A DNA stretch of 64,000 nt from the NCBI RefSeq assembly GCF_006228385.1, contig NZ_CP039852.1, positions 2,558,001-2,622,000 on the forward strand. Reading direction: 5' to 3'. The translations under genes were made by a program, and so were the position numbers. The notes below the pieces were generated by a model that was not told the DNA's origin, did no database searches, and worked only from the letters and a program-made list of their open reading frames with translations. Each line of letters begins with the position of its first letter. Position 1 is the stretch's first letter. Of the stretch, positions 1 to 64,000 are shown piece by piece. The DNA comes from Salinimonas iocasae (lineage in GTDB: Bacteria; Pseudomonadota; Gammaproteobacteria; Enterobacterales; Alteromonadaceae).

Positions 1-235
1 CAATAGAATAGAGTCTGGTTAACAGCGTTCCCCTGCGACACAGCAGCAATGCATACCCCAGAACAGGGCCACCGGCTCTGGCAAGTACAAATTCAGCATG
101 CGGGGCACTCATGTAAAAGCGCATTCTGCGCTTGCTGAGCCTGTCGGATGTGAAGCACCGCTGCTCCAGTTGCCACAGCGCATCTATGTCGGCGTCTGTT
201 ACCTTACTTACAGAAACAGCATGGTCAGACATCAT
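1..235 (-). CDS. GNAT-domain protein, N-terminal part (cut by window edge)
   Basis: Reading in from position 235 on the minus strand there is an open frame of 78 codons running off the left edge. It contains patterns typical of the start of a RimI-like GNAT acetyltransferase: DIDALWQLEQRCF near residue 15 and a hydrophobic GPVLGYALLL strand. It starts only 8 bases after the RimK-family gene ends, in the same direction, so the two are probably cotranscribed. From knowledge of gammaproteobacteria, RimK-family ligases are often followed by a fused GNAT/peptidase C39-like gene, which this may be. Only the GNAT start is visible, so the C39 part is inference. Two ATG codons are adjacent (235 and 232) and either may be used. 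Confidence 0.7.
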   Translation of the reverse strand, partial: MMSDHAVSVSKVTDADIDALWQLEQRCFTSDRLSKRRMRFYMSAPHAEFVLARAGGPVLGYALLLCRRGTLLTRLYSI

Positions 236-243
236 CGCTTCCA

Positions 244-1710
244 TCACTTTCCTCGCTTCTCTAAACGGTCTGCAAACTCCTGCATAATAATTTCATACAG
301 CGCTTTGCCCAGATATTTATCCTCAATACCGGCTTCAATACTGGGGTTATCGTTCACTTCGATAACAAATACGTTGTTACCGTCCTGCTTGATATCCACA
401 CCATAAAGACCATTCCCGACCACCTTCGCAGCTTTAACTGCGGCCTGAAGAACGGGGCGAGGAACTTCAAATGTTGCCATAGTCACAAAGTCCCCGGAGT
501 CGGTATGGTCACCATCGTGGTGATAAATCTGCCAGTGGTTCCTCGCCATGAAGTACTTACAGGCATAAATCGGTTTCCCCCCCAGCACACCAATTCGCCA
601 GTCGTAGTCAGTAAAGATATATTCCTGTACCAACACAAGGGCCGAAACACCGAGCATTTCTGTCAGCTTTTCCTGCAACTCAGTCACGCTTTCGACTTTA
701 TATACGCCACGGCTGAATGAGCTCTCAGGCAATTTAAGAACCAACGGTAAGCCGAGCTCGCTAACCAGTTTATCGCACGCGTTGGCATCAGCCTGACTGA
801 CGAACCGGCTTTTCGGCGCCGGCACATTCTGATACGAAAACGCATCCTGTAAAAACACCTTATTACAACAGCGCAAAATAGACGAAGAGTCGTCCATAAC
901 AATCAGACCTTCACGCTCTGCAGCCCGTGCAAGCTGATAAGTACTATGCTCGATAGCGGTCGTTTCGCGTATAAACAAAGCATCATAATGACCGATTTCA
1001 GCCGGGTTGAGCTGCGACACGATTTCAGCGTGGATACCGACATTCTCAGCAGCCTTCACAAAGTTCTTGAGCGCCTTTTTATCACTTGGCGGGGTAATCT
1101 CATCCGGATTGACCAGAATCGCCATGTCCCAACGTACTTTTTTACCCTTGGTGGGCGAACGCCACGCCGACCCGGCAAAGGCTGTCAGTTGTTTGACCGC
1201 ATATCGGTGCATATCTGCAGGCAATGCATTAAAGCCCACCACCCTGCATTCAGTATAGCCGATGGTGGCACCCGACTCACTGGCCACATGTAGAGTTAGC
1301 TGCATAATCGGGCATGGGTACAGCGCAAAGGCGCGATGGGCAACCATCGCCAGTGCAGGCTCTTCTGTTTTACCAAATATCACAAAAAATGAGGCCGGCA
1401 GAACTGTAATGTCAGTGCTCTGTAGAGTATCAGGCAGTGTGACCCGCGGCGGCATATGACTGTCAGCAGTCATTCTCATGTCGTTGATAGTATTAACCGC
1501 CGGCAATACCCGGTGTTTTCTCGCCTGGGCCAGTAATGAACAATAGTAGCCTCGGCTTAAATACTCACTGGTATCGCACAGGTTGATGACCCGCGTTTTA
1601 GGTTCATTCAGTTTAGGGAAATTTGCCAGGTAATCGTCAAAGGTAATGACATTCAGACCAGAACTGTCAAACAGCTGGACGTCATCGGCAATAATCAGTG
1701 TCTTGTGCAT
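244..1710 (-). CDS. RimK-family ATP-grasp ligase
   Basis: A 488-residue protein with an N-terminal RimK-associated region and a C-terminal ATP-grasp domain (roughly residues 290-480). Family-typical signs are the ATP-binding LPLVLKLPESSFSRGVYKV segment, VQEYIFTDYDWRIGVLGG, and the metal-binding FVIEVNDNPSIEAGIED near the end. ATP-grasp enzymes of this family join an amino acid or peptide to a carboxylate. E. coli RimK adds glutamates to ribosomal protein S6, but this protein is much longer and its substrate cannot be read from sequence. The following GNAT gene begins 8 bases downstream, which suggests a two-gene unit. The start is an ATG followed by MHKTLIIADD; no other good start is nearby. 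Confidence 0.85.
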   Translation of the reverse strand: MHKTLIIADDVQLFDSSGLNVITFDDYLANFPKLNEPKTRVINLCDTSEYLSRGYYCSLLAQARKHRVLPAVNTINDMRMTADSHMPPRVTLPDTLQSTDITVLPASFFVIFGKTEEPALAMVAHRAFALYPCPIMQLTLHVASESGATIGYTECRVVGFNALPADMHRYAVKQLTAFAGSAWRSPTKGKKVRWDMAILVNPDEITPPSDKKALKNFVKAAENVGIHAEIVSQLNPAEIGHYDALFIRETTAIEHSTYQLARAAEREGLIVMDDSSSILRCCNKVFLQDAFSYQNVPAPKSRFVSQADANACDKLVSELGLPLVLKLPESSFSRGVYKVESVTELQEKLTEMLGVSALVLVQEYIFTDYDWRIGVLGGKPIYACKYFMARNHWQIYHHDGDHTDSGDFVTMATFEVPRPVLQAAVKAAKVVGNGLYGVDIKQDGNNVFVIEVNDNPSIEAGIEDKYLGKALYEIIMQEFADRLEKRGK

Positions 1711-2029
1711 ATAATCTCTAAATGATTTTCTTCGTACACACCTGATACCCGTTGGTTAATGGGTGTGCTTTTGGCAAAGTGTACGGTAAGTCCTGGAATA
1801 GGAAAGCAAATTCAGTGCGGGAAATTTTGACCGTTACGATAAGTATTTGTGATAGATATCGGGGGCTAATTTATCCCTGATTGAGAAATCCCGGCCCGCA
1901 GATCAAACCGTAAAAACTTCAACCCGCGCCAATCGCTTTGGTATAGAATGTGCCTGATCAGCTGACAGTGCAGTGTGGCGTTAAAGTCTCCACAGGTCAG
2001 CGTTACCGGTTTTAAGTTAAGGAGCAGTT
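1711..2029. other. intergenic region between divergent genes
   Basis: This 319-base stretch separates the RimK-family gene (leftward) from the antiporter gene (rightward), so it should hold both promoters. A TATAGAAT sequence near 1941 could be a -10 element for the antiporter, though its -35 is weak. A strong AAGGAG ribosome binding site lies just before the antiporter ATG. I see no open frame of convincing length, no tRNA and no clear terminator here. Confidence 0.4.
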
Positions 2030-3004
2030 ATGGAGTTAGCAATCGTCGCGATTTTAGTCGGACTTCCGGTTTTATTATGGAGTGCCGGTAAGTTTGTCGA
2101 TGGCGCGTCCGGGGTAGCCCGGCATTTTAATGTTTCGCCCCTTATCATCGGTATGCTGATCATCGGTTTCGGTACATCGGCGCCTGAGATCATCGTTTCC
2201 GTATTTGCAGCACTTGAGGGAAACTCCGGGATTGCCCTGGGTAATGCGTTTGGCTCTAACATCGCAAATATTGCATTGGTACTGGGTGTGACGGCGCTGA
2301 TAAGCCCGATTGCGGTGCGCTCAGAGATAATCAGACGCGAACTGCCGATCATGCTGGCGATTGTGTTTATTGCAGCCTGGCAATTGCTGGACTTAAGCTT
2401 ATCCAAAGATGATGCATTTACACTGCTTGGGTTGTTTGTGCTGTTACTTGGCTGGAGCTTCTGGCAGGGCATGAAAGGCGACAGCGATGCATTGGCTGAC
2501 GAATATAAAGAACAGATTAACAGTGACTCCACGTCAGTAAAAATGAACCTGGTGTGGCTGCTGGCCGGATTAGTATTGCTTGTGGCCAGCTCACGGATTC
2601 TGGTATGGGGAGCCATTGAAGTAGCACAGTTTTTTGGTGTCAGCGACACCATTATTGGCCTTACCGTTATCGCGGTGGGTACTTCCCTTCCCGAACTGGC
2701 ATCTTCTCTGGCAGCCATCCGTAAAAAAGAGCACGATTTGGCGCTGGGCAATGTCATCGGCTCCAATATGTTCAATACGCTGGCAGTGGTAGGCCTGGCT
2801 GGCATCATCCACCCTACGCCTATCGAGCAGAGCTTTTTCTACCGTGACATTGTCATCATGCTTGTTCTGTCTGTTGCACTGTTCGTATTTTGTATCGGTC
2901 TGAAAGGACGGCAGGGACGCTTAAACCGTTTAGAAGGTGGTGTGTTTGTAGGGGCTTACATAGTCTATACCTGGTACCTCATCAATTCTGCCTTTTTGGG
3001 TTAG
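2030..3004 (+). CDS. yrbG: calcium/sodium antiporter (YrbG-type, CaCA family)
   Basis: A 324-residue inner-membrane protein of about ten hydrophobic segments, predicted to exchange Na+ for Ca2+ (or a related cation). It carries the two inverted alpha repeats of the CaCA family. The first is visible as GFGTSAPEIIVSVFAALEG and GNAFGSNIANIALVLG (residues about 46-90). The second is VIAVGTSLPELASSLAAI with GNVIGSNMFNTLAVVG (about 209-255). The acidic residues in the two TSAPE / TSLPE motifs are the known ion ligands. The length matches E. coli YrbG (325). An AAGGAG site 7 bases before the ATG supports this start. Its last four bases overlap the end of the convergent small membrane protein gene. 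Confidence 0.92.
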   Translation: MELAIVAILVGLPVLLWSAGKFVDGASGVARHFNVSPLIIGMLIIGFGTSAPEIIVSVFAALEGNSGIALGNAFGSNIANIALVLGVTALISPIAVRSEIIRRELPIMLAIVFIAAWQLLDLSLSKDDAFTLLGLFVLLLGWSFWQGMKGDSDALADEYKEQINSDSTSVKMNLVWLLAGLVLLVASSRILVWGAIEVAQFFGVSDTIIGLTVIAVGTSLPELASSLAAIRKKEHDLALGNVIGSNMFNTLAVVGLAGIIHPTPIEQSFFYRDIVIMLVLSVALFVFCIGLKGRQGRLNRLEGGVFVGAYIVYTWYLINSAFLG

Positions 3005-3396
3005 GTAAAAGAAAGTGTCATGACTAAAAGGGTCAGCAAACCTACTACCGTCAGTACGTACAAGTTGATGCCATAGTTATCGCCCCGGCGCCGGTTGCGC
3101 CGGATGCGTAGTAGCATGGTTGAAAGTGTCAGTATGAGGCACGCTTTGACAAGAAAAAACATCATGCCGACATGGTCCTGTGACCAGTCGGTCTGCCCTG
3201 GAATGTTCCAGAACCGCTGCACACCGGTGATAAAGTCAGGCCGGGCAAAGTGAAAAACAATAAATGCAGCGAACAGCAGGCCCCAGGCCATCACATTGAT
3301 TGTCACCACAATTTTATACAGCACGTCACGCTCTCGGGGGGTGTTACGTCTGTTTACCGGCTGATCGCTTTTATCTTTATACTTCAATTGATTCAA
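3001..3396 (-). CDS. small membrane protein of unknown function
   Basis: A 131-residue protein with a basic N-terminus and three probable membrane helices: VVTINVMAWGLLFAAFIVF near residue 30, a segment starting MMFFLVKACLILTLSTMLL near 78, and YVLTVVGLLTLLVMTL near the end. An arginine-rich loop (RIRRNRRRGD) lies before the last helix, consistent with a cytoplasmic loop. I do not recognise the family. The frame begins at TTG; no ATG precedes the first helix, so the TTG start is taken with caution. It converges on the antiporter gene with a 4-base overlap. Confidence 0.65.
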   Translation of the reverse strand: MNQLKYKDKSDQPVNRRNTPRERDVLYKIVVTINVMAWGLLFAAFIVFHFARPDFITGVQRFWNIPGQTDWSQDHVGMMFFLVKACLILTLSTMLLRIRRNRRRGDNYGINLYVLTVVGLLTLLVMTLSFT

Positions 3397-3651
3397 TGAA
3401 CTCTGGCATCCGCTTTTGGTTTAAGTATACTAACGCCTGTTGATACGTTAGAAATCTGGCTTTGTCTTAAACCGGTTATCAAAGGGTGCAATTGCGTGCA
3501 CAAAACGCGCAAAATCCTTATTGCGCTGACCCGACGGTTCACTCAGACTCATCGCGGGAACTCATTCGGTTTGATTAAACAACGGTACACTTATTGTGAG
3601 TGTGCGAAGATTTCTGGCTCTGTAAAAATTTTTAAAGACGGAGAATTCATA

Positions 3652-5049
3652 ATGACGCATGCGCCCGTAGTCGACGTGCTTGCCGGCAAGTACGCTGTTG
3701 GCGAAACGGTGACAGTAAAAGGTTGGGTAAGAACACGCCGTGATTCTAAGGCTGGTCTATCTTTTATTGCACTGCACGATGGAAGTTGCTTTGATCCTGT
3801 GCAGGTTATCGCGTTAAATTCTCTGTCTAATTATGAAGAGGTTCAGCGCCTGACAACAGGATGTTCCGTCTCTGTTGAGGCTACGGTGAAAGAATCTCAG
3901 GGTAAAGGTCAGGCACTAGAGCTTGAGGCTGAATCGGTAGAGGTACTGGGCTGGGTGGAAAACCCGGACACATATCCAATGGCAGCTAAGCGTCATTCGA
4001 TTGAGTACTTGCGTGAATACGCACACCTTCGCCCCAGAACAAACGTTATCGGTGCGGTGACCCGCGTACGCAACTGTCTGTCTCAGGCAATTCACCGTTT
4101 TTTCCACGAACATGGCTACTTCTGGATCAGCACGCCGGTCATCACAGCCAGTGATACAGAAGGCGCCGGTGAGATGTTCCGTGTATCTACGCTGGATATG
4201 ATGAACCTGCCGCGCACAGATAAAGGCGACATTGATTACAAGGAAGATTTCTTCGGAAAAGAAACCTACCTGACAGTATCCGGTCAGCTTAATGTTGAAA
4301 CCTACTGTACCGCGATGTCAAAGGTATATACATTCGGTCCTACCTTCCGCGCGGAGAATAGCAATACATCACGCCACCTTGCCGAGTTCTGGATGATTGA
4401 GCCTGAAGTGGCTTTTGCTGAACTGGCGGATGTCGCGCAGTTGTCAGAAGACATGCTCAAATATGTATGTAAAGCGGTACTGGAAGAGCGTGCCGATGAT
4501 ATGGCGTTCTTTGAGCAGCGTATTAATAAGGATGTGGTATCCAGACTAGAAAAGCTGGTCTCTTCCGACTTTGTGCGCATGGATTACACCGATGCTATCG
4601 AGATCCTGCAACAGTCTGGCAAGTCGTTCGAATTCCCGGTTGAGTGGGGTGTGGATTTATCTTCTGAGCACGAACGTTACCTGGCGGAAGAGCATGTTGG
4701 CGCGCCTATCATCATGCAAAACTACCCTAAAGACATTAAAGCCTTTTATATGCGTTTGAACGACGACAATAAAACTGTGGCGGCAATGGATGTTCTGGCC
4801 CCTGGTATCGGCGAGATTATCGGCGGCTCTCAGCGTGAAGAGCGCCTGGACGTTTTTGATGCCCGACTGGAAGAAATGGGCCTGAGTAAAGAAGACTACG
4901 CCTGGTATCGTGATTTGCGTCGCTACGGCACCGTGCCTCATGCTGGTTTTGGTCTGGGCTTTGAGCGCCTGGTTGCCTATGTTACTGGCATGCAGAACGT
5001 CAGAGATGTTATCCCCTTCCCTCGCACGCCAGGCAGCGCATCATTCTGA
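3652..5049 (+). CDS. asnS: asparaginyl-tRNA synthetase
   Basis: A 465-residue class IIb aminoacyl-tRNA synthetase that charges tRNA-Asn. The N-terminal OB-fold anticodon-binding domain (about residues 15-100, [21 protein letters not shown]) is followed by the catalytic domain. That domain carries the motif 2 region ([21 protein letters not shown]) and motif 3 ([15 protein letters not shown]) near the C-terminus. The length matches E. coli AsnS (466). The open frame extends upstream to 3496, but ATG 3652 follows a GACGGAG ribosome binding site and gives the conserved [13 protein letters not shown] start, so the upstream part is leader. A strong hairpin terminator follows at 5107. Confidence 0.97.
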
Positions 5050-5106
5050 TGAACCAGCTGCCATATTATCCCGTGATAATGTAGGTACATAAAACACATA
5101 TCTGAT

Positions 5107-5130
5107 AAAGCCGGCCATGCCGGCTTTTTT
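5107..5130 (+). terminator. Rho-independent terminator of asnS
   Basis: A perfect 9-base stem AAAGCCGGC / GCCGGCTTT with a CAT loop, running into six T residues. It lies 58 bases after the asnS stop codon. Confidence 0.9.
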
Positions 5131-5311
5131 AATGGAAACGAGAAAGTAGCGCTCCTGATATATTATCCGTTATCAGCGGTCTGACTGTCGTTTCGGGCTA
5201 TTGAACGCACTTAACATAATGATCTTATTGGAGGTTACAGCGATATTCTCTATTATTAAGCTTTATAAGGTGCAATGCGCCCTACCCAACCTATCCGATT
5301 GAGCAATATTA

Positions 5312-6460
5312 ATGCATACCCAGGGGCAGCCCGTTACCATTACCTGTGAGCAGTGTTACACAGATGTGACCATACCTGCGCTGAACCATTGTCAGCAGGC
5401 ATTGTGTCCTACCTGCCACCATGATTTGCTATCGTTTCGAAATGCAGGCTTTCAGCATAGCCTTGCGTTTGCATTATCTGCTTTGTTTTTTCTTGTTCTG
5501 AGCTTGCCTTTCAATTTCCTGGTATTCAAAAGTAACGGCCAGCAACACAGTATCCATATATCCGACGCACTGAATGTCCTTATTCAGCAGGACTACGTGT
5601 CTTTGGCGATTATCACAGCGCTGGCCATTCTTATCATTCCCTGCGTCGTACTTATCGGAATTGTATTTCTTTGCACCGGCTATCTGACAAACCGGCGTGC
5701 GCCCTCCTCGCGACAATGGTATAAAACGGTGAAGCTGCTGAGTCAGTGGAGCATGGCAGAAGTATTTATGGTAGGTACTCTGGTCAGTTTAATTAAGGTG
5801 ACCAGTATGGCCGAAGTTAGCTTCGGGCTGTCTTTTTTTGCTTTTATAGGTTTTGCCGGGTGCCTGACGATGAGCCTGGTCAACTTTGACAAGAACCGGC
5901 TGGGTCTATGGCTGTACAAAGGACGGTTGCCAAAACCGGAACCTGTTACAAAAGATACGGCGACTATCAGTATTCAGCGTACCTGGGCGTTGCTTTTAGC
6001 TGCAGCGGTACTATACATTCCGGCCAATACGCTTCCCATCATGCATACGCAACTGTTTGGTAATGATGAGCCCAGTACCATTATTGGCGGTGTGATTACG
6101 CTGTGGCAATCTGGTTCATATCCGGTAGCATTAGTAATTCTGGTGGCCAGTGTTATCGTGCCAATTGGTAAGATCGCAATCCTGGGATGGCTTAATTTCA
6201 CAGTTCAGCATCAGTACACACGAGGCAAACGCACCCGGGCCCGTTTCTACCGATTAACTGAGGCCATCGGACGATGGTCGATGATCGATGTTTTTGTGGT
6301 GGCAATTTTGGTCGGACTCATACGCCTGGGCAACACTATTTCCGTCTACCCCGGCCCCGCTGCTTTGGCTTTTTGTGCTGTGGTTTTTGTAACGATGATA
6401 GCGGCTATTACTTTTGATAGCAGACTGATATGGATAAACAGGAAAGCATTAAATGACTGA
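5312..6460 (+). CDS. pqiA: PqiA-type inner membrane protein
   Basis: A 382-residue paraquat-inducible-protein-A family membrane protein, first gene of a pqiABC operon. The N-terminus has a zinc-ribbon CxxC pair (CEQC at residues 10-13, CPTC further on). It is followed by two blocks of four membrane helices, the second ending near residue 375. In E. coli PqiA works with the MCE protein PqiB, which spans the periplasm, and the lipoprotein PqiC to move lipids between the membranes. The length is close to E. coli PqiA (417) but shorter, mainly at the N-terminus, where one zinc ribbon rather than two is visible in full. The gene overlaps pqiB by 8 bases, implying translational coupling. Confidence 0.88.
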   Translation: MHTQGQPVTITCEQCYTDVTIPALNHCQQALCPTCHHDLLSFRNAGFQHSLAFALSALFFLVLSLPFNFLVFKSNGQQHSIHISDALNVLIQQDYVSLAIITALAILIIPCVVLIGIVFLCTGYLTNRRAPSSRQWYKTVKLLSQWSMAEVFMVGTLVSLIKVTSMAEVSFGLSFFAFIGFAGCLTMSLVNFDKNRLGLWLYKGRLPKPEPVTKDTATISIQRTWALLLAAAVLYIPANTLPIMHTQLFGNDEPSTIIGGVITLWQSGSYPVALVILVASVIVPIGKIAILGWLNFTVQHQYTRGKRTRARFYRLTEAIGRWSMIDVFVVAILVGLIRLGNTISVYPGPAALAFCAVVFVTMIAAITFDSRLIWINRKALND

Positions 6461-8096
6461 GAAGGCGCATGTGAAATCAACCCGCCGCATATCCAAGATT
6501 TGGCTGGTGCCGATTTTTGTTATTCTTGTGGGTGGCTGGATGGTCTACACACAGTGGCGCGACCAGGGCCCGCTTATAACTATTGAGCTGAAATCTGCAT
6601 CAGGTATTGAAGTAAATAAAACCCCTATTAAGGTGAGAGACGTTGATGTTGGGCAGGTCAAGAAAATCGAGCTCAAGCCCGGACTTGATGGTGTTCTGGT
6701 CACCGCGCGAATGGAGGCCAGCGCTGCGCGACTGCTTACTGATAAAACACAATTTTGGGTTGTCTCACCGCGTATCAGCTTTTCAGAAGTATCCGGTCTG
6801 AATACGCTTATATCAGGCAGTTATATTGCCATGTCAGCGAATGACGAGGGCAATGAAGAACGTCAGTTCGTAGCGCTTGAGCGCCCGCCGGCTACACCTA
6901 TTGGCACGCCGGGCCTGCATCTGACCCTTAAAAGCGATGACCGCTTTGCCTATAAAACAGGTGACCCTATTATTTATAAAGGCTTCAAAGTTGGTGAATT
7001 CGAGGAGTCTGAGTTCAACATAGAAGAGCGTCAGGTGTATTACTCTGCCTTTATTGAAGCGCCCTATCACAAGCTTATCACCAGTAACACGAGATTCTGG
7101 AATGCCAGCGGCGTAAAACTCCATTTAAGTTCCAGCGGTGTTGAGGTTGAAACGGGTAGTCTGGAAACATTGCTGGCCAATGGTATTACATTTGGTATTC
7201 CGGAAGATTCACCGCCCGGCGAGCGCATCACGGGTGAATCCAGTTTCAGTATTTATGAAGATGAAGCAGCGGCTTATAACACCCGCTACAAAATTGCAGC
7301 TGAATATGTATTGCTTATTGATGAAACTGTCAGAGGACTAACAGTAGGTGCTCCCGTCGAATATCGCGGCATCGAAATTGGCGAGGTAAGCCGCATCAAT
7401 GCAACTGATATTATGGAAGGCAATATCCTTGATGAAGATTATCCGATTCCGGTGGTAATAAAAATCTATCCGGGCAAAGTACGCCAGCAGGATAATCAGG
7501 AGAGCCTGGAATTTGTTAAACAGACACTGCGCGGCTGGGTTGAGCGGGATCTGCGCGCCACGTTGCGCATGGGTAATCTGCTAACCGGTGGGTTATATAT
7601 CGATTTACATCATGCTAAAAAAATCAGCCAGACCAGTATGGAAACTATCAATGGTTTTGAGGTGATACCTACCGTGTCTAATGAATTCACTCAGCTTACC
7701 CAGAAAGCCGATGCAATTTTGGATAAAATCAATCAGTTACCTCTTGATACACTGGTCGGTGATACCCGTGCGGTAATAGAAGATATGCAGGCAGCCGCCA
7801 ATGCACTGGAGGAAACCAGCAGCGATGTGGGCCTTGTACTGGAGGACCTGGATACCAAAGCACTGAACCGTAACCTCAATCAGGTACTTACCGATGTTTC
7901 TACCCTGCTTAAGAATTACTCTGAAGGCGGCTTAAGTCAGGGCGAGATTCAGGAGACAGTAGACGCGATGCAGGAAACGCTGCGAAACCTGCAACCACTG
8001 CTACTTCAGCTAAATCAGCGGCCCAGCAGCTTGCTATTCCCCAATAACAACGGCACGGACCGTCAGCCGAAAGCGAAATCAGGAGAGCGTGAATAA
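6453..8096 (+). CDS. pqiB: PqiB-type MCE protein
   Basis: A 547-residue protein, almost the same length as E. coli PqiB (546). One N-terminal membrane anchor (IWLVPIFVILVGGWMVYTQW, residues 16-35) is followed by three MCE domains, at about 42-130, 155-235 and 285-385. Each has the pattern of a small hydrophobic strand, then xVxYRGxxIGEV (for example GAPVEYRGIEIGEVSRI in the third). The last 130 residues are helical with Leu/Gln repeats, matching the coiled-coil needle of PqiB that forms a tunnel across the periplasm for lipids. Gene order pqiA-pqiB-pqiC with overlapping stops and starts supports the call over YebT, which has seven MCE domains and no C partner. Confidence 0.92.
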   Translation: MTEKAHVKSTRRISKIWLVPIFVILVGGWMVYTQWRDQGPLITIELKSASGIEVNKTPIKVRDVDVGQVKKIELKPGLDGVLVTARMEASAARLLTDKTQFWVVSPRISFSEVSGLNTLISGSYIAMSANDEGNEERQFVALERPPATPIGTPGLHLTLKSDDRFAYKTGDPIIYKGFKVGEFEESEFNIEERQVYYSAFIEAPYHKLITSNTRFWNASGVKLHLSSSGVEVETGSLETLLANGITFGIPEDSPPGERITGESSFSIYEDEAAAYNTRYKIAAEYVLLIDETVRGLTVGAPVEYRGIEIGEVSRINATDIMEGNILDEDYPIPVVIKIYPGKVRQQDNQESLEFVKQTLRGWVERDLRATLRMGNLLTGGLYIDLHHAKKISQTSMETINGFEVIPTVSNEFTQLTQKADAILDKINQLPLDTLVGDTRAVIEDMQAAANALEETSSDVGLVLEDLDTKALNRNLNQVLTDVSTLLKNYSEGGLSQGEIQETVDAMQETLRNLQPLLLQLNQRPSSLLFPNNNGTDRQPKAKSGERE

Positions 8097-8683
8097 TGAT
8101 AAGAGCAGGTTTACTGATAGCAGGGCTTATTTTGCTGGTTGGGTGCGCCTCTGACCCGGTATCACTAAATTATTATTTGCTTCATTCTCCGGTTAGTGAA
8201 GAGTCAGCGTCAAAGGAGATCAGTGACAGGCTGCGTATCGATAAGATCCGATTGCCTGACTATCTCAAACAACGCGGGCTTGCCATGCAAACCAGCCCTA
8301 CCACTATTTTCTTTTCTTCACAGCACGTCTGGGCCGAACCACTGGCTGGCGATTTTCTGCAAACCCTGTCGGCAAATTTATGGCAGGACCAGGGAATCGA
8401 AGTTTTTTCTCAGAATATTTACGATAAGGCACAGACGACGGGCGTAACGCTGATCATTGATGATTTTATCGCGACCCACCAAAGCTTTGTTGTGCTCAAA
8501 GGGCAGTACTGGTTATTCCCTGCTGATGGCGAACCGGTTAGCAAACGTTTCTTCCTGCGTGCTGAGCAGCAGCAAGACGGGTTTGAACATACGGTTTTAC
8601 AGATGCGTGAGCTGATTGCCCGGCTCGCACAGGAAATGGCTCAGGCTTCCCGGCTGCTGGATTCTGCCACACCTCAATCGTAG
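8096..8683 (+). CDS. pqiC: PqiC-type outer membrane lipoprotein
   Basis: A 195-residue lipoprotein with a signal sequence ending in a lipobox, LILLVGCAS, so Cys16 would be lipidated. It belongs to the ABC-transport auxiliary / PqiC (YmbA) family: the start SLNYYLLHSP after the lipobox and the later WAEPLAGDFLQTLSANL are family-like. In E. coli PqiC anchors the PqiB tube at the outer membrane. Its ATG overlaps the pqiB stop codon by one base (TAATG). The length is close to E. coli PqiC (187). Confidence 0.88.
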   Translation: MIRAGLLIAGLILLVGCASDPVSLNYYLLHSPVSEESASKEISDRLRIDKIRLPDYLKQRGLAMQTSPTTIFFSSQHVWAEPLAGDFLQTLSANLWQDQGIEVFSQNIYDKAQTTGVTLIIDDFIATHQSFVVLKGQYWLFPADGEPVSKRFFLRAEQQQDGFEHTVLQMRELIARLAQEMAQASRLLDSATPQS

Positions 8684-8740
8684 ATTCAGTAACCAAACTG
8701 CCATAATAACTGCTGTTTAATATATCGTTACATTTATACC

Positions 8741-8781
8741 AGGTTTGTCTTATGATTCAGGAGTAGTATAAGGACAAACCT
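8741..8781. promoter_or_regulatory. long inverted repeat upstream of RND efflux genes
   Basis: AGGTTTGTC (8741-8749) is mirrored by GACAAACCT (8773-8781). The symmetry continues inward through TTAT / ATAA with one extra G on the right side. It lies 20 bases before the start of the efflux adaptor gene and 58 bases after pqiC ends. It could be an operator for an efflux repressor or an RNA hairpin. No T-run follows, so it is not a standard terminator. Confidence 0.5.
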
Positions 8782-8800
8782 TCGATAGAAGCGATATAAC

Positions 8801-9946
8801 ATGAACTGGTTAAAAGTACTTGCCCCGGTCGGGGTTATTCTTGTTGGTATAGCGGCCACCTATGGCGTTGTGGCTACGGCCCCCAAAGAAAAAAGCAGTG
8901 AGCAGGTCGATACCCGTCCTCTGGTTATGGTGGATCGCCTCTCACCACAGAGCCATACTGTTACACTGACCTCCTACGGCGAGGTCACCCCCCTCGAATC
9001 CACTCAGCTCGCAGCCCAGGTAGCGGGTGAGGTAACCCAGTGGAGTGAGGGTTTTATTCATGGCGGTCTGGTTCGTCGAGGCGATACACTCTTTACCATT
9101 GAAAAAGATGCTTACGAAACTGCGTTGTTGCAAGCAGAGGCCGATCTTAGCGCTGCACAAGCACAACTTATTCAGGAGAAGGCTCAGGCGCGGGTTGCTG
9201 AACAGGAAGCCAGGCTGATGCCCGACACCCAGGTTACCGAGCTGTACCTGCGTAAACCACAACTGCTAAGTGCACAGGCGTCAGTTAAATCTGCCGAAGC
9301 AATGCTCAAAATTGCACAGCGAGATTTGGAAAATTGCGAAGTGAAAGCCCCCTACGATGCACTGGTTGTGTCCCGGGAGATTGGTGTTGGCGATTATGTT
9401 TCGCCGGGTACGCTGGCTGCGACAATACACAATATAGAAACTGCCGAAGTCACCTTTCCGGTAGCAGGCTTCGACAGACACCTGTTACCTGAAAACCTCT
9501 CCCGTCTGGCAGTAAAAGTGTCAACCGATGCACGTCAGTCGTCAGTTATTGATGGCTATATTCACCGTGACTCCGGAGTGGTGGATGCGGCGACCCGCCT
9601 GTCTCACCTGGTTCTTAGAATCGACGACCCTTACGGTATCGATGGTAACGAGCAACAGGTTAAATTTGGCAGTTACGTCAATATTTCATTTAAGGGTCGA
9701 ACCCTACAAGATGTTTACCGAATTCCCCAGGAGTTGGTGACCAACAACCGTATCTGGCTGATGGATAGCGACAATAAACTGGTACCCCGCGATGTTGAGG
9801 TGGTGCATGAAAGCGGCAAGCACTTCTTCATTCGGGCTGACCTGGCCGATGCAAACGTGGTGATGACGCTACCTGAATACCCACAGCCGGGTATGGAAGT
9901 AAAAGTTGCACAAGACAGCGATGATCTTGTCGCACAAAAACAGTAA
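8801..9946 (+). CDS. RND efflux periplasmic adaptor (membrane fusion protein)
   Basis: A 381-residue membrane fusion protein. It has an N-terminal hydrophobic anchor (VLAPVGVILVGIAATYGVVA, residues 5-24) and a barrel-sandwich lipoyl half (GEVTQWSEGFIHGGLVRRGDTLFTIE split across the two halves). An alpha-helical hairpin follows around residues 100-165 with repeated Ala/Gln (ADLSAAQAQL, KSAEAMLKIAQRDL). The second lipoyl half is CEVKAPYDALVVSREIGVGDYV, followed by a beta-barrel. Such proteins link an RND pump to an outer membrane channel. The permease gene starts 12 bases downstream, so the two form an operon; no outer membrane channel gene is next to them. The substrate is unknown. Confidence 0.9.
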   Translation: MNWLKVLAPVGVILVGIAATYGVVATAPKEKSSEQVDTRPLVMVDRLSPQSHTVTLTSYGEVTPLESTQLAAQVAGEVTQWSEGFIHGGLVRRGDTLFTIEKDAYETALLQAEADLSAAQAQLIQEKAQARVAEQEARLMPDTQVTELYLRKPQLLSAQASVKSAEAMLKIAQRDLENCEVKAPYDALVVSREIGVGDYVSPGTLAATIHNIETAEVTFPVAGFDRHLLPENLSRLAVKVSTDARQSSVIDGYIHRDSGVVDAATRLSHLVLRIDDPYGIDGNEQQVKFGSYVNISFKGRTLQDVYRIPQELVTNNRIWLMDSDNKLVPRDVEVVHESGKHFFIRADLADANVVMTLPEYPQPGMEVKVAQDSDDLVAQKQ

Positions 9947-9958
9947 AGGGCCAGCCTC

Positions 9959-12900
9959 ATGACTATGCCAATAGACACGCATCGCGGCCTTATCGCCTGG
10001 TTTGCCAGAAACTCTGTAGCAGCTAACTTGCTGATGGTATTTATTCTGCTGATGGGACTAATCAGCTTTACCAGTATCCAGCGGCAGATGTTCCCGAATA
10101 TAGAGCTTAATTACATCACAATTTCAGCGCAGTATCCGGGCGCTTCTCCCCAGGAGATTGAAGAAAGCATCCTGATTAAAGTCGAAGAGGCCATTAAGGA
10201 TGTCACTGAAATTGATCAGGTTGTATCCCGGGCTTTTCGTAATTCAGGCACGGTGACGCTGGAAATCGATAAGAAAGCAGAACTTACCGATGTGCTCGAT
10301 AAGGTGAAATTGCGGGTTGATGGTATTGCAACCTTCCCCGCCGGCATGGAGCCGGTGAATATTTCACAACAGGAATTTGAGCAAAATGTTATCGAGATGC
10401 CTTTGGTGGGTGATGTTCCGCTTAGCGAACTGAAACCTCTGGCTAAAGAAATTGAAGATGAGCTGTTACAGCTTGGGTCGGTGTCTTTGGTTGACGTGGG
10501 CGATCCTGCCGATGAGATTGCCATTGAGATACGTCCGGATATGTTACGTAAGTACAATCTAACCATTGAAGACATCAGTGGCGCTATCCGGAATTACTCG
10601 GCCAATATATCTGCCGGGCAGTTACGGACAGAAGCAGGCTTAATATCTGTTCGGGTCGAAAATCAGTACTACCGTGGCCGCGATTTTGCGCAGATACCGG
10701 TTAAGATTGGCCAAAACGGCGCGAAGGTTCTTCTGTCAGATGTTGCTACCATCACCGATGGTTTCACGGAAGGTGAGTGGTATTTCAGCTATTCAGGCAA
10801 AAACTCAATCTACATGGCGGTAAAAGCCACCCGCACACAGGACATGGTGCCCGTAGCCGAAACGGTAAAAAATTATATTGAAAGCAAAAACAAGACATTG
10901 CCTAAAGGCATCGAGCTTAAAGTGCTTGTAGATATGACCTATTACCTTAACGCCCGACTGGAAATGATGCTGATGAACCTTGCCGAAGGGGCGCTGTTAG
11001 TCGCGCTTCTGCTGACGCTGTTTTTGCGTTTCAGGCTGGCGTTCTGGGTGATGCTAGGCTTACCCATCTGTTTTCTCGGGGCTTTCATGTTGATGCCTCT
11101 GTTCGGTGTGACCGTAAACATCCTTTCGCTGTTTGCTTTTATCATGGTACTGGGCATCGTGGTAGATGATGCAATTGTTATAGGGGAAAGCGCCTACACC
11201 GAAGTAGAAAATAAAGGTGGCGGCGTCGATAATGTTATTCGCGGCGCCAAACGGGTGGCTACCCCGGCCACTTTTGGTGTACTGACCACAATCGCAGTAT
11301 TTGCTCCTTTTACGTTAAGCAGCGGTCCTGAAGGTGCCTTTTTCTACAATATCGCAGTGGTCGTTATTCTGTGTCTGGCATTCAGTCTGATTGAGTCGAA
11401 ACTGATTCTGCCTGCGCATATTGCGCATACTAAATTCCCCCCCGTTAAACAGGACTCATGGCGCGCGCGTTTCAATCATCGCTTTAATGGCTTTGTTCAC
11501 GGCCCGTATAAGCGACTCGTCGAGAAAGCAACCCGTTGGCGCTACTGTGTTTTTGCGCTGTTTCTTACGGTATTGATGATCAGCGTTGGTCTTATCATGG
11601 CCAATTATGTGCGTAGTGTACCCAACCCTAAGGTACCGCATGATTTTCCACAGATACGCATTGAGATGAACGAAACCGCCTCAGACAGAGCGGTGATCGA
11701 TGCGCTCAAAATCATTGAGCAAACGATCTGGGATGTGGACGCTAAAATCAAACAGGAAACCGGTGCCAATATGGTGCGCGATATTCTGGCCTTTAATCAG
11801 GAACGAACGACTGGCCGGGTTGTTGCGCCGCTGGTTGATGAAGACGCACGTCCCTTTGACACCTTTGAGTTAGCCCGCCGCTGGCGTGAGGCCATGCCGG
11901 AGATCCCCGGTATGAAATCATTTAGTGTGGCTGATGATGTAAATAGCGGCGGTGGTGACGGCGAATTCGGCTTTCTGCTATACGGTGCGGATATCGATGA
12001 GTTGAATGCTGCTGGCAGAGCATTTATTGCCATGTTGCAGCAACAAAAAGGGCTCTACGATGTCAGCTCCACCATCGACCCTGACAGCAAAGAAGTGCAG
12101 CTGACGCTGCGTCCAGTAGCGTACGATCTCGGTATTACGCTATCAGATATTGCCAATCAGGTCGGCGCCGGGTTTTACGGCGGCGAAGCACAGCGTGTGA
12201 TTCGTGGCGGCGAAGAGGTGCGCGTGATGGTGCGCTATCCACAGCTTACCCGGGAACAGTTCTCTGAACTGAAATATTCGGTCATAAAAACACCAGCCGG
12301 TCAGGATGTGATGCTCGGTGACGTGGTGAACCTGGTCGAAGCACCCGGCATCAGCTATATACGCCGTGAAGAAGGCTATCGTAGTGTTTATGTCTGGGGT
12401 TCTATTGATGAGGAAGCCGTAGAACCCGATGCGGTTATCGACGACGTTTATAAAACCCACCTGCCTAAACTGAAAGAGGATTTTCCTTCAGTGCTAACGC
12501 AACTGGGCGGCGACATTGAAGAGCAACAGGCGCAGCGTAACGAGCAACAGATGTTCTTTTATGCTGCAATGATTATGGTCTACGTCCTGCTGGCTGTACC
12601 GCTTAAAAGCTACGGGCAACCGCTGATTATCATGTCTGTTATCCCCTTTAGTATGACCGGTGCGATCTGGGGGCATTTTTTGTTAGGTCTGGACTTATCA
12701 ATGATGTCTTTCTTCGGCATCATTGCGGCGGCCGGGGTTGTGATTAATGACTCGCTGGTGATGACCGATTACGTTAACCAGGCGCGCCGTGAAGGGTTTA
12801 GCATCTCAGAGTCAGTGACTCGTGCCAGCACAGCGCGGTTCAGAGCAATAACCCTGACATCCATCACTACCTTTGCGGGCGTGTTACCTATTCTGTTTGA

Positions 12901-13111
12901 GACCAGCCTGCAGGCAGCTTTTGTTATCCCGATGGCGGCTGCACTTGGCTTTGCAGTGATGTACGCAACGCTGGTCACACTAATATTGGTGCCTTGTTTG
13001 TACATGATGCTGGAAGATGTAAAAAGCGTAGTAAAAAGGCTGATAGGCCGAATGCGCAAAAATAGCAGTCAAAAGCACCACGATACTGCGCCATCTTCGC
13101 AGACTCCATAA
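9959..13111 (+). CDS. RND efflux permease
   Basis: A 1050-residue inner membrane proton-driven exporter of the AcrB/MexB superfamily. It shows the family's duplicated architecture: helix 1 near residue 20-40, a large periplasmic loop, helices 2-6 (about 335-485), helix 7, a second periplasmic loop and helices 8-12 (about 865-1020). The helix-4 motif GIVVDDAIVIGE carries the paired aspartates needed for proton relay. The second half has the matching GVVINDSLVMTDY. Its partner adaptor gene lies 12 bases upstream. A terminator at 13179 closes the operon. Sequence alone does not tell the substrate; drugs, lipids or metabolites are all possible. Confidence 0.93.
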   Translation: MTMPIDTHRGLIAWFARNSVAANLLMVFILLMGLISFTSIQRQMFPNIELNYITISAQYPGASPQEIEESILIKVEEAIKDVTEIDQVVSRAFRNSGTVTLEIDKKAELTDVLDKVKLRVDGIATFPAGMEPVNISQQEFEQNVIEMPLVGDVPLSELKPLAKEIEDELLQLGSVSLVDVGDPADEIAIEIRPDMLRKYNLTIEDISGAIRNYSANISAGQLRTEAGLISVRVENQYYRGRDFAQIPVKIGQNGAKVLLSDVATITDGFTEGEWYFSYSGKNSIYMAVKATRTQDMVPVAETVKNYIESKNKTLPKGIELKVLVDMTYYLNARLEMMLMNLAEGALLVALLLTLFLRFRLAFWVMLGLPICFLGAFMLMPLFGVTVNILSLFAFIMVLGIVVDDAIVIGESAYTEVENKGGGVDNVIRGAKRVATPATFGVLTTIAVFAPFTLSSGPEGAFFYNIAVVVILCLAFSLIESKLILPAHIAHTKFPPVKQDSWRARFNHRFNGFVHGPYKRLVEKATRWRYCVFALFLTVLMISVGLIMANYVRSVPNPKVPHDFPQIRIEMNETASDRAVIDALKIIEQTIWDVDAKIKQETGANMVRDILAFNQERTTGRVVAPLVDEDARPFDTFELARRWREAMPEIPGMKSFSVADDVNSGGGDGEFGFLLYGADIDELNAAGRAFIAMLQQQKGLYDVSSTIDPDSKEVQLTLRPVAYDLGITLSDIANQVGAGFYGGEAQRVIRGGEEVRVMVRYPQLTREQFSELKYSVIKTPAGQDVMLGDVVNLVEAPGISYIRREEGYRSVYVWGSIDEEAVEPDAVIDDVYKTHLPKLKEDFPSVLTQLGGDIEEQQAQRNEQQMFFYAAMIMVYVLLAVPLKSYGQPLIIMSVIPFSMTGAIWGHFLLGLDLSMMSFFGIIAAAGVVINDSLVMTDYVNQARREGFSISESVTRASTARFRAITLTSITTFAGVLPILFETSLQAAFVIPMAAALGFAVMYATLVTLILVPCLYMMLEDVKSVVKRLIGRMRKNSSQKHHDTAPSSQTP

Positions 13112-13178
13112 AATATCGTGGATGATTACGTGAGAATCGATGCTGGCTAACCCCCTGACAGGCTCAAAGAAAAATAAG

Positions 13179-13207
13179 GCCCCCATTCATTCAGGGGGCT
13201 TTTTATT
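13179..13207 (+). terminator. Rho-independent terminator of the RND operon
   Basis: GCCCCC pairs with GGGGGC (13179-13199) around an ATTCATTCA loop and is followed by TTTTTATTT. It lies about 70 bases after the permease stop. Confidence 0.85.
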
Positions 13208-13287
13208 TACTCAGTCGCAAGGCGCTGCTTTTTTTCCCGGGAAGATGTTAGTCTCAGTTAACCTGAATAGCCTGGGAAACATACCCT

Positions 13288-13770
13288 ATGAATAACTATA
13301 CAATCCGGCCTGCCCAGCAAGCCGACGCCTCGCTGATTCTGAATTTTATTGTTGAACTGGCCCGTTATGAAAAGGCCGAAGACGAAGTAGAAGCCAGTGA
13401 AGAAGATATCAGGAATACGTTGTTCGGTGACAAAGCCACCTCACACTGCCTGATTTGTGAAAATGACGGCCAGCCAGTAGGCTTTGCCGTATATTTTTAC
13501 AACTATTCTACCTGGCAGGGCCAAAACGGCCTATATCTGGAAGATTTATTTGTCAGCACCGACGAGCGGGGCAAAGGCGCAGGCACCGCACTATTAAAAT
13601 ATCTGGCACAGCATGCCGTTGAGAATAATTGCGGCCGCTTCGAATGGAGTGTACTGGACTGGAACAAGCCAGCCATAGACTTTTATGAGTCCATCGGCGC
13701 AAAACCCAAAAGTGAATGGCTGGGTTATCGCCTGACCGGCGATGCGCTGACCCGGTTTGCAAACAGCTGA
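13288..13770 (+). CDS. GNAT N-acetyltransferase (diamine acetyltransferase-like)
   Basis: A 160-residue single-domain GNAT enzyme. The acetyl-CoA site motif A is visible as LYLEDLFVSTDERGKGAGTA (residues about 77-96, with RGKGAGTALL matching the R/QxxGxG/A signature). Later motifs include FEWSVLDWNKPAIDFYESIGA. The overall pattern, including the N-terminal RPAQQADASLILNFIVELARYE and the LDWN...FYESIGA end, is that of the spermidine/spermine or diamine acetyltransferase-like group. The exact substrate cannot be called. The gene stands alone, between the RND terminator and the peptidase gene. Confidence 0.88.
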   Translation: MNNYTIRPAQQADASLILNFIVELARYEKAEDEVEASEEDIRNTLFGDKATSHCLICENDGQPVGFAVYFYNYSTWQGQNGLYLEDLFVSTDERGKGAGTALLKYLAQHAVENNCGRFEWSVLDWNKPAIDFYESIGAKPKSEWLGYRLTGDALTRFANS

Positions 13771-13779
13771 TTTTCCCGA

Positions 13780-13875
13780 TTAAAAGCTGATGAGATATTT
13801 CATCAGCTCGCCAATCTGTTCCGGTACATAGCCGGTAACAACTTTATCCTTTTCCGACAATACATTACCTACCAT
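13780..13875 (-). CDS. possible 31-residue small ORF
   Basis: A short minus-strand frame of 31 residues (MVGNVLSEKDKVV..., ending LMKYLISF) with protein-like composition, in an otherwise empty gap. An in-frame stop lies just upstream and no good ribosome binding site precedes the ATG. The AGCTGATGA / TCATCAGCT inverted repeat at its 3' end could produce the apparent coding pattern by chance. It may be a remnant of a larger gene or non-coding. Confidence 0.2.
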   Translation of the reverse strand: MVGNVLSEKDKVVTGYVPEQIGELMKYLISF

Positions 13876-14019
13876 TGTTGTTTACATCTTTACGCCACTA
13901 CGACAGGATAAAGACACCGATTACTAAGGCCAGCCTGATTGAGACGTTCCGTCTGCATGCTAAAGTAATCTGCCTACAACATAACAACTGGCCATCAAGT
14001 CAGTGAAATGGAGCAATCA

Positions 14020-16152
14020 ATGCAAAAAACAATTATAGCCACTGCAATTGCAGCAGCGATGGCGCTATCGGCATGTACCAGTAGCCAGGATACCAATAAC
14101 GCTAAAGCCATGGCTGAAAGTCAGCAGAGCAATACCGACAACGTTCTGATGAGAAAAAGCACCCTGCCCTACCAGACACCTGAATTCGATAAGATTAAAA
14201 TCACAGATTACGAGCCAGCTTTTAATAAGGGCATGAAGGAACAAAGCGCTGAAGTAAATGCTATTGCAAACAGCTCTCAGCCTGCGTCGTTTGAAAACAC
14301 GATACTGGCGCTTGAAAACAGTGGCGAACTAATAAAACGCACGTCCAATCTGTTCTTTAACCTTTCCAGCATTGCCTCCAGCGATGAAGTGCGCCGCATT
14401 GAATCGGAAATGACGCCTCGTTTGACCGCGCATGAAGATAACATTTACCTGAATGATGCATTATTCAAACGCGTTAAAGCCGTTCACGATAACAAGTCTT
14501 CATTAAGTGATATCGATCAGCGCCTGACTGAATTCTATTACAAGAAATTCGTTCGTGCCGGCGCTAATCTCTCCGAAGCAGATAAGTCGACCATGCGTAG
14601 TCTGAATGAGCAGATTTCGACACTGGAAACTCAGTTTTCACAAAACATTCTGGCTTCGTTTAAAAATGACACTATCGTCATCAAAGATGAATCAAAGCTT
14701 GCCGGGTTATCAGATAAAGAAAAAGCGAACCTAAAATCTGCAGCCGAGAGTGCAGGTAAACAGGGTTATCTGATTTCGCTGGTCAACACCACCCGCCAGC
14801 CCATCCTTGCCAGCCTGGAAAACCGCGAATTGCGCAAGCACATATGGAAAACATCTGCTAACCGCGCGATGAATGTGAATGCCCCCATTATTTTGAAACT
14901 GACAAAATTGCGGGCACAAAAAGCCAAGTTACTGGGTTTTGATAATTGGGCATCCTATAAAATTGATGACCAGATGGCGCAAACGCCTGAGAATGTTTTT
15001 GAAATTCTGGATGACCTGGCACCTAAAGCTGTGGCGCGCGCTAAGCGTGAGGCGGCAGATATCGAAGCCATCATGCACGAAGAAGGTGTGCAGGGTTCCG
15101 TGAAGCCCTGGGACTGGGCATTTTACGCTGAGAAGGTACGTAAAGATAAGTACGATTTTGACGACAGTCAGGTAAAACCGTATTTTGAGCTTAACAGTGT
15201 ACTGGAAGAAGGCCTGTTCTTCGCAATGAATAAACTGTACGGCATTCGTTTTGAAGAGCGCAACGATTTACCTGTTTATGTGGACGATGCCAGAGTATTC
15301 GAAGTATTTAACAGCGATGATTCAAGCATCGGGCTGTTCTTCTTTGACCCTTACGCGCGCGAGGGCAAAGCCGGTGGCGCGTGGATGAGCGAGTTTGTAA
15401 CACAGAGTTTCCAGAATAATCTGAAACCGGTAGTCTACAATGAGCTCAACATCGTTAAGCCAGCACCCGGGGAGCCGACACTGCTTTCTTACGATGAAGT
15501 CAGCACGTTGTTCCACGAGTTTGGACATGCTGCCCATGGCCTGTTTTCTCAGGTGCAATACCCCAGCCTGGCAGGTACCGCTACAGCCCGTGATTTTGTG
15601 GAGTTTCCTTCGCAGTTTCACGAAGACTGGGCTATCGACCCTGAAGTACTGGCAAATTATGCAAACCACTACGAAACCGGCGAGCCTATTCCACAGGCGC
15701 TGCTGGATAAAATGCTTAAAGCGGTAAAATTCAACCAGGGGTTCAATACCACTGAATACCTCGCCGCTGCATTACTGGATATGGAGTGGCACATGCTGGA
15801 TGCCGACGATAATGTCAGTAATGTTCAGCAGTTCGAGCAAAAAGCGCTGGCTGCTCACGATATTGACTACGCGCCGGTGAAGCCACGCTACAAGTCTAAT
15901 TACTTCAGCCACACGTTCGCGGGCGGTTATTCAGCATCTTATTACGCCTACCTGTGGACAGAGGTACTGGCTGCTGATGCATTTGCCTATATGGACGATA
16001 ACGGTGGCTTGAGCCGTGAGAATGGTAAAAGCTATCGACAGGAAGTATTGTCAAAAGGTAACAGTGAAGACCTGATGGAAAATTATGTCGAATTCAGAGG
16101 GCAGAAGCCTGAAGTTGATGCGTTATTGGAACGCCGCGGCCTGAAAGACTAA
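14020..16152 (+). CDS. M3-family oligopeptidase lipoprotein (Dcp-like)
   Basis: A 710-residue zinc metallopeptidase of family M3 (peptidyl-dipeptidase Dcp / oligopeptidase A group). The zinc site HEFGH is at residues 499-503, with the downstream glutamate in the FVEFPSQFHEDWA segment about 25 residues later. The N-terminus is a lipoprotein signal, AAAMALSACTSS, so it is likely anchored in the periplasm, unlike cytoplasmic E. coli Dcp. It would cut short peptides into dipeptides or fragments. ATG 14020 is preferred to ATG 14008 because GGAG lies 7 bases before it and no such site precedes the earlier ATG. It is a single gene closed by a terminator. Confidence 0.9.
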   Translation: MQKTIIATAIAAAMALSACTSSQDTNNAKAMAESQQSNTDNVLMRKSTLPYQTPEFDKIKITDYEPAFNKGMKEQSAEVNAIANSSQPASFENTILALENSGELIKRTSNLFFNLSSIASSDEVRRIESEMTPRLTAHEDNIYLNDALFKRVKAVHDNKSSLSDIDQRLTEFYYKKFVRAGANLSEADKSTMRSLNEQISTLETQFSQNILASFKNDTIVIKDESKLAGLSDKEKANLKSAAESAGKQGYLISLVNTTRQPILASLENRELRKHIWKTSANRAMNVNAPIILKLTKLRAQKAKLLGFDNWASYKIDDQMAQTPENVFEILDDLAPKAVARAKREAADIEAIMHEEGVQGSVKPWDWAFYAEKVRKDKYDFDDSQVKPYFELNSVLEEGLFFAMNKLYGIRFEERNDLPVYVDDARVFEVFNSDDSSIGLFFFDPYAREGKAGGAWMSEFVTQSFQNNLKPVVYNELNIVKPAPGEPTLLSYDEVSTLFHEFGHAAHGLFSQVQYPSLAGTATARDFVEFPSQFHEDWAIDPEVLANYANHYETGEPIPQALLDKMLKAVKFNQGFNTTEYLAAALLDMEWHMLDADDNVSNVQQFEQKALAAHDIDYAPVKPRYKSNYFSHTFAGGYSASYYAYLWTEVLAADAFAYMDDNGGLSRENGKSYRQEVLSKGNSEDLMENYVEFRGQKPEVDALLERRGLKD

Positions 16153-16159
16153 TTTAACA

Positions 16160-16190
16160 AAAGCCCGGTTCGCCGGGCTTTCTTTTTTTT
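16160..16190 (+). terminator. Rho-independent terminator of the M3 peptidase gene
   Basis: Perfect stem AAAGCCCGG / CCGGGCTTT with a TTCG tetraloop, followed by a C and eight T residues. It sits between the convergent peptidase and Spo0M-like genes and may serve both. Confidence 0.9.
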
Positions 16191-16193
16191 GTT

Positions 16194-16946
16194 TTATCCC
16201 AGCAGTCGCTCAATGTAGGGCCGAACAGCTTCTACGGTTTTACAGTGATTCGGAATGGAAGTTGACTGATAACCATCGCCTAAAAATGCGCGGTCTTTCT
16301 CAATCAATACGCCGGTATCGCTACCATTGTCTACGAATGTCACCTCCAGTTCTTTAGCACCAAATAAAGAACGCGACTCAGGCTTAAATTCATATTCCTG
16401 ATAACAGGGTAAGTGAGATACAAATTCACGGGCCCTGACATGGCCTGCTTCAATATCTGATTTGAACAGCCGGTAACCGCTATTGCTGATAAATTGCAGC
16501 ACTGCCATTTGTGTATCGGAGGGCAGGATTGTTAACGGATCTTTATCGCTGCCGTCTATACCGCTTTTAATATCCAACCCGGTTTGCAGCCAGACCTTCC
16601 CGATACGGTGGCCAAACAGTTCGGTAGCTGGTGCTTCAGGATGCAACTCCAGTGAAAACTCGTTAGTTAGTGTCTCACCCGGCTGAACGGTCAGATCGAA
16701 GCGTTGGTTCCAGTGCTGCAACACCACGCTTTTATTATATTTTACTTCGCTGTCACCCACATCGGCTTCCGCTTTGGCATCTGCCATAATCGCGAACTCC
16801 AGGCCTTTGATGTGTTGCTCAACTTCACCGCCCTTAATCACCACCTCAATATCAAACATCTCACCGGCACGTAATTGGTCAGACTTAAGAATCGCATCAA
16901 CAGTAGCCTTACCAATGCCCACCCGGGCTAACAGATTTTTCAACAT
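16194..16946 (-). CDS. Spo0M (SpoOM)-family arrestin-fold protein
   Basis: A 250-residue protein of the sporulation-control Spo0M family. Recognisable are the start LLARVGIGKATVDAILKSDQ, the GEMFDIEVVIKGGEVEQHIKGL strand pattern and a C-terminal region holding NGSDTGVLIEKD-like repeats. The family has an arrestin-like double beta-sandwich. It is named from Bacillus sporulation but is common in non-sporulating proteobacteria, where its role is unclear. There is no signal peptide or membrane segment, so it is probably cytoplasmic. It is a single gene, convergent with the peptidase gene. Confidence 0.85.
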   Translation of the reverse strand: MLKNLLARVGIGKATVDAILKSDQLRAGEMFDIEVVIKGGEVEQHIKGLEFAIMADAKAEADVGDSEVKYNKSVVLQHWNQRFDLTVQPGETLTNEFSLELHPEAPATELFGHRIGKVWLQTGLDIKSGIDGSDKDPLTILPSDTQMAVLQFISNSGYRLFKSDIEAGHVRAREFVSHLPCYQEYEFKPESRSLFGAKELEVTFVDNGSDTGVLIEKDRAFLGDGYQSTSIPNHCKTVEAVRPYIERLLG

Positions 16947-17086
16947 AGCATGTCCTTGTTTCAGAAATTATCAAAATGCTATCAGCGCATACCCGGGGGC
17001 TCAAATTTAGAATGTAACGAAATACTGCACTAACGAAAGCAATATCTCTCGTTCACCTCTAACTGGTTCCTTTTTTTAACTTTCTG

Positions 17087-17140
17087 TTGACAGTAAACAT
17101 TAAGTTAACGTAACGTTAATTGTATTACAATAATATTGTA
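17087..17140 (+). promoter_or_regulatory. control region of the TonB receptor/GH97 operon with two palindromes
   Basis: A TTGACA at 17087-17092 could be a -35 element. Downstream are two perfect 15-base odd palindromes: TTAACGTAACGTTAA (17105-17119, centre 17112) and TACAATAATATTGTA (17126-17140, centre 17133). The centres are 21 bases apart, two helical turns, which suits side-by-side binding of dimeric regulators. The half-sites differ, so two regulators or one loosely specific one are possible. TAATAT inside the second palindrome may be the -10. No regulator gene is adjacent. Confidence 0.5.
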
Positions 17141-17240
17141 CTTTTGTTATATGCGTCATCACTTCTGACCAGCGTCGTGTTTTATTCAATAATTCTGTTG
17201 TTCAGCTTTCGAAAGATAATCTGAAAGAATAGGTCTTACT

Positions 17241-20066
17241 ATGAAATCTAAATTGCACGCTACCCACCCTTCTGTATCCTCTCCGCGGCTTTCGCTCACC
17301 GCACTTTCAATTGCGCTTAGCCTGGGTAGTCTGACCGTCCACGCACAGGAGTCGAGCGACGCGCAAGAACAGGATGTTGAGGTTATTCAGGTAAGTGGTA
17401 TCAGAGGAAGCTTACAACGCTCTGTTTCATTAAAAAGAAACTCAAACCAGATTGTTGATGCCATCTCGTCAGAAGACATTGGTCAGTTTCCTGATACCAA
17501 CCTGGCAGAATCATTACAGCGTATTTCAGGTGTTGCTATTGACCGTAGCGGTGGTGAGGGTCAGTCAATAACAGTGCGTGGGTTTGGCCCTGAATTTAAT
17601 ACGGTGTTACTTAATGGCAGAAGACTGGCATCGGATACAGGTGCCCGCTCCTTTAATTTTGATGTGCTGCCTGCCGAACTGGTATCTGGTGTAGAAGTTT
17701 ATAAGTCTCAACCTGTACATTTGGATGAGGGAGGTATTGGATCTACGGTCGTGATGAGAACACCGCGTCCGTTAGATTATGACGGTTTCAGGGCTGTATC
17801 ATCGATAAAAGCACAGTACGAGGCGCTATCAGATGAAACCAGCCCTCAGTTTTTTGGCATGGTCAGTGACACATTTAACGTTGATACAGTGGGCGTGTTA
17901 GTTTCATTGACACAGCAAAAGCGTCAAAACCGGATAAACCGCCTTCTTACTGACGGATATCTGGTCCTCAACCGTGACGATATGACGAATATTGCCGGTA
18001 GCCTTGCAGAACAGGGATACGGTGCAGATGAGCAGTTTTTCTTCCCGCAAAACCTGAATATTAGCCCGATTCATGAAAATCGCGAACGCACCACCTTTAG
18101 CTCCACTTTCCAGTATCGTCCTTCACAGGATGTAGAGTTTACTCTGGATGCGATGTACAGTGACTTTGAAGTTGAATCACACACCAGTAACGTCGGAATA
18201 TACTTCACTCCAACACTGATATCTGACGCCACGTTCGATTCCAATAATGTGGCGACCAGCGTTACCGAAAACAGAAATGCCGACGCTACCGAGGCACAGC
18301 TCAATCGTCCTACGAACCTATATGCGGTGGGCTTCAACGCTGATTGGTGGATCAATGATCAATTCAATTTATCATTTGATACATCCTGGTCAAAGGCTGA
18401 CTCTGGCGGAGCGGAAAATACTGACGTCGTAGTCGCGGGGATCGGGATTCAAGACGAAAACTTCAGTACTGTTTCTTACGACGACAATGGCTACCCTACT
18501 GTAAGTGGCGTGAGCGATGAGGCATTAAGCGATCCAAGCCTGGCCAGAGCCCATTTTACATTGCGTGGTACTGGCGGCGGAGTGTTTGGGGGCGGACAGG
18601 ATTTTGAGGATGAAGTGTTTCAACAACGCGTGGATGCAACCTGGGCTGCGAATAAAGAGCATTTGGTGGAAGTCACGTTTGGCGCCCAGTACTCAAAACA
18701 AGATCAATCGCTAACCATCAGGCTTTCGCCGGACAACGTACTGTGTGCTTACTGTGGCTTTCAGGTAGATGTCCCTGATTCGCTATTCTCACAAACAGGG
18801 ATCGCCAATGATTTTTTAGGGGGGATAGGGAATCTTCCTTCCAGCTGGGTATCTTTTGATATTGATGAGTTTATCAATTACCTGGAGTCCGACGAGGCGA
18901 TGACAGCCAGAAACAATGCGCTGGGGCTCGAAGCAGGCAGCACGGCTGCATTACTGGAACAGTCCGGCGGTTTTGATTTGGCGGTAAGACCCACCTCATC
19001 ACAGGTTGAAGAAGAAATAATGGCTGGCTACATCAATGCCGTATTTGAAGGCGAATGGAGTGGTATGCCATGGACCTGGAATGTCGGAGCCCGTTATGTT
19101 CATACAGAAACGACTGCCATCGGGGTGTCGCAGATTCTGCAGGATTTGACATTTGCCGCTGCAGACTTATACACGCCCATACTTTCTGGCGAAGAAGAAG
19201 TCTCCCAGACCAATACTTATGATTACTTTCTCCCAAGTACCAACATTAAACTCAATATCACCGATGAGCTGGTGGGAAGGATAGCGTTATCCAGAACAAT
19301 GACGCGGCCGCCGTTGGGCTCACTGTCTCCCAGAACAACACTCGGCGCAACCCGGCCCGGTAACCTGTCGGCCAATAGCGGCAACCCAGACCTGCGTCCT
19401 TTCGTCGCAGATAATCTCGACGTTACCCTGGAATGGTATTACAGCGAAAGTGGCTATCTGACTGCCGGCTATTTCAGGAAAGATGTGGAAAACTTTTTGG
19501 TTAGTACGGTCGAAAACAGAAGTTTTCCAATAGTCGATTCTGAAAATCTATTTGAAGGTGATCCTGTCTTCGAGGTTAGTCTGGTAGACAACGCAGAAGA
19601 AGCAACCGTGGACGGTATCGAACTGGGTGCGCAATACACCTTCGATTCTCTGCCTGGATTCTGGAGTGGGTTTGGCGTTACCGCCAATGCCACTATGGTA
19701 GACAGCAACGCCGAACTGGATGTGGGTGATACCACCCAGACTTTCGCGTTGGTGGGATTAGGCGATACCTACAACCTCATTGCATTTTATGACAAAGGCC
19801 CTTATCAGGCGCGGGTGGCATGGAACCGTCGCGATCGATTCCTGCAAACAGCACGTGGCTTTGGCGGCGAGCCGACTTACGTGGCTGAATACGATCAAGT
19901 CGATGTACGTGTCAGTTATAACATTAACGAGGATATGCAGGTCTTTTTGGAAGGCATTAATGTCACCGATGAAAAAACCCGAAAGGAAGGCCGCTACAGC
20001 AATCAAATTCTGCTACTTGAAGAGACCGGCCCTCGATACACCGTCGGAATTACGGCTTCTTTTTAA
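17241..20066 (+). CDS. TonB-dependent outer membrane receptor (carbohydrate type)
   Basis: A 941-residue outer membrane transporter. The signal peptide ends near residue 35 (SLGSLTVHAQ). A TonB-box-like VEVIQVSG follows, then the plug domain (about 60-170: GQFPDTNLAESLQRISGVAI, ITVRGFGPEFNTVLLNGR) and a 22-strand barrel ending in the terminal aromatic TVGITASF. The IRGSLQRSVSLKRNSNQIVDAIS pattern is typical of the large receptors of Alteromonas and Xanthomonas that take up sugars or other nutrients. It is followed after 45 bases by a GH97 glycosidase, so it is likely to import an alpha-linked galacto- or gluco-oligosaccharide. Confidence 0.92.
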   Translation: MKSKLHATHPSVSSPRLSLTALSIALSLGSLTVHAQESSDAQEQDVEVIQVSGIRGSLQRSVSLKRNSNQIVDAISSEDIGQFPDTNLAESLQRISGVAIDRSGGEGQSITVRGFGPEFNTVLLNGRRLASDTGARSFNFDVLPAELVSGVEVYKSQPVHLDEGGIGSTVVMRTPRPLDYDGFRAVSSIKAQYEALSDETSPQFFGMVSDTFNVDTVGVLVSLTQQKRQNRINRLLTDGYLVLNRDDMTNIAGSLAEQGYGADEQFFFPQNLNISPIHENRERTTFSSTFQYRPSQDVEFTLDAMYSDFEVESHTSNVGIYFTPTLISDATFDSNNVATSVTENRNADATEAQLNRPTNLYAVGFNADWWINDQFNLSFDTSWSKADSGGAENTDVVVAGIGIQDENFSTVSYDDNGYPTVSGVSDEALSDPSLARAHFTLRGTGGGVFGGGQDFEDEVFQQRVDATWAANKEHLVEVTFGAQYSKQDQSLTIRLSPDNVLCAYCGFQVDVPDSLFSQTGIANDFLGGIGNLPSSWVSFDIDEFINYLESDEAMTARNNALGLEAGSTAALLEQSGGFDLAVRPTSSQVEEEIMAGYINAVFEGEWSGMPWTWNVGARYVHTETTAIGVSQILQDLTFAAADLYTPILSGEEEVSQTNTYDYFLPSTNIKLNITDELVGRIALSRTMTRPPLGSLSPRTTLGATRPGNLSANSGNPDLRPFVADNLDVTLEWYYSESGYLTAGYFRKDVENFLVSTVENRSFPIVDSENLFEGDPVFEVSLVDNAEEATVDGIELGAQYTFDSLPGFWSGFGVTANATMVDSNAELDVGDTTQTFALVGLGDTYNLIAFYDKGPYQARVAWNRRDRFLQTARGFGGEPTYVAEYDQVDVRVSYNINEDMQVFLEGINVTDEKTRKEGRYSNQILLLEETGPRYTVGITASF

Positions 20067-20111
20067 CGGCAAAAGACAACCCGATACTGATATTTTCTAC
20101 AAGGGACAAAC

Positions 20112-22058
20112 ATGAAAAAAGCAATAGCTGGCATTCTATTAACGCTGACAGCATCCGGTGCTCAGGCGGCACTCCCTGTCACCGTGACCAGTCCGGACGG
20201 CAATATTGAGGTGGTAATAAACAACTCCAGTGACGGGCCGCATTATACGGTTAAACTGGATAACCAAACTTTTTTGGAGCCATCATCACTGGGTTTGAAA
20301 ACATCGCTAGGTAATTTTTCAAACAATCTTACCTACGTTTCGCATAAAGACACTCAGCAAGATAAACATTACGAGCTTATGCACGGCAAGGTGAGTAATG
20401 TGCATTATCAGGCAAACGGTGCAGTGATTACTTTTACTGGGAAAGACGATATTCAGTTAGAGGTTGAATATCGGGTCAGTAATCGGGACGTGGCGTTTCG
20501 GTACAGGTTATCCGGTCCGGAGACGCTGACAAGAGTCAAGGTGCTGGGTGAGGCAACCACCTTTAACCTGCCTGATGAAGCGACCACCTTTATCACACCA
20601 CAAGCCTTGCCTGAGACCGGCTGGATGAAAACAAAACCCAGCTATGAAGAGCCTTATACCTTTGATGCGCCGGTCACTGATTCTTCTACAAACGGCGTAG
20701 GATATACATTCCCGGCCCTGTTTAAGAACGCTCAACGTGGCTGGCTTTTAATTTCTGAGACAGGTGTGGACAGTACCTATGTTGGTTCGCGCCTTGGCGA
20801 AAGTAACGACAAAGGTGTATTCCCACTTGCTTTTCCTCAAGAGGGCGAAAATTCCGGCATCGGAAGCACGTATGCTGCGATGTCGATGCCCGCTGTGACG
20901 CCATGGCGTACTATTACGCTGGGCAGTACGCTTGCTCCAATCGTAGAAACCACGGTGTCTTACGATCTGGTAGAGCCGCGCTACGCTGCTTCTCAGGACT
21001 ATGAGATGGGGAGAGCAACCTGGAGTTGGATTGTCTGGCAGGATGACAGCATAAACTATCAGGATCAGATCAAGTACATCGACCTTGCCGCTAAGCTGAA
21101 TTTTGAATATGTACTGATTGACAATTGGTGGGACCAGCGAATCGGGCGGGATAAAATAGAGAAGCTTGTAGATTACGCCAGTGATAAGGGCGTTGGCATT
21201 ATTCTCTGGTACAACTCGAACGGATGGTGGAATGATGCCCCCCAAACCCCACAGCATAAGATGAATACCAGCCCGGCCAGAAGAGAAGAAATGGCATGGT
21301 TGAAAGCGATTGGCGTAAAAGGGCTGAAGGTCGACTTTTTTGGCGGCGACAAACAACAAACCATTCAGTTGTATGAAGATATTTTCACCGACGCCAATGA
21401 TTTTGGCCTGACGATAACCGTCCACGGTAGTACATTGCCACGTGGCTGGGAAAGAATGTACCCCAATTTCGTCACCTCAGAAGCGGTGTTAGCATCAGAA
21501 AATTTAGTGTTTGAACAAGATGCACTGGATAAGCATGCGTTTAATGCGACCATCCTGCCCTTTACACGTAATACCGTAGCGTCAATGGATTTCGCGCCTG
21601 TCTTTCTCAATGACCGGCTTTCTAAAGAGCAAAAATCAGGGACAATCAGAAAAACCACCGATACCTTTGAACTCGCTACGGGAGTTCTGTATTTCTCTCC
21701 GATTCAGCATTTCGGCTTAACGCCTAACAATTACCATGAGCAACCCGATTACGTGCTTGAGCTATTGAAAAAAATGCCAACTGTCTGGGATGAAACAAAA
21801 TTTATAGCCGGAGCGCCTGGGGACTATACTGTGCTAGCACGCCATAAAGACGATAACTGGTATATTGCAGCTGTTAACGGTGAAGACAAAAAGAAATCGA
21901 TTGATGTTAATTTGCCAATGCTCTCAGGCAAGACTGTAACGATGTATTACGACACTCCTAAAGGCAATACCAAATTAAAAAAAGTGACCATCAGTAAAGA
22001 TGGAAATTTCTCGATGACCCTTCAACCTCAGGGTGGAATAGTAATTACTTCAGGGTAA
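20112..22058 (+). CDS. glycoside hydrolase family 97 enzyme
   Basis: A 648-residue GH97 enzyme with a signal peptide (TLTASGAQA, residues 12-20), an N-terminal beta-sandwich (about 25-280), a (beta/alpha)8 barrel (about 290-560) and a small C-terminal sheet. Visible family motifs are YVLIDNWWDQRIGRDKIEKL, GIILWYNSNGWW and LKVDFFGGDKQQ. Asp408 in the last sits where the retaining GH97 alpha-galactosidases carry their nucleophile, while inverting SusB-type alpha-glucosidases have glycine. So an alpha-galactosidase-type retaining enzyme is more likely, from family knowledge. It has an AAGGGA ribosome binding site and is in an operon with the upstream receptor. It is probably periplasmic. Confidence 0.9.
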   Translation: MKKAIAGILLTLTASGAQAALPVTVTSPDGNIEVVINNSSDGPHYTVKLDNQTFLEPSSLGLKTSLGNFSNNLTYVSHKDTQQDKHYELMHGKVSNVHYQANGAVITFTGKDDIQLEVEYRVSNRDVAFRYRLSGPETLTRVKVLGEATTFNLPDEATTFITPQALPETGWMKTKPSYEEPYTFDAPVTDSSTNGVGYTFPALFKNAQRGWLLISETGVDSTYVGSRLGESNDKGVFPLAFPQEGENSGIGSTYAAMSMPAVTPWRTITLGSTLAPIVETTVSYDLVEPRYAASQDYEMGRATWSWIVWQDDSINYQDQIKYIDLAAKLNFEYVLIDNWWDQRIGRDKIEKLVDYASDKGVGIILWYNSNGWWNDAPQTPQHKMNTSPARREEMAWLKAIGVKGLKVDFFGGDKQQTIQLYEDIFTDANDFGLTITVHGSTLPRGWERMYPNFVTSEAVLASENLVFEQDALDKHAFNATILPFTRNTVASMDFAPVFLNDRLSKEQKSGTIRKTTDTFELATGVLYFSPIQHFGLTPNNYHEQPDYVLELLKKMPTVWDETKFIAGAPGDYTVLARHKDDNWYIAAVNGEDKKKSIDVNLPMLSGKTVTMYYDTPKGNTKLKKVTISKDGNFSMTLQPQGGIVITSG

Positions 22059-22090
22059 GGGCTTCACTGCGTATACTATCCTCCTTTCAT

Positions 22091-22122
22091 CTGGCAAAGC
22101 AGCCTCATCAGGCCTTTGCCAG
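22091..22122 (+). terminator. weak hairpin after the GH97 gene
   Basis: CTGGCAAAG (22091-22099) pairs with CTTTGCCAG (22114-22122) about 35 bases after the GH97 stop. The downstream T content is poor (TTGTCTGAT), so it may be only an mRNA 3' stabiliser rather than a real terminator. Confidence 0.35.
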
Positions 22123-22314
22123 TTGTCTGATCTATCACGATCTAACAAAGCGCTCACTGTCCTTCACATCTGTATTACCGCGGAATTTTAATCAACACTC
22201 CTGAACTTTTATCAGCCCTGTCACCGTAGGCTTACTCAACCAGTACAATTTGTGCTCAGAATTAACACATTGAATTTCTTCGCTGACAGCGTTGGTTCAA
22301 TGCAAGGTGAATAA

Positions 22315-23385
22315 ATGAAATTATGCTTATCGATACTCTGCACGTTTTGTTTTTTGTATGGCAAAAGCGCTCTGGCTGAATCTGACAACTTATCTGCAGC
22401 CGCAGCAGACGTTGCAGGCAAAAAAATATGTGACCGATTGCAGCATCGTTTTCGGGGCCTACAACACAAAAAGGAAAACGGTGACGAGGCTTATATTGGC
22501 ACGCTTTGGATACACTCGTGTGACGTCGCCTATGATGAAAGCCAGCAAAATACCATGACACTATCACTTGGCATAAATGGGTGGCGCTGGCTGGACAGAG
22601 AAAAGGATGTGCTGGGTGCTGATTACAGCACTGATGAGTTTGCCCGGTTTGAAGTTGATGTAGATTTGACCGGAGAGGTAATTACCCAATACGAGCCGCA
22701 ATCGAAGCGCTTGGCCCTGTGGTTCAAGCCTCTCAATTCACCAGAAGTAGATTTTAAGGCAAGCGGCGATGTAGATATTGATAAGGAAAGCATGTGGGGG
22801 TCAGCCCTTGCCGGCGCAGCGACCCTGGTTGGTCAGTCCCCGGACACAATAGCCGATGAAAAGCTGGCCCAAAAGGGTGAACAGCGATTTATGGACAAAA
22901 TTGCAGAAGGCTTCAGTGCAGCAATCGATTTTTGTTCAGGGAAAGTCGTTTCTGAACTTGGTCAACCCGACCAAAAGAAACTACTGGGCAAGCTCGATAC
23001 AAAGCAAACCCCTGACTTCAAAAACGTAGATTTAGCCCCGTCCACATTTTTGCTGTTTGGCCCTTATGGGGAGCAATCTCCTGCCCTTAACCTGGTGCTC
23101 AGGCAAGACAAGTCGGACAACTTTCAAAGTAAACTAGTTTGTGTCGATGATGCAGTAAAACTGGCAAAGGCATATATGGCAGGTAGTGATCGCACACCTG
23201 ATGTGCCCTCTGTAGAAATGATTAGGAAGGATGCTGAAAATGGTGATATTTCACTGACAGGAAAAAGCCAGAATTGCCCGGTTGTTGCTATGTTTGCCTC
23301 AGATAAAAACGTGAAAAAGCACGCCGCGTTTAAATTTAAGGTACAGGATAATGATGACCCCAAGCCGTTGGCGGTATGTAATTAG
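22315..23385 (+). CDS. secreted protein of unknown function
   Basis: A 356-residue protein with a clear Sec signal peptide (LCLSILCTFCFLYGKSALAES, cleavage after ALA near residue 21). The mature part has several cysteines (KKICDRL, HSCDVAY, DFCSGKV, LVCVDD, QNCPVV, AVCN) that could form disulphides in the periplasm. I do not recognise a family. Hydrophobic helix LAGAATLVGQS is flanked by charged residues and is not a convincing membrane segment. AAGGTG precedes the ATG. It converges on the SLOG-domain gene with a 116-base gap, so it may be unrelated to that locus or its left-hand accessory. Confidence 0.6.
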   Translation: MKLCLSILCTFCFLYGKSALAESDNLSAAAADVAGKKICDRLQHRFRGLQHKKENGDEAYIGTLWIHSCDVAYDESQQNTMTLSLGINGWRWLDREKDVLGADYSTDEFARFEVDVDLTGEVITQYEPQSKRLALWFKPLNSPEVDFKASGDVDIDKESMWGSALAGAATLVGQSPDTIADEKLAQKGEQRFMDKIAEGFSAAIDFCSGKVVSELGQPDQKKLLGKLDTKQTPDFKNVDLAPSTFLLFGPYGEQSPALNLVLRQDKSDNFQSKLVCVDDAVKLAKAYMAGSDRTPDVPSVEMIRKDAENGDISLTGKSQNCPVVAMFASDKNVKKHAAFKFKVQDNDDPKPLAVCN

Positions 23386-23501
23386 CGAGATTTAATAACA
23401 CCTATCTCAATTAATTATACTGGTTTTTGATTTCACGCCCTGTCGCCTACCGGCCGGGGCAATCAAATAATTCACAAACCTTATGGCCCTTCTAAGTTTG
23501 C

Positions 23502-25490
23502 TTACGCGGTTTCCGTATCCTTCACCTCATAAATTTCCAGCCAGTCAGCTGTTTCGGTAATTGATTGGGCGGTTAATTCCCGAAGTAAGTTTTCAATCTC
23601 TTTAAACGTTAATGTCGCGCTGTCCAGCGCTGAAATTTTGCAATGGTAACCTAACAAGACCTCCCGGGCGCTCAGGCTTCGCTGGGCAGATATCTCAAAC
23701 TCGGCGTGATTGCGAATTGCAAATGCCGTGGTACCGATAACAGGTAACCAGGCAGCCAGCAAACCGCATAGTTTCGAGACAGCGTAAAATTCCGGTAGAT
23801 ATTGAGTCAGTAAGATCTTGGCCGCGACAACGATAATTGTTGCGATGAACATGCCTTCGCTAATCCTGGCCAGTCGCCTGGCCATTTGCTTTGTAGCAAT
23901 AGCATTGTGTGTATGGTAGTGATATTGCTCGTGTATCCAGTGTTTTTGTGTAAAGTTCAATGCATCGGCTAAATACGCCTGATCCATCTTACGCCCGGAG
24001 AAACCTGTCCAGCGTAAAACGGTTTCCGTGTAAAGATACGCCCAGCAGCGCTCAGGACCACCGTGCCCCAGAAGGTTTCGCCCCAGCACCTCTTCACTGT
24101 CTCTGAATCGGCGCATGGGGAAATGACTGCTGAAAATTGATAGGAATAATGTTGGCCGCAGAAACTCAGCAATACAGCGATACTCAAGCCAGCGGTCGTG
24201 CAGCCGGGTATAGTGATCACGCTTATACAGAAGGTAGATCAGTAGTAATAGCAGCATTTCAATAAAAGCGCAGAAAAGCGCTGTTTTTCCATATATAGCA
24301 GGATCGGAAAAAGCGATAGCCAGCGCTGCCACAATCAGTGCCGCCGCACCAAACAAATAGATATACATAAACGTGCTGCGATGCATTGAAGCATAAAAAC
24401 CGGCAAGGCGGTCAGCGCGTAGATAGGCCGCAAAATAGGCGTGACTGGCTGGTGAATAAAAGCGCCCGGGCTGCGGCGAGCCCTCATCTTCGGTTAGTTT
24501 TACCGATGGCGGCAATTGTGCTTTGTCATGATGGATTTCCTGCTTGAGCTTATCAGAAGAAATGAGCAGTTTTTTCAAACATGCAAAGCCATTGTGTAGC
24601 GGGCTATGGCGTCCGCGTATCATATGAATAGGACCACGGTCATTAAAATTTGGCCATACTTCAGAACTCAGCGATAAACCCGGTTCGGTGGCAAACACTT
24701 TAAAGCGCTGTAAAATTCGCCAGGTGAGGTCGTTTTTTTGCGTTGTTTCTGGTGGGCTCAGTAATGTATCAAATAGCAAAATATGACTTAGCCATTTGTG
24801 CAGCGAGGACGCAGTAAAAGGTTCAGTGATGGTTTCGCCATTTTCTCTGTGTAAAAAATAAAGCTCACAGGCATGCTCAATGTCAATCCAGATTACCGGA
24901 ATCTTCTCAGACAATGCGAGTTTTGTCGTCCAGGCAGTACCGTAGCCTCCTTTGTCCTTGCCATCATAAAGCGCTATCAGTACATCACAGTTTTTTACCA
25001 GCACCTCAGCGCAGTCCCGATAGGCGATATCAGCATTATCGCGCCTTCCATCTAACTCAAGAACTTTGGATTCAGCTGTCCCATAATGCGCTTTTTTCAG
25101 TAACTCAAAAAAAGTATTCTGGCTATAAAGATCAAAATCTTTGGCATATTCATGAGCCTCGAAAGGCAATACACAGGTTAATTCGTAATCCTGTTTGACC
25201 AGCGACGGATCCAGTAAAAGTCGGTCAGCGCCATCGGCCATAGAGGAAGTAAGCCTGAGTAAAGGCTCTGCTTTTGCGTACAATGTCTGTGCATGCTCAT
25301 GCTGATAACAGCGCTTTAGTTGCGAGTTTATATGGCTATAAAGCGTAGTAATCTGCCTCGTCAACGTGTCGTTATTCCGATTGATACTGGCGTGTTCGCG
25401 ATGGCCCGCCACGCCTACTCTCAGGGTCATCGGAACCAAAGGAGAATCTGCAAATTGCTGGTAGAGTGAGGTGGTTGCGCGGTCAGGCAT
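23502..25490 (-). CDS. SLOG-domain membrane protein (SLOG + 4 TM, SLATT-like)
   Basis: A 662-residue protein. Residues 20-210 look like a SLOG (DprA/LOG-type Rossmann) nucleotide-binding domain: LRVGVAGHREHA (23-34), SSMADGADRLLLD (82-94), VLPFEAHEYAKDF (107-119) and DVLIALYDGKDKGGYGT (159-175), the last being the glycine-rich ligand loop. The C-terminal half has two pairs of membrane helices (about 370-420 and 540-590) followed by a cytoplasmic tail (HAEFEISAQRSLSAREVLLG), the pattern of SLATT-type pore-forming effectors. In published conflict systems SLOG domains sense or make nucleotide signals and SLATT helices break the membrane. The gene is divergent from the nSTAND1 gene. The fold assignment is from pattern, not search. 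Confidence 0.65.
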   Translation of the reverse strand: MPDRATTSLYQQFADSPLVPMTLRVGVAGHREHASINRNNDTLTRQITTLYSHINSQLKRCYQHEHAQTLYAKAEPLLRLTSSMADGADRLLLDPSLVKQDYELTCVLPFEAHEYAKDFDLYSQNTFFELLKKAHYGTAESKVLELDGRRDNADIAYRDCAEVLVKNCDVLIALYDGKDKGGYGTAWTTKLALSEKIPVIWIDIEHACELYFLHRENGETITEPFTASSLHKWLSHILLFDTLLSPPETTQKNDLTWRILQRFKVFATEPGLSLSSEVWPNFNDRGPIHMIRGRHSPLHNGFACLKKLLISSDKLKQEIHHDKAQLPPSVKLTEDEGSPQPGRFYSPASHAYFAAYLRADRLAGFYASMHRSTFMYIYLFGAAALIVAALAIAFSDPAIYGKTALFCAFIEMLLLLLIYLLYKRDHYTRLHDRWLEYRCIAEFLRPTLFLSIFSSHFPMRRFRDSEEVLGRNLLGHGGPERCWAYLYTETVLRWTGFSGRKMDQAYLADALNFTQKHWIHEQYHYHTHNAIATKQMARRLARISEGMFIATIIVVAAKILLTQYLPEFYAVSKLCGLLAAWLPVIGTTAFAIRNHAEFEISAQRSLSAREVLLGYHCKISALDSATLTFKEIENLLRELTAQSITETADWLEIYEVKDTETA

Positions 25491-25637
25491 AATCAGTGTT
25501 CATTAAAGATTGTCCGCTCACTGGTAGTAAATTCGTAGACTGACAACTGCCCGGCCACTGACTATCGTCAGTCAGGACCACGTCACTGAAAGCCTGTGTA
25601 GCGTGAAAGCTAATGTGGCTGGTTAATTTTTGAACTA

Positions 25638-25659
25638 GACTATGAATATTATCATAGTC
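25638..25659. promoter_or_regulatory. dyad in the SLOG / nSTAND1 divergent promoter
   Basis: GACTATGA (25638-25645) and TCATAGTC (25652-25659) form a perfect 8-base inverted repeat with a 6-base AT-only spacer. It ends 13 bases before the start of the nSTAND1 gene, within the 182-base divergent region. It is a good candidate operator, or an RNA hairpin hiding the start of the nSTAND1 gene, which lacks a recognisable ribosome binding site. Confidence 0.5.
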
Positions 25660-25672
25660 GAATATATCCTAT

Positions 25673-28600
25673 ATGCCCACCTGCAATATTTTTGTATCCT
25701 CCCCGGGGGACGTGGTGCTGGAACGCGCTTTAACAGCGCGCGTGATTGAGCGGCTACGAAAAATATTTGGTCATCGCAGTGAGCTCAATGTTCTTTTATG
25801 GGAAGAGCAGCCTCTGGAAGCCAGAGAGTCATTTCAACCCCAACTCCCCGACCCTGCCACTGTTGATTTGTTTATCCTTATTTTATGGCAGCGAACAGGA
25901 ACACTACTACCTGAAAGCGCCCTCCCAGCGACATTTGCAGGTCCGTTAACCGGCACTGAATACGAATTTATCGCAGCGCGCAAAGCGCAACAAACTAGTG
26001 GTAAGCCGGCTGTGATGGTATATCGCCGCACTGATAAAGCTGGGGAAAACGCATCACCAGTAAACGCATTTTTTAATAGACACTTTACCGACAACCAGCA
26101 GCGCTTAAGTAACGCGTATCATCAGTATAAAACCATCGGTGAGTTTGAGTGTTTACTGGAAAAGCACTTACACCGGTGGCTCGACAATTTTCTTCCGACG
26201 CCCACCGAAACAGAAATGATTAATGCGCGGGCATGGTATAGCGGTAATCCCTTCCAGGGGCTTAAAGCCTTTCGCTTTGAGCATGCTAATGTGTTCTGCG
26301 GACGAGATGACGCAATAGCCGAAGCACTGGAAAAACTAAAGTACAAAGCCGTCATGCATCAGCCGTTTCTGCTTATTGTCGGCATGAGCGGCTCGGGAAA
26401 ATCGAGTCTGGCACGGGCCGGCATTTTACCAGCGCTTTATAATCCGGATCTGTTACCGGGTAGTGGAACGGTTCTACGCGGTGTAATGCGCCCGGCAGAC
26501 ATCGAAGGTGACCCTTTTCGTGCATTGGTTTCAGCGTTAGCGGCAAATAGCGCTCAGCAACTTGTACCTACTGAGCAGATAAACGCTACCGCGACGCTGG
26601 CCAGAAACGACAAGATGGCATTTCTCGAACAAATCCGTCATGCACTAGAAGCACATCACGCTTCTTCAACGCTGGTTATTTTAATTGATCAACTCGAGGA
26701 ACTTTATACATCAGCGGCTATCTCCGTCACTCAGCAAAAACATTTTGCTGAGCTGGTCGCCGCTCTGGTGGAAGAATTGGATATTTTTGTTATTGCCACA
26801 CTGCGCAGTGACTGCTATCACCACCTTTGTGCGACACCTGAGTTTCTTCGCCTGAAGCAGCACGGGGGTCAGTACGACCTGTCGCCCCCGTCGCTCTATA
26901 ATATTCGCCAAATGATTACCACTCCGGCAATTGCCGCGCACCTGCACTTTGAAGAAGGTGAAAAAGGCCAGCCGCCACTGGACGAAGTCATCGCCGATCG
27001 CGCCGCACAGTATCCTGAGAGCTTACCGCTACTTGAGTTTACCCTCACTCAGCTTTACGACATGCGAACTCCCGGCGGGATGCTGACGTTCAAACACTAC
27101 GCCTTGCTTGGTGGTATAGAAGGTGCGATAGCCAGTCACGCTGAAACCATTTTCAGAGGTCTGGGCAAAGCGGTGCAAAAGCGCTTTGCCCAGGTTTTTA
27201 ATCAATTGACCAGTTGTGACCCGAACGGACGGTATTTAAGAAAATGGGCAGTTTGTGAACAACTGCAGAGCGATGCAAAAGCGCGCCAGCTGGTGGAAGC
27301 ATTTTTGCGAGCCAGGCTCCTGGTTAGCGAACGTAATCCTGATGATATAGAAATTATCACCCTGGCTCACGAGTCCCTCTACATTCATTGGCCGAGGCTG
27401 GCGCGCTGGCTACAGGTCAACCGCTCGTTACTTAATGTACGTGATCAGTTGTCGGATCAGGTAACGCGCTGGATCAAAGCAAATCGTGAACCCGCCCTTC
27501 TGCTCAACGCCGGAAAGCCACTTGATGACGGAAAGGCGCTGCTTAAAAGTGAACTTACGCTTACCACCGACCAGGAAAACTATATAAAGGCTTCTGAACG
27601 TCGCGCCCGACGTGCTCAAGCACTTCGCTATGCAGCGATCGGCGCCCTTATTGCGACTACCTTATATGCGACAAGCGCATCGTTTTCAGCCAGAAAAAGC
27701 CAGCAAACTGCTGAACGTAGTCTGGCTAAAAGTCAGGATTTAATTGAGTTTTTAATTGGTGATCTTCATACCGAGCTGGATAAGCTCGGCCGTCTGGATG
27801 TCATGCAGTCGGTCGGTGAAAAAGCCCTGAACTATTTTGCAGAGCTTGAGGAGACACAAACCAGTGACACAGGTTTATTAAACAGAACCAAAGCGCTATA
27901 TCAGATAGGTAGTGTCTATATGGATAGTGCGCAATACGATAAAGCCACCCAGGCATTCGAGCAAAGCCTCGCCCAGGCGCGAAAGCTGACGACTCAATCG
28001 CCCGATAAGTTTGATTATATTTATGAGCAGGCACAGGCGGAATTCTGGTTAGGGTACGCGCACTGGGTGGCAAATGAGCTGGATAAAGCAGAACGACAGT
28101 TTCTGGCATACCGCAAGGCCGCACTCAGGCTAAGGGACCTCGCTCCTTCGGATACCGCTGCCATGATGGAGGTCGCTTATGCGAACTCTAACCTTGGCAC
28201 GCTGGCAGATAGTCGCGGCAATATTGATGGCGCTATCGCGTACTTTCTTAAAGCAGCTGAAGTGACGGTGCAGGTTGTATCGATGGCCCCTGAAAACCTT
28301 GATGCAATCGCAACCCTCGCCGATGTTTATTCCTGGCTTGGATCTGCTCATCAAAAACAACTTAAACTGACGCAGGCACTGAGTTTTTACCGTAGTGAAA
28401 AACAGCTTTTTGAGCAAATCGCGCGTTTGGAAAACAGCTACCGTGCCCGTATCAATGTCGTGTTAGCAAATAACCGCCTGGCGAAAGTACAAGTATACAG
28501 CGGCAATATTGATAGCGCCGTTGCGATTTACCAGGCTCAAAAGAACACGGTTGAGGAGTTGGTCAGACACGACCAGGAAAATACCCGATGGAGAGAAATC

Positions 28601-29080
28601 TTAGCCTCCATTCACGCTTTTCTTGGTGAAGCCTATTTGCTCGGCAACCAGTTAACACTTGCCGAGCAAAGCTTTGATGACAGCTTTTCTATTGATGCGC
28701 GGCAGCCTGAACAAGGCGGAAACTACTGGACGGCAACGTTTTATCATCGCCATTACTGGTACTGGCGTTTACTCAAGGCACAGGGTAAAGATTCAAAAGC
28801 ACAATCTTTTGAGAAGACGTTGTTATCAGCCAACGAGCCGGCGGCGAGGCTATGGCGCTTTCGGGTTGGCAGTGCGCTTAAGCTACCGAACGTAGATGTA
28901 CCAGATAATTTGCTGGGTCCGGGTGCATTAATTGCGTTATATGAAAAAGCATTATCGGAGAAGAATCATAAACAGCTGGAGAAACTGGTTTCGAAAACAC
29001 CGGAGCTTATCTGGCAGTATCCGGAACTTGCTGCGCTGCAAACGGATATACAAACCGTGCTGGCGCTTAACTCACTATGA
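25673..29080 (+). CDS. DUF4062 - nSTAND1 NTPase - TPR protein
   Basis: A 1135-residue modular STAND protein. Residues 1-175 resemble DUF4062, a TIR-like flavodoxin-fold domain (MPTCNIFVSSPGDVVLERAL at the start). At about 192 the nSTAND1 entry motif NPFQGLKAFRFEHANVFCGR begins. Walker A is GMSGSGKS at 237-244 and Walker B is LVILIDQLEEL with Asp339. A winged-helix region follows, then one membrane helix near 652-672, then about six TPR repeats (700-1130, for example AQYDKATQAFEQSLAQA). STAND proteins are ATP-driven switches: a repeat sensor triggers an effector, here probably DUF4062. With the divergent SLOG protein it looks like a conflict/defence pair. No strong ribosome binding site is seen. 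Confidence 0.8.
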   Translation: MPTCNIFVSSPGDVVLERALTARVIERLRKIFGHRSELNVLLWEEQPLEARESFQPQLPDPATVDLFILILWQRTGTLLPESALPATFAGPLTGTEYEFIAARKAQQTSGKPAVMVYRRTDKAGENASPVNAFFNRHFTDNQQRLSNAYHQYKTIGEFECLLEKHLHRWLDNFLPTPTETEMINARAWYSGNPFQGLKAFRFEHANVFCGRDDAIAEALEKLKYKAVMHQPFLLIVGMSGSGKSSLARAGILPALYNPDLLPGSGTVLRGVMRPADIEGDPFRALVSALAANSAQQLVPTEQINATATLARNDKMAFLEQIRHALEAHHASSTLVILIDQLEELYTSAAISVTQQKHFAELVAALVEELDIFVIATLRSDCYHHLCATPEFLRLKQHGGQYDLSPPSLYNIRQMITTPAIAAHLHFEEGEKGQPPLDEVIADRAAQYPESLPLLEFTLTQLYDMRTPGGMLTFKHYALLGGIEGAIASHAETIFRGLGKAVQKRFAQVFNQLTSCDPNGRYLRKWAVCEQLQSDAKARQLVEAFLRARLLVSERNPDDIEIITLAHESLYIHWPRLARWLQVNRSLLNVRDQLSDQVTRWIKANREPALLLNAGKPLDDGKALLKSELTLTTDQENYIKASERRARRAQALRYAAIGALIATTLYATSASFSARKSQQTAERSLAKSQDLIEFLIGDLHTELDKLGRLDVMQSVGEKALNYFAELEETQTSDTGLLNRTKALYQIGSVYMDSAQYDKATQAFEQSLAQARKLTTQSPDKFDYIYEQAQAEFWLGYAHWVANELDKAERQFLAYRKAALRLRDLAPSDTAAMMEVAYANSNLGTLADSRGNIDGAIAYFLKAAEVTVQVVSMAPENLDAIATLADVYSWLGSAHQKQLKLTQALSFYRSEKQLFEQIARLENSYRARINVVLANNRLAKVQVYSGNIDSAVAIYQAQKNTVEELVRHDQENTRWREILASIHAFLGEAYLLGNQLTLAEQSFDDSFSIDARQPEQGGNYWTATFYHRHYWYWRLLKAQGKDSKAQSFEKTLLSANEPAARLWRFRVGSALKLPNVDVPDNLLGPGALIALYEKALSEKNHKQLEKLVSKTPELIWQYPELAALQTDIQTVLALNSL

Positions 29081-29095
29081 CATGGAGACCAAACT

Positions 29096-29191
29096 ATGTC
29101 AGTTGATGCATTCACTATCCCAATACGACCAAACCTCCGCTGGTACAGCGACTGGCATACCTTACGTCAGACTGTCTACATATACCTGTAA
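29096..29191 (+). CDS. possible 31-residue small protein after the nSTAND1 gene
   Basis: ATG 29096 follows GGAGACCAAACT, a good ribosome binding site, only 15 bases after the nSTAND1 stop codon. The frame codes 31 residues starting MSVDAFTIPIRPNLRWYSDW and ending TVYIYL. The composition is protein-like with many aromatic residues. It could be a small cotranscribed partner of the STAND protein or a chance frame. No family is recognised. Confidence 0.35.
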   Translation: MSVDAFTIPIRPNLRWYSDWHTLRQTVYIYL

Positions 29192-29299
29192 GCGAAAAAC
29201 CGGGCTGTCCTGGCCGGGTACGAAAAGACGACAGAAGTAATTAGCTGTAAAACAAAACGAGAAATATACATAGCTTTATTTAAAACTGAGGAACGACCA

Positions 29300-29821
29300 A
29301 TGAAACTTACATACGCATGGGCCTTTGCAATATTCATCGGGCTGCTACTGGCTACTGAAGCGCACGCCAATCCTAATGCTGTTGACGTTGAATTCAAAGC
29401 TGATGAAGGCGAGCCTGATAATCTCACACTTTATCGGGATAATCAGCCTATCGATATTATTGAATTTACAGAAGATAACAAGTTTATACGCTTTCATTTT
29501 CCTGAAGGCTACGCTGACTTTGATTTGAAGGTTTTTGAACAGAACGAAGTCGAACAAAAGCAAGAGATTATGAAAGCATATGCTGAAGATGTCGCAGAGG
29601 GTATCGAATCTTTTAATTCACTTTGGCGAGGCCATGCATCCAGTGCACAAAATGCCAGAGAATTTCAGGTGCACTCCGTAGCCAGCAAATTATTGGTCGT
29701 GCGCAACAAAAATGTGGATGGTACGCCTGAGGGCGTTCTGCACGATTACATCATACGATTCACCGTTGATGGCACTACCTATTTACTCGACCCGAGTATT
29801 CGGAACACGCGGCCAAACTAG
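29300..29821 (+). CDS. small secreted protein of unknown function
   Basis: A 173-residue protein with a signal peptide (YAWAFAIFIGLLLATEAHAN, cleavage after AHA near residue 23). The mature part is acidic at first, then has the helical stretch QNEVEQKQEIMKAYAEDVAEG and a beta-rich end (DYIIRFTVDGTTYLLDPSIRN). There are no cysteines or known motifs I can identify. A GAGGAACG ribosome binding site supports the ATG. It is the last gene of the block downstream of the nSTAND1 gene, 108 bases after the small ORF. Whether it belongs to that system is unknown. Confidence 0.6.
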   Translation: MKLTYAWAFAIFIGLLLATEAHANPNAVDVEFKADEGEPDNLTLYRDNQPIDIIEFTEDNKFIRFHFPEGYADFDLKVFEQNEVEQKQEIMKAYAEDVAEGIESFNSLWRGHASSAQNAREFQVHSVASKLLVVRNKNVDGTPEGVLHDYIIRFTVDGTTYLLDPSIRNTRPN

Positions 29822-29940
29822 CCTGGCATCAGTTATTTCATTTTAGAAGCGCGTGACGTATAAGTCGGTAAATCATGTTACGGCGATTATCGTTTTTGCG
29901 TCCCAGCTATTGCGGCAAAGGCTATCGCTGTTTTTTGTAT

Positions 29941-30112
29941 CTGGCGCAGAGAGAGGGATTCACTCGCGCCCTCCATGGCGCTCGCCCTGCGGGCAGCCTG
30001 AGGCTGTGCAAAACGGCTATCCTGCCGTTTTGTCGAACCCGAGGGTTCTCATCCCGACTCTGTTAAACGCAAATAAAAAAGCCCTGCACGAGGCAGGGCT
30101 TTTTTATTTGAA
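29941..30112 (-). repeat. rtT-like unit with a partial tRNA-Ser 3' end
   Basis: Positions 29941-29961 repeat the 3' end (T-arm and acceptor) of the neighbouring tRNA-Ser with one change: TCTGGCGCAGAGAGAGGGAT here against TCTGGCGGAGAGAGAGGGAT at the gene. The offset is 173 bases. The unit also holds CGCCCTGCGGGC and a pseudo T-arm TGTCGAACCCGAGGGTTCT. A similar unit lies after the tRNA-Lys genes (31661). This organisation resembles the 178-base rtT repeats after E. coli tyrT. Confidence 0.6.
30075..30106 (-). terminator. terminator after tRNA-Ser
   Basis: AAAAAAGCCCTGC / GGCAGGGCTTTTTT forms a strong stem around ACGA. T-runs on both sides make it work in either direction. It lies 9 bases beyond the CCA end of tRNA-Ser on the minus strand. 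Confidence 0.85.
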
Positions 30113-30114
30113 TC

Positions 30115-30205
30115 TGGCGGAGAGAGAGGGATTCGAACCCTCGATACGCTACAAACGTATACACACTTTCCAGGCGTGCGCCTTCAGCCACTCAGCCATC
30201 TCTCC
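30115..30205 (-). tRNA. tRNA-Ser (anticodon GGA)
   Basis: A 91-nucleotide class II tRNA on the minus strand. The acceptor is GGAGAGA / TCTCTCC with discriminator G and encoded CCA. The D-arm is GGCTGAGTGGCTGAAGGC, the anticodon loop CTGGAAA gives GGA (Ser, UCC/UCU codons), there is a long variable arm (GTATACGTTTGTAGCGTATC) and the T-arm is GAGGGTTCGAATCCCTC. Confidence 0.95.
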
Positions 30206-30238
30206 GAAATGCTTTAAATATTTATTCAAAGCGCGCGT

Positions 30239-30267
30239 ATAGTAGGTAATGTTGCCTGCCGAATCAA
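30239..30267 (-). promoter_or_regulatory. promoter of tRNA-Ser
   Basis: On the minus strand TTGATT (30262-30267), a 17-base spacer, then TACTAT (30239-30244), followed by the GC-rich ACGCGCGC discriminator typical of stringently controlled stable-RNA promoters. The tRNA begins 34 bases after the -10. Confidence 0.65.
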
Positions 30268-30303
30268 GGCTTCTTAAGAAAAAAAGCCCTGACCGCCGAT
30301 TTA

Positions 30304-31362
30304 TTACGCAGACGCTTGTTTCGCTTTTAATGACGCGGAAAAGTCCAACATACGATCCAATGGAATTAGTGCTTTTTCCCGTAACGCATCATCAACGAAA
30401 ATTTCGTGCTCAGCTTTGCCTTCTGTCAGCGAGTTATATATTGCTTCCAGACCATTCATAGCCATCCACGGACAATGCGCGCAACTTTTACAGGTGGCAC
30501 CATTTCCACCCGTCGGGGCTTCGATAAATGTCTTACCCGGCGTCAGCTGCTGCATCTTATAAAAAATGCCTTTATCAGTAGCAACGATGAACATCTCGTT
30601 GCTCATCTCCTGAGAGGCTTTAATCAGCTGGCTGGTTGAACCTACCGCGTCCGCCATCTCAACCACTGAAGCGGGTGATTCGGGGTGGACCAGCACTGCG
30701 GCGTCAGGATAAATGGCTTTCATATCCTGAAGTTTCTGCGCAGAGAATTCGTCGTGAACAATACACTCGCCCTGCCACATCAGCATGTCAGCACCGGTCT
30801 GTTTAGCGATATACGAGCCAAGGTGACGGTCTGGCCCCCAGATGATGGGTTTACCCTGCTCGTCCAGATGCTCAACAATTTCCAGCGCAATGCTTGAGGT
30901 AACTACCCAGTCAGCGCGTGCCTTAACCGCTGCAGAGGTATTTGCATACACTACTACGGTATGGTCCGGGTGTGCATCGCAAAACGCTGAGAACTCATCC
31001 ACAGGACAGCCTAAGTCCAGTGAACATGTTGCTTCAAGGGTGGGCATTAATACCGTTTTTTCAGGGCTGAGAATCTTTGCCGTTTCGCCCATGAACTTAA
31101 CGCCGGCAACGATAAGCTTTTGCTCATCAGCATCACGGCCAAATCGAGCCATCTCCAGCGAGTCAGCTACACAGCCGCCCGTTTCTTCGGCTAACGCCTG
31201 AATTTCAGGATCGGTGTAATAGTGCGCAACCATTACCGCGTTTTGTTCTTTCAGCAACGCCTTAATCTTTGCTTTAAGCTCTGATTTGCGCTGCTCTGAT
31301 AGCGGAGCAGGTTTAGCAGGAAATGGATAATCTACTTGTTCTACGCGAAATGCGACTGTCAT
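30304..31362 (-). CDS. nadA: quinolinate synthase A
   Basis: A 352-residue [4Fe-4S] enzyme that condenses iminoaspartate with dihydroxyacetone phosphate to quinolinate for NAD synthesis. Family features are [20 protein letters not shown] at about residue 38, the [14 protein letters not shown] segment and the C-terminal [13 protein letters not shown]. The conserved cysteines in these segments hold the cluster. ATG 31362 ([15 protein letters not shown]) is chosen over the frame's earlier start at 31422. It gives the usual length (E. coli 347) and AGG lies upstream. The gene is monocistronic on the minus strand, between tRNA-Ser and tRNA-Lys genes. NadB is not in this window. Confidence 0.95.
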
Positions 31363-31604
31363 AACGTACTGACCTGGATAAACGACAGCTAAAACGGGGG
31401 ACGAAGTATACCCCACTGTCATAAAGAATTCATGCTTTTGAAATAGGGGTAAAGTGGATTATTTCAAGAGCGGTGACTGTGCTGTGGGTACGCAGCGCTT
31501 CTTCTGAAAGTTCGCCAACCACATAACAATCTTTAAATTTGCAGAGCCCGGTTCAAAACAGCGCTGTCTTTATGTGACGTCCTCCTTCGCTTACTTCAAA
31601 TCCT

Positions 31605-31831
31605 GCGCGAGCTAAGAAAATCTTTTCGAGATAATTTGAAACAGAGAAGATTGGTTGAAATGGTGGGTCGTGCTGGATGATTCGCCTGTTTCACAGGCTC
31701 ACCCTGCGGGCCGTGCTAAAACACGTTCACCCTCGCCTTGCTCGGGATGTCGAACCGCTTCGCTGGTTCTAATCCTGCGCGATCATCAAGGGAGTATCAA
31801 ATATTGCTTGTAGGGTAGAGATTGATTGAAA
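31605..31831 (-). repeat. rtT-like units with a partial tRNA-Lys 3' end
   Basis: TTGGTTGAAATGGTGGGTCGTG near 31651-31672, then CTGGAT, copies the end of the last tRNA-Lys gene and the 10 or so bases beside it, 171 bases away. The unit carries CACCCTGCGGGC and TGTCGAACC...GGTTCTAATCC. A second, decayed copy of the CTTCGCT...ATCCTGCGCGA part lies 162 bases further on (31605-31620). There is no gene in the approximately 470 bases between nadA and the tRNAs other than these repeats. Confidence 0.6.
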
Positions 31832-31907
31832 TGGTGGGTCGTGCTGGATTCGAACCAGCGACCAATTGATTAAAAGTCAACTGCTCTACCAACTGAGCTA
31901 ACGACCC
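31832..31907 (-). tRNA. tRNA-Lys (anticodon TTT), copy 3
   Basis: A 76-nucleotide tRNA on the minus strand with encoded CCA. The acceptor is GGGTCGT / ACGACCC, the anticodon loop is ACTTTTAAT giving TTT, and the T-arm is CTGGTTCGAATCCAG. It is identical to the two copies upstream and is the last of the three in transcription order. Confidence 0.96.
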
Positions 31908-31959
31908 ATTTCAATATGGAAAATTCACACTGCGGTGATAACCATTGTAACGTTGCGAG

Positions 31960-32035
31960 TGGTGGGTCGTGCTGGATTCGAACCAGCGACCAATTGATTA
32001 AAAGTCAACTGCTCTACCAACTGAGCTAACGACCC
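31960..32035 (-). tRNA. tRNA-Lys (anticodon TTT), copy 2
   Basis: Same 76-nucleotide sequence as the other two copies. It is separated from copy 3 by 52 bases and from copy 1 by 38 bases, so the three are most likely cut from one transcript. Confidence 0.96.
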
Positions 32036-32073
32036 TTCGCATTGTTTAGAAAGTTTCGCCACCATCAAGAAGA

Positions 32074-32149
32074 TGGTGGGTCGTGCTGGATTCGAACCAG
32101 CGACCAATTGATTAAAAGTCAACTGCTCTACCAACTGAGCTAACGACCC
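32074..32149 (-). tRNA. tRNA-Lys (anticodon TTT), copy 1
   Basis: First of three identical tRNA-Lys genes in transcription order, 76 nucleotides with encoded CCA, directly downstream of the promoter at 32191-32218. Confidence 0.96.
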
Positions 32150-32190
32150 GTAACTTTCTGGTTGCTGCCTGTCTGTGGCAACGGCGGCAT

Positions 32191-32218
32191 ATAATACTTA
32201 TTTCCTGATGTGGTGCAA
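32191..32218 (-). promoter_or_regulatory. promoter of the tRNA-Lys operon
   Basis: On the minus strand TTGCAC (32213-32218), 16-base spacer, TATTAT (32191-32196), followed by ATGCCGCCG, a GC-rich discriminator as expected for a stringent tRNA promoter. Confidence 0.7.
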
Positions 32219-32421
32219 CCCTAAATGCCGTTTTATTTGCTTTTTTTACTAAAAAGAACGTCAAGTGGTCAAAACTACATCAATACTATCAATAATTTGC
32301 CGCTAAGCCCGATAATTACTGGTTAATCAGGCCATCTATTTTTTAAAATAAATTGAAAAAAATTATATTTTCTTACTATTAAAGACTCAGAAAGCCTCGG
32401 TTAATTGAGACTTTCTTAATC

Positions 32422-33237
32422 TTAAAGATTGTCCAGCTTCGACTCAGCCAACCTTTTCGCCGATGAATTAGGATAGTCAGAAATGACACGATTAAAGTAT
32501 TCTCTGGCTGTCCCGTTATCGCCCTGACGCTGTGCAATCGCACCCAGCTTCAACATTGCTTCTGCACGCTTGCTGGATTTCTCATAGCGATCAACTACCT
32601 GGCTGAACTGCTCTTCTGCCTGTGCCCACTCTCGCTTGTTAAATAACAGCTGTCCTAACCAATAATGCGCATTCGCTGAGTACTGGCTATTAGGATAATC
32701 TGCGATAAAAGAGCGGAAAGCAGGGATAGCTTTGTCGTACTCTCTGGATTTTAAAATCAGATTCACCGCATTATCGTACGCTTCATCCTCACTCATTGAT
32801 GGCTGTGAGGCATTCTCAGAAGGCGTAGAGGCTGACGTATTACCTGATGAGCCTGAGGACGACGATGAGCTGCTGGAGCCATTCCCGCCCTGCTGTCCGG
32901 TAGATTGCTTTAGCGCTTCAACACGCTTATCAATTTCCAGATACAGTTCACGCTGGCGTTCAAGAACTTTCTCGAGTTGATTGGTGTGTACCTCAACTGA
33001 TCCGCGAAGCTGATCAATTTCACCCTGCATCGTATCGATCTGCTGCTGCAATCGATGCTGCATCTCGGTGCGGCTGTCTACCATTCTCTCAAGTACGGTG
33101 ATTCGCTTTTCCAGCTCCGCGGTGCCTGAATTATTGACGTCATAAACAGGTGCCTGAGCCATCGCTGTTGCAGAAACAACGAAAGCGGTGCCACAGGCAC
33201 CGCTTAAAAGCGCTTTATTCAGCAAAGAAAGGCGCAT
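32422..33237 (-). CDS. cpoB: CpoB (YbgF), cell division coordinator
   Basis: A 271-residue periplasmic protein, last gene of the tol-pal cluster. After a signal peptide (GTAFVVSATAMAQAP, cleavage near residue 29) come a coiled-coil trimerisation region (about 38-110: ELEKRITVLERMVDSR...), a serine/glycine-rich linker (SSSSSSSGSSG, near 125) and TPR repeats from about residue 150. These include SMSEDEAYDNAVNLILKSR, YSANAHYWLGQLLFNKREW and RAEAMLKLGAIAQRQGD. In E. coli CpoB links PBP1B activity to Tol-driven outer membrane constriction. Its ATG overlaps the pal stop codon by one base. Confidence 0.93.
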   Translation of the reverse strand: MRLSLLNKALLSGACGTAFVVSATAMAQAPVYDVNNSGTAELEKRITVLERMVDSRTEMQHRLQQQIDTMQGEIDQLRGSVEVHTNQLEKVLERQRELYLEIDKRVEALKQSTGQQGGNGSSSSSSSSGSSGNTSASTPSENASQPSMSEDEAYDNAVNLILKSREYDKAIPAFRSFIADYPNSQYSANAHYWLGQLLFNKREWAQAEEQFSQVVDRYEKSSKRAEAMLKLGAIAQRQGDNGTAREYFNRVISDYPNSSAKRLAESKLDNL

Positions 33238-33803
33238 TACTGATAAACGACCACGCCACGACGGTTTTGTGCCATCGCGTACTCAGTTGAGCCCATTACA
33301 GCCGGCTTCTCTTCGCCATAAGACACAGTAGATACCTGGTCGCTGCTAACACCTGCGTTCATCAGATAGGTTTCTACCGCCTGTGCACGACGCTCGCCCA
33401 GTGCAATGTTGTACTCTGGTGTACCACGGCTGTCGGTATGACCTTCGATAACCACTTCCTGGTCAGGGTTCTGAACCAGAAACTCTGCGTGCTTGTCCAG
33501 AATTTCGCGGAATTCTGATTTGATTGTTGCACGGTCAAAGTCGAAGTAAACCGTTTGTTCTTCTTTAAGCGATTCCAGTTGTTCCTGAACCATTTCTTCC
33601 TGACGCTGCATACGTTGCGCAGCTTCAGCCTTAACACGCTGTTCTTCAGCTTCGCGCGCCTGACGCTCAGCTTCAGCTTGCTCCTGGGCAACACGGTTAC
33701 GCTCTGCGGCAAGCTCTTCTTCGCTCGGGCCAGATGAACATGCCATCATGGTCACCACTGGTAATGCGATAACGAAGCTTCTCATTACTTTATTAAGTTG
33801 CAT
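33237..33803 (-). CDS. pal: peptidoglycan-associated lipoprotein Pal
   Basis: A 188-residue outer membrane lipoprotein. The lipobox is VTMMACSSG, making Cys22 the lipidated residue. An unusually long charged helix follows (about 30-75, EEELAAERNRVAQEQAEAER...), then the OmpA-like peptidoglycan-binding domain (about 80-188). That domain shows VYFDFDRATIKSEF, IEGHTDSRGTPEYNIALGERRA and YGEEKPAV. It binds peptidoglycan and TolB. The Glu/Ala/Arg helix between lipid and OmpA domain is longer than in E. coli Pal (173 residues). The gene is in the tol operon, 41 bases after tolB. Confidence 0.95.
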   Translation of the reverse strand: MQLNKVMRSFVIALPVVTMMACSSGPSEEELAAERNRVAQEQAEAERQAREAEEQRVKAEAAQRMQRQEEMVQEQLESLKEEQTVYFDFDRATIKSEFREILDKHAEFLVQNPDQEVVIEGHTDSRGTPEYNIALGERRAQAVETYLMNAGVSSDQVSTVSYGEEKPAVMGSTEYAMAQNRRGVVVYQ

Positions 33804-33844
33804 CCTCTTAATTCCTTATCGTTTTTTTATAATTAATCTATTCG

Positions 33845-35176
33845 TTAAAACAAAAATGGTGACCAACTCGGCGACTTAACCTGGCCGTCTGAGGCTGGTA
33901 ACCTTGCCTTAAAGCGACCGTCCAATGACACTAAGGATAATACCTGCGTACCATTGTGCAAGGTGCTATAAATTATCATGCTTCCGTTAGGCGCGATACT
34001 TGGCGATTCGTCCAGATACGTTCTTGTAAGCACCTGAATAGAGCCATCTTCTAACCCCTGACGTGCAATGCGATAGTCGCCTTTGGTCTGATTAACCAAA
34101 ACCATCTCTTTACCATCAGGCGTAATGGTCGCGCCTAAGTTCTGTTCTCCATCAAATGTTTGACGTCTAACTTTACCTGTACCTAAATTTACGCGATAAA
34201 TCTGAGGTTTACCACCCCGTTCAGAGCTAAATATTAAGCTCTTTCCATCTGGTGTCCAGGAAGGTTCAGTATCGATAGCGCGGTTACGGGTAATTCGGCG
34301 CAGCTCTTTAGATGCAATATCCATGACATAAACTTCCGGATTACCGTCTTTTGATAAAACCATTGCCAGCTTTTTGCCATCCGGAGAAAAGACTGGTGCA
34401 CCATTGATGCCGGGAAAGTCCGTCATCTGCTCGCGCTCCATCGTGTAGATATCCTGAATGAAAATTTGCGGGCGCTTATTTTCAAAACTTACATACGTCA
34501 GCTTCTCGCCATCGGGTGACCATGAAGGCGACATGAGCGGCTCTGGCGAAGACAGTAACCGGGTTTCGTTTTCACCATCGTAATCTGAAATAACTAACTG
34601 ATAAGGCAGATTGTTCGTTTTACGATCTTTTACCACAACGTAAGCAATGCGCGTCAGAAATGCACCACGTTGCCCGGTCAGCTCTTCATACACGACATCA
34701 GAAATACGATGCGCATACTGACGAAAGTCTGATGCATTAATCACAGCCTCGCGCTTAACGATGACATGATCGTTACCGCGCTTGCCACCTGTGGCCTGGC
34801 CTCTTAGTACATCAATCAGCTCATAACGAACCTTGTAGCGATTACCGCCCTGCTGCTCAATACTACCGACCAATAAGGTATCGATGCCTTTTCCTGCCCA
34901 GCCGGAATAACTCACATCGTTTGCCGTAGAGGGGTACTGAGGCATCTCGTCAGGCGCCATCGGGTTAAACTTGCCGCTTCGCATTAAATCAGCGCGAACG
35001 ACCGAAGCAAGTTCGCCGGGCAATTCGCCATTACCTTTCCAGCTAAAGGGCACCACCCCGATAGGCCGTGCATTATCTACACCTTCAGTTATTACAATTT
35101 CCAGCGAGGCATTAGCACCTGTGGTGATAAACACCAGTGCTGCAGCCAACCATAATCGCATTGTCGTTTTAATCAC
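33845..35176 (-). CDS. tolB: TolB, periplasmic Tol-Pal protein
   Basis: A 443-residue periplasmic protein. A signal peptide ([16 protein letters not shown]) is followed by an N-terminal domain (to about 165) and a six-bladed beta-propeller of WD40-like PD40 repeats. These recur as [49 protein letters not shown] and [15 protein letters not shown]. It binds Pal and signals to TolA. The frame begins with GTG overlapping the tolA stop. An ATG five codons later (35161) is an alternative start. The length agrees with E. coli TolB (430). Confidence 0.95.
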
Positions 35177-36003
35177 TACAGTTCCACCGTTAAATTTATA
35201 TCTTTAAGTTCCTGGTACACATCTGGTTCATCAGACATGGGTAATTTATCGGGCCGCCTTACCGCAGCTTCTGCCGCGCGGCACAGCGCCGGATCACCAC
35301 TTAATGTCTGCACCTGCGTTACAAAGCCTGTGGTCGCCAATCGAATATTCAGCCTGCACTGTTTTCCTTCGTAGGCAGAGTCGTTGTACAGGTTTCTGAC
35401 AATGGTTTGTTGAATCATTGCCTTGTATCGATCCGTTTCAGAAAGAACTTGCTGACGGCGGCGCTGTCTCTGCGCGGCCTGCTCCGCCTCGCGTTGCTCT
35501 CGCTCCAGCCTTTCCTGCTCTGCTCGCTCCTGTGCTTCCTTGCGCTTACGCTCTGCTTCGGCGCGCTCACGCGCCTCGCGCTCCTTACGTTTTTTGGCCT
35601 TTTGCGCGGCTAGACGTTCCAGTTCTTTTTGACGCTTGGCTTCTTCCGCTTTCTTTTGCTTTGCAGCCTTGGCAGCACGCTCAGCGTTGATACGCCGCTG
35701 TCGTTCAGCTTCCGCCTTACGAGCAGCCTCGGCGGCATCGCGCTTACGCTGCGCTTCAGCTTCTGCCTGCGCTTTTGCCTCGGCTTCAGCTTTCTGCTGA
35801 TCCGCTATAGCCTGCGCGTCAATAAAAGTCGCTTTAATTACCGGCTGACTGGGCGCTGGCGAGGGCAGCGGATCAGGTGAGAAACTGACGCTGATAAGTA
35901 ACACCGCAGCAATAGCTGCATGAATGCCCAGCGACTTATACAACGCTGATTTGTCGTCAGGCCATCGCGCCTTGCGAAAAAATGAGGGTCTTTTCTTGGG
36001 CAT
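35176..36003 (-). CDS. tolA: TolA, membrane-spanning Tol protein
   Basis: A 275-residue inner membrane protein. One N-terminal helix ([19 protein letters not shown]) is followed by a long, nearly pure Ala/Lys/Glu/Arg helix (about 60-190, [20 protein letters not shown]...) and a C-terminal TolA domain with two cysteines ([31 protein letters not shown]). It transmits proton-motive force from TolQR to Pal/TolB at the outer membrane. The frame starts at TTG 36018, but ATG 36003, 4 bases after the tolR stop, is taken as more likely. It is shorter than E. coli TolA (421) because of the rod length. Confidence 0.93.
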
Positions 36004-36007
36004 GCTG

Positions 36008-36430
36008 TCAGGACTCAACCGGATCAGTCATTAAACCTACTGAGGGAACACCCGCGTTTTGCAGCAAGACCATCAGCTCTATTACTTTATCGTAGGCAAC
36101 TTTGCCATCCCCTTTCACTACCACCGGGGTATTTGGCGTCTGTTTCAATTGCTCCTGCACAATTGCTGCCAAGTCGTCACCTGCAAGCGGCGATTCCTGC
36201 GCATCGCCAACATTCAGATAAAATTTACCTTCAACATCAACCGACGCAATTAGCGGCGGAACATCTTCCTGTTCAATGGGCTGTGCACTTGCCTTAGGTA
36301 GATCCACCTTTACGCCCTGAGAAATCAGCGGCGCGGTTACCATAAAAATAATCAGTAACACCAGCATGACATCAATGTAGGGTACAACATTGATTTCCGA
36401 CACCGGCCGGCGGCGTTTGCGTATATACAT
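36008..36430 (-). CDS. tolR: TolR, proton channel subunit
   Basis: A 140-residue ExbD/TolR-family protein. The single membrane helix VVPYIDVMLVLLIIFMVTAP (residues about 15-34) contains the key aspartate (YIDVMLVLL) that, with TolQ, uses the proton gradient. The periplasmic domain follows (PNTPVVVKGDGKVAYDKV). The length matches E. coli TolR (142). The ATG lies 27 bases downstream of the tolQ stop. Confidence 0.95.
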   Translation of the reverse strand: MYIRKRRRPVSEINVVPYIDVMLVLLIIFMVTAPLISQGVKVDLPKASAQPIEQEDVPPLIASVDVEGKFYLNVGDAQESPLAGDDLAAIVQEQLKQTPNTPVVVKGDGKVAYDKVIELMVLLQNAGVPSVGLMTDPVES

Positions 36431-36457
36431 GCTAAACTCCTGGACGATTAATGAGTA

Positions 36458-37147
36458 TCAGCTGGCTTGCTGATGCTGAGCAGCGATAGCCTGGCGGTGC
36501 AGAATTGCCGAAAACTCTTCCATAAAGTTGCCGTAGCTGTTTTCCATTTTCTCAACCTTGTTACTGAACCGGTTGTAAGCAATAACCGCAGGAATAGCTG
36601 CAAACAGGCCGATAGCGGTAGCAATCAGCGCCTCTGCGATACCGGGCGCGACCATTGCCAGCGTCGCCTGCTGTACCTCACCCAGCGCAATAAACGCATT
36701 CATGATCCCCCATACCGTGCCAAACAGGCCGATATAAGGACTAATGGAACCCGCTGTAGCAAGGAAAGGAAGGTGATTTTCGAGCCCATCAACTTCGCGC
36801 GACATTCTTACGCGCATCGCACGGTATGTACCATCGACAATACCATTAACGGCGGTATTGCCTTTACGCAATCGGACAAACTCTTTGAAGCCAGCACAGA
36901 ATATTGCTGACATACCAGTCAGATTAGAACGCGCTGACAGCTCCTGATACAGACGATTCAAATCTGCACCAGACCAGAACTTATCTTCGAACTGGCGCAT
37001 TTCGCTTTGCGCTGCTTTCAGCGCTTTCGTCCGCTGGAATATAAATGTCCAGGAAGCGACCGAAACGCCCATAAGTAACAACATAACCAGCTGAACAACA
37101 AAGCTGGCCTGCAAAAACAAACCAATAAAGGTTAAATCAGATTCCAC
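36458..37147 (-). CDS. tolQ: TolQ, proton channel subunit
   Basis: A 229-residue MotA/TolQ/ExbB-family protein with three membrane helices: [20 protein letters not shown] near residue 11, then two near 135 and 170. The conserved [16 protein letters not shown] and [20 protein letters not shown] are the helix signatures lining the proton path. It works with TolR and TolA in outer membrane constriction. It begins with GTG and overlaps the end of ybgC by 11 bases. The length agrees with E. coli TolQ (230). Confidence 0.95.
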
Positions 37148-37535
37148 GCGATAAATCCCCTAACAAAGTGCGTGGTATTTTTCTGGCTTTCATTTTCACC
37201 TGATCCACGCACGCAACCCTAATATCAGCGTCAACCAACAGATCGCCGCTTTCATTTTTTATTTTCTGGTGAAACACCAGACTAGCGCCTTTCAATTCTA
37301 CAATCTGCGTATTAATACTCAACAATTGATTAAAACGCGCAGGCGCATAGTTATTCATTTCGACCTTTTTGACGACAAATGCCACGGATTGTTCCAATAA
37401 CACATCTTGGTCATACCCCAACTCCCGCAGCCATTCCGTGCGGGCTCGTTCGAAAAACTTCAGATAATTCGCATAATATACAATGCCGCCTGCGTCTGTA
37501 TCTTCGTAATACACCCTAATCGGCCAATTGTGCAT
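37137..37535 (-). CDS. ybgC: Tol-Pal-associated acyl-CoA thioesterase YbgC
   Basis: A 132-residue hotdog-fold thioesterase, first gene of the tol-pal operon. The catalytic region [24 protein letters not shown] is the 4-hydroxybenzoyl-CoA thioesterase signature, with the aspartate of DTDAGG as the catalytic residue. ATG 37535 with GGAAAG upstream is preferred to the TTG at 37550. E. coli YbgC (134 residues) hydrolyses short acyl-CoAs and may link phospholipid synthesis with the envelope. Confidence 0.93.
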
Positions 37536-37723
37536 AGTTATTCTTTCCAACCTAATAAAATTAATAGTTACACATCAACAAACAGAGCCATCTGCGTTAA
37601 AATTAGCCGCTTATTATGCTGCCTGAGCCCTATATTCTGTAGACATTTAATCATACCGACAAGATTTTATAACAGGCAGTTAACAGATTAAAAATTCTAA
37701 TCTGAAAATATAATTTTCCTCAG

Positions 37724-37885
37724 TTGTGGCTTTTCAAATCTCCCTTATAATGCGCGTCATCTGTCACACAGACATCACGGCAAACAGCCTGATGGTTGAG
37801 TTTTCTCCTGTTAGACATGAGTTCCCTGGAATTATTTCCTTCAACACTTGTTGTTTTGGCCCGTTCATTTGAGCGGGCTTTTTTT
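37724..37885 (+). ncRNA. candidate small RNA between ybgC and ruvB
   Basis: A plus-strand promoter (TTGTGG 37724-37729, 16-base spacer, TATAAT 37746-37751) is followed about 110 bases later by a textbook terminator (8-base stem GCCCGTTC / GAGCGGGC at 37859-37878, then seven T). The predicted transcript of about 125 nucleotides starts near 37758. It faces the 3' ends of minus-strand genes, so it serves no annotated coding gene. It contains CAACACTTGTTG, a small hairpin or seed. A 70-codon plus-strand frame from 37796 runs through the terminator into ruvB and is not convincing. Confidence 0.5.
37859..37885 (+). terminator. Rho-independent terminator of the candidate sRNA
   Basis: Stem GCCCGTTC / GAGCGGGC (one G-U pair) with loop ATTT, followed by TTTTTTT. 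Confidence 0.85.
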
Positions 37886-37913
37886 ATGCCCGAATATAAA
37901 TTAAAAGCGCCTG

Positions 37914-38924
37914 TCAGGGCGCTTCTATGGGAAAACCAAAGTGCAAAAATGCACGTTGCTGGACAATACGCCCCCGCGGGGTTCGCTGTAAAAATCCCTG
38001 TTGGATAAGAAACGGCTCAATAACATCCTCAATCGTTTCTTTTTCTTCCCCAATTGCGGCAGCAAGATTGTCCAGCCCCACCGGTCCTCCATCAAATTTT
38101 TCGATGATAGCCAGCAGCAACTTTCTGTCCATGTAGTCAAAACCTTCTTTATCTACATCCAGCATATCAAGCGCCGAGGCCGCTACCTCAGCGGTAACGC
38201 TTCCATCAGCTTTAATTTGTGCAAAATCCCGTACACGTCGCAACAGACGATTTGCAATTCGCGGTGTGCCTCTGGAGCGGCGAGCTACTTCTAAAGCTCC
38301 CCCTTCATCCATATCCAGATTCAGATAATGCGCGCTGCGGCTGATAATAGTGGTTAAATCCTTAACCGAATAGAACTCCAGGCGCTGCACAATACCAAAT
38401 CTGTCACGCAGGGGCGATGTCAGAGAGCCGGCCCGGGTAGTGGCACCAATAAGCGTAAAGGGAGGCAAATCGAGTTTAATAGAGCGTGCTGCAGGGCCTT
38501 CACCAATCATAATATCCAGCTGATAATCTTCCATTGCCGGATAAAGAATCTCTTCAACAACAGGGCTCAGACGATGGATTTCATCAATGAAAAGCACATC
38601 GTTTCGCTCCAGGTTGGTAAGAAGCGCAGCTAAGTCACCGGCTTTTTCCAGTACCGGCCCTGAAGTCGTTTTGATGCTAACGTCCATTTCGTTAGCCACG
38701 ATATTGGCCAGCGTCGTCTTGCCCAGGCCGGGGGGACCAAAAATCAGTAAGTGGTCTAGCGCGTCCTCTCGGTTTCTGGCTGCCTGGATAAAAATTTCCA
38801 TCTGCTCACGCACATGCTGCTGTCCCGTATAGTCGTCCAGCATTTTCGGCCGGATAGCACGGTCAATAACATCCTCATCAGCACTGGCTGTAGTCGCATC
38901 TATTAGTCGGTCTGCTTCAATCAT
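37914..38924 (-). CDS. ruvB: RuvB, Holliday junction branch-migration ATPase
   Basis: A 336-residue AAA+ helicase subunit. Walker A is [19 protein letters not shown] (about residue 58-76) and Walker B is [13 protein letters not shown]. Sensor 1 is [12 protein letters not shown], with the arginine finger in SPLRDRFGI. The C-terminal winged helix ends in [18 protein letters not shown]. It drives branch migration with RuvA. It follows ruvA by 12 bases in a ruvC-ruvA-ruvB operon. The length matches E. coli RuvB (336). Confidence 0.97.
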
Positions 38925-38936
38925 AAGTAATCCTGT

Positions 38937-39557
38937 TTACAGTGCCGCTTTTAATGCTTCACGTATGACCGCTTCGCTGTCCATTTCATCCTGATAAACC
39001 CCTGCTACCATTTTGCTCGCCTGAGCAGGTTTATATCCCAGTGAGACAAGTGCGCTGGCGGCTTCTTCTCTGACATCGTTGACCGGCACCATCGTTTGGC
39101 CGGGCGACTCGTCCATCGGTAGCGTTGGCAGCGATATATCCTGTGCTTTGCCAAACTTGGCAAGACGATCTTTGAGCTCGACAACCAGTCGTTCCGCGGT
39201 TTTTTTGCCTATACCCGGCATCGCCACCAGCGCGCTGACGTCTTCATGCTGAACAGCACTTAAAAACTGACTGGCAGACATGCCCGATAGAATTGTCAGT
39301 CCCAGTTTTGGTCCTACACCGTTTGCCTTAATAAGCTCGCGAAACAATCCGCGCTCCATTTTATCGGCAAAGCCAAAGAGCAGCTGGGCGTCTTCGCGCA
39401 CCACAAAATGCGTGTATACAGTCACTTCTTCACCGGCTGCAGGTAGCTGATAAAAACTGGTCATCGGCATTTGGATCTCATATCCCATGCCTGCCACATC
39501 GACTACAATTTCCGGTGGTTGTTTTTCAAGTAATTTACCGCGGATCTGACCTATCAT
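38937..39557 (-). CDS. ruvA: RuvA, Holliday junction-binding protein
   Basis: A 206-residue DNA-binding protein. It has an N-terminal OB fold ([20 protein letters not shown]), helix-hairpin-helix motifs ([20 protein letters not shown] and [18 protein letters not shown]) and a C-terminal RuvB-contacting domain after a flexible linker. It tetramerises on Holliday junctions and recruits RuvB. The gene lies 12 bases after ruvC. The length is close to E. coli RuvA (203). Confidence 0.97.
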
Positions 39558-39569
39558 ACTGCTTACCTC

Positions 39570-40088
39570 TTACCGGAGCCGGCCGCGGACCGTTTTACGG
39601 GCCTGCCCCGCCAGCTTAACTAAACTCTGTTCTGAATGGGCGTGACATAATGCTACTGCCAGCGCGTCTGCCGCATCAGCCTGCGGCGTGCCGGGCAAAT
39701 CCAGCAGGTGCCTGACCATATGCTGTACCTGTGTTTTTTCCGCGCTTCCTTTCCCCACCACGGCTTGTTTAATCTGACGCGCTGAGTATTCTGCCACCGG
39801 CAGCGTGGCCTGAGTTGCCGCCACGATTGCCGCTCCCCTGGCCTGCCCCAGCTTTAATGCTGAATCCGGATTTCGCGCCATAAAAACCTGCTCGATGGCA
39901 AATTGCTGAGGTTGGTACTGACGAATAATCTCGCTTACGCTGGTATAAATTTGTGCCAGACGTTCAGGCAGCTGCTCTGCCTTTAACCTGATGCAACCAC
40001 TGCCAACATAAACCAGCTTACCCTGTTTTCGGGCAATTAATCCGTAGCCAGTGATGCGGGAACCTGGATCTATACCCAGTATTATCAT
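39570..40088 (-). CDS. ruvC: RuvC, Holliday junction resolvase
   Basis: A 172-residue RNase H-fold nuclease that cuts Holliday junctions. Catalytic acidic residues are in [16 protein letters not shown] (Asp7), [12 protein letters not shown] (Glu) and [15 protein letters not shown] (Asp pair). The length is as in E. coli (173). Its ATG overlaps the nudB stop by one base, placing it in one operon aspS-nudB-ruvC-ruvA-ruvB. Confidence 0.97.
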
Positions 40089-40528
40089 TATTTTGCTTCC
40101 GGTACAAATGTCTCAACTGCCTCAACATTGGTTGGCGACCACAGTCGCGCTAATGCATCAGCCTTGGAAAGCCACTCGTACGCTGAATGTTCGGTGAGAG
40201 TTAATGCTGCTTCGCTGTTTACCTGAGCAGTGAAAACGTGCTCCCGGTTATAACGTGTACCCGGCGGGTAGCGGTGCAGCCATTTTTCGCGGATCTTAAA
40301 TAGGTTGGTGGTCTGTTGATCCACAATATCCTGCTCATCTGGCTTTAGTTGCAGCCCGGTTTCTTCGGCCACCTCACGATACGCAGTTTGCAAAGCGGTT
40401 TCACCGGCCTCTATTGTGCCGGTGACCGACTGCCAGAAATCAGCATCATCGTTACGTTGCATAACAAGCACGCGGTGCTGAAAATCGTACAGCACCACTA
40501 ATACTGACTCTGGTCGTTTCAACGACAT
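40088..40528 (-). CDS. nudB: dihydroneopterin triphosphate diphosphatase (Nudix)
   Basis: A 146-residue Nudix hydrolase. The Nudix box [23 protein letters not shown] (about 36-58) has the GX5EX7REUXEEXGU pattern. E. coli NudB removes pyrophosphate from dihydroneopterin triphosphate in folate synthesis. The position between aspS and ruvC is the same as in many gammaproteobacteria and supports the call. The ATG directly abuts the aspS stop codon. Confidence 0.9.
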
Positions 40529-42292
40529 TTAATCAGTGCTTTTTTTAACTACATCAATGGCAAGGTCTGCCAGTTGCTGAGGATTTGCCGCACTAGGCGC
40601 ATCGGTTAACGGACAGGCTGCAGTTGTGGTTTTCGGAAAAGCCATCACATCTCGAATAGACGTAGCGCCAGTCATCAGCATAACCAGACGATCCAGACCA
40701 AACGCCAGCCCGGCGTGAGGAGGTGCGCCGAACTGCAACGCTTCTAACAGGAAGCCAAACTTGTTTTGGGCTTCTTCTTCGTCAATGCCCAGCACGGTAA
40801 AGACCGCCTGCTGCATTTGCTGATCGTGAATACGGACCGAGCCTCCGCCTAATTCAACGCCATTAAGTACCATATCGTAGGCATCGGAAAGCGCCTCTGA
40901 CGGATTATCGATTAATTCCTGAGCATCAACACCACGAGGGGCAGTAAAGGGGTGATGCAGTGCATGCATCTGTCCGTCAGCTTCCTCAAACATGGGGAAG
41001 TCGACAACCCATAACGGTTTCCATTCACCTTCCAGCAGTTCAAAGTCTTCGCCCAGTTTAAGACGTAACGCGCCCATGGCTTCGGTGACGACTGTTGCGC
41101 TATCTGCACCAAACAGCAGGATATCGCCCTGCTCTGCACCTGTACGCGCAATGATAGCATCGGTGATATCTTCACTAAGGAATTTCAGAATAGGCGATTG
41201 CAGGCCTTCCTGCCCTTGTGCCTTCTCATTAATTTTTATCCACGCCAGTCCTTTCGCGCCATAGATACCAGCAAACTTAGTGTACTCATCAATCTGTTTA
41301 CGCGACATACTGGCACCGCCAGGTACACGGATAACCGCTACGCGCCCTTTGTCATCATTTGCAGGGCCGCTGAAGACTTTAAACTCAACAGTTTTCAGTA
41401 GATCTGCAACATCCACCAGCTCAAGGGGGTTACGCAAATCAGGCTTATCACTGCCGTACCGCTGCATCGCTTCTGCGTATGTCATACGCGGGAAGTCACC
41501 TAAATCCACATCCAGCATCTTCATAAACAAATCGCGAATCATGCCTTCAGTAATCTTCATCACGCCGTTAGCATCAAGGAATGTGGTTTCCAAATCGATT
41601 TGGGTAAATTCCGGCTGGCGGTCAGCACGTAAATCTTCATCACGGAAGCACTTTACAATCTGATAGTAACGATCCATGCCTGACATCATCAGCAACTGCT
41701 TAAATAGCTGCGGAGACTGAGGCAGAGCAAAGAATTCGCCTTTGTGCGTGCGGCTTGGAACCAGATAATCCCGCGCACCTTCAGGGGTTGCTTTAGTCAG
41801 AATGGGCGTTTCAATATCCAAAAAGCCGTCGTCTTCTAAATAGCGACGTACTGCGGCTGTCACCTGAGCACGGAATTTAAGACGCTGGCTCATAAGCGGG
41901 CGACGCAGATCGAGATAGCGATAACGTAGTCGCTGTTCTTCAGAGTTTTCCTGATTCCAGTCCAGCGGCAGCACTGCTGACTTGCTGAATATTTCCAGCC
42001 CCGTACCAAGAATTTCGATAGCCCCCGTGCGCATGGCATCGTTAATTTGCCCTTCAGGACGTGCACGAACCTTACCGGTCAGCTTTACACAGAACTCACT
42101 GCGCAGTTTATTCGCTTCTTCGAGTACTTCAGGTAAATCCGGGTCGAAGACCACCTGAACGATACCTTCACGATCACGCAGATCGATAAAAATCAGGCCG
42201 CCTAAATCGCGGCGCTTATTCACCCACCCGCAAAGAGTGACTTCTTGTCCTACATAAGATGAATCGATGTTCCCACAGTAATCTGTGCGCAT
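40529..42292 (-). CDS. aspS: aspartyl-tRNA synthetase
   Basis: A 587-residue class IIb synthetase of the bacterial type. It has an OB-fold anticodon domain ([22 protein letters not shown]), catalytic core motif 2 ([20 protein letters not shown]), the bacterial GAD insertion (about 290-420) and motif 3 ([21 protein letters not shown]). It charges tRNA-Asp. The length is close to E. coli AspS (590). It is the first gene of the minus-strand aspS-nudB-ruvCAB run. Confidence 0.97.
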
Positions 42293-42458
42293 GGTCGCTG
42301 ACCCCTGGTTGTTTTACTAAGCTGTGCCACGAGAATTTGCTTGTTTTACCCGTTATTACCTGCTTAAAGCGGCAATGTGTTAAAAAAGCTATCGGGCAAT
42401 CAGTTGCTATATGTCAAAATAAGGCCGCATAGTATAAACAAATGCGATTTAAAGCCCA

Positions 42459-43352
42459 ATGAGAAATCAACATTTCCCTGACCACGATTTGCCTGCACCA
42501 CTTTATCTGGGCTTACCGATATGGCAGCACCCCAGCTGGCCTGCCCTGTGGTTGCCACAGACTCAGGCTCGAAACAATGCACTGCAGGCTTATGCTGCAC
42601 ACTTTAGCAGTGTAGAGGGTAACAGCACGTTTTATGCCCTGCCCGACAATGCGACCTGCCAGCGCTGGTATGAAAGTGTGCCAGCAAACTTCAGGTTTAC
42701 ATTTAAGATTCATCAGGACGTAAGCCACGCAGACAACATTTTGATTAATGCTGACACGCTGGGCTCTCAGCTTTCATCATTAACTGACTTGAAAGAAAAG
42801 CTGGGCCCGCTGATGCTTCAGCTGCCAGCACGCTTTTCGCCTGCGCGCCTGGATGAGCTGGCGCAGTTTATTTCAAAATGGCCCAAAGCGTTTTGTCTGG
42901 CCGTAGAAGTCCGTCATCCCGCTTTTTTTGAAAAAGGTGATGCCGAAAAATCGCTGAATAAACTATTAAAAGACGCCGGCGTGAATCGGGTGATGATGGA
43001 TACCAGGGCCTTATTCAGCGAGCAGATATTGTCTGAGGCGATGTTAGATGCGCGTGAGAAAAAACCGCGTCTACCACTTCATGTATGGGCAAGTGCCGGG
43101 CAACCGGTTGTGCGGTTTGTCGGTCACGATGATGATGAGATTAATAAACAGTGTTTGTTGCCATGGGTGAATAAGTGTCATACGTGGCGGATGGCGGGAA
43201 TATCGCCGTACGTGTTTTTACATCGTGCTGATAACAAAGATGCGCCATGGCTGGCGCATCTGTTTATTAATTTGTATAACGAGCTTTATCCTGAACAGGC
43301 GTTGCCGGAGATTGGTTTATCGGCGCAGCCTGACCAGCAGGCACTATTCTGA
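42459..43352 (+). CDS. DUF72-family protein (YecE-like)
   Basis: A 297-residue TIM-barrel-like protein of the DUF72 family. It shows YLGLPIWQHPSWPALWLP at the N-terminus, FSSVEGNSTFYALPDNATCQRWYESVPANFRFTFKIHQDVSH and the late HVWASAGQPVVRFVGHDD. The family is widespread and its biochemical role is uncertain. It has no signal peptide. It starts 166 bases from the divergent aspS and its end overlaps the 3' end of the convergent glrR gene by 9 bases. Confidence 0.85.
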   Translation: MRNQHFPDHDLPAPLYLGLPIWQHPSWPALWLPQTQARNNALQAYAAHFSSVEGNSTFYALPDNATCQRWYESVPANFRFTFKIHQDVSHADNILINADTLGSQLSSLTDLKEKLGPLMLQLPARFSPARLDELAQFISKWPKAFCLAVEVRHPAFFEKGDAEKSLNKLLKDAGVNRVMMDTRALFSEQILSEAMLDAREKKPRLPLHVWASAGQPVVRFVGHDDDEINKQCLLPWVNKCHTWRMAGISPYVFLHRADNKDAPWLAHLFINLYNELYPEQALPEIGLSAQPDQQALF

Positions 43353-44696
43353 GGAGTTTCTGAAATCCCCTGCATCAAGCTCGTGTTTTTTCATTAATTT
43401 ATGCATATCGGTGCGGTTTCGGCCAGCCAGTTCAGCTGCTCGCGTTACATTACCGTCCGTCATTTTAAGCAGTTTGTATAAATATTGCTGTTCAAAGGCA
43501 TCTCTTGCCTCGGTGAGGGTCGGCCAACTCTGTTTAGTAGCTGACAATGCCTGCTCTACCAGGTGTAAAGGAATGACCGGCGTTTGTGTTAACGCCACGC
43601 ATTGCTCTACAACATTCACGAGTTGTCTTACGTTGCCCGGCCAGTCAGACTTAACCAGGTGTTGCATGGCATCATCCGAGAACTGGGTAACGTTCACACC
43701 ATGGCGCTGGCCACTTTGCTGTAATAAGGTTCTGGCCAGAAGCGGAATATCTTCGCTGCGCTCTTTCAACGAGGGCAATTTCAGGTTTACCACGTTAAGA
43801 CGGTAGTACAAATCTTCGCGGAATGTGCCCTCTTCCATCTCTTTGTGCAAATCTTTATGCGTTGCAGAGATAATGCGTACATCAATATCCACATGTTTAC
43901 TACTGCCAACCGGACGAATCTGACGCTCCTGCAATGCCCGCAGTAATTTAACCTGCAGTGTCATTGGCATATCGCCGATCTCATCCAGAAACAGTGTGCC
44001 GCCGTTGGCTTCTCTGAACAGACCCGGCGCTGCCTGTACGGCGCCGGTAAACGCGCCTTTGGCGTGACCAAACAGTTCAGACTCAAGCAGATTCTCTGGC
44101 AATGCGCCGCAGTTGATAGCTACAAACGGCATATCAGAACGGTTGCTGGCCCGGTGAATTGCATTTGCCAGAAGCTCTTTACCGGTACCACTGGCACCGC
44201 TTATCAATACACTAACCTCGCGCTGGGCAATACGGTATGCCTGATCCAGTACGTTGGTCATTTCCGGAGCACGGGTGATGATATCCTGGCACCATTCACC
44301 TGGCTGCGCGGCCTGAGACTGGCTTAACGCTTTGTTCAGCAGGTTACGCAGTTCGTCATGATCGACCGGCTTGGGCAAAAACCCGAAGACACCGCGTTGG
44401 GTCGCCGCAACAGCGTCAGAAATAGTGCCGTGAGCGGTCATGAGAATAACCGGGATATCCTTGCGAATTCCCATTATTTCCTCGAACAGACTCAGCCCGT
44501 CCAGACCAGGCATTCTCAGGTCACTAAGAACAACGTCATATTCTTCACTACGAATCTTCTTTAACGCTGCCTGTCCGTCTTCAACCGCCGTTACACCAAA
44601 TCCTTCTCCCTCAAGACGGATTGTTAGCAGGCGTAATAAACTTTTATCATCATCCACCAACAATAACTGCGGATTTGCTTTTACGGATTCACTCAC
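43344..44696 (-). CDS. glrR: sigma-54-dependent response regulator GlrR (QseF)
   Basis: A 450-residue NtrC-family regulator. The receiver domain (1-125) has phospho-acceptor Asp59 ([14 protein letters not shown]). The AAA+ domain (about 140-375) has Walker A GASGTGKE and the sigma-54-contacting GAFTGA loop ([10 protein letters not shown]). The C-terminal Fis-type helix-turn-helix is [19 protein letters not shown]. In E. coli GlrR, phosphorylated by GlrK, activates glmY and rpoE. It starts with GTG overlapping the qseG stop and is last in the glrK-qseG-glrR operon, as in enterobacteria. Confidence 0.88.
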
Positions 44697-45283
44697 TGCT
44701 GGTTACCTCTGTTTTTATCCATCAATGTCGCTTCTACTTCTAATAATTCTTCAAGCTTTTTGCGCTGAGCCTCTAACTCTTCTTTAAGCGCCTCGCTGGA
44801 TTGTGCCTGCTCGGCGTTGACTTTGTTTAGCACCACGAGGGCTGACTCTAATTCCAGCATCTCGTTATTCGGCGCAATCACCATGGTCTCAACTAACGGC
44901 GCTATGTTGCTTTGCAGTTTTGGCTTCAGGATGTTCAGCCAATGCTGCGCACGGAGCCTGTCCTGATAAGGGGTATCTACCGGTAATGAAAGCAGAATCT
45001 TTTTGAGCAAATCCGGCGTAGAGTCACCAAGATTAGCAATCGCCTGCTTACGATCCGGCCAGCTTGTTTTATCAGCGCTGAGCCAGATACCAGCCCAATG
45101 CAAAAAGTCACACTGATGATCAAACTCTTCATGCTCTGGCGAAACCAGACAAAAATCATCGCTGTCATCAATAACCACGATAGGCTGCGGCTCATTTTTT
45201 TCAGGTGGAGCCGGCTCGGATTGCTGTAATCCCGCACACCCAGTCAGTACTGCTATGAAAGGCAGTAAAATCAATTTTTTCAT
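44693..45283 (-). CDS. qseG: QseG (YfhG)-like lipoprotein
   Basis: A 196-residue lipoprotein with signal MKKLILLPFIAVLTGCAG (lipobox LTGC, Cys16). The C-terminal third is a strongly charged coiled coil (SSEALKEELEAQRKKLEELL). Its place between the GlrK-like kinase and GlrR-like regulator genes, with overlapping ends on both sides, is that of E. coli yfhG/qseG, an outer membrane lipoprotein that activates the kinase. Sequence conservation in this family is low, so the call rests mainly on position. Confidence 0.7.
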   Translation of the reverse strand: MKKLILLPFIAVLTGCAGLQQSEPAPPEKNEPQPIVVIDDSDDFCLVSPEHEEFDHQCDFLHWAGIWLSADKTSWPDRKQAIANLGDSTPDLLKKILLSLPVDTPYQDRLRAQHWLNILKPKLQSNIAPLVETMVIAPNNEMLELESALVVLNKVNAEQAQSSEALKEELEAQRKKLEELLEVEATLMDKNRGNQQ

Positions 45284-46680
45284 TATTGTTTTACCTCACG
45301 CGGGATAGTCACTCTAAAACACACATCAGCATCTTCAACATCAACCACTGACACATCGCCATGCATCAGTTTTGCGCAATCTGAAACAATGGATAATCCC
45401 AGTCCTGTTCCAATAACATTGTCGTTGCGCGGGTCATCACCTCGGGTAAATGGTTCAAACAAGCGTTTGACCGCATCCGGCGCAATCCGTTTACCCCGAT
45501 TTGCCACATCCAGTACTGTATTGCCATCCTTTTGATAAATCGACAAATTTATAGGTCGTCCAATCGCGCCATGCGCGACAGCATTGGAAATCAGGTTATC
45601 CAGAATGCGGCGGTATAACTCTTCATCCACCACGATGCTACTGGTGCGAATATCAACCGTTACTTCACGGTCTTGTAATGCAAGGGCATAGTCTTCCAGG
45701 CAGTCTTTGACCATTTGATTAGGGTCAACATCGGTGAAGGTAGGCTGCGCCTGTTGCAACAGGAGATTATAATCTAAAAGTTTCTCAACCAGTGTATTTA
45801 ATCGTTGAGTGCTGGATGTCAGCAGAGAAAGCACCTCCACCTGCTGAGTATTTAGTTCACCTACGACATTCTCTGACAGCAAACTACACCCTTCTTTAAT
45901 ACTGGCAAGCGGCGTTTTCAATTCGTGCGCAGCGTGTCTGAGTAATGCTGTACGAATGTGCTCCAGTTGCTGCAAGCGATCAGATAACCAGTGAAGATCT
46001 TTCTCCACCCCGATGAGCTCTGATGGCGCATGGGTAGATAGTGGCGGCAACTCCCCCTGTTGACGGGCCAGCATGCGAATGATGAGTTTAAGCTTTTTAA
46101 CCGGATTAACGATTAACTGACTTCCAAGCAAAATCAATAACAGCGACACACTGACTAACATGGCTGTGGACCAAGCCTGTTTCGCCTGCATGGCGTTTAA
46201 ATCTTCCTGCTGAATGGCAAGGCGCTGTTGAATGGCAGTGTCGACATCCTGTCGCATTGCAGACACATTATTACTGAGTGAATTTAAATACGCACTAAGC
46301 AACATTGTATCGTCGATGTTGCGAAAGGTTTTAAGCTGGGTGATATCTTTCTTTAAGGTCGAACAGGTACTGCTTTGCGGAAGCGTTTCGCAAATAGCTT
46401 TGAGCGCATCAATAAACTGAACAATTGCATTGTCACTAAGTTCAGCGACCGTTTCATTTTGAATGATGGCGTATTGGCGAAGCGCGCGCTCCAAGTCAAT
46501 GGACGCTTCATCAAGTTGCTGCATCAAACCTACAACATTGACAACATACCGCGTCTCGACGCTGGTCATCTGTCCGACTTTGGCTAAATCATTTTGACTT
46601 TGCCAAAGCAACGCAATGAGAGGTACCAGTGCCAGTACAAAGCTGGCCAGTGTTAATTGTCGTAAAGAACCGAGTCGCAC
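45283..46680 (-). CDS. glrK: sensor histidine kinase GlrK (QseE)
   Basis: A 465-residue membrane histidine kinase. Two membrane helices (near residues 10-25 and 170-190, MLVSVSLLLILLGSQLIVNP) enclose a helical periplasmic sensor domain. HAMP follows, then HisKA with the phosphorylated histidine in RHAAHELKTPLASIKEG. The HATPase_c domain has the N box DNLISNAVAHG and G boxes GTGLGLSIVSD. It starts with GTG (46680) after an AGAGAG site. It is first gene of the three-gene operon and probably senses envelope stress with the QseG-like lipoprotein. Confidence 0.88.
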   Translation of the reverse strand: MRLGSLRQLTLASFVLALVPLIALLWQSQNDLAKVGQMTSVETRYVVNVVGLMQQLDEASIDLERALRQYAIIQNETVAELSDNAIVQFIDALKAICETLPQSSTCSTLKKDITQLKTFRNIDDTMLLSAYLNSLSNNVSAMRQDVDTAIQQRLAIQQEDLNAMQAKQAWSTAMLVSVSLLLILLGSQLIVNPVKKLKLIIRMLARQQGELPPLSTHAPSELIGVEKDLHWLSDRLQQLEHIRTALLRHAAHELKTPLASIKEGCSLLSENVVGELNTQQVEVLSLLTSSTQRLNTLVEKLLDYNLLLQQAQPTFTDVDPNQMVKDCLEDYALALQDREVTVDIRTSSIVVDEELYRRILDNLISNAVAHGAIGRPINLSIYQKDGNTVLDVANRGKRIAPDAVKRLFEPFTRGDDPRNDNVIGTGLGLSIVSDCAKLMHGDVSVVDVEDADVCFRVTIPREVKQ

Positions 46681-46779
46681 TGCTTACTCTCTGATAGTAA
46701 ATCGGCCATTGAGAATGGCACACCCCAGAATTGCGAGCAAGTCAGACGAGTACTTCGTTGCTTCATAATCCTTTGATAA

Positions 46780-47043
46780 TTAAGACTGTGTTGTCACTTT
46801 CGCAACATATTCGCCTTCAGCTAATTCTTCTTCGCTTAACTTGCCGTCGCGGTTATTATCCATAGCACCGAATCTGCGCAGCAGCGCTGTGTCACTCACC
46901 GCTTCTTTAAGCGATACCTGACCGTCCTTATCGACGTCAAGACGGGCGATAGTTTCGTTTTGTGCATGGGCATTGGCTATAGCAATAGATTGTACCGCAA
47001 TTGCAGTCAAAAGTATTAGTAAAAGCTTTTCTACACGTTTCAT
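46780..47043 (-). CDS. periplasmic EF-hand protein
   Basis: An 87-residue secreted protein with a signal peptide (LLLILLTAIAVQSIAIANAHAQ, split at ANA/HA near 22-25). It has two EF-hand loops, DVDKDGQVSLKE and DNNRDGKLSEEE, each with acidic residues in calcium-binding positions. A perfect AGGAGG site before ATG 47043 fixes the start, although the frame is open to 47184. It may be a calcium buffer or sensor in the periplasm. It lies 99 bases upstream of glrK on the same strand and could be cotranscribed with it. Confidence 0.8.
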   Translation of the reverse strand: MKRVEKLLLILLTAIAVQSIAIANAHAQNETIARLDVDKDGQVSLKEAVSDTALLRRFGAMDNNRDGKLSEEELAEGEYVAKVTTQS

Positions 47044-47249
47044 GTGTCCTCCTGATTCAGCAACTGCCGGTTGGCGTCGGCCTGTTGCTAACATTGCTGA
47101 CCCGATAATCAGCATGTACCGGTTAACTTTCAAAAGAGCTAACAGCAGTAACCATGCCAGATCAAAAAACAGCCTAATTATCATAGCATTAGTATAAGAA
47201 GGGTGAAGTTATGAAACGGTGGTGTTGCAAATAGCGAACACCACAACAG

Positions 47250-49343
47250 TCAATTTGAAGCCTGGCGGCTGGCAGAATCGGAAAAAGAAAAGCGCGCCGG
47301 CAGATTAGCAACCTCTTCCAGGGGTATTGGCTTACTGAACAGATATCCCTGAACGTGGTCACATCCGTGTTCAAGCAGGTATTCCCACTGACTGACATGC
47401 TCAATGCCTTCTGCACAAATAGTCAGGGAGAGCCGTTTAGCCAGGTCAATAATCGAGTTGGTTACCAGACGACTACGATCCGAGGTGCCTAACTCGCGCA
47501 CAAACTGACGGTCGATTTTTAGCGTGTCGATAGAAATCTGAGTCAGATAACTCAGCGAAGAATAGCCTGTGCCGAAGTCATCCAATGCAATAGCACACCC
47601 CATGTTACTCAGACGGCGGAAAAACTTATTAGCAAATGCAAAGTTTTCCAGATACGCCGATTCAGTCACTTCAAATTCGATGTACTCCGGGTTCACCTGC
47701 TGCTGCGTAAAAATACTGTGAATCAGGTCAAACAGTCCGGAGTGCCGTAAATCGTGACCTGAAAGATTCACCGCTACGCGAAACTTATCTTCAAACACAG
47801 ATTGTAGCAGTGGTAGCTCAATGCTGACCCGCTCAATGACCCAGCGGGTAATTGCCGATATCTTACCGCTTTGCTCAGCAATAGGGATAAATTCAGCTGG
47901 GTTGACCATACCGAATTCAGGATGCTGCCAGCGTATTAATGCTTCAAAACCGACAAGTTTGCCATCACGGGCCACTTTGGGCTGATAGTAAAGGACAAAC
48001 TCATCCTGAGAGATCCCCTGGTCTATACTGTTTGCGATAGACAACTTACGCTTATGGGACTCAACCATCTCGTGGGTAAAGATGGTATAGATCCCTCGTC
48101 CTTTTGCTTTTGACCGGTACATCGCCAGATCAGCATTGCTCATAAGCTGGCTCAACTCAAAATTAGCATCCGAGGCTTTGGCAATGCCGATACTTACGCC
48201 GACGGTAAGGGCCAGACCACGAAAATGAAAGGGTTCGGCAAACGCATCAATAACCCGGGTTGCCAGATTCTTAAGACTCAACTCTGTGACATCCCGATCC
48301 GGCACGATGATGAATTCATCACCTCCCAGCCGCGCCACCAGGTCGCCGTCACGCAACATGGTAGTGACCCGATCAGCCACATCAATCAATATAAGATCGC
48401 CTATTTCGTGGCCCAGCGAGTCGTTAATTCCTTTGAAGCCGTCTAAATCGAAAAACAGCAACGCAATATCTTTTTCCAGGCGACGCGAGCGAGCCAGTTC
48501 AAGGCGCAGGTTATCCATCACAAACTGCCGGTTGGGCAATCCTGTCAGACTGTCAAAGTTCGCCAGACGGGTCATGGTCTGTTGTTGCTCTACCAATGTC
48601 TGATTCTGCTCCTGATTGATAGTCAGTTCAGCTTCAATCGCATCCAGCAATGTATTTACATGATAAGCCAGTTGCCCGACCTCATTGCCTGAACGGGTAT
48701 CAAACCGCTGCGTATAGTCTTTGGTAAAACTTAGTTGGTGTGTAAAGGCCGAAAGACGGCTAAGCGGCGACAGCCACCGGTTGAGTAAAAATAGGGTAAT
48801 GGCAATGGTCAGTAAAGTGGCGACAATAACAAAAGGCAGCACATGCAGAAGCAGCGTCTGCCAGCTATCACTGACCGGTGTCTCTACATCGTTGATAATA
48901 ACCAGATACCCCAGTGGCACACCATTATCGGCAATCCGACTGATAGCTATCAGTTCATCGCCTACGCGATAGCTACCTGATGGTTGCGTCAGCAACTTAT
49001 CAAACTGCCGCTCTTTGGCTAAATCAAATGCTGACTGAGGAAGCTTGGGCTGTGAGTAAATAAGCCCACGGGCATTGTCATACACTCTTGCCCCCAGAAT
49101 ATGCTGATAAGACGCAAGATTTGTCAGCTCTTTTTTAATACGGTCTTCATCAGGGCGGCGCTTTAACAGCTCAGGGGTGAGCTCAATAGCCAGATTTGCT
49201 GTCAGCGCGTTTAGATCCTTCTTAACTGACGCTGTATAAAGTTTCTCGTGTTCGATAACCGTTAGCCACATAACCAGCGCTGAGGTGATGAGGACCGCGC
49301 TGACCAACAAAATGGCGATGGGGGTTTTTATTGTTCTTAGCAC
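47250..49343 (-). CDS. membrane GGDEF-EAL protein
   Basis: A 697-residue c-di-GMP enzyme. It has two membrane helices (near 8-28 and 165-185) around a periplasmic sensor (with CHASE8-like length) and a HAMP-like linker (NRWLSPLSRLSAFTHQL). The GGDEF domain (about 265-425) has an intact ARLGGDEF active site. The EAL domain (about 440-690) has GFEALIRWQHP, VNLSGHDLRHS and DDFGTGYSSLSYL. Both active sites look complete, so it may make or break c-di-GMP. It starts with GTG. The TerB-like gene is 56 bases upstream on the same strand. Confidence 0.9.
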   Translation of the reverse strand: MLRTIKTPIAILLVSAVLITSALVMWLTVIEHEKLYTASVKKDLNALTANLAIELTPELLKRRPDEDRIKKELTNLASYQHILGARVYDNARGLIYSQPKLPQSAFDLAKERQFDKLLTQPSGSYRVGDELIAISRIADNGVPLGYLVIINDVETPVSDSWQTLLLHVLPFVIVATLLTIAITLFLLNRWLSPLSRLSAFTHQLSFTKDYTQRFDTRSGNEVGQLAYHVNTLLDAIEAELTINQEQNQTLVEQQQTMTRLANFDSLTGLPNRQFVMDNLRLELARSRRLEKDIALLFFDLDGFKGINDSLGHEIGDLILIDVADRVTTMLRDGDLVARLGGDEFIIVPDRDVTELSLKNLATRVIDAFAEPFHFRGLALTVGVSIGIAKASDANFELSQLMSNADLAMYRSKAKGRGIYTIFTHEMVESHKRKLSIANSIDQGISQDEFVLYYQPKVARDGKLVGFEALIRWQHPEFGMVNPAEFIPIAEQSGKISAITRWVIERVSIELPLLQSVFEDKFRVAVNLSGHDLRHSGLFDLIHSIFTQQQVNPEYIEFEVTESAYLENFAFANKFFRRLSNMGCAIALDDFGTGYSSLSYLTQISIDTLKIDRQFVRELGTSDRSRLVTNSIIDLAKRLSLTICAEGIEHVSQWEYLLEHGCDHVQGYLFSKPIPLEEVANLPARFSFSDSASRQASN

Positions 49344-49399
49344 TGTTACAACTGCCTTGTTCCCACATGCTCTTCGCCCTGCCCGGCCAGAGACCAGGG

Positions 49400-49840
49400 T
49401 TAAGAATCAGTGACTGAGAGCTTCGTTTTAATAAACTGACTATGAGGGATATAGAGTAAATCAGCAATCCGGCGGATAGTATGTTCTTCCATAGGTGCCA
49501 GTGACTTATCCGCGTACGCTATCTCCCACAGACTGGTTAAGATAACCTTTTTCTTATCATTATCACACCTTTCGTTGATAACTTGCGTGAACTGCACCAA
49601 ATCAACGGCTTCTTCCGCGGTTTGCTCACCCTCATCAAGCAAGCTCTCCAGCGTCGGTTTATCTAACGAAAACTGGCGCTGCAGAATTTCGCGGTACGCC
49701 CGCTTTTCTCTTTCATCAGTATTATTGTCAGCGCGAATCACTTCGCTCAACAATGCAGCCGTGGCAAGCTCTACTGAAAAATTCTGGTCCTGTTCGTCAT
49801 CACTGGAGCGTTTAAAAAGTTCAACTACAGATTTTAACAT
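49400..49840 (-). CDS. TerB-family protein
   Basis: A 146-residue helical protein of the TerB/DUF-like tellurite-resistance fold. The pattern is ELATAALLSEVIRADNNTDEREKRAYREIL, then a long loop, then the second repeat-like half KKKVILTSLWEIAYADKSLAPMEEHTIRRIADLLYIPHSQF. The acidic ADxxxxxxE motifs (ADNNTDERE, ADKSLAPMEE) are the metal-binding sites known in TerB. There is no signal peptide. It sits between the partner-switching kinase gene (69 bases upstream) and the GGDEF-EAL gene. Confidence 0.85.
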   Translation of the reverse strand: MLKSVVELFKRSSDDEQDQNFSVELATAALLSEVIRADNNTDEREKRAYREILQRQFSLDKPTLESLLDEGEQTAEEAVDLVQFTQVINERCDNDKKKVILTSLWEIAYADKSLAPMEEHTIRRIADLLYIPHSQFIKTKLSVTDS

Positions 49841-49909
49841 TCACTGATTCCTATCTTTGGCTATGCTACCTTTTTACGACACTTCTCCTTAAAGGTTTGT
49901 TCAGCCGCT

Positions 49910-51568
49910 TCATTCATTCAGTGCCAGTGTCGCCCTTACCTTCGTTCCGTTTTCAGAAAGCTCCACCTGCCGACACAAATGATAGATGAGCGATAGTCCT
50001 CTGCCATGGGAAATATCTGACTCTGTGTGAGCAGACAGTGACCGTGTATCAAAGCCTGCGCCAGAGTCGTGAATGGTAATAATCAGCGCATCATTGTTGT
50101 CACTTACCCGGACATTAACGCCTATCTGCCCGCTATCAAGTTGTGCAAGACGCTTGGCACGCAATTGATAGTACTGGGAAAATCCTGACTCAGTACTTTT
50201 GAGCGATGAGTCCAGGTTTAGCAACCCATGCTCAAGCGCGTTATTAAGCAGTTCCGATAAAACAGTAAATAACTTACTTTTTATACCTTTCAAACTTTCC
50301 TGCGCACAAAGCAAATCCGTGAGCTCGGATACCAGTTCAGGTCTTCTCAGCTGTTCAGGCTGCAATTGAGCAGAAAAGTCGAAAGGAATTGTTACCGCTG
50401 GAGTGATGGTCTGGTTGCTCAGTGCCTTACAGTGAAAGTGCATAACCGTCATATCATCAGCCTGCGTATCGGAATGACGATACTGCAGTGCCGCATTGTA
50501 AATGTCAGTTGCGCGCATATTCTCCTGTGCAAAACAGGATTTCACGCCTTCCTCACCCAGCATCTGGCCATTCTCATCCGTTACTTCAACCAGACCGTCT
50601 GTAAACATTAGCAACTCATCATCCACTGCGCACTGTAGCGAGAAGCAACTATCATCGAACTCATCATCCTCAAGCACACCCAGCGCCATATGGGCTGAAT
50701 CATACTCTGAGATCGCATTTGTGGTAGCAGACTTGAGCAGCACTGCCGGCATGCCTCCCTGCCATAAGCGGTGATGGGTTCCGGTATCATTCACTTGCCC
50801 GATAATGGCGGCAAAAAACATGTCTGCCGGCAACAGATCGAGCAAAATCCGGTTAAGCTGTCTTACTATTTGCTCTACGGGCAATCCCTGTTGCGTTATT
50901 GAATTGAACGTACGCGAAACAGGTAAAACACCTATTGCTGATGCCAGGCCGTGGCCGGTGAAATCACCTATCAGATAATAAGCGCCGCCATCAGGACTAA
51001 CGGTATGCAGACATACATCACCGCAAAATTGCGCGGCGGGCGATGCGCTGACGTCAAAATACTGTTCGAGCTGCTGACTGCGCCGCACTACATTGTTGAA
51101 AATATGCTCAACAATCGTATGCTCCCGGTCCATAGCAATCTGGTGTTGGCGAAGACGCTTATTTTGTCGCTCAATGTGCTGGCCGAGATGCCGGATACGG
51201 GTGTGAGCTCTGATTTTAGCCGCCAGAACCAGCTTATCAAAGGGTTTAGAAACAAAATCGTCGCCGCCTACGTTAAGACATCTTACAAGCGCCGCTTTGT
51301 CTTCCAGCGAGGTAATAAATATTATGGGTAGATACTGTTCAGGCGATAACGCCTTTATCTTTGGTGCAACATCATAACCGCTCATGTCCGGCATAATCAC
51401 ATCGAGCAGAACCAAATCAGGGGCGTGTAACTGGCACGCAGCAATCGCAGAAGCCCCGTCGTTAGCTTCAATGCAGTTATGATAGCCCTCCTGCTCTAGC
51501 ATATGTCTGAGCAGGAAACGATTCAGGGCATCGTCATCAACGATAAGAATTTTAATGCTGAGCGGCAT
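49910..51568 (-). CDS. receiver - PP2C phosphatase - HATPase regulator (CrsR/HsbR type)
   Basis: A 552-residue three-domain regulator. It has a receiver domain (1-125, acceptor Asp in PDLVLLDVIMPDMSGYD), a short coiled coil, a SpoIIE/RsbU-type PP2C phosphatase (about 170-385, YYLIGDFTGHGLASAIG, ELLMFTDGLVEVTDENG) and a C-terminal RsbW-like serine kinase (about 420-552, ELLNNALEHG, IHDSGAGFD, GRGLSLIYHL). This order is that of Shewanella CrsR and Pseudomonas HsbR, which control a STAS anti-sigma antagonist and so sigma factor or flagellar programmes. The STAS gene lies 5 bases upstream, as expected for a partner-switching pair. Confidence 0.9.
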   Translation of the reverse strand: MPLSIKILIVDDDALNRFLLRHMLEQEGYHNCIEANDGASAIAACQLHAPDLVLLDVIMPDMSGYDVAPKIKALSPEQYLPIIFITSLEDKAALVRCLNVGGDDFVSKPFDKLVLAAKIRAHTRIRHLGQHIERQNKRLRQHQIAMDREHTIVEHIFNNVVRRSQQLEQYFDVSASPAAQFCGDVCLHTVSPDGGAYYLIGDFTGHGLASAIGVLPVSRTFNSITQQGLPVEQIVRQLNRILLDLLPADMFFAAIIGQVNDTGTHHRLWQGGMPAVLLKSATTNAISEYDSAHMALGVLEDDEFDDSCFSLQCAVDDELLMFTDGLVEVTDENGQMLGEEGVKSCFAQENMRATDIYNAALQYRHSDTQADDMTVMHFHCKALSNQTITPAVTIPFDFSAQLQPEQLRRPELVSELTDLLCAQESLKGIKSKLFTVLSELLNNALEHGLLNLDSSLKSTESGFSQYYQLRAKRLAQLDSGQIGVNVRVSDNNDALIITIHDSGAGFDTRSLSAHTESDISHGRGLSLIYHLCRQVELSENGTKVRATLALNE

Positions 51569-51573
51569 GAGAT

Positions 51574-51879
51574 TCAGCTGATAGTGAATTTTTTATCAAA
51601 CCGCGAAATCTCTAAAATCCGGGCCACCTGTGGGCGACAGTGGGTTATTTTAAATTCGATATCCCGATGGCTCAGGCTTTTCTGCATATTTAACAACATG
51701 CCCAGTGCAGAGCTATCCATGTATTCCGTTTTCGCCAGGTTCACTTCTACAACGCTTACCTGTTCTGGTATTGCCTGATAGGCTTGCTTGAAGGCCTGCA
51801 CTTTAGCAAAATCAAATTTTTCATCCATGGCGATGATGAGACGTTCGTTTTTATCAACGGTTTCGGTAACTAACGACAT
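51574..51879 (-). CDS. STAS-domain anti-sigma factor antagonist
   Basis: A 101-residue single STAS domain. The phosphorylation loop KTEYMDSSALGMLL carries Ser57 (second serine of DSSALG), the position phosphorylated in SpoIIAA. It is the expected target of the kinase/phosphatase encoded 5 bases downstream. ATG 51879, with AGGAG about 8 bases before it, is preferred to the frame start at 51924. Confidence 0.9.
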   Translation of the reverse strand: MSLVTETVDKNERLIIAMDEKFDFAKVQAFKQAYQAIPEQVSVVEVNLAKTEYMDSSALGMLLNMQKSLSHRDIEFKITHCRPQVARILEISRFDKKFTIS

Positions 51880-52024
51880 ACCTGTTCTCCTGCTAGGCCG
51901 CAACCAATTCATGGTATCTGGCACGATGCAGATAAATATAGTCAGCAGATGCGTACTGCGCTATTAATTTTTTATGCTTTTTCTACCATAATGTAGAGCA
52001 AACTTTAATTAGCCGGAAAATTCT

Positions 52025-52351
52025 ATGACTGACTCAAATCTGGTTTACAGCACAGATTCAGGCCGGATAAAGCAATCCGACAATAAACAGGCGCCCCGGT
52101 CTGTTTCAAAAGACGGTGTGGTAAGAATCAGCCGCGAAACTAAAGGGCGTAAAGGTAAAGGTGTGTCTATCGTTTCCGGACTGGACCTGGATGCAAAAGC
52201 GCTTAAATCTTTATGTACTGAACTGAAGAAAAAGTGCGGGTGTGGCGGTGCGGTTAAAGACGGCACAATTGAAGTCCAGACCGACGACCGTGAAAAGCTG
52301 CAAAGTCTGTTGCAGGCTAAAAATTACACCGTCAAGCTTGCCGGCGGGTAA
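52025..52351 (+). CDS. yciH: YciH, SUI1/eIF1-like translation factor
   Basis: A 108-residue protein with a disordered basic start and a SUI1 domain (about 40-108): GKGVSIVSGLDLD, ALKSLCTELKKKCGCGGAVKDGTIEVQTDD. The GCGG loop is the family signature. Bacterial YciH affects initiation fidelity on ribosomes. The length equals E. coli YciH (108). It is divergent from the STAS gene and 55 bases before the two-receiver gene. Confidence 0.93.
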   Translation: MTDSNLVYSTDSGRIKQSDNKQAPRSVSKDGVVRISRETKGRKGKGVSIVSGLDLDAKALKSLCTELKKKCGCGGAVKDGTIEVQTDDREKLQSLLQAKNYTVKLAGG

Positions 52352-52406
52352 CAGCAATCTGCACGTAACACGCTAAATAACAAAAATTCAAAGTGAGATA
52401 TTTTCG

Positions 52407-53207
52407 ATGGATAAGTTGTCAATTCAAGATCTTCACATCGTGCTGGTTGAGCCTTCTGATACACAGCGCAAAATAATCACCACCTTATTACTGAAAGAAA
52501 AAGTTAAGGAAATCGATGCTGTCAGCACACTGGCGGAAGCCAAAGCGGCGGTTAAAGCACATGGTGCGGATCTGATTGTCAGTGCGATGTATTTCGAAGA
52601 TGGCACTGCCATTGAGCTACTGACCTTTATAAAAGAACACGCTGAACATGCAGCGATACCCTTCATGCTGATTTCCAGCGAAAACCGACTCAGTAAACTT
52701 GAAGAACTGAAACAGGCTGGTGTAGCTGCGATTCTTCCTAAACCTTTTGAGCCGCTACACCTTTCCCGCGCATTGAATGCCAGCCTGGATCTGATTAATC
52801 ACGATGAGCTTGATCTTGACTTGTTCGATGTGCGTGAAGTGCGGGTTTTGCTGGTTGATGATAGCCGTCTGGCCAGGAACCACATACGCCGGGTATTAGA
52901 AGGCATGGGGCTGGAAAAAATCAAAGAAGCTGAAAACGGTGCGATGGCGCTAACGCTGATAAAAGATGAATCTTTTGATTTGGTAGTAACCGATTACAAC
53001 ATGCCTGAGATGGATGGCAGAGAACTGTCGGAGTTTATCCGCTTTAACCCTGATACCGCGCACATCCCGATTATCATGGTGACCTCAGAATCTGCTGATA
53101 GCGCGCACATGGCTAACATTCAGCAAACCGGTGTTAACGCGCTTTGCGACAAACCGTTTGAGCCCACAGAAGTACGGGCGATGCTGGCAGCGCTTCTGGG
53201 TGAATAA
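52407..53207 (+). CDS. two-receiver response regulator (first receiver degenerate)
   Basis: A 266-residue protein made of two receiver domains and nothing else. The second (about 143-266) is canonical: VLLVDDSRL, acceptor Asp196 in LVVTDYNMPEMDG, and lysine in CDKPFEP. The first (about 8-125) has lost the acidic pair (VLVEPSDT) and the acceptor, with Ala60 in the place of the aspartate (LIVSAMYFEDG), while keeping LPKPFEP. It probably acts by protein contacts, perhaps with the nearby partner-switching proteins. It has its own terminator at 53255 and no output domain. Confidence 0.88.
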   Translation: MDKLSIQDLHIVLVEPSDTQRKIITTLLLKEKVKEIDAVSTLAEAKAAVKAHGADLIVSAMYFEDGTAIELLTFIKEHAEHAAIPFMLISSENRLSKLEELKQAGVAAILPKPFEPLHLSRALNASLDLINHDELDLDLFDVREVRVLLVDDSRLARNHIRRVLEGMGLEKIKEAENGAMALTLIKDESFDLVVTDYNMPEMDGRELSEFIRFNPDTAHIPIIMVTSESADSAHMANIQQTGVNALCDKPFEPTEVRAMLAALLGE

Positions 53208-53254
53208 TTCAGTGCCGCACATTGTGCGATAAGCTCCGCTAACATACTAATAAG

Positions 53255-53284
53255 AAAGCCGCTATTAAATGCGGCTTTTTTGTT
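53255..53284 (+). terminator. Rho-independent terminator of the two-receiver gene
   Basis: AAAGCCGC / GCGGCTTT stem with an 8-base AT loop followed by TTTTGTTTT, directly upstream of the pheA leader. Confidence 0.88.
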
Positions 53285-53304
53285 TTCACTGCTGTAAAAA
53301 TGAG

Positions 53305-53333
53305 TTGACAGATCCTGTTTACCCTCATAGAGT
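53305..53333 (+). promoter_or_regulatory. possible promoter of pheL-pheA
   Basis: TTGACA (53305-53310), 17-base spacer, TAGAGT (53328-53333). It would start RNA at about 53340, on or next to the leader peptide ATG, giving little or no leader. An earlier promoter overlapping the terminator is therefore also possible. Confidence 0.45.
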
Positions 53334-53339
53334 CAGGCT

Positions 53340-53396
53340 ATGAACCTAATACATCACGCTCGCGCATCGTTTTTTGCATTTATCACCTTCACCTGA
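53340..53396 (+). CDS. pheL: pheA leader peptide
   Basis: An 18-residue peptide, MNLIHHARASFFAFITFT, containing four phenylalanines in seven residues (FFAFITF). It lies directly before a hairpin terminator and pheA. Ribosome stalling at Phe codons when charged tRNA-Phe is scarce would favour an antiterminator, as in E. coli pheL. Confidence 0.85.
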   Translation: MNLIHHARASFFAFITFT

Positions 53397-53443
53397 GGGA
53401 GGAGATGCCGCGCGTAAAAACCTCCCGCCGGGAGGTTTTTTTT
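53397..53443 (+). terminator. pheA attenuator
   Basis: A terminator stem AACCTCCC / GGGAGGTT (about 53420-53437) runs into eight T residues. Just before it, GGGAGGAG after the leader stop can pair with the CCTCCC half instead, forming a competing antiterminator. This is the layout of a translation-coupled attenuator. Confidence 0.85.
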
Positions 53444-53465
53444 TGGCTACACCGGAGAGTACCCC

Positions 53466-54647
53466 ATGACTGTACCTGCACTTGATGAACTTCGCTCACG
53501 CATTACAAACCTGGATAGTGAGTTGCTGGCATTACTCGCTGAGCGTCGCGCGCTGACTAATGAAGTTGCTGAAACAAAAATCTCACACCAAATTCCGGTC
53601 AGGGATATTAAACGTGAAGAGCAACTACTGATCCGCCTGATAAAACACGGGCAGGAAAAAGGGCTGGATGCGCATTATGTCACGCAGGTTTTCCACGTCA
53701 TCATTGAAGACTCTGTCCTAAATCAGCAGACAATGTTAGCCGAACGCGCGAACCCTGGCAGTGCGCTGCCGTTAAATCGCGTAGCGTTTTTAGGCGACCG
53801 GGGCTCATATTCTTATCTTGCCACACAAAAGTATTTTTCCCGCCGTCCCGGTGAGTTGCTGGAAATTGGCTGCCAGAGTTTCAGCGAAATTGTACAAAAA
53901 GTTGAGCACGCCGAAGCCGATTACGCTGTACTACCTATCGAAAATACGACTTCCGGTAGCATCAATGAAGTCTATGACCAGCTGCAACATACTGAACTCA
54001 GCATCATCGGCGAGCTGACACATCCTATTCGTCATGCACTATTGGTGGCCACATCGACCTCGCTGGATAAAATTAAAACCCTGTATGCGCATCCCCAGGT
54101 GTTTACACAGTGCAGCCACTTTCTCGCTGAGCTGGGCAATGTTGAGGTCAAAACTATCGACAGTACTTCATCGGCAATGCTGAAAGTCAGTGAGTTGCAG
54201 CGTGATGATGTCGCCGCTATCGGCAGTGAAGCCGGCGGTAATCTTTACGGACTGTCAGCGATTAGATCCAATCTGGCTAATCAGAAAGAGAACCACAGCC
54301 GTTTTATTGTGGTCGCCCGTCAGGCGGTTAAGGTGCCGTTGCAGGTGCCAGCCAAAACCACCCTGGTCATGTCGACGATTCAAAAGCCCGGCTCGCTGGT
54401 TGAAGCGCTGATGGTGCTGAAAAATAATGAAATTAACATGACAAAACTTGAGTCGCGCCCCATGCCAGGTAACCCGTGGGAGGAAATGTTTTATATTGAT
54501 GTTGAAGGTAATACGGCAGATGGCCCGTTGCAACAGGCGATTGAAGAGCTGAAAAAGATTACGCGGTATCTTAAAGTGTTAGGCTGTTATCCTTCAGAAG
54601 AAATCAGTCCCACGAAAGTCGCTGCCGCGAGCGCGCTATCTGAATAA
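53466..54647 (+). CDS. pheA: PheA, chorismate mutase / prephenate dehydratase
   Basis: A 393-residue bifunctional P-protein for phenylalanine synthesis. It has a chorismate mutase (1-90, LDELRSRITNLDSELLALLAERRALTNEVAETK) and a prephenate dehydratase (about 105-285, AFLGDRGSYSYLATQKYF, YAVLPIENTTSGSINEVYD with the catalytic TTS). The C-terminal ACT regulatory domain (about 295-375) has the ESRPMPGNPWEEMFYIDVEG Phe-binding segment. Feedback inhibition by Phe is expected. The length is close to E. coli PheA (386). It is controlled by the pheL attenuator. Confidence 0.96.
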   Translation: MTVPALDELRSRITNLDSELLALLAERRALTNEVAETKISHQIPVRDIKREEQLLIRLIKHGQEKGLDAHYVTQVFHVIIEDSVLNQQTMLAERANPGSALPLNRVAFLGDRGSYSYLATQKYFSRRPGELLEIGCQSFSEIVQKVEHAEADYAVLPIENTTSGSINEVYDQLQHTELSIIGELTHPIRHALLVATSTSLDKIKTLYAHPQVFTQCSHFLAELGNVEVKTIDSTSSAMLKVSELQRDDVAAIGSEAGGNLYGLSAIRSNLANQKENHSRFIVVARQAVKVPLQVPAKTTLVMSTIQKPGSLVEALMVLKNNEINMTKLESRPMPGNPWEEMFYIDVEGNTADGPLQQAIEELKKITRYLKVLGCYPSEEISPTKVAAASALSE

Positions 54648-54658
54648 AAGCGCGCACT

Positions 54659-56410
54659 TTATGCCGGTTGCTCTGTAACTGATGTGAGTATAACTTCAGG
54701 CTCATAGCCGCAAATTTTATTGCGTCCGGTTTCTTTACTTTGGTAGAGCGCCTCATCAGCACTGGCATAAAGCTTATCAAAACTGTAGCCACACTGGCGG
54801 GAGTCCGAGACGCCGAAACTGGCGGTAACCGAAAACGCGTGACCGGTGGGTGTGGAATCTATTGCGGCAATAGCACTGCGATAGTTCTCAGTAATCGCTA
54901 TGGCTTTTTCAACGGTACATCCGGGTAGCAGCAGCGCGAATTCCTCGCCTCCCATTCGCCCGATAATATCCTGTCCCCGGCAAACGCGCTGCACTGTTTT
55001 TACCACTTGTTGTAATACCCAGTCGCCGACTATGTGGCCGTAGGTATCGTTAATACGTTTAAACAAATCCAGGTCAAAAATTACAAACGCCAGATCTTGT
55101 CCGGTGCGCGAGTGATAACGTAAATTAGACTGGGCCAGCTCAGTGAAATAATGCCGGTTAGTCACCCCGGTAAGTTTATCGGTGCGGGCCTGTGTTTTGA
55201 ATTTACGGTGAATTCTGCGTGTGACCATCAGCCAGGCAATAATAACGGCAGCTAACATCACCAGTGAGAGGATGACAAGATAACTGTTCTGTAATTCTTT
55301 CTTGCGTAATCTGGCTTCGGTTTTCAGTAGCGCATTTTCTTTGTCCAGCAGTTTAATCTGGTTGGCTTTTTCCAGCGCTTCGTTTTTGGCTTTTGATATA
55401 GATAATTGCTTCGCTGAAACTTCATCCACATACGCTTTTTCTAGCTCAGCATATTGCTTATAAAATGCTAATGCCCGACTACTGTTGCTTCTGAATTCTT
55501 CAATAAGATATAGCACATATAACGCATCAACATTAGGTTTTGTTGCACCCATTTGAGACGCTATATCTAAAGCTGCTTTTGCCTGTACTTCAGCCTCGAT
55601 GATGCTGTTCGATTTAAACAGCAGCATTGACATTAATGAGTGATATTCAGCCTTGATTCGGGGATAGTTTATAGCGTCAAAAATCGCTTTATTTTCAATT
55701 AATAATTCCTGCGCAGATTCTGCATCATCCTTATTCAGAAGGTTTTTTGCCTTAAGGATAACCGTTGAGGCTATAACTACGTTCTCCTCAGCAAGTCTGC
55801 ATGCCTCCAAACCTTGCTCAAAATTTTCTTTAGAGATAATTTTCTGTTGGTTAACCTGAGCTTCAAAAATTAAGTTATTGCCGAAACAGATAGATCGCAG
55901 ATCGCTGGTTAGAGAAAGCGCTTCAGATGCACTTTTATAGGCATCGTCATACTCATTTACCTGGTTATAAAATATAGCAAGCCCCAGGTGAGCTTGCGCA
56001 GCGGCTTCCGAGCCTGGCGTCGCAAGCTGAGGCAATAAATACGTAACAGTATCGAAGCCTTCGCTATAGTTACGTGTGATAGCGAAAATATTTAGCAGTG
56101 CAGTAGAAGCGTACAGCCTTAGTTCTGCATCAACTGTGTTTGCAATGACATGCTGATACTTTTCTATGGCCAGAAGTGGTTTACCTGAAAAAGCGACGCG
56201 GTAACCATCCAGATATTCGAATTTAAGTTTTTGTTCGTCATTCAATCGTTTATCAGATTCTGCCAAACTATCCAGCAATGCCGAGAATTTTTCAGGCGCT
56301 TTACTTTTCAACTTCCAGGCTTGAGCAAGCATGCTATCTACATCATTTTCAGATGCAAAAGCGTTGAAAACCCATGAACTTAGGAGGAAGAAAAGTAAAG
56401 CTTTTTTCAT
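54659..56410 (-). CDS. TPR-GGDEF diguanylate cyclase
   Basis: A 583-residue protein. It has a signal peptide (LLFFLLSSWVFNAFASEN), a periplasmic all-helical region with TPR-like repeats (about 30-340), a coiled coil (about 340-375) and a membrane helix (YLVILSLVMLAAVIIAWLMV). The C-terminal GGDEF domain (about 410-570) has active-site GRMGGEEFALL. It would make c-di-GMP in response to a periplasmic signal. The 66-residue peptide gene ends 2 bases before its ATG, implying tight coupling. It converges on pheA with an 11-base gap. Confidence 0.9.
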   Translation of the reverse strand: MKKALLFFLLSSWVFNAFASENDVDSMLAQAWKLKSKAPEKFSALLDSLAESDKRLNDEQKLKFEYLDGYRVAFSGKPLLAIEKYQHVIANTVDAELRLYASTALLNIFAITRNYSEGFDTVTYLLPQLATPGSEAAAQAHLGLAIFYNQVNEYDDAYKSASEALSLTSDLRSICFGNNLIFEAQVNQQKIISKENFEQGLEACRLAEENVVIASTVILKAKNLLNKDDAESAQELLIENKAIFDAINYPRIKAEYHSLMSMLLFKSNSIIEAEVQAKAALDIASQMGATKPNVDALYVLYLIEEFRSNSSRALAFYKQYAELEKAYVDEVSAKQLSISKAKNEALEKANQIKLLDKENALLKTEARLRKKELQNSYLVILSLVMLAAVIIAWLMVTRRIHRKFKTQARTDKLTGVTNRHYFTELAQSNLRYHSRTGQDLAFVIFDLDLFKRINDTYGHIVGDWVLQQVVKTVQRVCRGQDIIGRMGGEEFALLLPGCTVEKAIAITENYRSAIAAIDSTPTGHAFSVTASFGVSDSRQCGYSFDKLYASADEALYQSKETGRNKICGYEPEVILTSVTEQPA

Positions 56411-56412
56411 GA

Positions 56413-56613
56413 TCAGTGCATTATGGTCTGTTCTGAGTCAGAAGGGGCCGGCTTCTCCGTTTCTTCTTCGTCATCTTTTTCAGGAACCATCAGACACCAC
56501 TGTTTGTTGTGCTCAGGTAACTCGTTTTCTACCCGCTCTGCAAAGATTTCTTTCGCCTTACCTCGATTTAGTGCATCTGCACCTAGCTGCTCTAATAATT
56601 GGATCGCAGACAT
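56413..56613 (-). CDS. 66-residue acidic peptide of unknown function
   Basis: A short protein beginning MSAIQLLEQLGADALNR, with a helical N-terminus, a central NKQWCLMVPEKDD and a Glu/Asp-rich tail (DDEEETEKPAPSDSEQ). ATG 56613 with GAG about 8 bases before it is preferred to GTG 56622. It is separated from the GGDEF gene by only 2 bases, so the two are coupled. A TTGACA with a weak -10 (about 56694) suggests its own promoter. The LxQLGxDA start resembles, as I recall it, the start of SonA, the substrate peptide of the SonM methyltransferase. The rest is unlike, so a link to the methyltransferase is speculative. Confidence 0.6.
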   Translation of the reverse strand: MSAIQLLEQLGADALNRGKAKEIFAERVENELPEHNKQWCLMVPEKDDEEETEKPAPSDSEQTIMH

Positions 56614-56697
56614 ATACTTCACTCTCTTATTATAAATTTTTATTTATATATGGCGATTAAAGATTACCACCATAAACGCAACACTGTTAATAATTTG

Positions 56698-57209
56698 TCA
56701 AACAATTTGCAATGTGGCCTTATTCGCATATGCCTCTAGCACGCTGCAATCGGCACCATCAGTATCTAATCTGAACGAAAAACCTAGTTGGATCAGCTGC
56801 TTCTTAATAACAAAGTGACTTTTCGCAAACCTTGCAATCACTTCCGATTGCTCCAGGTTGGTTAACGCAAATCGACAGGCTCTGCTCAAAGCTTCCAACG
56901 AATACCCTTTTCCATTTTTTTTGGGTCAAGCATTATTCCTATTTCGCATTTCCGTTCGCTTACTGTTTTGAGCATAATCAGCCCACAGTGCAATTGTGTT
57001 TGTTTATCAAATACCCCCCATACATATTGTTTAAAGTGTTTTTTCTGATTTGTTCGAATCACTGACTCGAACAAATCCCCTGCTTCCGTTTCACTTAGCA
57101 CGGGCCCAATTTTTCTCATGACTTTCGGATCCCGGTACAGCGAGATAAATATTTCCCTGTCTGCCGCTTTTAACAATCGAAAGTCCAGCCGATGAGAACT
57201 AAACTCCAT
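56698..57209 (-). pseudogene. GNAT acetyltransferase split by a frameshift at an A8 run
   Basis: Two overlapping frames together make one GNAT enzyme of about 170 residues (RimJ/RimL type). Frame 1 (57209-56886) has the N-terminal half and ends soon after EIGIMLDPKK. Frame 2 (through 56698) carries the remaining GKGYSLEALSRACRFALTN acetyl-CoA motif and C-terminus. The break is at eight A residues (minus strand CCC AAAAAAAA TGG, near 56916-56923). A -1 shift at A_AAA_AAA restores DPKKNGKGYSLEALSR. It may be a true mutation, slippage-based expression or a sequencing error. It overlaps the methyltransferase gene by 11 bases. Confidence 0.75.
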
Positions 57210-57996
57210 CAGAATTCTTCAACTTATTCAGCCGGGATACCATTTCGCTGTCTTCAATTTTGCTGTGCGAGGGAGGTATAACCAACGTTGTATGCTGATG
57301 TACCGTTGCACTACTTAATTCATTTAGCGCCAGCCACTCGATACGCACATCTTCAATCGGCAATACGGCAGCTTCATATAACGCAACGTGGTGTGAGCCA
57401 GGATAGAAAGTCAGCAAACATTCCTGAAGCAAGGCTCGATAGCGATTGTCAGATGTGAATGCTTTCTGGGAACGGTCCCCGGCCATCCCCACCTGCCATA
57501 AAATCAATAACGCTGAGGTATCCACCACTTTACGATTTACCATAAATTGCGTAGCTTCATAATGTGCACAGCCATGTGTCCCCGGGTCCAGGCCCATATC
57601 CGCGTATAGACAATCTTCGGCGGAAATACCGGGTTCCATATGCGCGTGGTGGCCTTCCTCTCTGGCCTGCTGAATAACTTTGTGAGGGGCAAGAGCAAAC
57701 ACACCGGGATGTCCATAAAAGGCCCCAACCACTTTCTTACCAGCCCGCACCTCGGTCATCATTGCATCGACCATCTCGCGATATGTTTGTCGACGATCTT
57801 TGCCCTCAGCGTAAAACGGTTGCAGACTTCTGACATCGCTGTTCATTTCGTTGATCCAAAGCTCGACGTAACTGTCAGAGGCACTGGAAAAAACAACGTC
57901 TGCCTGTTCTATGTGGCTTCTGGATAATGGCGTAATATGAGAGCCCAGGGTCATTCCCACGCCTACACAGACAATGCTGCCTTGCTTTGTTGTCAT
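57199..57996 (-). CDS. borosin-type peptide N-methyltransferase (SonM-like)
   Basis: A 265-residue S-adenosylmethionine enzyme of the tetrapyrrole-methylase fold, closest in pattern to the borosin alpha-N-methyltransferases such as Shewanella SonM. Visible are SIVCVGVGMTLGSHITPLSR at the start, then Tyr62, Arg68/Arg69 and Tyr72 in FYAEGKDRRQTYREMV, matching the catalytic Tyr/Arg/Tyr set of OphMA/SonM. It also has YGHPGVFA (94-101) and MEPGISAEDCLYADMGLDPG. It lacks the fused core peptide, so it would be a split (type IV) borosin enzyme acting on a separate precursor. It overlaps the protease gene by 4 bases and the GNAT gene by 11. Family from memory, not search. Confidence 0.8.
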   Translation of the reverse strand: MTTKQGSIVCVGVGMTLGSHITPLSRSHIEQADVVFSSASDSYVELWINEMNSDVRSLQPFYAEGKDRRQTYREMVDAMMTEVRAGKKVVGAFYGHPGVFALAPHKVIQQAREEGHHAHMEPGISAEDCLYADMGLDPGTHGCAHYEATQFMVNRKVVDTSALLILWQVGMAGDRSQKAFTSDNRYRALLQECLLTFYPGSHHVALYEAAVLPIEDVRIEWLALNELSSATVHQHTTLVIPPSHSKIEDSEMVSRLNKLKNSDGV

Positions 57997-59303
57997 ATAC
58001 TTTTATTACCTTTGCTGACAGGTCGTAACGCATGATGAATCGCCTGAATCATATGACCCGGAATATCGACTTTGATGGCAAAGTGGATTTCACCGGTGTC
58101 TCCAGCGCTGCGATCAAATATGGTGTAGTAGTTATTCAGAAGTGGCAGACCCAGAATGATCTGGTTTGGCCAGCCCGGCAGATAGCAAAGTTTAAATGCT
58201 GCTTTGCCGTGAGCAGGGGCGTGTATCTGCCAGTAAGTGTCAGGCGAGAGTGTAAGAGTAACAGACTCATCAGTAGTGCTCTGACATCTAATATAGATAG
58301 GCGGCCATTGGCTCAGATCCAGTAAATCGGCGTCTATACCTGTTTCTTCACCAGTGAAAGCATCGTAGGGTGACAGAAGGGGTGCAAAATCTTTGTTGTA
58401 TGCTATCAGTTGCCTTTTTACTTTATCGAAAATCGCCTGAGGCAGCACTATGGCTGACGCACCGCTATCGATAATGCCATTGGTGCAGTAGCCTTTTACA
58501 TGCTTATCATCGAGTACCGGACCGGGGATTGGATCGCCATCACCGACACGAATGCTCTGCACATTTACGTTGTAGTATTTGTCGTGCAGCACTGCCACCG
58601 TTTTTATCGGCTGCGTATAGAGGTCGCAGTGCAGTAACGGGTCACCGAGCACAAAGAGCCCATGATTCAAGTGATGCGCCAGCAACTTTTCAGCTGGCTG
58701 ATGCGTTTGCGTATGATAGATACTGGATCGATGTGTCAGCAATGCGAACTGATTAGCTACCACCCCGCTTTCTTCCAGCCGGGTGAAGTACGGTGCGATA
58801 TGGGTTCTGGGGTACTGGTTTAAAAAATGCGTGTATTCAGAGACGTTCTGCGTTGTATGCTGCATCACATAAGGAAATGTTTCGCAGGGACTTACACTCT
58901 GCTCTGTGAGAAAATCAGTGAGATCGTAAGCACCGTCGAGCGCGGTATAGGCCAGACCCAGAATCCCATCTGCCTCTAAAAAGCTGGCCACCTGCGTTTG
59001 AGATGCCAGTGCTACTGACACACCATCAAGCTCAGCATGATGACCATGCAGACCGGCAATGATGCTGGTTTGTATCACTGGCCCGTACCACCCGCCTTTA
59101 CCGTATTGCACGTCCTGAACCAGTGCGGTACCTGTGAGGTGACTGTCTTGCAGGGGGTCATAATCGTTATCGTGAATGACCAGCGAGCTGCTACCGGTAT
59201 CCAGGATAAGGTTTACCGCGTGACGCTGCGAGCCAACAAAAAGACGCGCGGTGCATCCCCCTTTGGCATACACATTAGTAACGGGTATTCTGATTGATGC
59301 CAT
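57993..59303 (-). CDS. pepsin-like aspartic protease (A1 family, bacterial)
   Basis: A 436-residue two-lobed aspartic protease. The two catalytic motifs are LILDTGSSSLVI (Asp35) and GIIDSGASAIVLP (Asp279). The flap tyrosine Tyr67 lies in QYGKGGWYG, as in pepsin's YGTG flap. A C-terminal IILGLPLLNNYYTIFD matches the pepsin end motif. Bacterial pepsins are rare; Shewanella shewasins are the known example and, like this one, lack a signal peptide and propeptide. ATG 59303 is preferred to TTG 59336, which lies in the tyrA terminator. It overlaps the methyltransferase gene by 4 bases, so it may process the methylated peptide. Confidence 0.88.
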   Translation of the reverse strand: MASIRIPVTNVYAKGGCTARLFVGSQRHAVNLILDTGSSSLVIHDNDYDPLQDSHLTGTALVQDVQYGKGGWYGPVIQTSIIAGLHGHHAELDGVSVALASQTQVASFLEADGILGLAYTALDGAYDLTDFLTEQSVSPCETFPYVMQHTTQNVSEYTHFLNQYPRTHIAPYFTRLEESGVVANQFALLTHRSSIYHTQTHQPAEKLLAHHLNHGLFVLGDPLLHCDLYTQPIKTVAVLHDKYYNVNVQSIRVGDGDPIPGPVLDDKHVKGYCTNGIIDSGASAIVLPQAIFDKVKRQLIAYNKDFAPLLSPYDAFTGEETGIDADLLDLSQWPPIYIRCQSTTDESVTLTLSPDTYWQIHAPAHGKAAFKLCYLPGWPNQIILGLPLLNNYYTIFDRSAGDTGEIHFAIKVDIPGHMIQAIHHALRPVSKGNKSI

Positions 59304-59334
59304 ATCAAACAGACCTTGCTGACAGGCCAGATAC

Positions 59335-59365
59335 AAAAATGCAGACGCTGGTTAAAGCGTCTGCA
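59335..59365 (-). terminator. Rho-independent terminator of aroF-tyrA
   Basis: On the minus strand TGCAGACGC / GCGTCTGCA (59340-59365) with a TTTAACCA loop, followed by TTTTT. It ends the aroF-tyrA operon and separates it from the protease operon. Confidence 0.85.
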
Positions 59366-59487
59366 TGGGCCGGCCCTGCTATATATGATGCCATAGTAAT
59401 TTTTTGAGTGCTCTGCCAGACACGCTTATCTCATAAATGCGTTATCGGCTGCGCTGAAGATTTCTTTAGCTCATTGTCCGCGTTAGG

Positions 59488-60621
59488 TCACATCTTGTCG
59501 TCGTCAGCTTTCAGTAACAGCTTTTTGCTATCCTTCAGAGATTTTCGCGCATACGGGCCAAACCATTCTGCGATGGTCTTAAACTGCTTTACGAACTCTG
59601 ACTTATCATTACTGTCCAGAAGCGATAGCGCCTCGCCAAAACGCGCATGAAACCGCTTTAGTAACTCAAAGTTTTCCGGATTATTAAAAATGATATCCCC
59701 ATAAAGTTCCGGCGGCTGGGCGAACAATCGGCCTACCATTGCCAGTTCCAACCGGTATATGGGTGAGCTGAACGTTTTTAGCACTGACAAATCGGGGTTT
59801 TCACGACTCAGATGGGCGCCATAAACAAACGTATTGAAGTGTCGCATGACCTGAATATAAGCCATTGCTTCATCATGCTCTGTTGCGCCACTGTTGTGTA
59901 ACGTCGCGCCCCAGGTAGTCATCTGATCCATCAGCCACTGACACTTATCAGTATCACGACCTTCCGTGACTACAACCACCTGTTTAATCATTCCCGGGGC
60001 ATCGGGACCAAACATAGGGTGTAATCCAATAACCGGTCCCGGGTGGGTGGCCAACATCGCTTCTAACGGTCGCTTTTTAATACTGGTGACATCGGCAAGA
60101 ATACAGTCGGGTTTTAGCATGGTCAGTGTTGAGATAACCTGCTCGGTCACATTTATCGGCACTGCAACCACCACCACATCGGCCTGAGATAACCTCTTTT
60201 GGGCCAGACCATTATCCCAGTCGGTCTTTTCTACCGAGGCAACCGAGTATCCGCTTTTGGAAAACAGCGAAACAAATACGCTGCCCAGCGCGCCACCACC
60301 ACCGATAACGACAATATTACCGACATCAGGATTCACGCACCGGTAGCGATTATTTTGAGTGTGGTAGGATTCACGCATGATCCGGCGCAATAAATCTTCT
60401 ACCAAATCAGGGGAAACGCCGGCATGTTCAGCCTGCTCCCGGCGTGAAGCAATCAGGCTTTTTTCCCGTTCTGGAACGTAGACTGGTACGCCGGATTCAG
60501 CCTTGATTTTGCCTACTTCAGTGGTTAGCGCCGCCCTTTCAGCTAGCAGCTCTACAAGTTGCGAGTCTAACGCATCAATGCCCTGACGTAATTCGTCAAG
60601 GCGCTGTGATGTATCTGTCAT
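59488..60621 (-). CDS. tyrA: TyrA, chorismate mutase / prephenate dehydrogenase
   Basis: A 377-residue bifunctional T-protein for tyrosine synthesis. The chorismate mutase domain (1-90, LDELRQGIDALDSQLVELLAERAALTTEVGKIK) is followed by an NAD-binding dehydrogenase (about 105-375). That domain shows VIGGGGALGSVFVSLFSKSG and the GLHPMFGPDAPGM substrate region. The length matches E. coli TyrA (373). The start is 20 bases after the aroF stop, forming the aroF-tyrA operon. Confidence 0.96.
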   Translation of the reverse strand: MTDTSQRLDELRQGIDALDSQLVELLAERAALTTEVGKIKAESGVPVYVPEREKSLIASRREQAEHAGVSPDLVEDLLRRIMRESYHTQNNRYRCVNPDVGNIVVIGGGGALGSVFVSLFSKSGYSVASVEKTDWDNGLAQKRLSQADVVVVAVPINVTEQVISTLTMLKPDCILADVTSIKKRPLEAMLATHPGPVIGLHPMFGPDAPGMIKQVVVVTEGRDTDKCQWLMDQMTTWGATLHNSGATEHDEAMAYIQVMRHFNTFVYGAHLSRENPDLSVLKTFSSPIYRLELAMVGRLFAQPPELYGDIIFNNPENFELLKRFHARFGEALSLLDSNDKSEFVKQFKTIAEWFGPYARKSLKDSKKLLLKADDDKM

Positions 60622-60641
60622 AAGAGTCCGTGGTTGGGGTT

Positions 60642-61745
60642 TCAGGCCACTTGAATACGTTTATCCTGGCGCATTGGAAGCACAGTAATAAGCCTGTCGC
60701 GCATTTGCGTTAGCAATTGCTCCGTGGTGGCCCAGTCAATACAGCCATCTGTAATAGATACGCCGTAATCCAGCTCATCCGGCTTTTTGCCGTCAGCTTT
60801 CTGATTACCGGCAAAGATATGGCTTTCCAGCATTATGCCGATTATAGACTGGTTTCCTTCAAGAATCTGGTTAACGACATTTTTAGCCACCGCCGGCTGA
60901 CGACGATAATCTTTGCTTGAGTTTGCGTGACTGCAGTCTACTACTAAGCCTGCGGTTAAACCGGCCTGCGCTAATTCTTCTTCACAATCGGTGACACACA
61001 CCGAGTCATAGTTAGGTTGTTTACCGCCACGTAAAATTATATGGCCGTCGGGATTGCCCTTGGTCCCAATGATGCTGACCTGACCTTCCTTATTGATACC
61101 CATAAAACGATGCGGTGATGCCGCCGACTTAAGTGCATTAATGGCAATGTCCAGACTGCCATCGGTGCCATTTTTGAAACCTACCGGCATTGACAGGCCA
61201 CTGGCCATCTCCCGGTGTGTTTGTGATTCGGAAGTACGGGCGCCAATAGCGCTCCAGCTAAAAAGCTCGGCCAGATACTGCGGGCTGATAGGATCAAGCG
61301 CTTCAGTAGCCACGGGTAGTTCCAGTTCAGCCAGCCAGATAAGCAGTTCCCGGGCTTTACGCAGTCCGGTTTCAATATCGAACGTGCCATCAATATGAGG
61401 GTCGTTAATCAGCCCTTTCCAGCCTGTCGTCGTGCGTGGCTTTTCAAAATAAACCCGCATCACAATAAATAGCGTGTCTTTGCAGGATTCGTGCATTTCT
61501 TTTAGCCGCAGGGCGTAATCTTTCGCTGCGTCAATGTCATGAATTGAGCAAGGTCCGCAAATTACCAACATACGATGGTCGCGACCCTGAATAATATCTG
61601 AAATTGTATTGCGGGCATCAGATATTGCATTGAGAGCCTTATCAGACACGGGTAACGCCTGACTTAAATCTTCCGGCGTAACCAGCACATCCTCGGTACT
61701 GATATGAACATTGTTAACGGTATCTTGAATCATATTTTCACTCAT
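60642..61745 (-). CDS. aroF: 3-deoxy-7-phosphoheptulonate synthase (AroF/AroG class)
   Basis: A 367-residue class I DAHP synthase, the first step of the aromatic pathway. Key motifs are RMLVICGPCSIHD, MRVYFEKPRTTTGWKGLINDP and AIGARTSESQTHRE, with the metal-site cysteine and histidines in GPCSIHD, DCSHANSSKDY and MLESHI. Position before tyrA is that of the tyrosine-sensitive AroF of E. coli. The isozyme type is inferred from this and from the TyrR-like box just upstream. ATG 61745 lacks a clear ribosome binding site; Met5 (61733), with GAGTGA before it, is an alternative start. Confidence 0.92.
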   Translation of the reverse strand: MSENMIQDTVNNVHISTEDVLVTPEDLSQALPVSDKALNAISDARNTISDIIQGRDHRMLVICGPCSIHDIDAAKDYALRLKEMHESCKDTLFIVMRVYFEKPRTTTGWKGLINDPHIDGTFDIETGLRKARELLIWLAELELPVATEALDPISPQYLAELFSWSAIGARTSESQTHREMASGLSMPVGFKNGTDGSLDIAINALKSAASPHRFMGINKEGQVSIIGTKGNPDGHIILRGGKQPNYDSVCVTDCEEELAQAGLTAGLVVDCSHANSSKDYRRQPAVAKNVVNQILEGNQSIIGIMLESHIFAGNQKADGKKPDELDYGVSITDGCIDWATTEQLLTQMRDRLITVLPMRQDKRIQVA

Positions 61746-61770
61746 AAAAAATTCAGCTGCAGCACGCTAA

Positions 61771-61788
61771 TGTAAACTTAATATTACA
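61771..61788 (-). promoter_or_regulatory. TyrR-like box upstream of aroF
   Basis: TGTAAA-N6-ATTACA matches the TyrR consensus TGTAAA-N6-TTTACA at 11 of 12 positions. It sits 26 bases upstream of the aroF ATG, overlapping the likely core promoter, where TyrR repression acts in E. coli. Confidence 0.65.
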
Positions 61789-61914
61789 GAATAAAATGGT
61801 GACCAGCTTTCTACGTGTTGACTTTTTATCAATTTATTTATAAAGGCGCAACCATTCATTGAAGTTGATTCGTCATAATGCGATAACCACCTGACCCAGG
61901 CGCTAAAGTTCACG

Positions 61915-62430
61915 CTATGGCGCTTTTGTAACCACATGAAAGTCCGGTACGTGTGTATTATCGGGTATGACGACCCCTGGCAGGACTGTAACGTTTCGAC
62001 CCAGAGTTACATTTGCTCCAATACTGATTGGCCAAGCCTGTTGCATACCGCGTAAACGTTCCTGCGAATTGCTGTGATGGTGAAGAGTTGCAAGCACGCT
62101 ACCCTGCCCTATCACGACTGAATTACCGATGGTAACTGGCGCTGCATCCAGTATAACCACATTGTCTTCTATGCTGACCGTATCGCTGGCAAAAATATTA
62201 ACACCGTAATCACAATAGAACGGCGGCGATACGATAGCTTGAGCATTAGGCAACAGCGTACTGATAAGTGCTGCTCGTTGCTGGCTATCCGCACACGCGT
62301 TAAATGCACTACATATTGTTTTAGCTGACTGTCTGGCACGGCGTAAGGGTTTTGCATTGGTTTGATACCAACGACCACCTATCATATCCCGCCATATTGG
62401 TGTTGTGATGATATCGTTGTGCATTTGCAT
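61915..62430 (-). CDS. hexapeptide-repeat sugar O-acetyltransferase (Maa/LacA-like)
   Basis: A 171-residue acetyltransferase of the maltose/galactoside type. It has a helical N-terminus, then left-handed beta-helix turns (SIEDNVVILDAAPVTIGNSVVIGQGSVLAT, ISIGANVTLGRNVTVLPGVVI). A histidine-rich LATLHHHS stands in the place of the usual TAxH catalytic segment. It lacks the final coil and GNPA motif found in Maa (183 residues), so it is short or has diverged. ATG 62424 (after GGGGG) may be the real start. It lies after the rplS terminator, where E. coli has yfiLRNB. Confidence 0.75.
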   Translation of the reverse strand: MQMHNDIITTPIWRDMIGGRWYQTNAKPLRRARQSAKTICSAFNACADSQQRAALISTLLPNAQAIVSPPFYCDYGVNIFASDTVSIEDNVVILDAAPVTIGNSVVIGQGSVLATLHHHSNSQERLRGMQQAWPISIGANVTLGRNVTVLPGVVIPDNTHVPDFHVVTKAP

Positions 62431-62442
62431 CCCCCAGAAACG

Positions 62443-62468
62443 AAAAAAGCCCGCAATCTGCGGGCTTT
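62443..62468 (-). terminator. Rho-independent terminator of the rplS operon
   Basis: On the minus strand AAAGCCCGC / GCGGGCTTT with a 5-base loop, then a T6 run. It lies about 35 bases after rplS. Confidence 0.9.
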
Positions 62469-62502
62469 CGAAAAGTTAACAATAACGCAAGGATTAGTAA
62501 TC

Positions 62503-62862
62503 TTAGTTAAGCTTCTCTTTGATACGTGCAGATTTACCTGAACGCTCACGAAGATAGTAAAGCTTAGCACGACGAACCGCACCGCGACGTTTCACTTCAA
62601 TAGAAGAAACTGCGGGGCTGTGTGTTTGGAAAACACGCTCAACGCCTTCGCCGCTTGAAACTTTACGAACGGTAAAAGACGAGTGAAGACCACGGTTACG
62701 TTTAGCGATAACAACGCCTTCGTAAGCCTGAAGACGCTCTTTGTCACCTTCGGTAACACGAACTTTTACACTTACTGTGTCACCTGGGCCGAACGCAGGA
62801 ACATCAGTTTTCATCTGTGCTTGTTCAATATTTTTGATGATATCTTGACTGACTTTGCTCAT
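62503..62862 (-). CDS. rplS: 50S ribosomal protein L19
   Basis: A 119-residue ribosomal protein at the 30S-50S interface. It begins [20 protein letters not shown], with [30 protein letters not shown] and the basic end [25 protein letters not shown]. Two ATGs are adjacent (62865, 62862); the second has better spacing from the AGAGGA site and matches the E. coli MSN start. It is last gene of the rpsP-rimM-trmD-rplS operon, rpsP being outside the window. Confidence 0.97.
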
Positions 62863-62880
62863 CATATCCTCTCGTCCTAG

Positions 62881-63642
62881 TTAACTGTCATCTTGCTGCA
62901 GCTGCAACTTGAAAACTTCAAGCAGTTGCTGCTGCTCCTCAGTCAGAGCTAGGTGATTTAACAATTCAGGGCGACGCTGCCAGGTTCTTCCCAGCGATTG
63001 CATAAGTCGCCACTGCCTGATTTTTTCATGATCACCACTTAACAACACAGAAGGAACCGCTTTACCGTCGAGTAATTCAGGCCGCGTATAATGCGGACAA
63101 TCCAGTAACCCGTCAGAGAAGGAATCTTCAATGGCAGAAGCTTGATGCCCCAGTACACCCGGAACCAGCCTTGCTACCGCGTCCATCAGGACCATTGCCG
63201 GTAACTCTCCGCCACTGAGAACGTAATCACCAATCGAGACTTCTTCGTCTACCTGATCTTCAATTACGCGCTCATCAATACCTTCATAGCGCCCGCACAG
63301 CAAAATTGTGCGGTCTGACTCAGCCAGACGTTTAACACCCGTCTGATCCAGTTTCTTACCCTGTGGAGATAAGTAAATGACCTTGCTATTTTCTCCGCCT
63401 GCCGCTCTGGCAGCCGATATTGCGTCTGTTAAAGGCTTTACCATCATCAACATACCGGGACCACCACCATAAGGGCGATCATCCACAGTGCGATGACGAT
63501 CGTGCGTAAAGTCTCTGGGATTAAATATATCGACTGACAATACCCCTGATTTAACTGCCCTGCCTATTACACCCTGTTGGGTGAACGGGCCAAACATTTC
63601 AGGAAAAATACTGACAATGCCGAACCACTTTTCCGCGGTCAC
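62881..63642 (-). CDS. trmD: tRNA (guanine-N1)-methyltransferase TrmD
   Basis: A 253-residue SPOUT-fold enzyme that methylates G37 of tRNAs. Motifs are [26 protein letters not shown] at the start, [18 protein letters not shown] and the trefoil-knot region [33 protein letters not shown]. The frame begins with GTG directly after the rimM stop codon. The length is close to E. coli TrmD (255). Confidence 0.97.
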
Positions 63643-64000
63643 TTAAAACCCCGGGTCCCAGTCGACCGTAATTACTTTGCCTTCTTTATCCACCGATTGT
63701 ATGACTTCATCCATTACAAAAGGCAATAATCTTTCTTTTAGACCAAATGCATCTTTCGCGTTAGCTCTGACCTGAATAATGTCATTCGCTCCGGTATTAA
63801 ATACATCTTTGACCACACCCAGATCGTAACCTTGCGTAGTTACCACCTGCATGCCGGTCAGCTCCCGCCAGTAGAACTCATTTTCATCAAGTTCCGGTAA
63901 CTGCTCAGCTGTAATCGAAATGTCGAGATTCTTGATGCGCTCAGCGTCATCACGCGTCTCGATTCCCTCGATTTTAGCAACCAGTACTTTTCCATGGGGG
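63643..64000 (-). CDS. rimM: RimM, 16S rRNA maturation factor (cut by window edge)
   Basis: The frame runs from the right edge to a stop at 63643 and codes PHGKVLVAKIEGIETRDDAE, then FYWRELTGMQVVTTQGYDLGVVKDVFNTGANDI and LLPFVMDEVIQSVDKEGKVITVDWDPGF. This is the C-terminal two thirds of RimM, including its PRC-barrel domain that binds ribosomal protein S19. The N-terminus lies beyond the window. It abuts trmD. Confidence 0.95.
   Translation of the reverse strand, partial: PHGKVLVAKIEGIETRDDAERIKNLDISITAEQLPELDENEFYWRELTGMQVVTTQGYDLGVVKDVFNTGANDIIQVRANAKDAFGLKERLLPFVMDEVIQSVDKEGKVITVDWDPGF

Follow-up and report, generated by a model that had tools for sequence, protein, structure and literature searches.

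A shewasin-type pepsin as the probable maturation protease of a split-borosin gene cluster in Salinimonas iocasae

The stretch of Salinimonas iocasae DNA analysed here (64,000 nucleotides; hereafter the window) carries a compact cluster on its minus strand, transcribed in the order pepsin-like protease, methyltransferase, GNAT acetyltransferase (in two frames), precursor and TPR-GGDEF protein:

59339..59366, minus strand: hairpin resembling an intrinsic terminator, lying between the protease and the tyrA-like gene upstream (stem-loop scan)
57993..59303, minus strand: pepsin-like (family A1) aspartic protease, shewasin-type, 436 aa (PF00026 and structure model)
57199..57996, minus strand: METHYLTRANSFERASE, SonM-like peptide backbone (alpha) N-methyltransferase, 265 aa (match to 7LTC_A)
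56886..57209, minus strand: GNAT acetyltransferase, N-terminal reading-frame piece, 107 aa (PF13302, 9.6e-11)
56698..56898, minus strand: GNAT C-terminal piece in a different frame (tblastn against the intact L003 GNAT, and DNA alignment)
56413..56613, minus strand: SonA-like split-borosin precursor, 66 aa (L003 counterpart and precursor profiles)
56482..56499, minus strand: probable core segment W39-C-L-M-V-P44 ahead of an acidic tail (from the alignment)
54659..56410, minus strand: 583-aa protein with a hydrophobic N-terminus, TPR sensor, membrane helix and diguanylate cyclase (GGEEF, I-site)

The overlaps of 4 bases between protease and methyltransferase (57993-57996) and of 11 bases between methyltransferase and first GNAT ORF (57199-57209) are as a first-pass annotation of this DNA had described them. 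That annotation had taken the GNAT for one open gene and had seen no clear SonA-like precursor in the window; we found two GNAT ORFs in different frames and, between the GNAT and the GGDEF gene, a precursor. The conserved TPR-GGDEF partner had been missed. The GNAT frame breaks at an A8 run (56915-56922) that is one base short in a DNA alignment with the intact 171-aa GNAT of Salinimonas profundi (L003). The window therefore has no uninterrupted GNAT reading frame, and the break may be an assembly error, slippage or a real loss. The Acetyltransf_3 domain of the GNAT is presumably RimJ/RimL-like. The scanned stretch has 7 terminator-like sites (shuffles average 5.2), of which this hairpin, with an 11-pair stem, a 6-nt loop and a T run, is the longest; it sets the operon apart from the tyrA-like gene upstream. 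Another borosin-type methyltransferase is encoded in the same genome, with a 72-aa ORF and a GGDEF gene after it; the genome gave a single pepsin match.

A PDB search with the methyltransferase returned SonM (7LTC_A) as the best match at 1.1e-67, followed by OphMA-type enzymes, whereas the sole cobalamin enzyme among the listed matches scored 3.2e-4. The protein carries a PF00590 domain and stays below the NCBIfam cut-offs, with YabN best at 49.5 bits against 525 and cobJ_cbiH at 27.3 against 246.35. Its residues Y62, R68, Y72 and Y94, hand-counted on the pairwise alignment, correspond to SonM Y58, R67, Y71 and Y93, mutation of which causes loss of activity (PMC8429565); of 153 related ORFs, some from overlapping loci, 152 show a loose pattern for this Y/R/Y/Y site. 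By these search scores the enzyme is SonM-like and of the borosin type, as originally proposed, and lies outside the cobalamin/siroheme group, an identity rejected on the SonM match and the sub-cut-off NCBIfam scores. The cluster thus has the separate SonM-homologous alpha-N-methyltransferase, with equivalents of Y58/R67/Y71/Y93, expected of a split borosin, and backbone N-methylation of the precursor core by this enzyme is very likely.

The precursor ORF is kept in place among relatives, namely L003 (74% identical), L004, L005 and L019. A scan of related loci for SonA-like peptides, suggested by the first-pass annotation, turned up a precursor-like ORF in 79 of 82 loci, in some cases inside a longer open frame; the profile used was grown from hand-picked seeds that included the window's ORF, which scores 4.8e-10 on the profile so seeded. 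When a profile of 23 precursors (the window's included) was run against the PDB, SonA chains were matched over residues 1-55, the borosin-binding domain (BBD; 7LTC_B, 4.8e-4); besides SonA nothing fell below 0.05, the next unrelated protein standing at 0.074. The window's precursor by itself did not find SonA in the PDB. Because its ORF seeded the profile, its leader is shorter and it does not find SonA alone, the SonA match is indirect for this single protein; it is through the profile that the cluster has a separate precursor with a BBD leader, as in split borosins. No Pfam or NCBIfam family matched the window's precursor, and the hits of other members, weak and scattered, seem unrelated. 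The precursors listed with anchored leaders usually have about 54 leader residues, then a hydrophobic stretch followed by a well-conserved proline, with acidic residues at the tail; the core differs in a group mainly from Dyella and Rhodanobacter. P44 is conserved in at least 90% of the 23 aligned precursors. In the window's precursor, as in those closest to it, the BBD-like leader is some 20 residues short of the length found in most relatives.

The protease was correctly recognised at the outset as a 436-aa A1-type enzyme with both catalytic motifs: it matches PF00026 at 2.6e-15, and D35 (DTGS) and D279 (DSGA) fall in columns invariant among 38 sequences. A PDB sequence search ranked BACE2 first, then pepsin and BACE1, and the structure model (pLDDT 93.4) best matched BACE1 and BACE2, with chymosin also matched. 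By a hydropathy check alone the N-terminus is not strongly hydrophobic, its maximum being 0.63 as against 1.88 in the GGDEF protein. When the cleavage preference reported for shewasins was mapped on the window's precursor, it did not pick out a single cut site.

How often the protease, methyltransferase and GNAT genes are neighbours had been raised as a question with the initial annotation, and we sampled two bacterial families for an answer. In the window's family, 196 genomes gave a pepsin in 24 and the methyltransferase in 78; in the second family (that of G545, which includes Shewanella), 146 genomes gave 40 and 120, respectively. In 62 of the 64 pepsin genomes a borosin methyltransferase shares contig and strand with the pepsin and lies no more than 6.4 kb away: 23 of 24 in the window's family, its own genome included (median gap 667 bases, largest 6361), and in the second family 39 of 40 (gaps 530-962 bases). 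The two exceptions are G650, in which pepsin and GNAT reach the contig end, and G040, in which an interrupted pepsin lies on another contig; linked pepsins are fragmentary or split in G111, G608 and G658. By simple arithmetic, given a genome size of about 4.5 Mb, chance would bring a methyltransferase as close as 6.4 kb in well under 1% of cases. The neighbourhood is therefore far beyond chance, and an accidental one was rejected. Among 8 genomes sampled from the window's genus, the pepsin occurs in the window's own only.

Clusters were fetched for 38 of the 62 linked cases (22 of 23 in the window's family, 16 of 39 in the second). All 38 contain a GNAT and a precursor, and 37 a GGDEF gene, in a conserved order of protease, GNAT and methyltransferase (either order), precursor and TPR-GGDEF; the GNAT stands on one or the other side of the methyltransferase, towards the pepsin or towards the precursor. 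Counted from the pepsin on, the pepsin is first in all 38, a further GGDEF ORF lying upstream in L130 and L148. That pepsin, methyltransferase and GNAT adjoin in related genomes was thereby confirmed and, together with the SonM match and the precursor, the borosin reading of the locus was strongly upheld.

In a separate named set, the best 80 of 128 methyltransferase loci by similarity to the window's, 62 loci had full flanks. Pepsin and GNAT occurred together in 14 of these, pepsin without GNAT in none, GNAT without pepsin in 18 and neither in 30, an association with a Fisher value of 2e-5 uncorrected for relatedness; a precursor was present in 62 of 62 and a GGDEF gene in 60. These counts indicate a core system made up of methyltransferase, precursor and GGDEF protein, to which the pepsin is an addition arriving with the GNAT. 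Across a phylum sample of 398 genomes, PF00026 matched in 8 (7 above the cut-off) in a profile search that seems to be less sensitive than searching with proteins; a borosin methyltransferase is present in 3 of these 8, adjacent in 2 of them, and absent from the other 5, so bacterial pepsins are not all borosin-linked. Pepsin-profile matches outside a cluster were seen in G346, G040 and G304. The split into borosin-linked and unlinked pepsins may match two pepsin groups drawn in PMC2761423. No inference was drawn from a pepsin tree, in which the G346 row was a wrong ORF and several branches were very long; the same tree placed the unlinked G304 pepsin among linked ones, at an unresolved fork.

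The linked pepsins include enzymes already characterised. Table 1 of PMC2761423 gives coordinates for seven bacterial pepsins, four of which we matched, the Colwellia, Marinomonas and Sinorhizobium entries being left out. Sama_0787, complement(969066..970403), and Sden_0804, 923752..925041, coincide to the base with the pepsin ORFs of G629 and G642, and Shew_2996 and Ssed_3567 agree with the matches in G704 and G702. The shewasin D antibody peptide, residues 208-221 in PMC4814920, is found at residues 208-221 of the G642 pepsin, and the G629 and G642 pepsins are 56% identical, for which the papers give 55 and 55.5% (PMC4814920, PMC2761423). The window's protease is 41% and 38% identical to the G629 and G642 pepsins, respectively. 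A borosin methyltransferase adjoins all four matched Shewanella pepsins, shewasins A and D included. In both G642 and G629 the pepsin is followed by a GNAT (4-base overlap) and the methyltransferase, then by three precursors in G642 or one in G629, and by GGDEF. Thus shewasins A and D, both enzymatically characterised, sit in such borosin clusters. According to PMC4814920, shewasin D is active and mainly cytoplasmic, with pepstatin-sensitive proteolysis; shewasins have an optimum of pH 3.5-4.55, favour Leu, Phe, Tyr or Asp at P1, avoid Pro, and are said to be close to BACE1/BACE2. This 2016 paper left the function of bacterial pepsins open.

A term search of the main texts of PMC4814920 and PMC2761423 gave no operon, methyltransferase or acetyltransferase, and one of a review on RiPP leader proteases no 'pepsin', 'aspartic' or 'aspartyl'. 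A search of an open literature collection that does not include Imani 2022, Cho 2022 and Crone 2023 yielded no paper with both 'borosin' and 'pepsin' and none pairing borosin with diguanylate; borosin with GGDEF led to PMC11395268, where 'GGDEF' is expanded in the legend of Figure 1, a scheme of borosin architectures. The pathway had been called undescribed; this holds, within that literature, for the pepsin-borosin pairing and fails for the presence of GGDEF in borosin architectures, already in print. The link may have gone unnoticed because S. oneidensis, the source of SonM, is listed without a pepsin homologue (PMC2761423). S. halifaxensis stands in the same no-pepsin list, yet a search listed a homologue for it.

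The sequence establishes the parts, their order and their linkage. On this basis we propose that the locus is a split-borosin RiPP cluster in which the shewasin-type pepsin probably serves as the dedicated maturation protease. The methyltransferase would bind the precursor leader and, at about C40-V43 in the hydrophobic core, methylate backbone nitrogens. The pepsin would then cut the methylated precursor in the cytoplasm and release the core, a step that we consider likely, and the GNAT could acetylate the new N-terminus of the released core; where the GNAT is intact, the chances of such N-acetylation appear about even. More tentatively, a membrane-permeable product might reach the presumed periplasmic TPR domain of the partner cyclase and alter c-di-GMP synthesis. 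The mainly cytoplasmic location of shewasin D (PMC4814920) fits a RiPP protease; against a maturase, the acid optimum is odd for a cytosolic enzyme. Also counted against the proposal were the patchy pepsin with its fragmentary or split linked copies, the out-of-frame GNAT of the window, its short-leadered precursor that fails to find SonA alone, the weak core-sensor covariation described below, and the three cluster-free pepsins. Borosin clusters without a pepsin are many (48 of the 62 full-flank loci; 54 of the 78 methyltransferase-bearing genomes in the window's family), and other proteases must therefore serve there.

The 48 loci that manage without a pepsin also lend something to a different role, in which the enzyme destroys the peptide instead of releasing it, clearing methylated precursor or signal as turnover or self-protection. 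The many hydrophobic sites accepted by shewasins agree with clearance, as does an acid optimum suggestive of a conditional, stress-activated protease (PMC4814920). The tight coupling of the pepsin with the GNAT and its first place in every fetched linked cluster argue the other way. So does the expected chemistry of the substrate: backbone N-methylation in general shields peptides from proteolysis. We regard clearance as unlikely. Somewhat less likely still is that nothing is exported, the modified precursor regulating or partnering the diguanylate cyclase inside the cell while pepsin and GNAT tune the precursor's level. Precursor and GGDEF genes do travel as pairs, the precursor lying directly upstream of 106 of 122 GGDEF ORFs and the pair being repeated in L005, L139, L141 and L144. 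In the 583-aa protein, though, the TPR part lies after the hydrophobic N-terminus and before a long predicted helix with a hydrophobic stretch; flanked in this way, it should face the periplasm, away from a cytosolic precursor. That the TP-methylase is a cobalamin/siroheme-type enzyme in an accidental neighbourhood has the PF00590 domain in its favour and is highly improbable given the wide gap between the SonM and cobalamin scores, the conserved Y/R/Y/Y active site, the precursor and the linkage across 62 genomes.

With maturation by the pepsin as the preferred reading, the conserved TPR-GGDEF partner makes a possible signal, and no longer an anonymous natural product, the likely purpose of the cluster. 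N-terminal hydropathy exceeds 1.8 in 95 of 128 GGDEF ORFs. In a second structural look (VIA), the TPR domain model resembled Rap pheromone receptors at 8-13% sequence identity; an E3-ligase TPR degron receptor (8jal) scored 25.8, higher than Rap, and the best 50 Foldseek matches of the TPR-GGDEF model were cyclase-domain proteins. Distance-matrix covariation between precursor and sensor was 0.435 for the whole precursor and 0.40 for the core before the leaders were anchored. With anchored leaders (95 of 105 pairs), the core-sensor partial value was 0.186, core-cyclase 0.125 and core-methyltransferase -0.047, and leader-sensor and leader-methyltransferase values were 0.38 and 0.378. With so little core-sensor covariation left after anchoring, it was set aside as evidence of receptor specificity. 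Sensing of the cluster product by the TPR-GGDEF protein, suggested by the domain model, is plausible at somewhat short of even odds. The fuller scheme, which we advance tentatively, is that methyltransferase, pepsin and GNAT make a backbone-N-methylated, possibly N-acetylated ribosomal peptide pheromone, which might act exporter-free and be sensed by its cognate Rap-like TPR-diguanylate cyclase, so that peptide level would set c-di-GMP.

Exact gene coordinates place two characterised bacterial pepsins three genes from a concrete candidate substrate, and bacterial pepsin function is therefore testable with purified parts. Few mature borosins have been identified because a specific peptidase is missing (PMC11395268); the maturation reading, if true, would supply a natural protease for bacterial borosins. 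A route from RiPP to c-di-GMP signalling also becomes testable. Should the pheromone scheme hold, bacterial pepsins would gain a function, and RiPP-to-c-di-GMP signalling would exist in Gram-negative bacteria, multiplying through duplicated precursor-receptor pairs.

Three known systems frame the cluster. With shewasins A and D (PMC4814920, PMC2761423) the window's protease has family, catalytic motifs and kind of cluster in common. The type IV split borosin SonM-SonA of Shewanella oneidensis likewise has a separate alpha-N-methyltransferase and a leader-core precursor (PMC8429565); active-site residues are common to SonM and the window's methyltransferase, and the precursor family matches SonA over the BBD, whereas the window's cluster adds a pepsin and a GNAT, has a TPR-GGDEF partner and encodes a shorter precursor leader. 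Unlike in the Rap/Phr peptide receptors of Bacillus and its phages, a membrane helix here connects the TPR domain with a diguanylate cyclase.

On either side of the cluster lie genes that we take, from their translations in the window, to encode pheA-, tyrA- and DAHP-synthase-like proteins:

53466-54647, + strand, pheA-like gene, one flank of the cluster
59488-60621, - strand, tyrA-like gene, other flank
60642-61745, - strand, DAHP-synthase-like gene, paired with the tyrA-like gene on that flank

In Salinimonas profundi (locus L003), too, the protease has the tyrA-like neighbour upstream. Within the cluster, the frame of the GNAT gene breaks at a run of eight adenines (A8, 56915-56922), and both sides of this run otherwise align with L003; the run is a candidate slippage site. 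In the partner TPR-GGDEF cyclase, two cysteines of the TPR domain (Cys-175 and Cys-204 in the window protein) are invariant in all 46 aligned partner cyclases (alignment A2), a conservation compatible with a periplasmic disulfide.

The genome that holds the window encodes a second borosin-type methyltransferase (locus L002, G000:C1:1763981-1764727), which is 51% identical to that of the window and is followed downstream by a 72-residue ORF and then a GGDEF gene. The 72-residue ORF dropped out of the final precursor profile matches, and tblastn found no GNAT in the 3.7 kb fetched at this locus.

Pepsins matching the pepsin profile also occur alone. The fetched stretches around three of them, L164 (G346:C2), L165 (G304:C169) and L146 (G040:C145), contained no GNAT, precursor, methyltransferase or GGDEF match; the L146 pepsin is an interrupted copy.

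Locus L139 has one methyltransferase and one pepsin surrounded by three precursor-GGDEF pairs and two GNATs, and a single pepsin cluster in L134 carries five precursor-like ORFs (4536-6716), the first two overlapping. Precursors in L048 (7352-7777) and L044 (6898-7287) contain tandem repeats of the core or tail region, as if several cores were produced from one leader.
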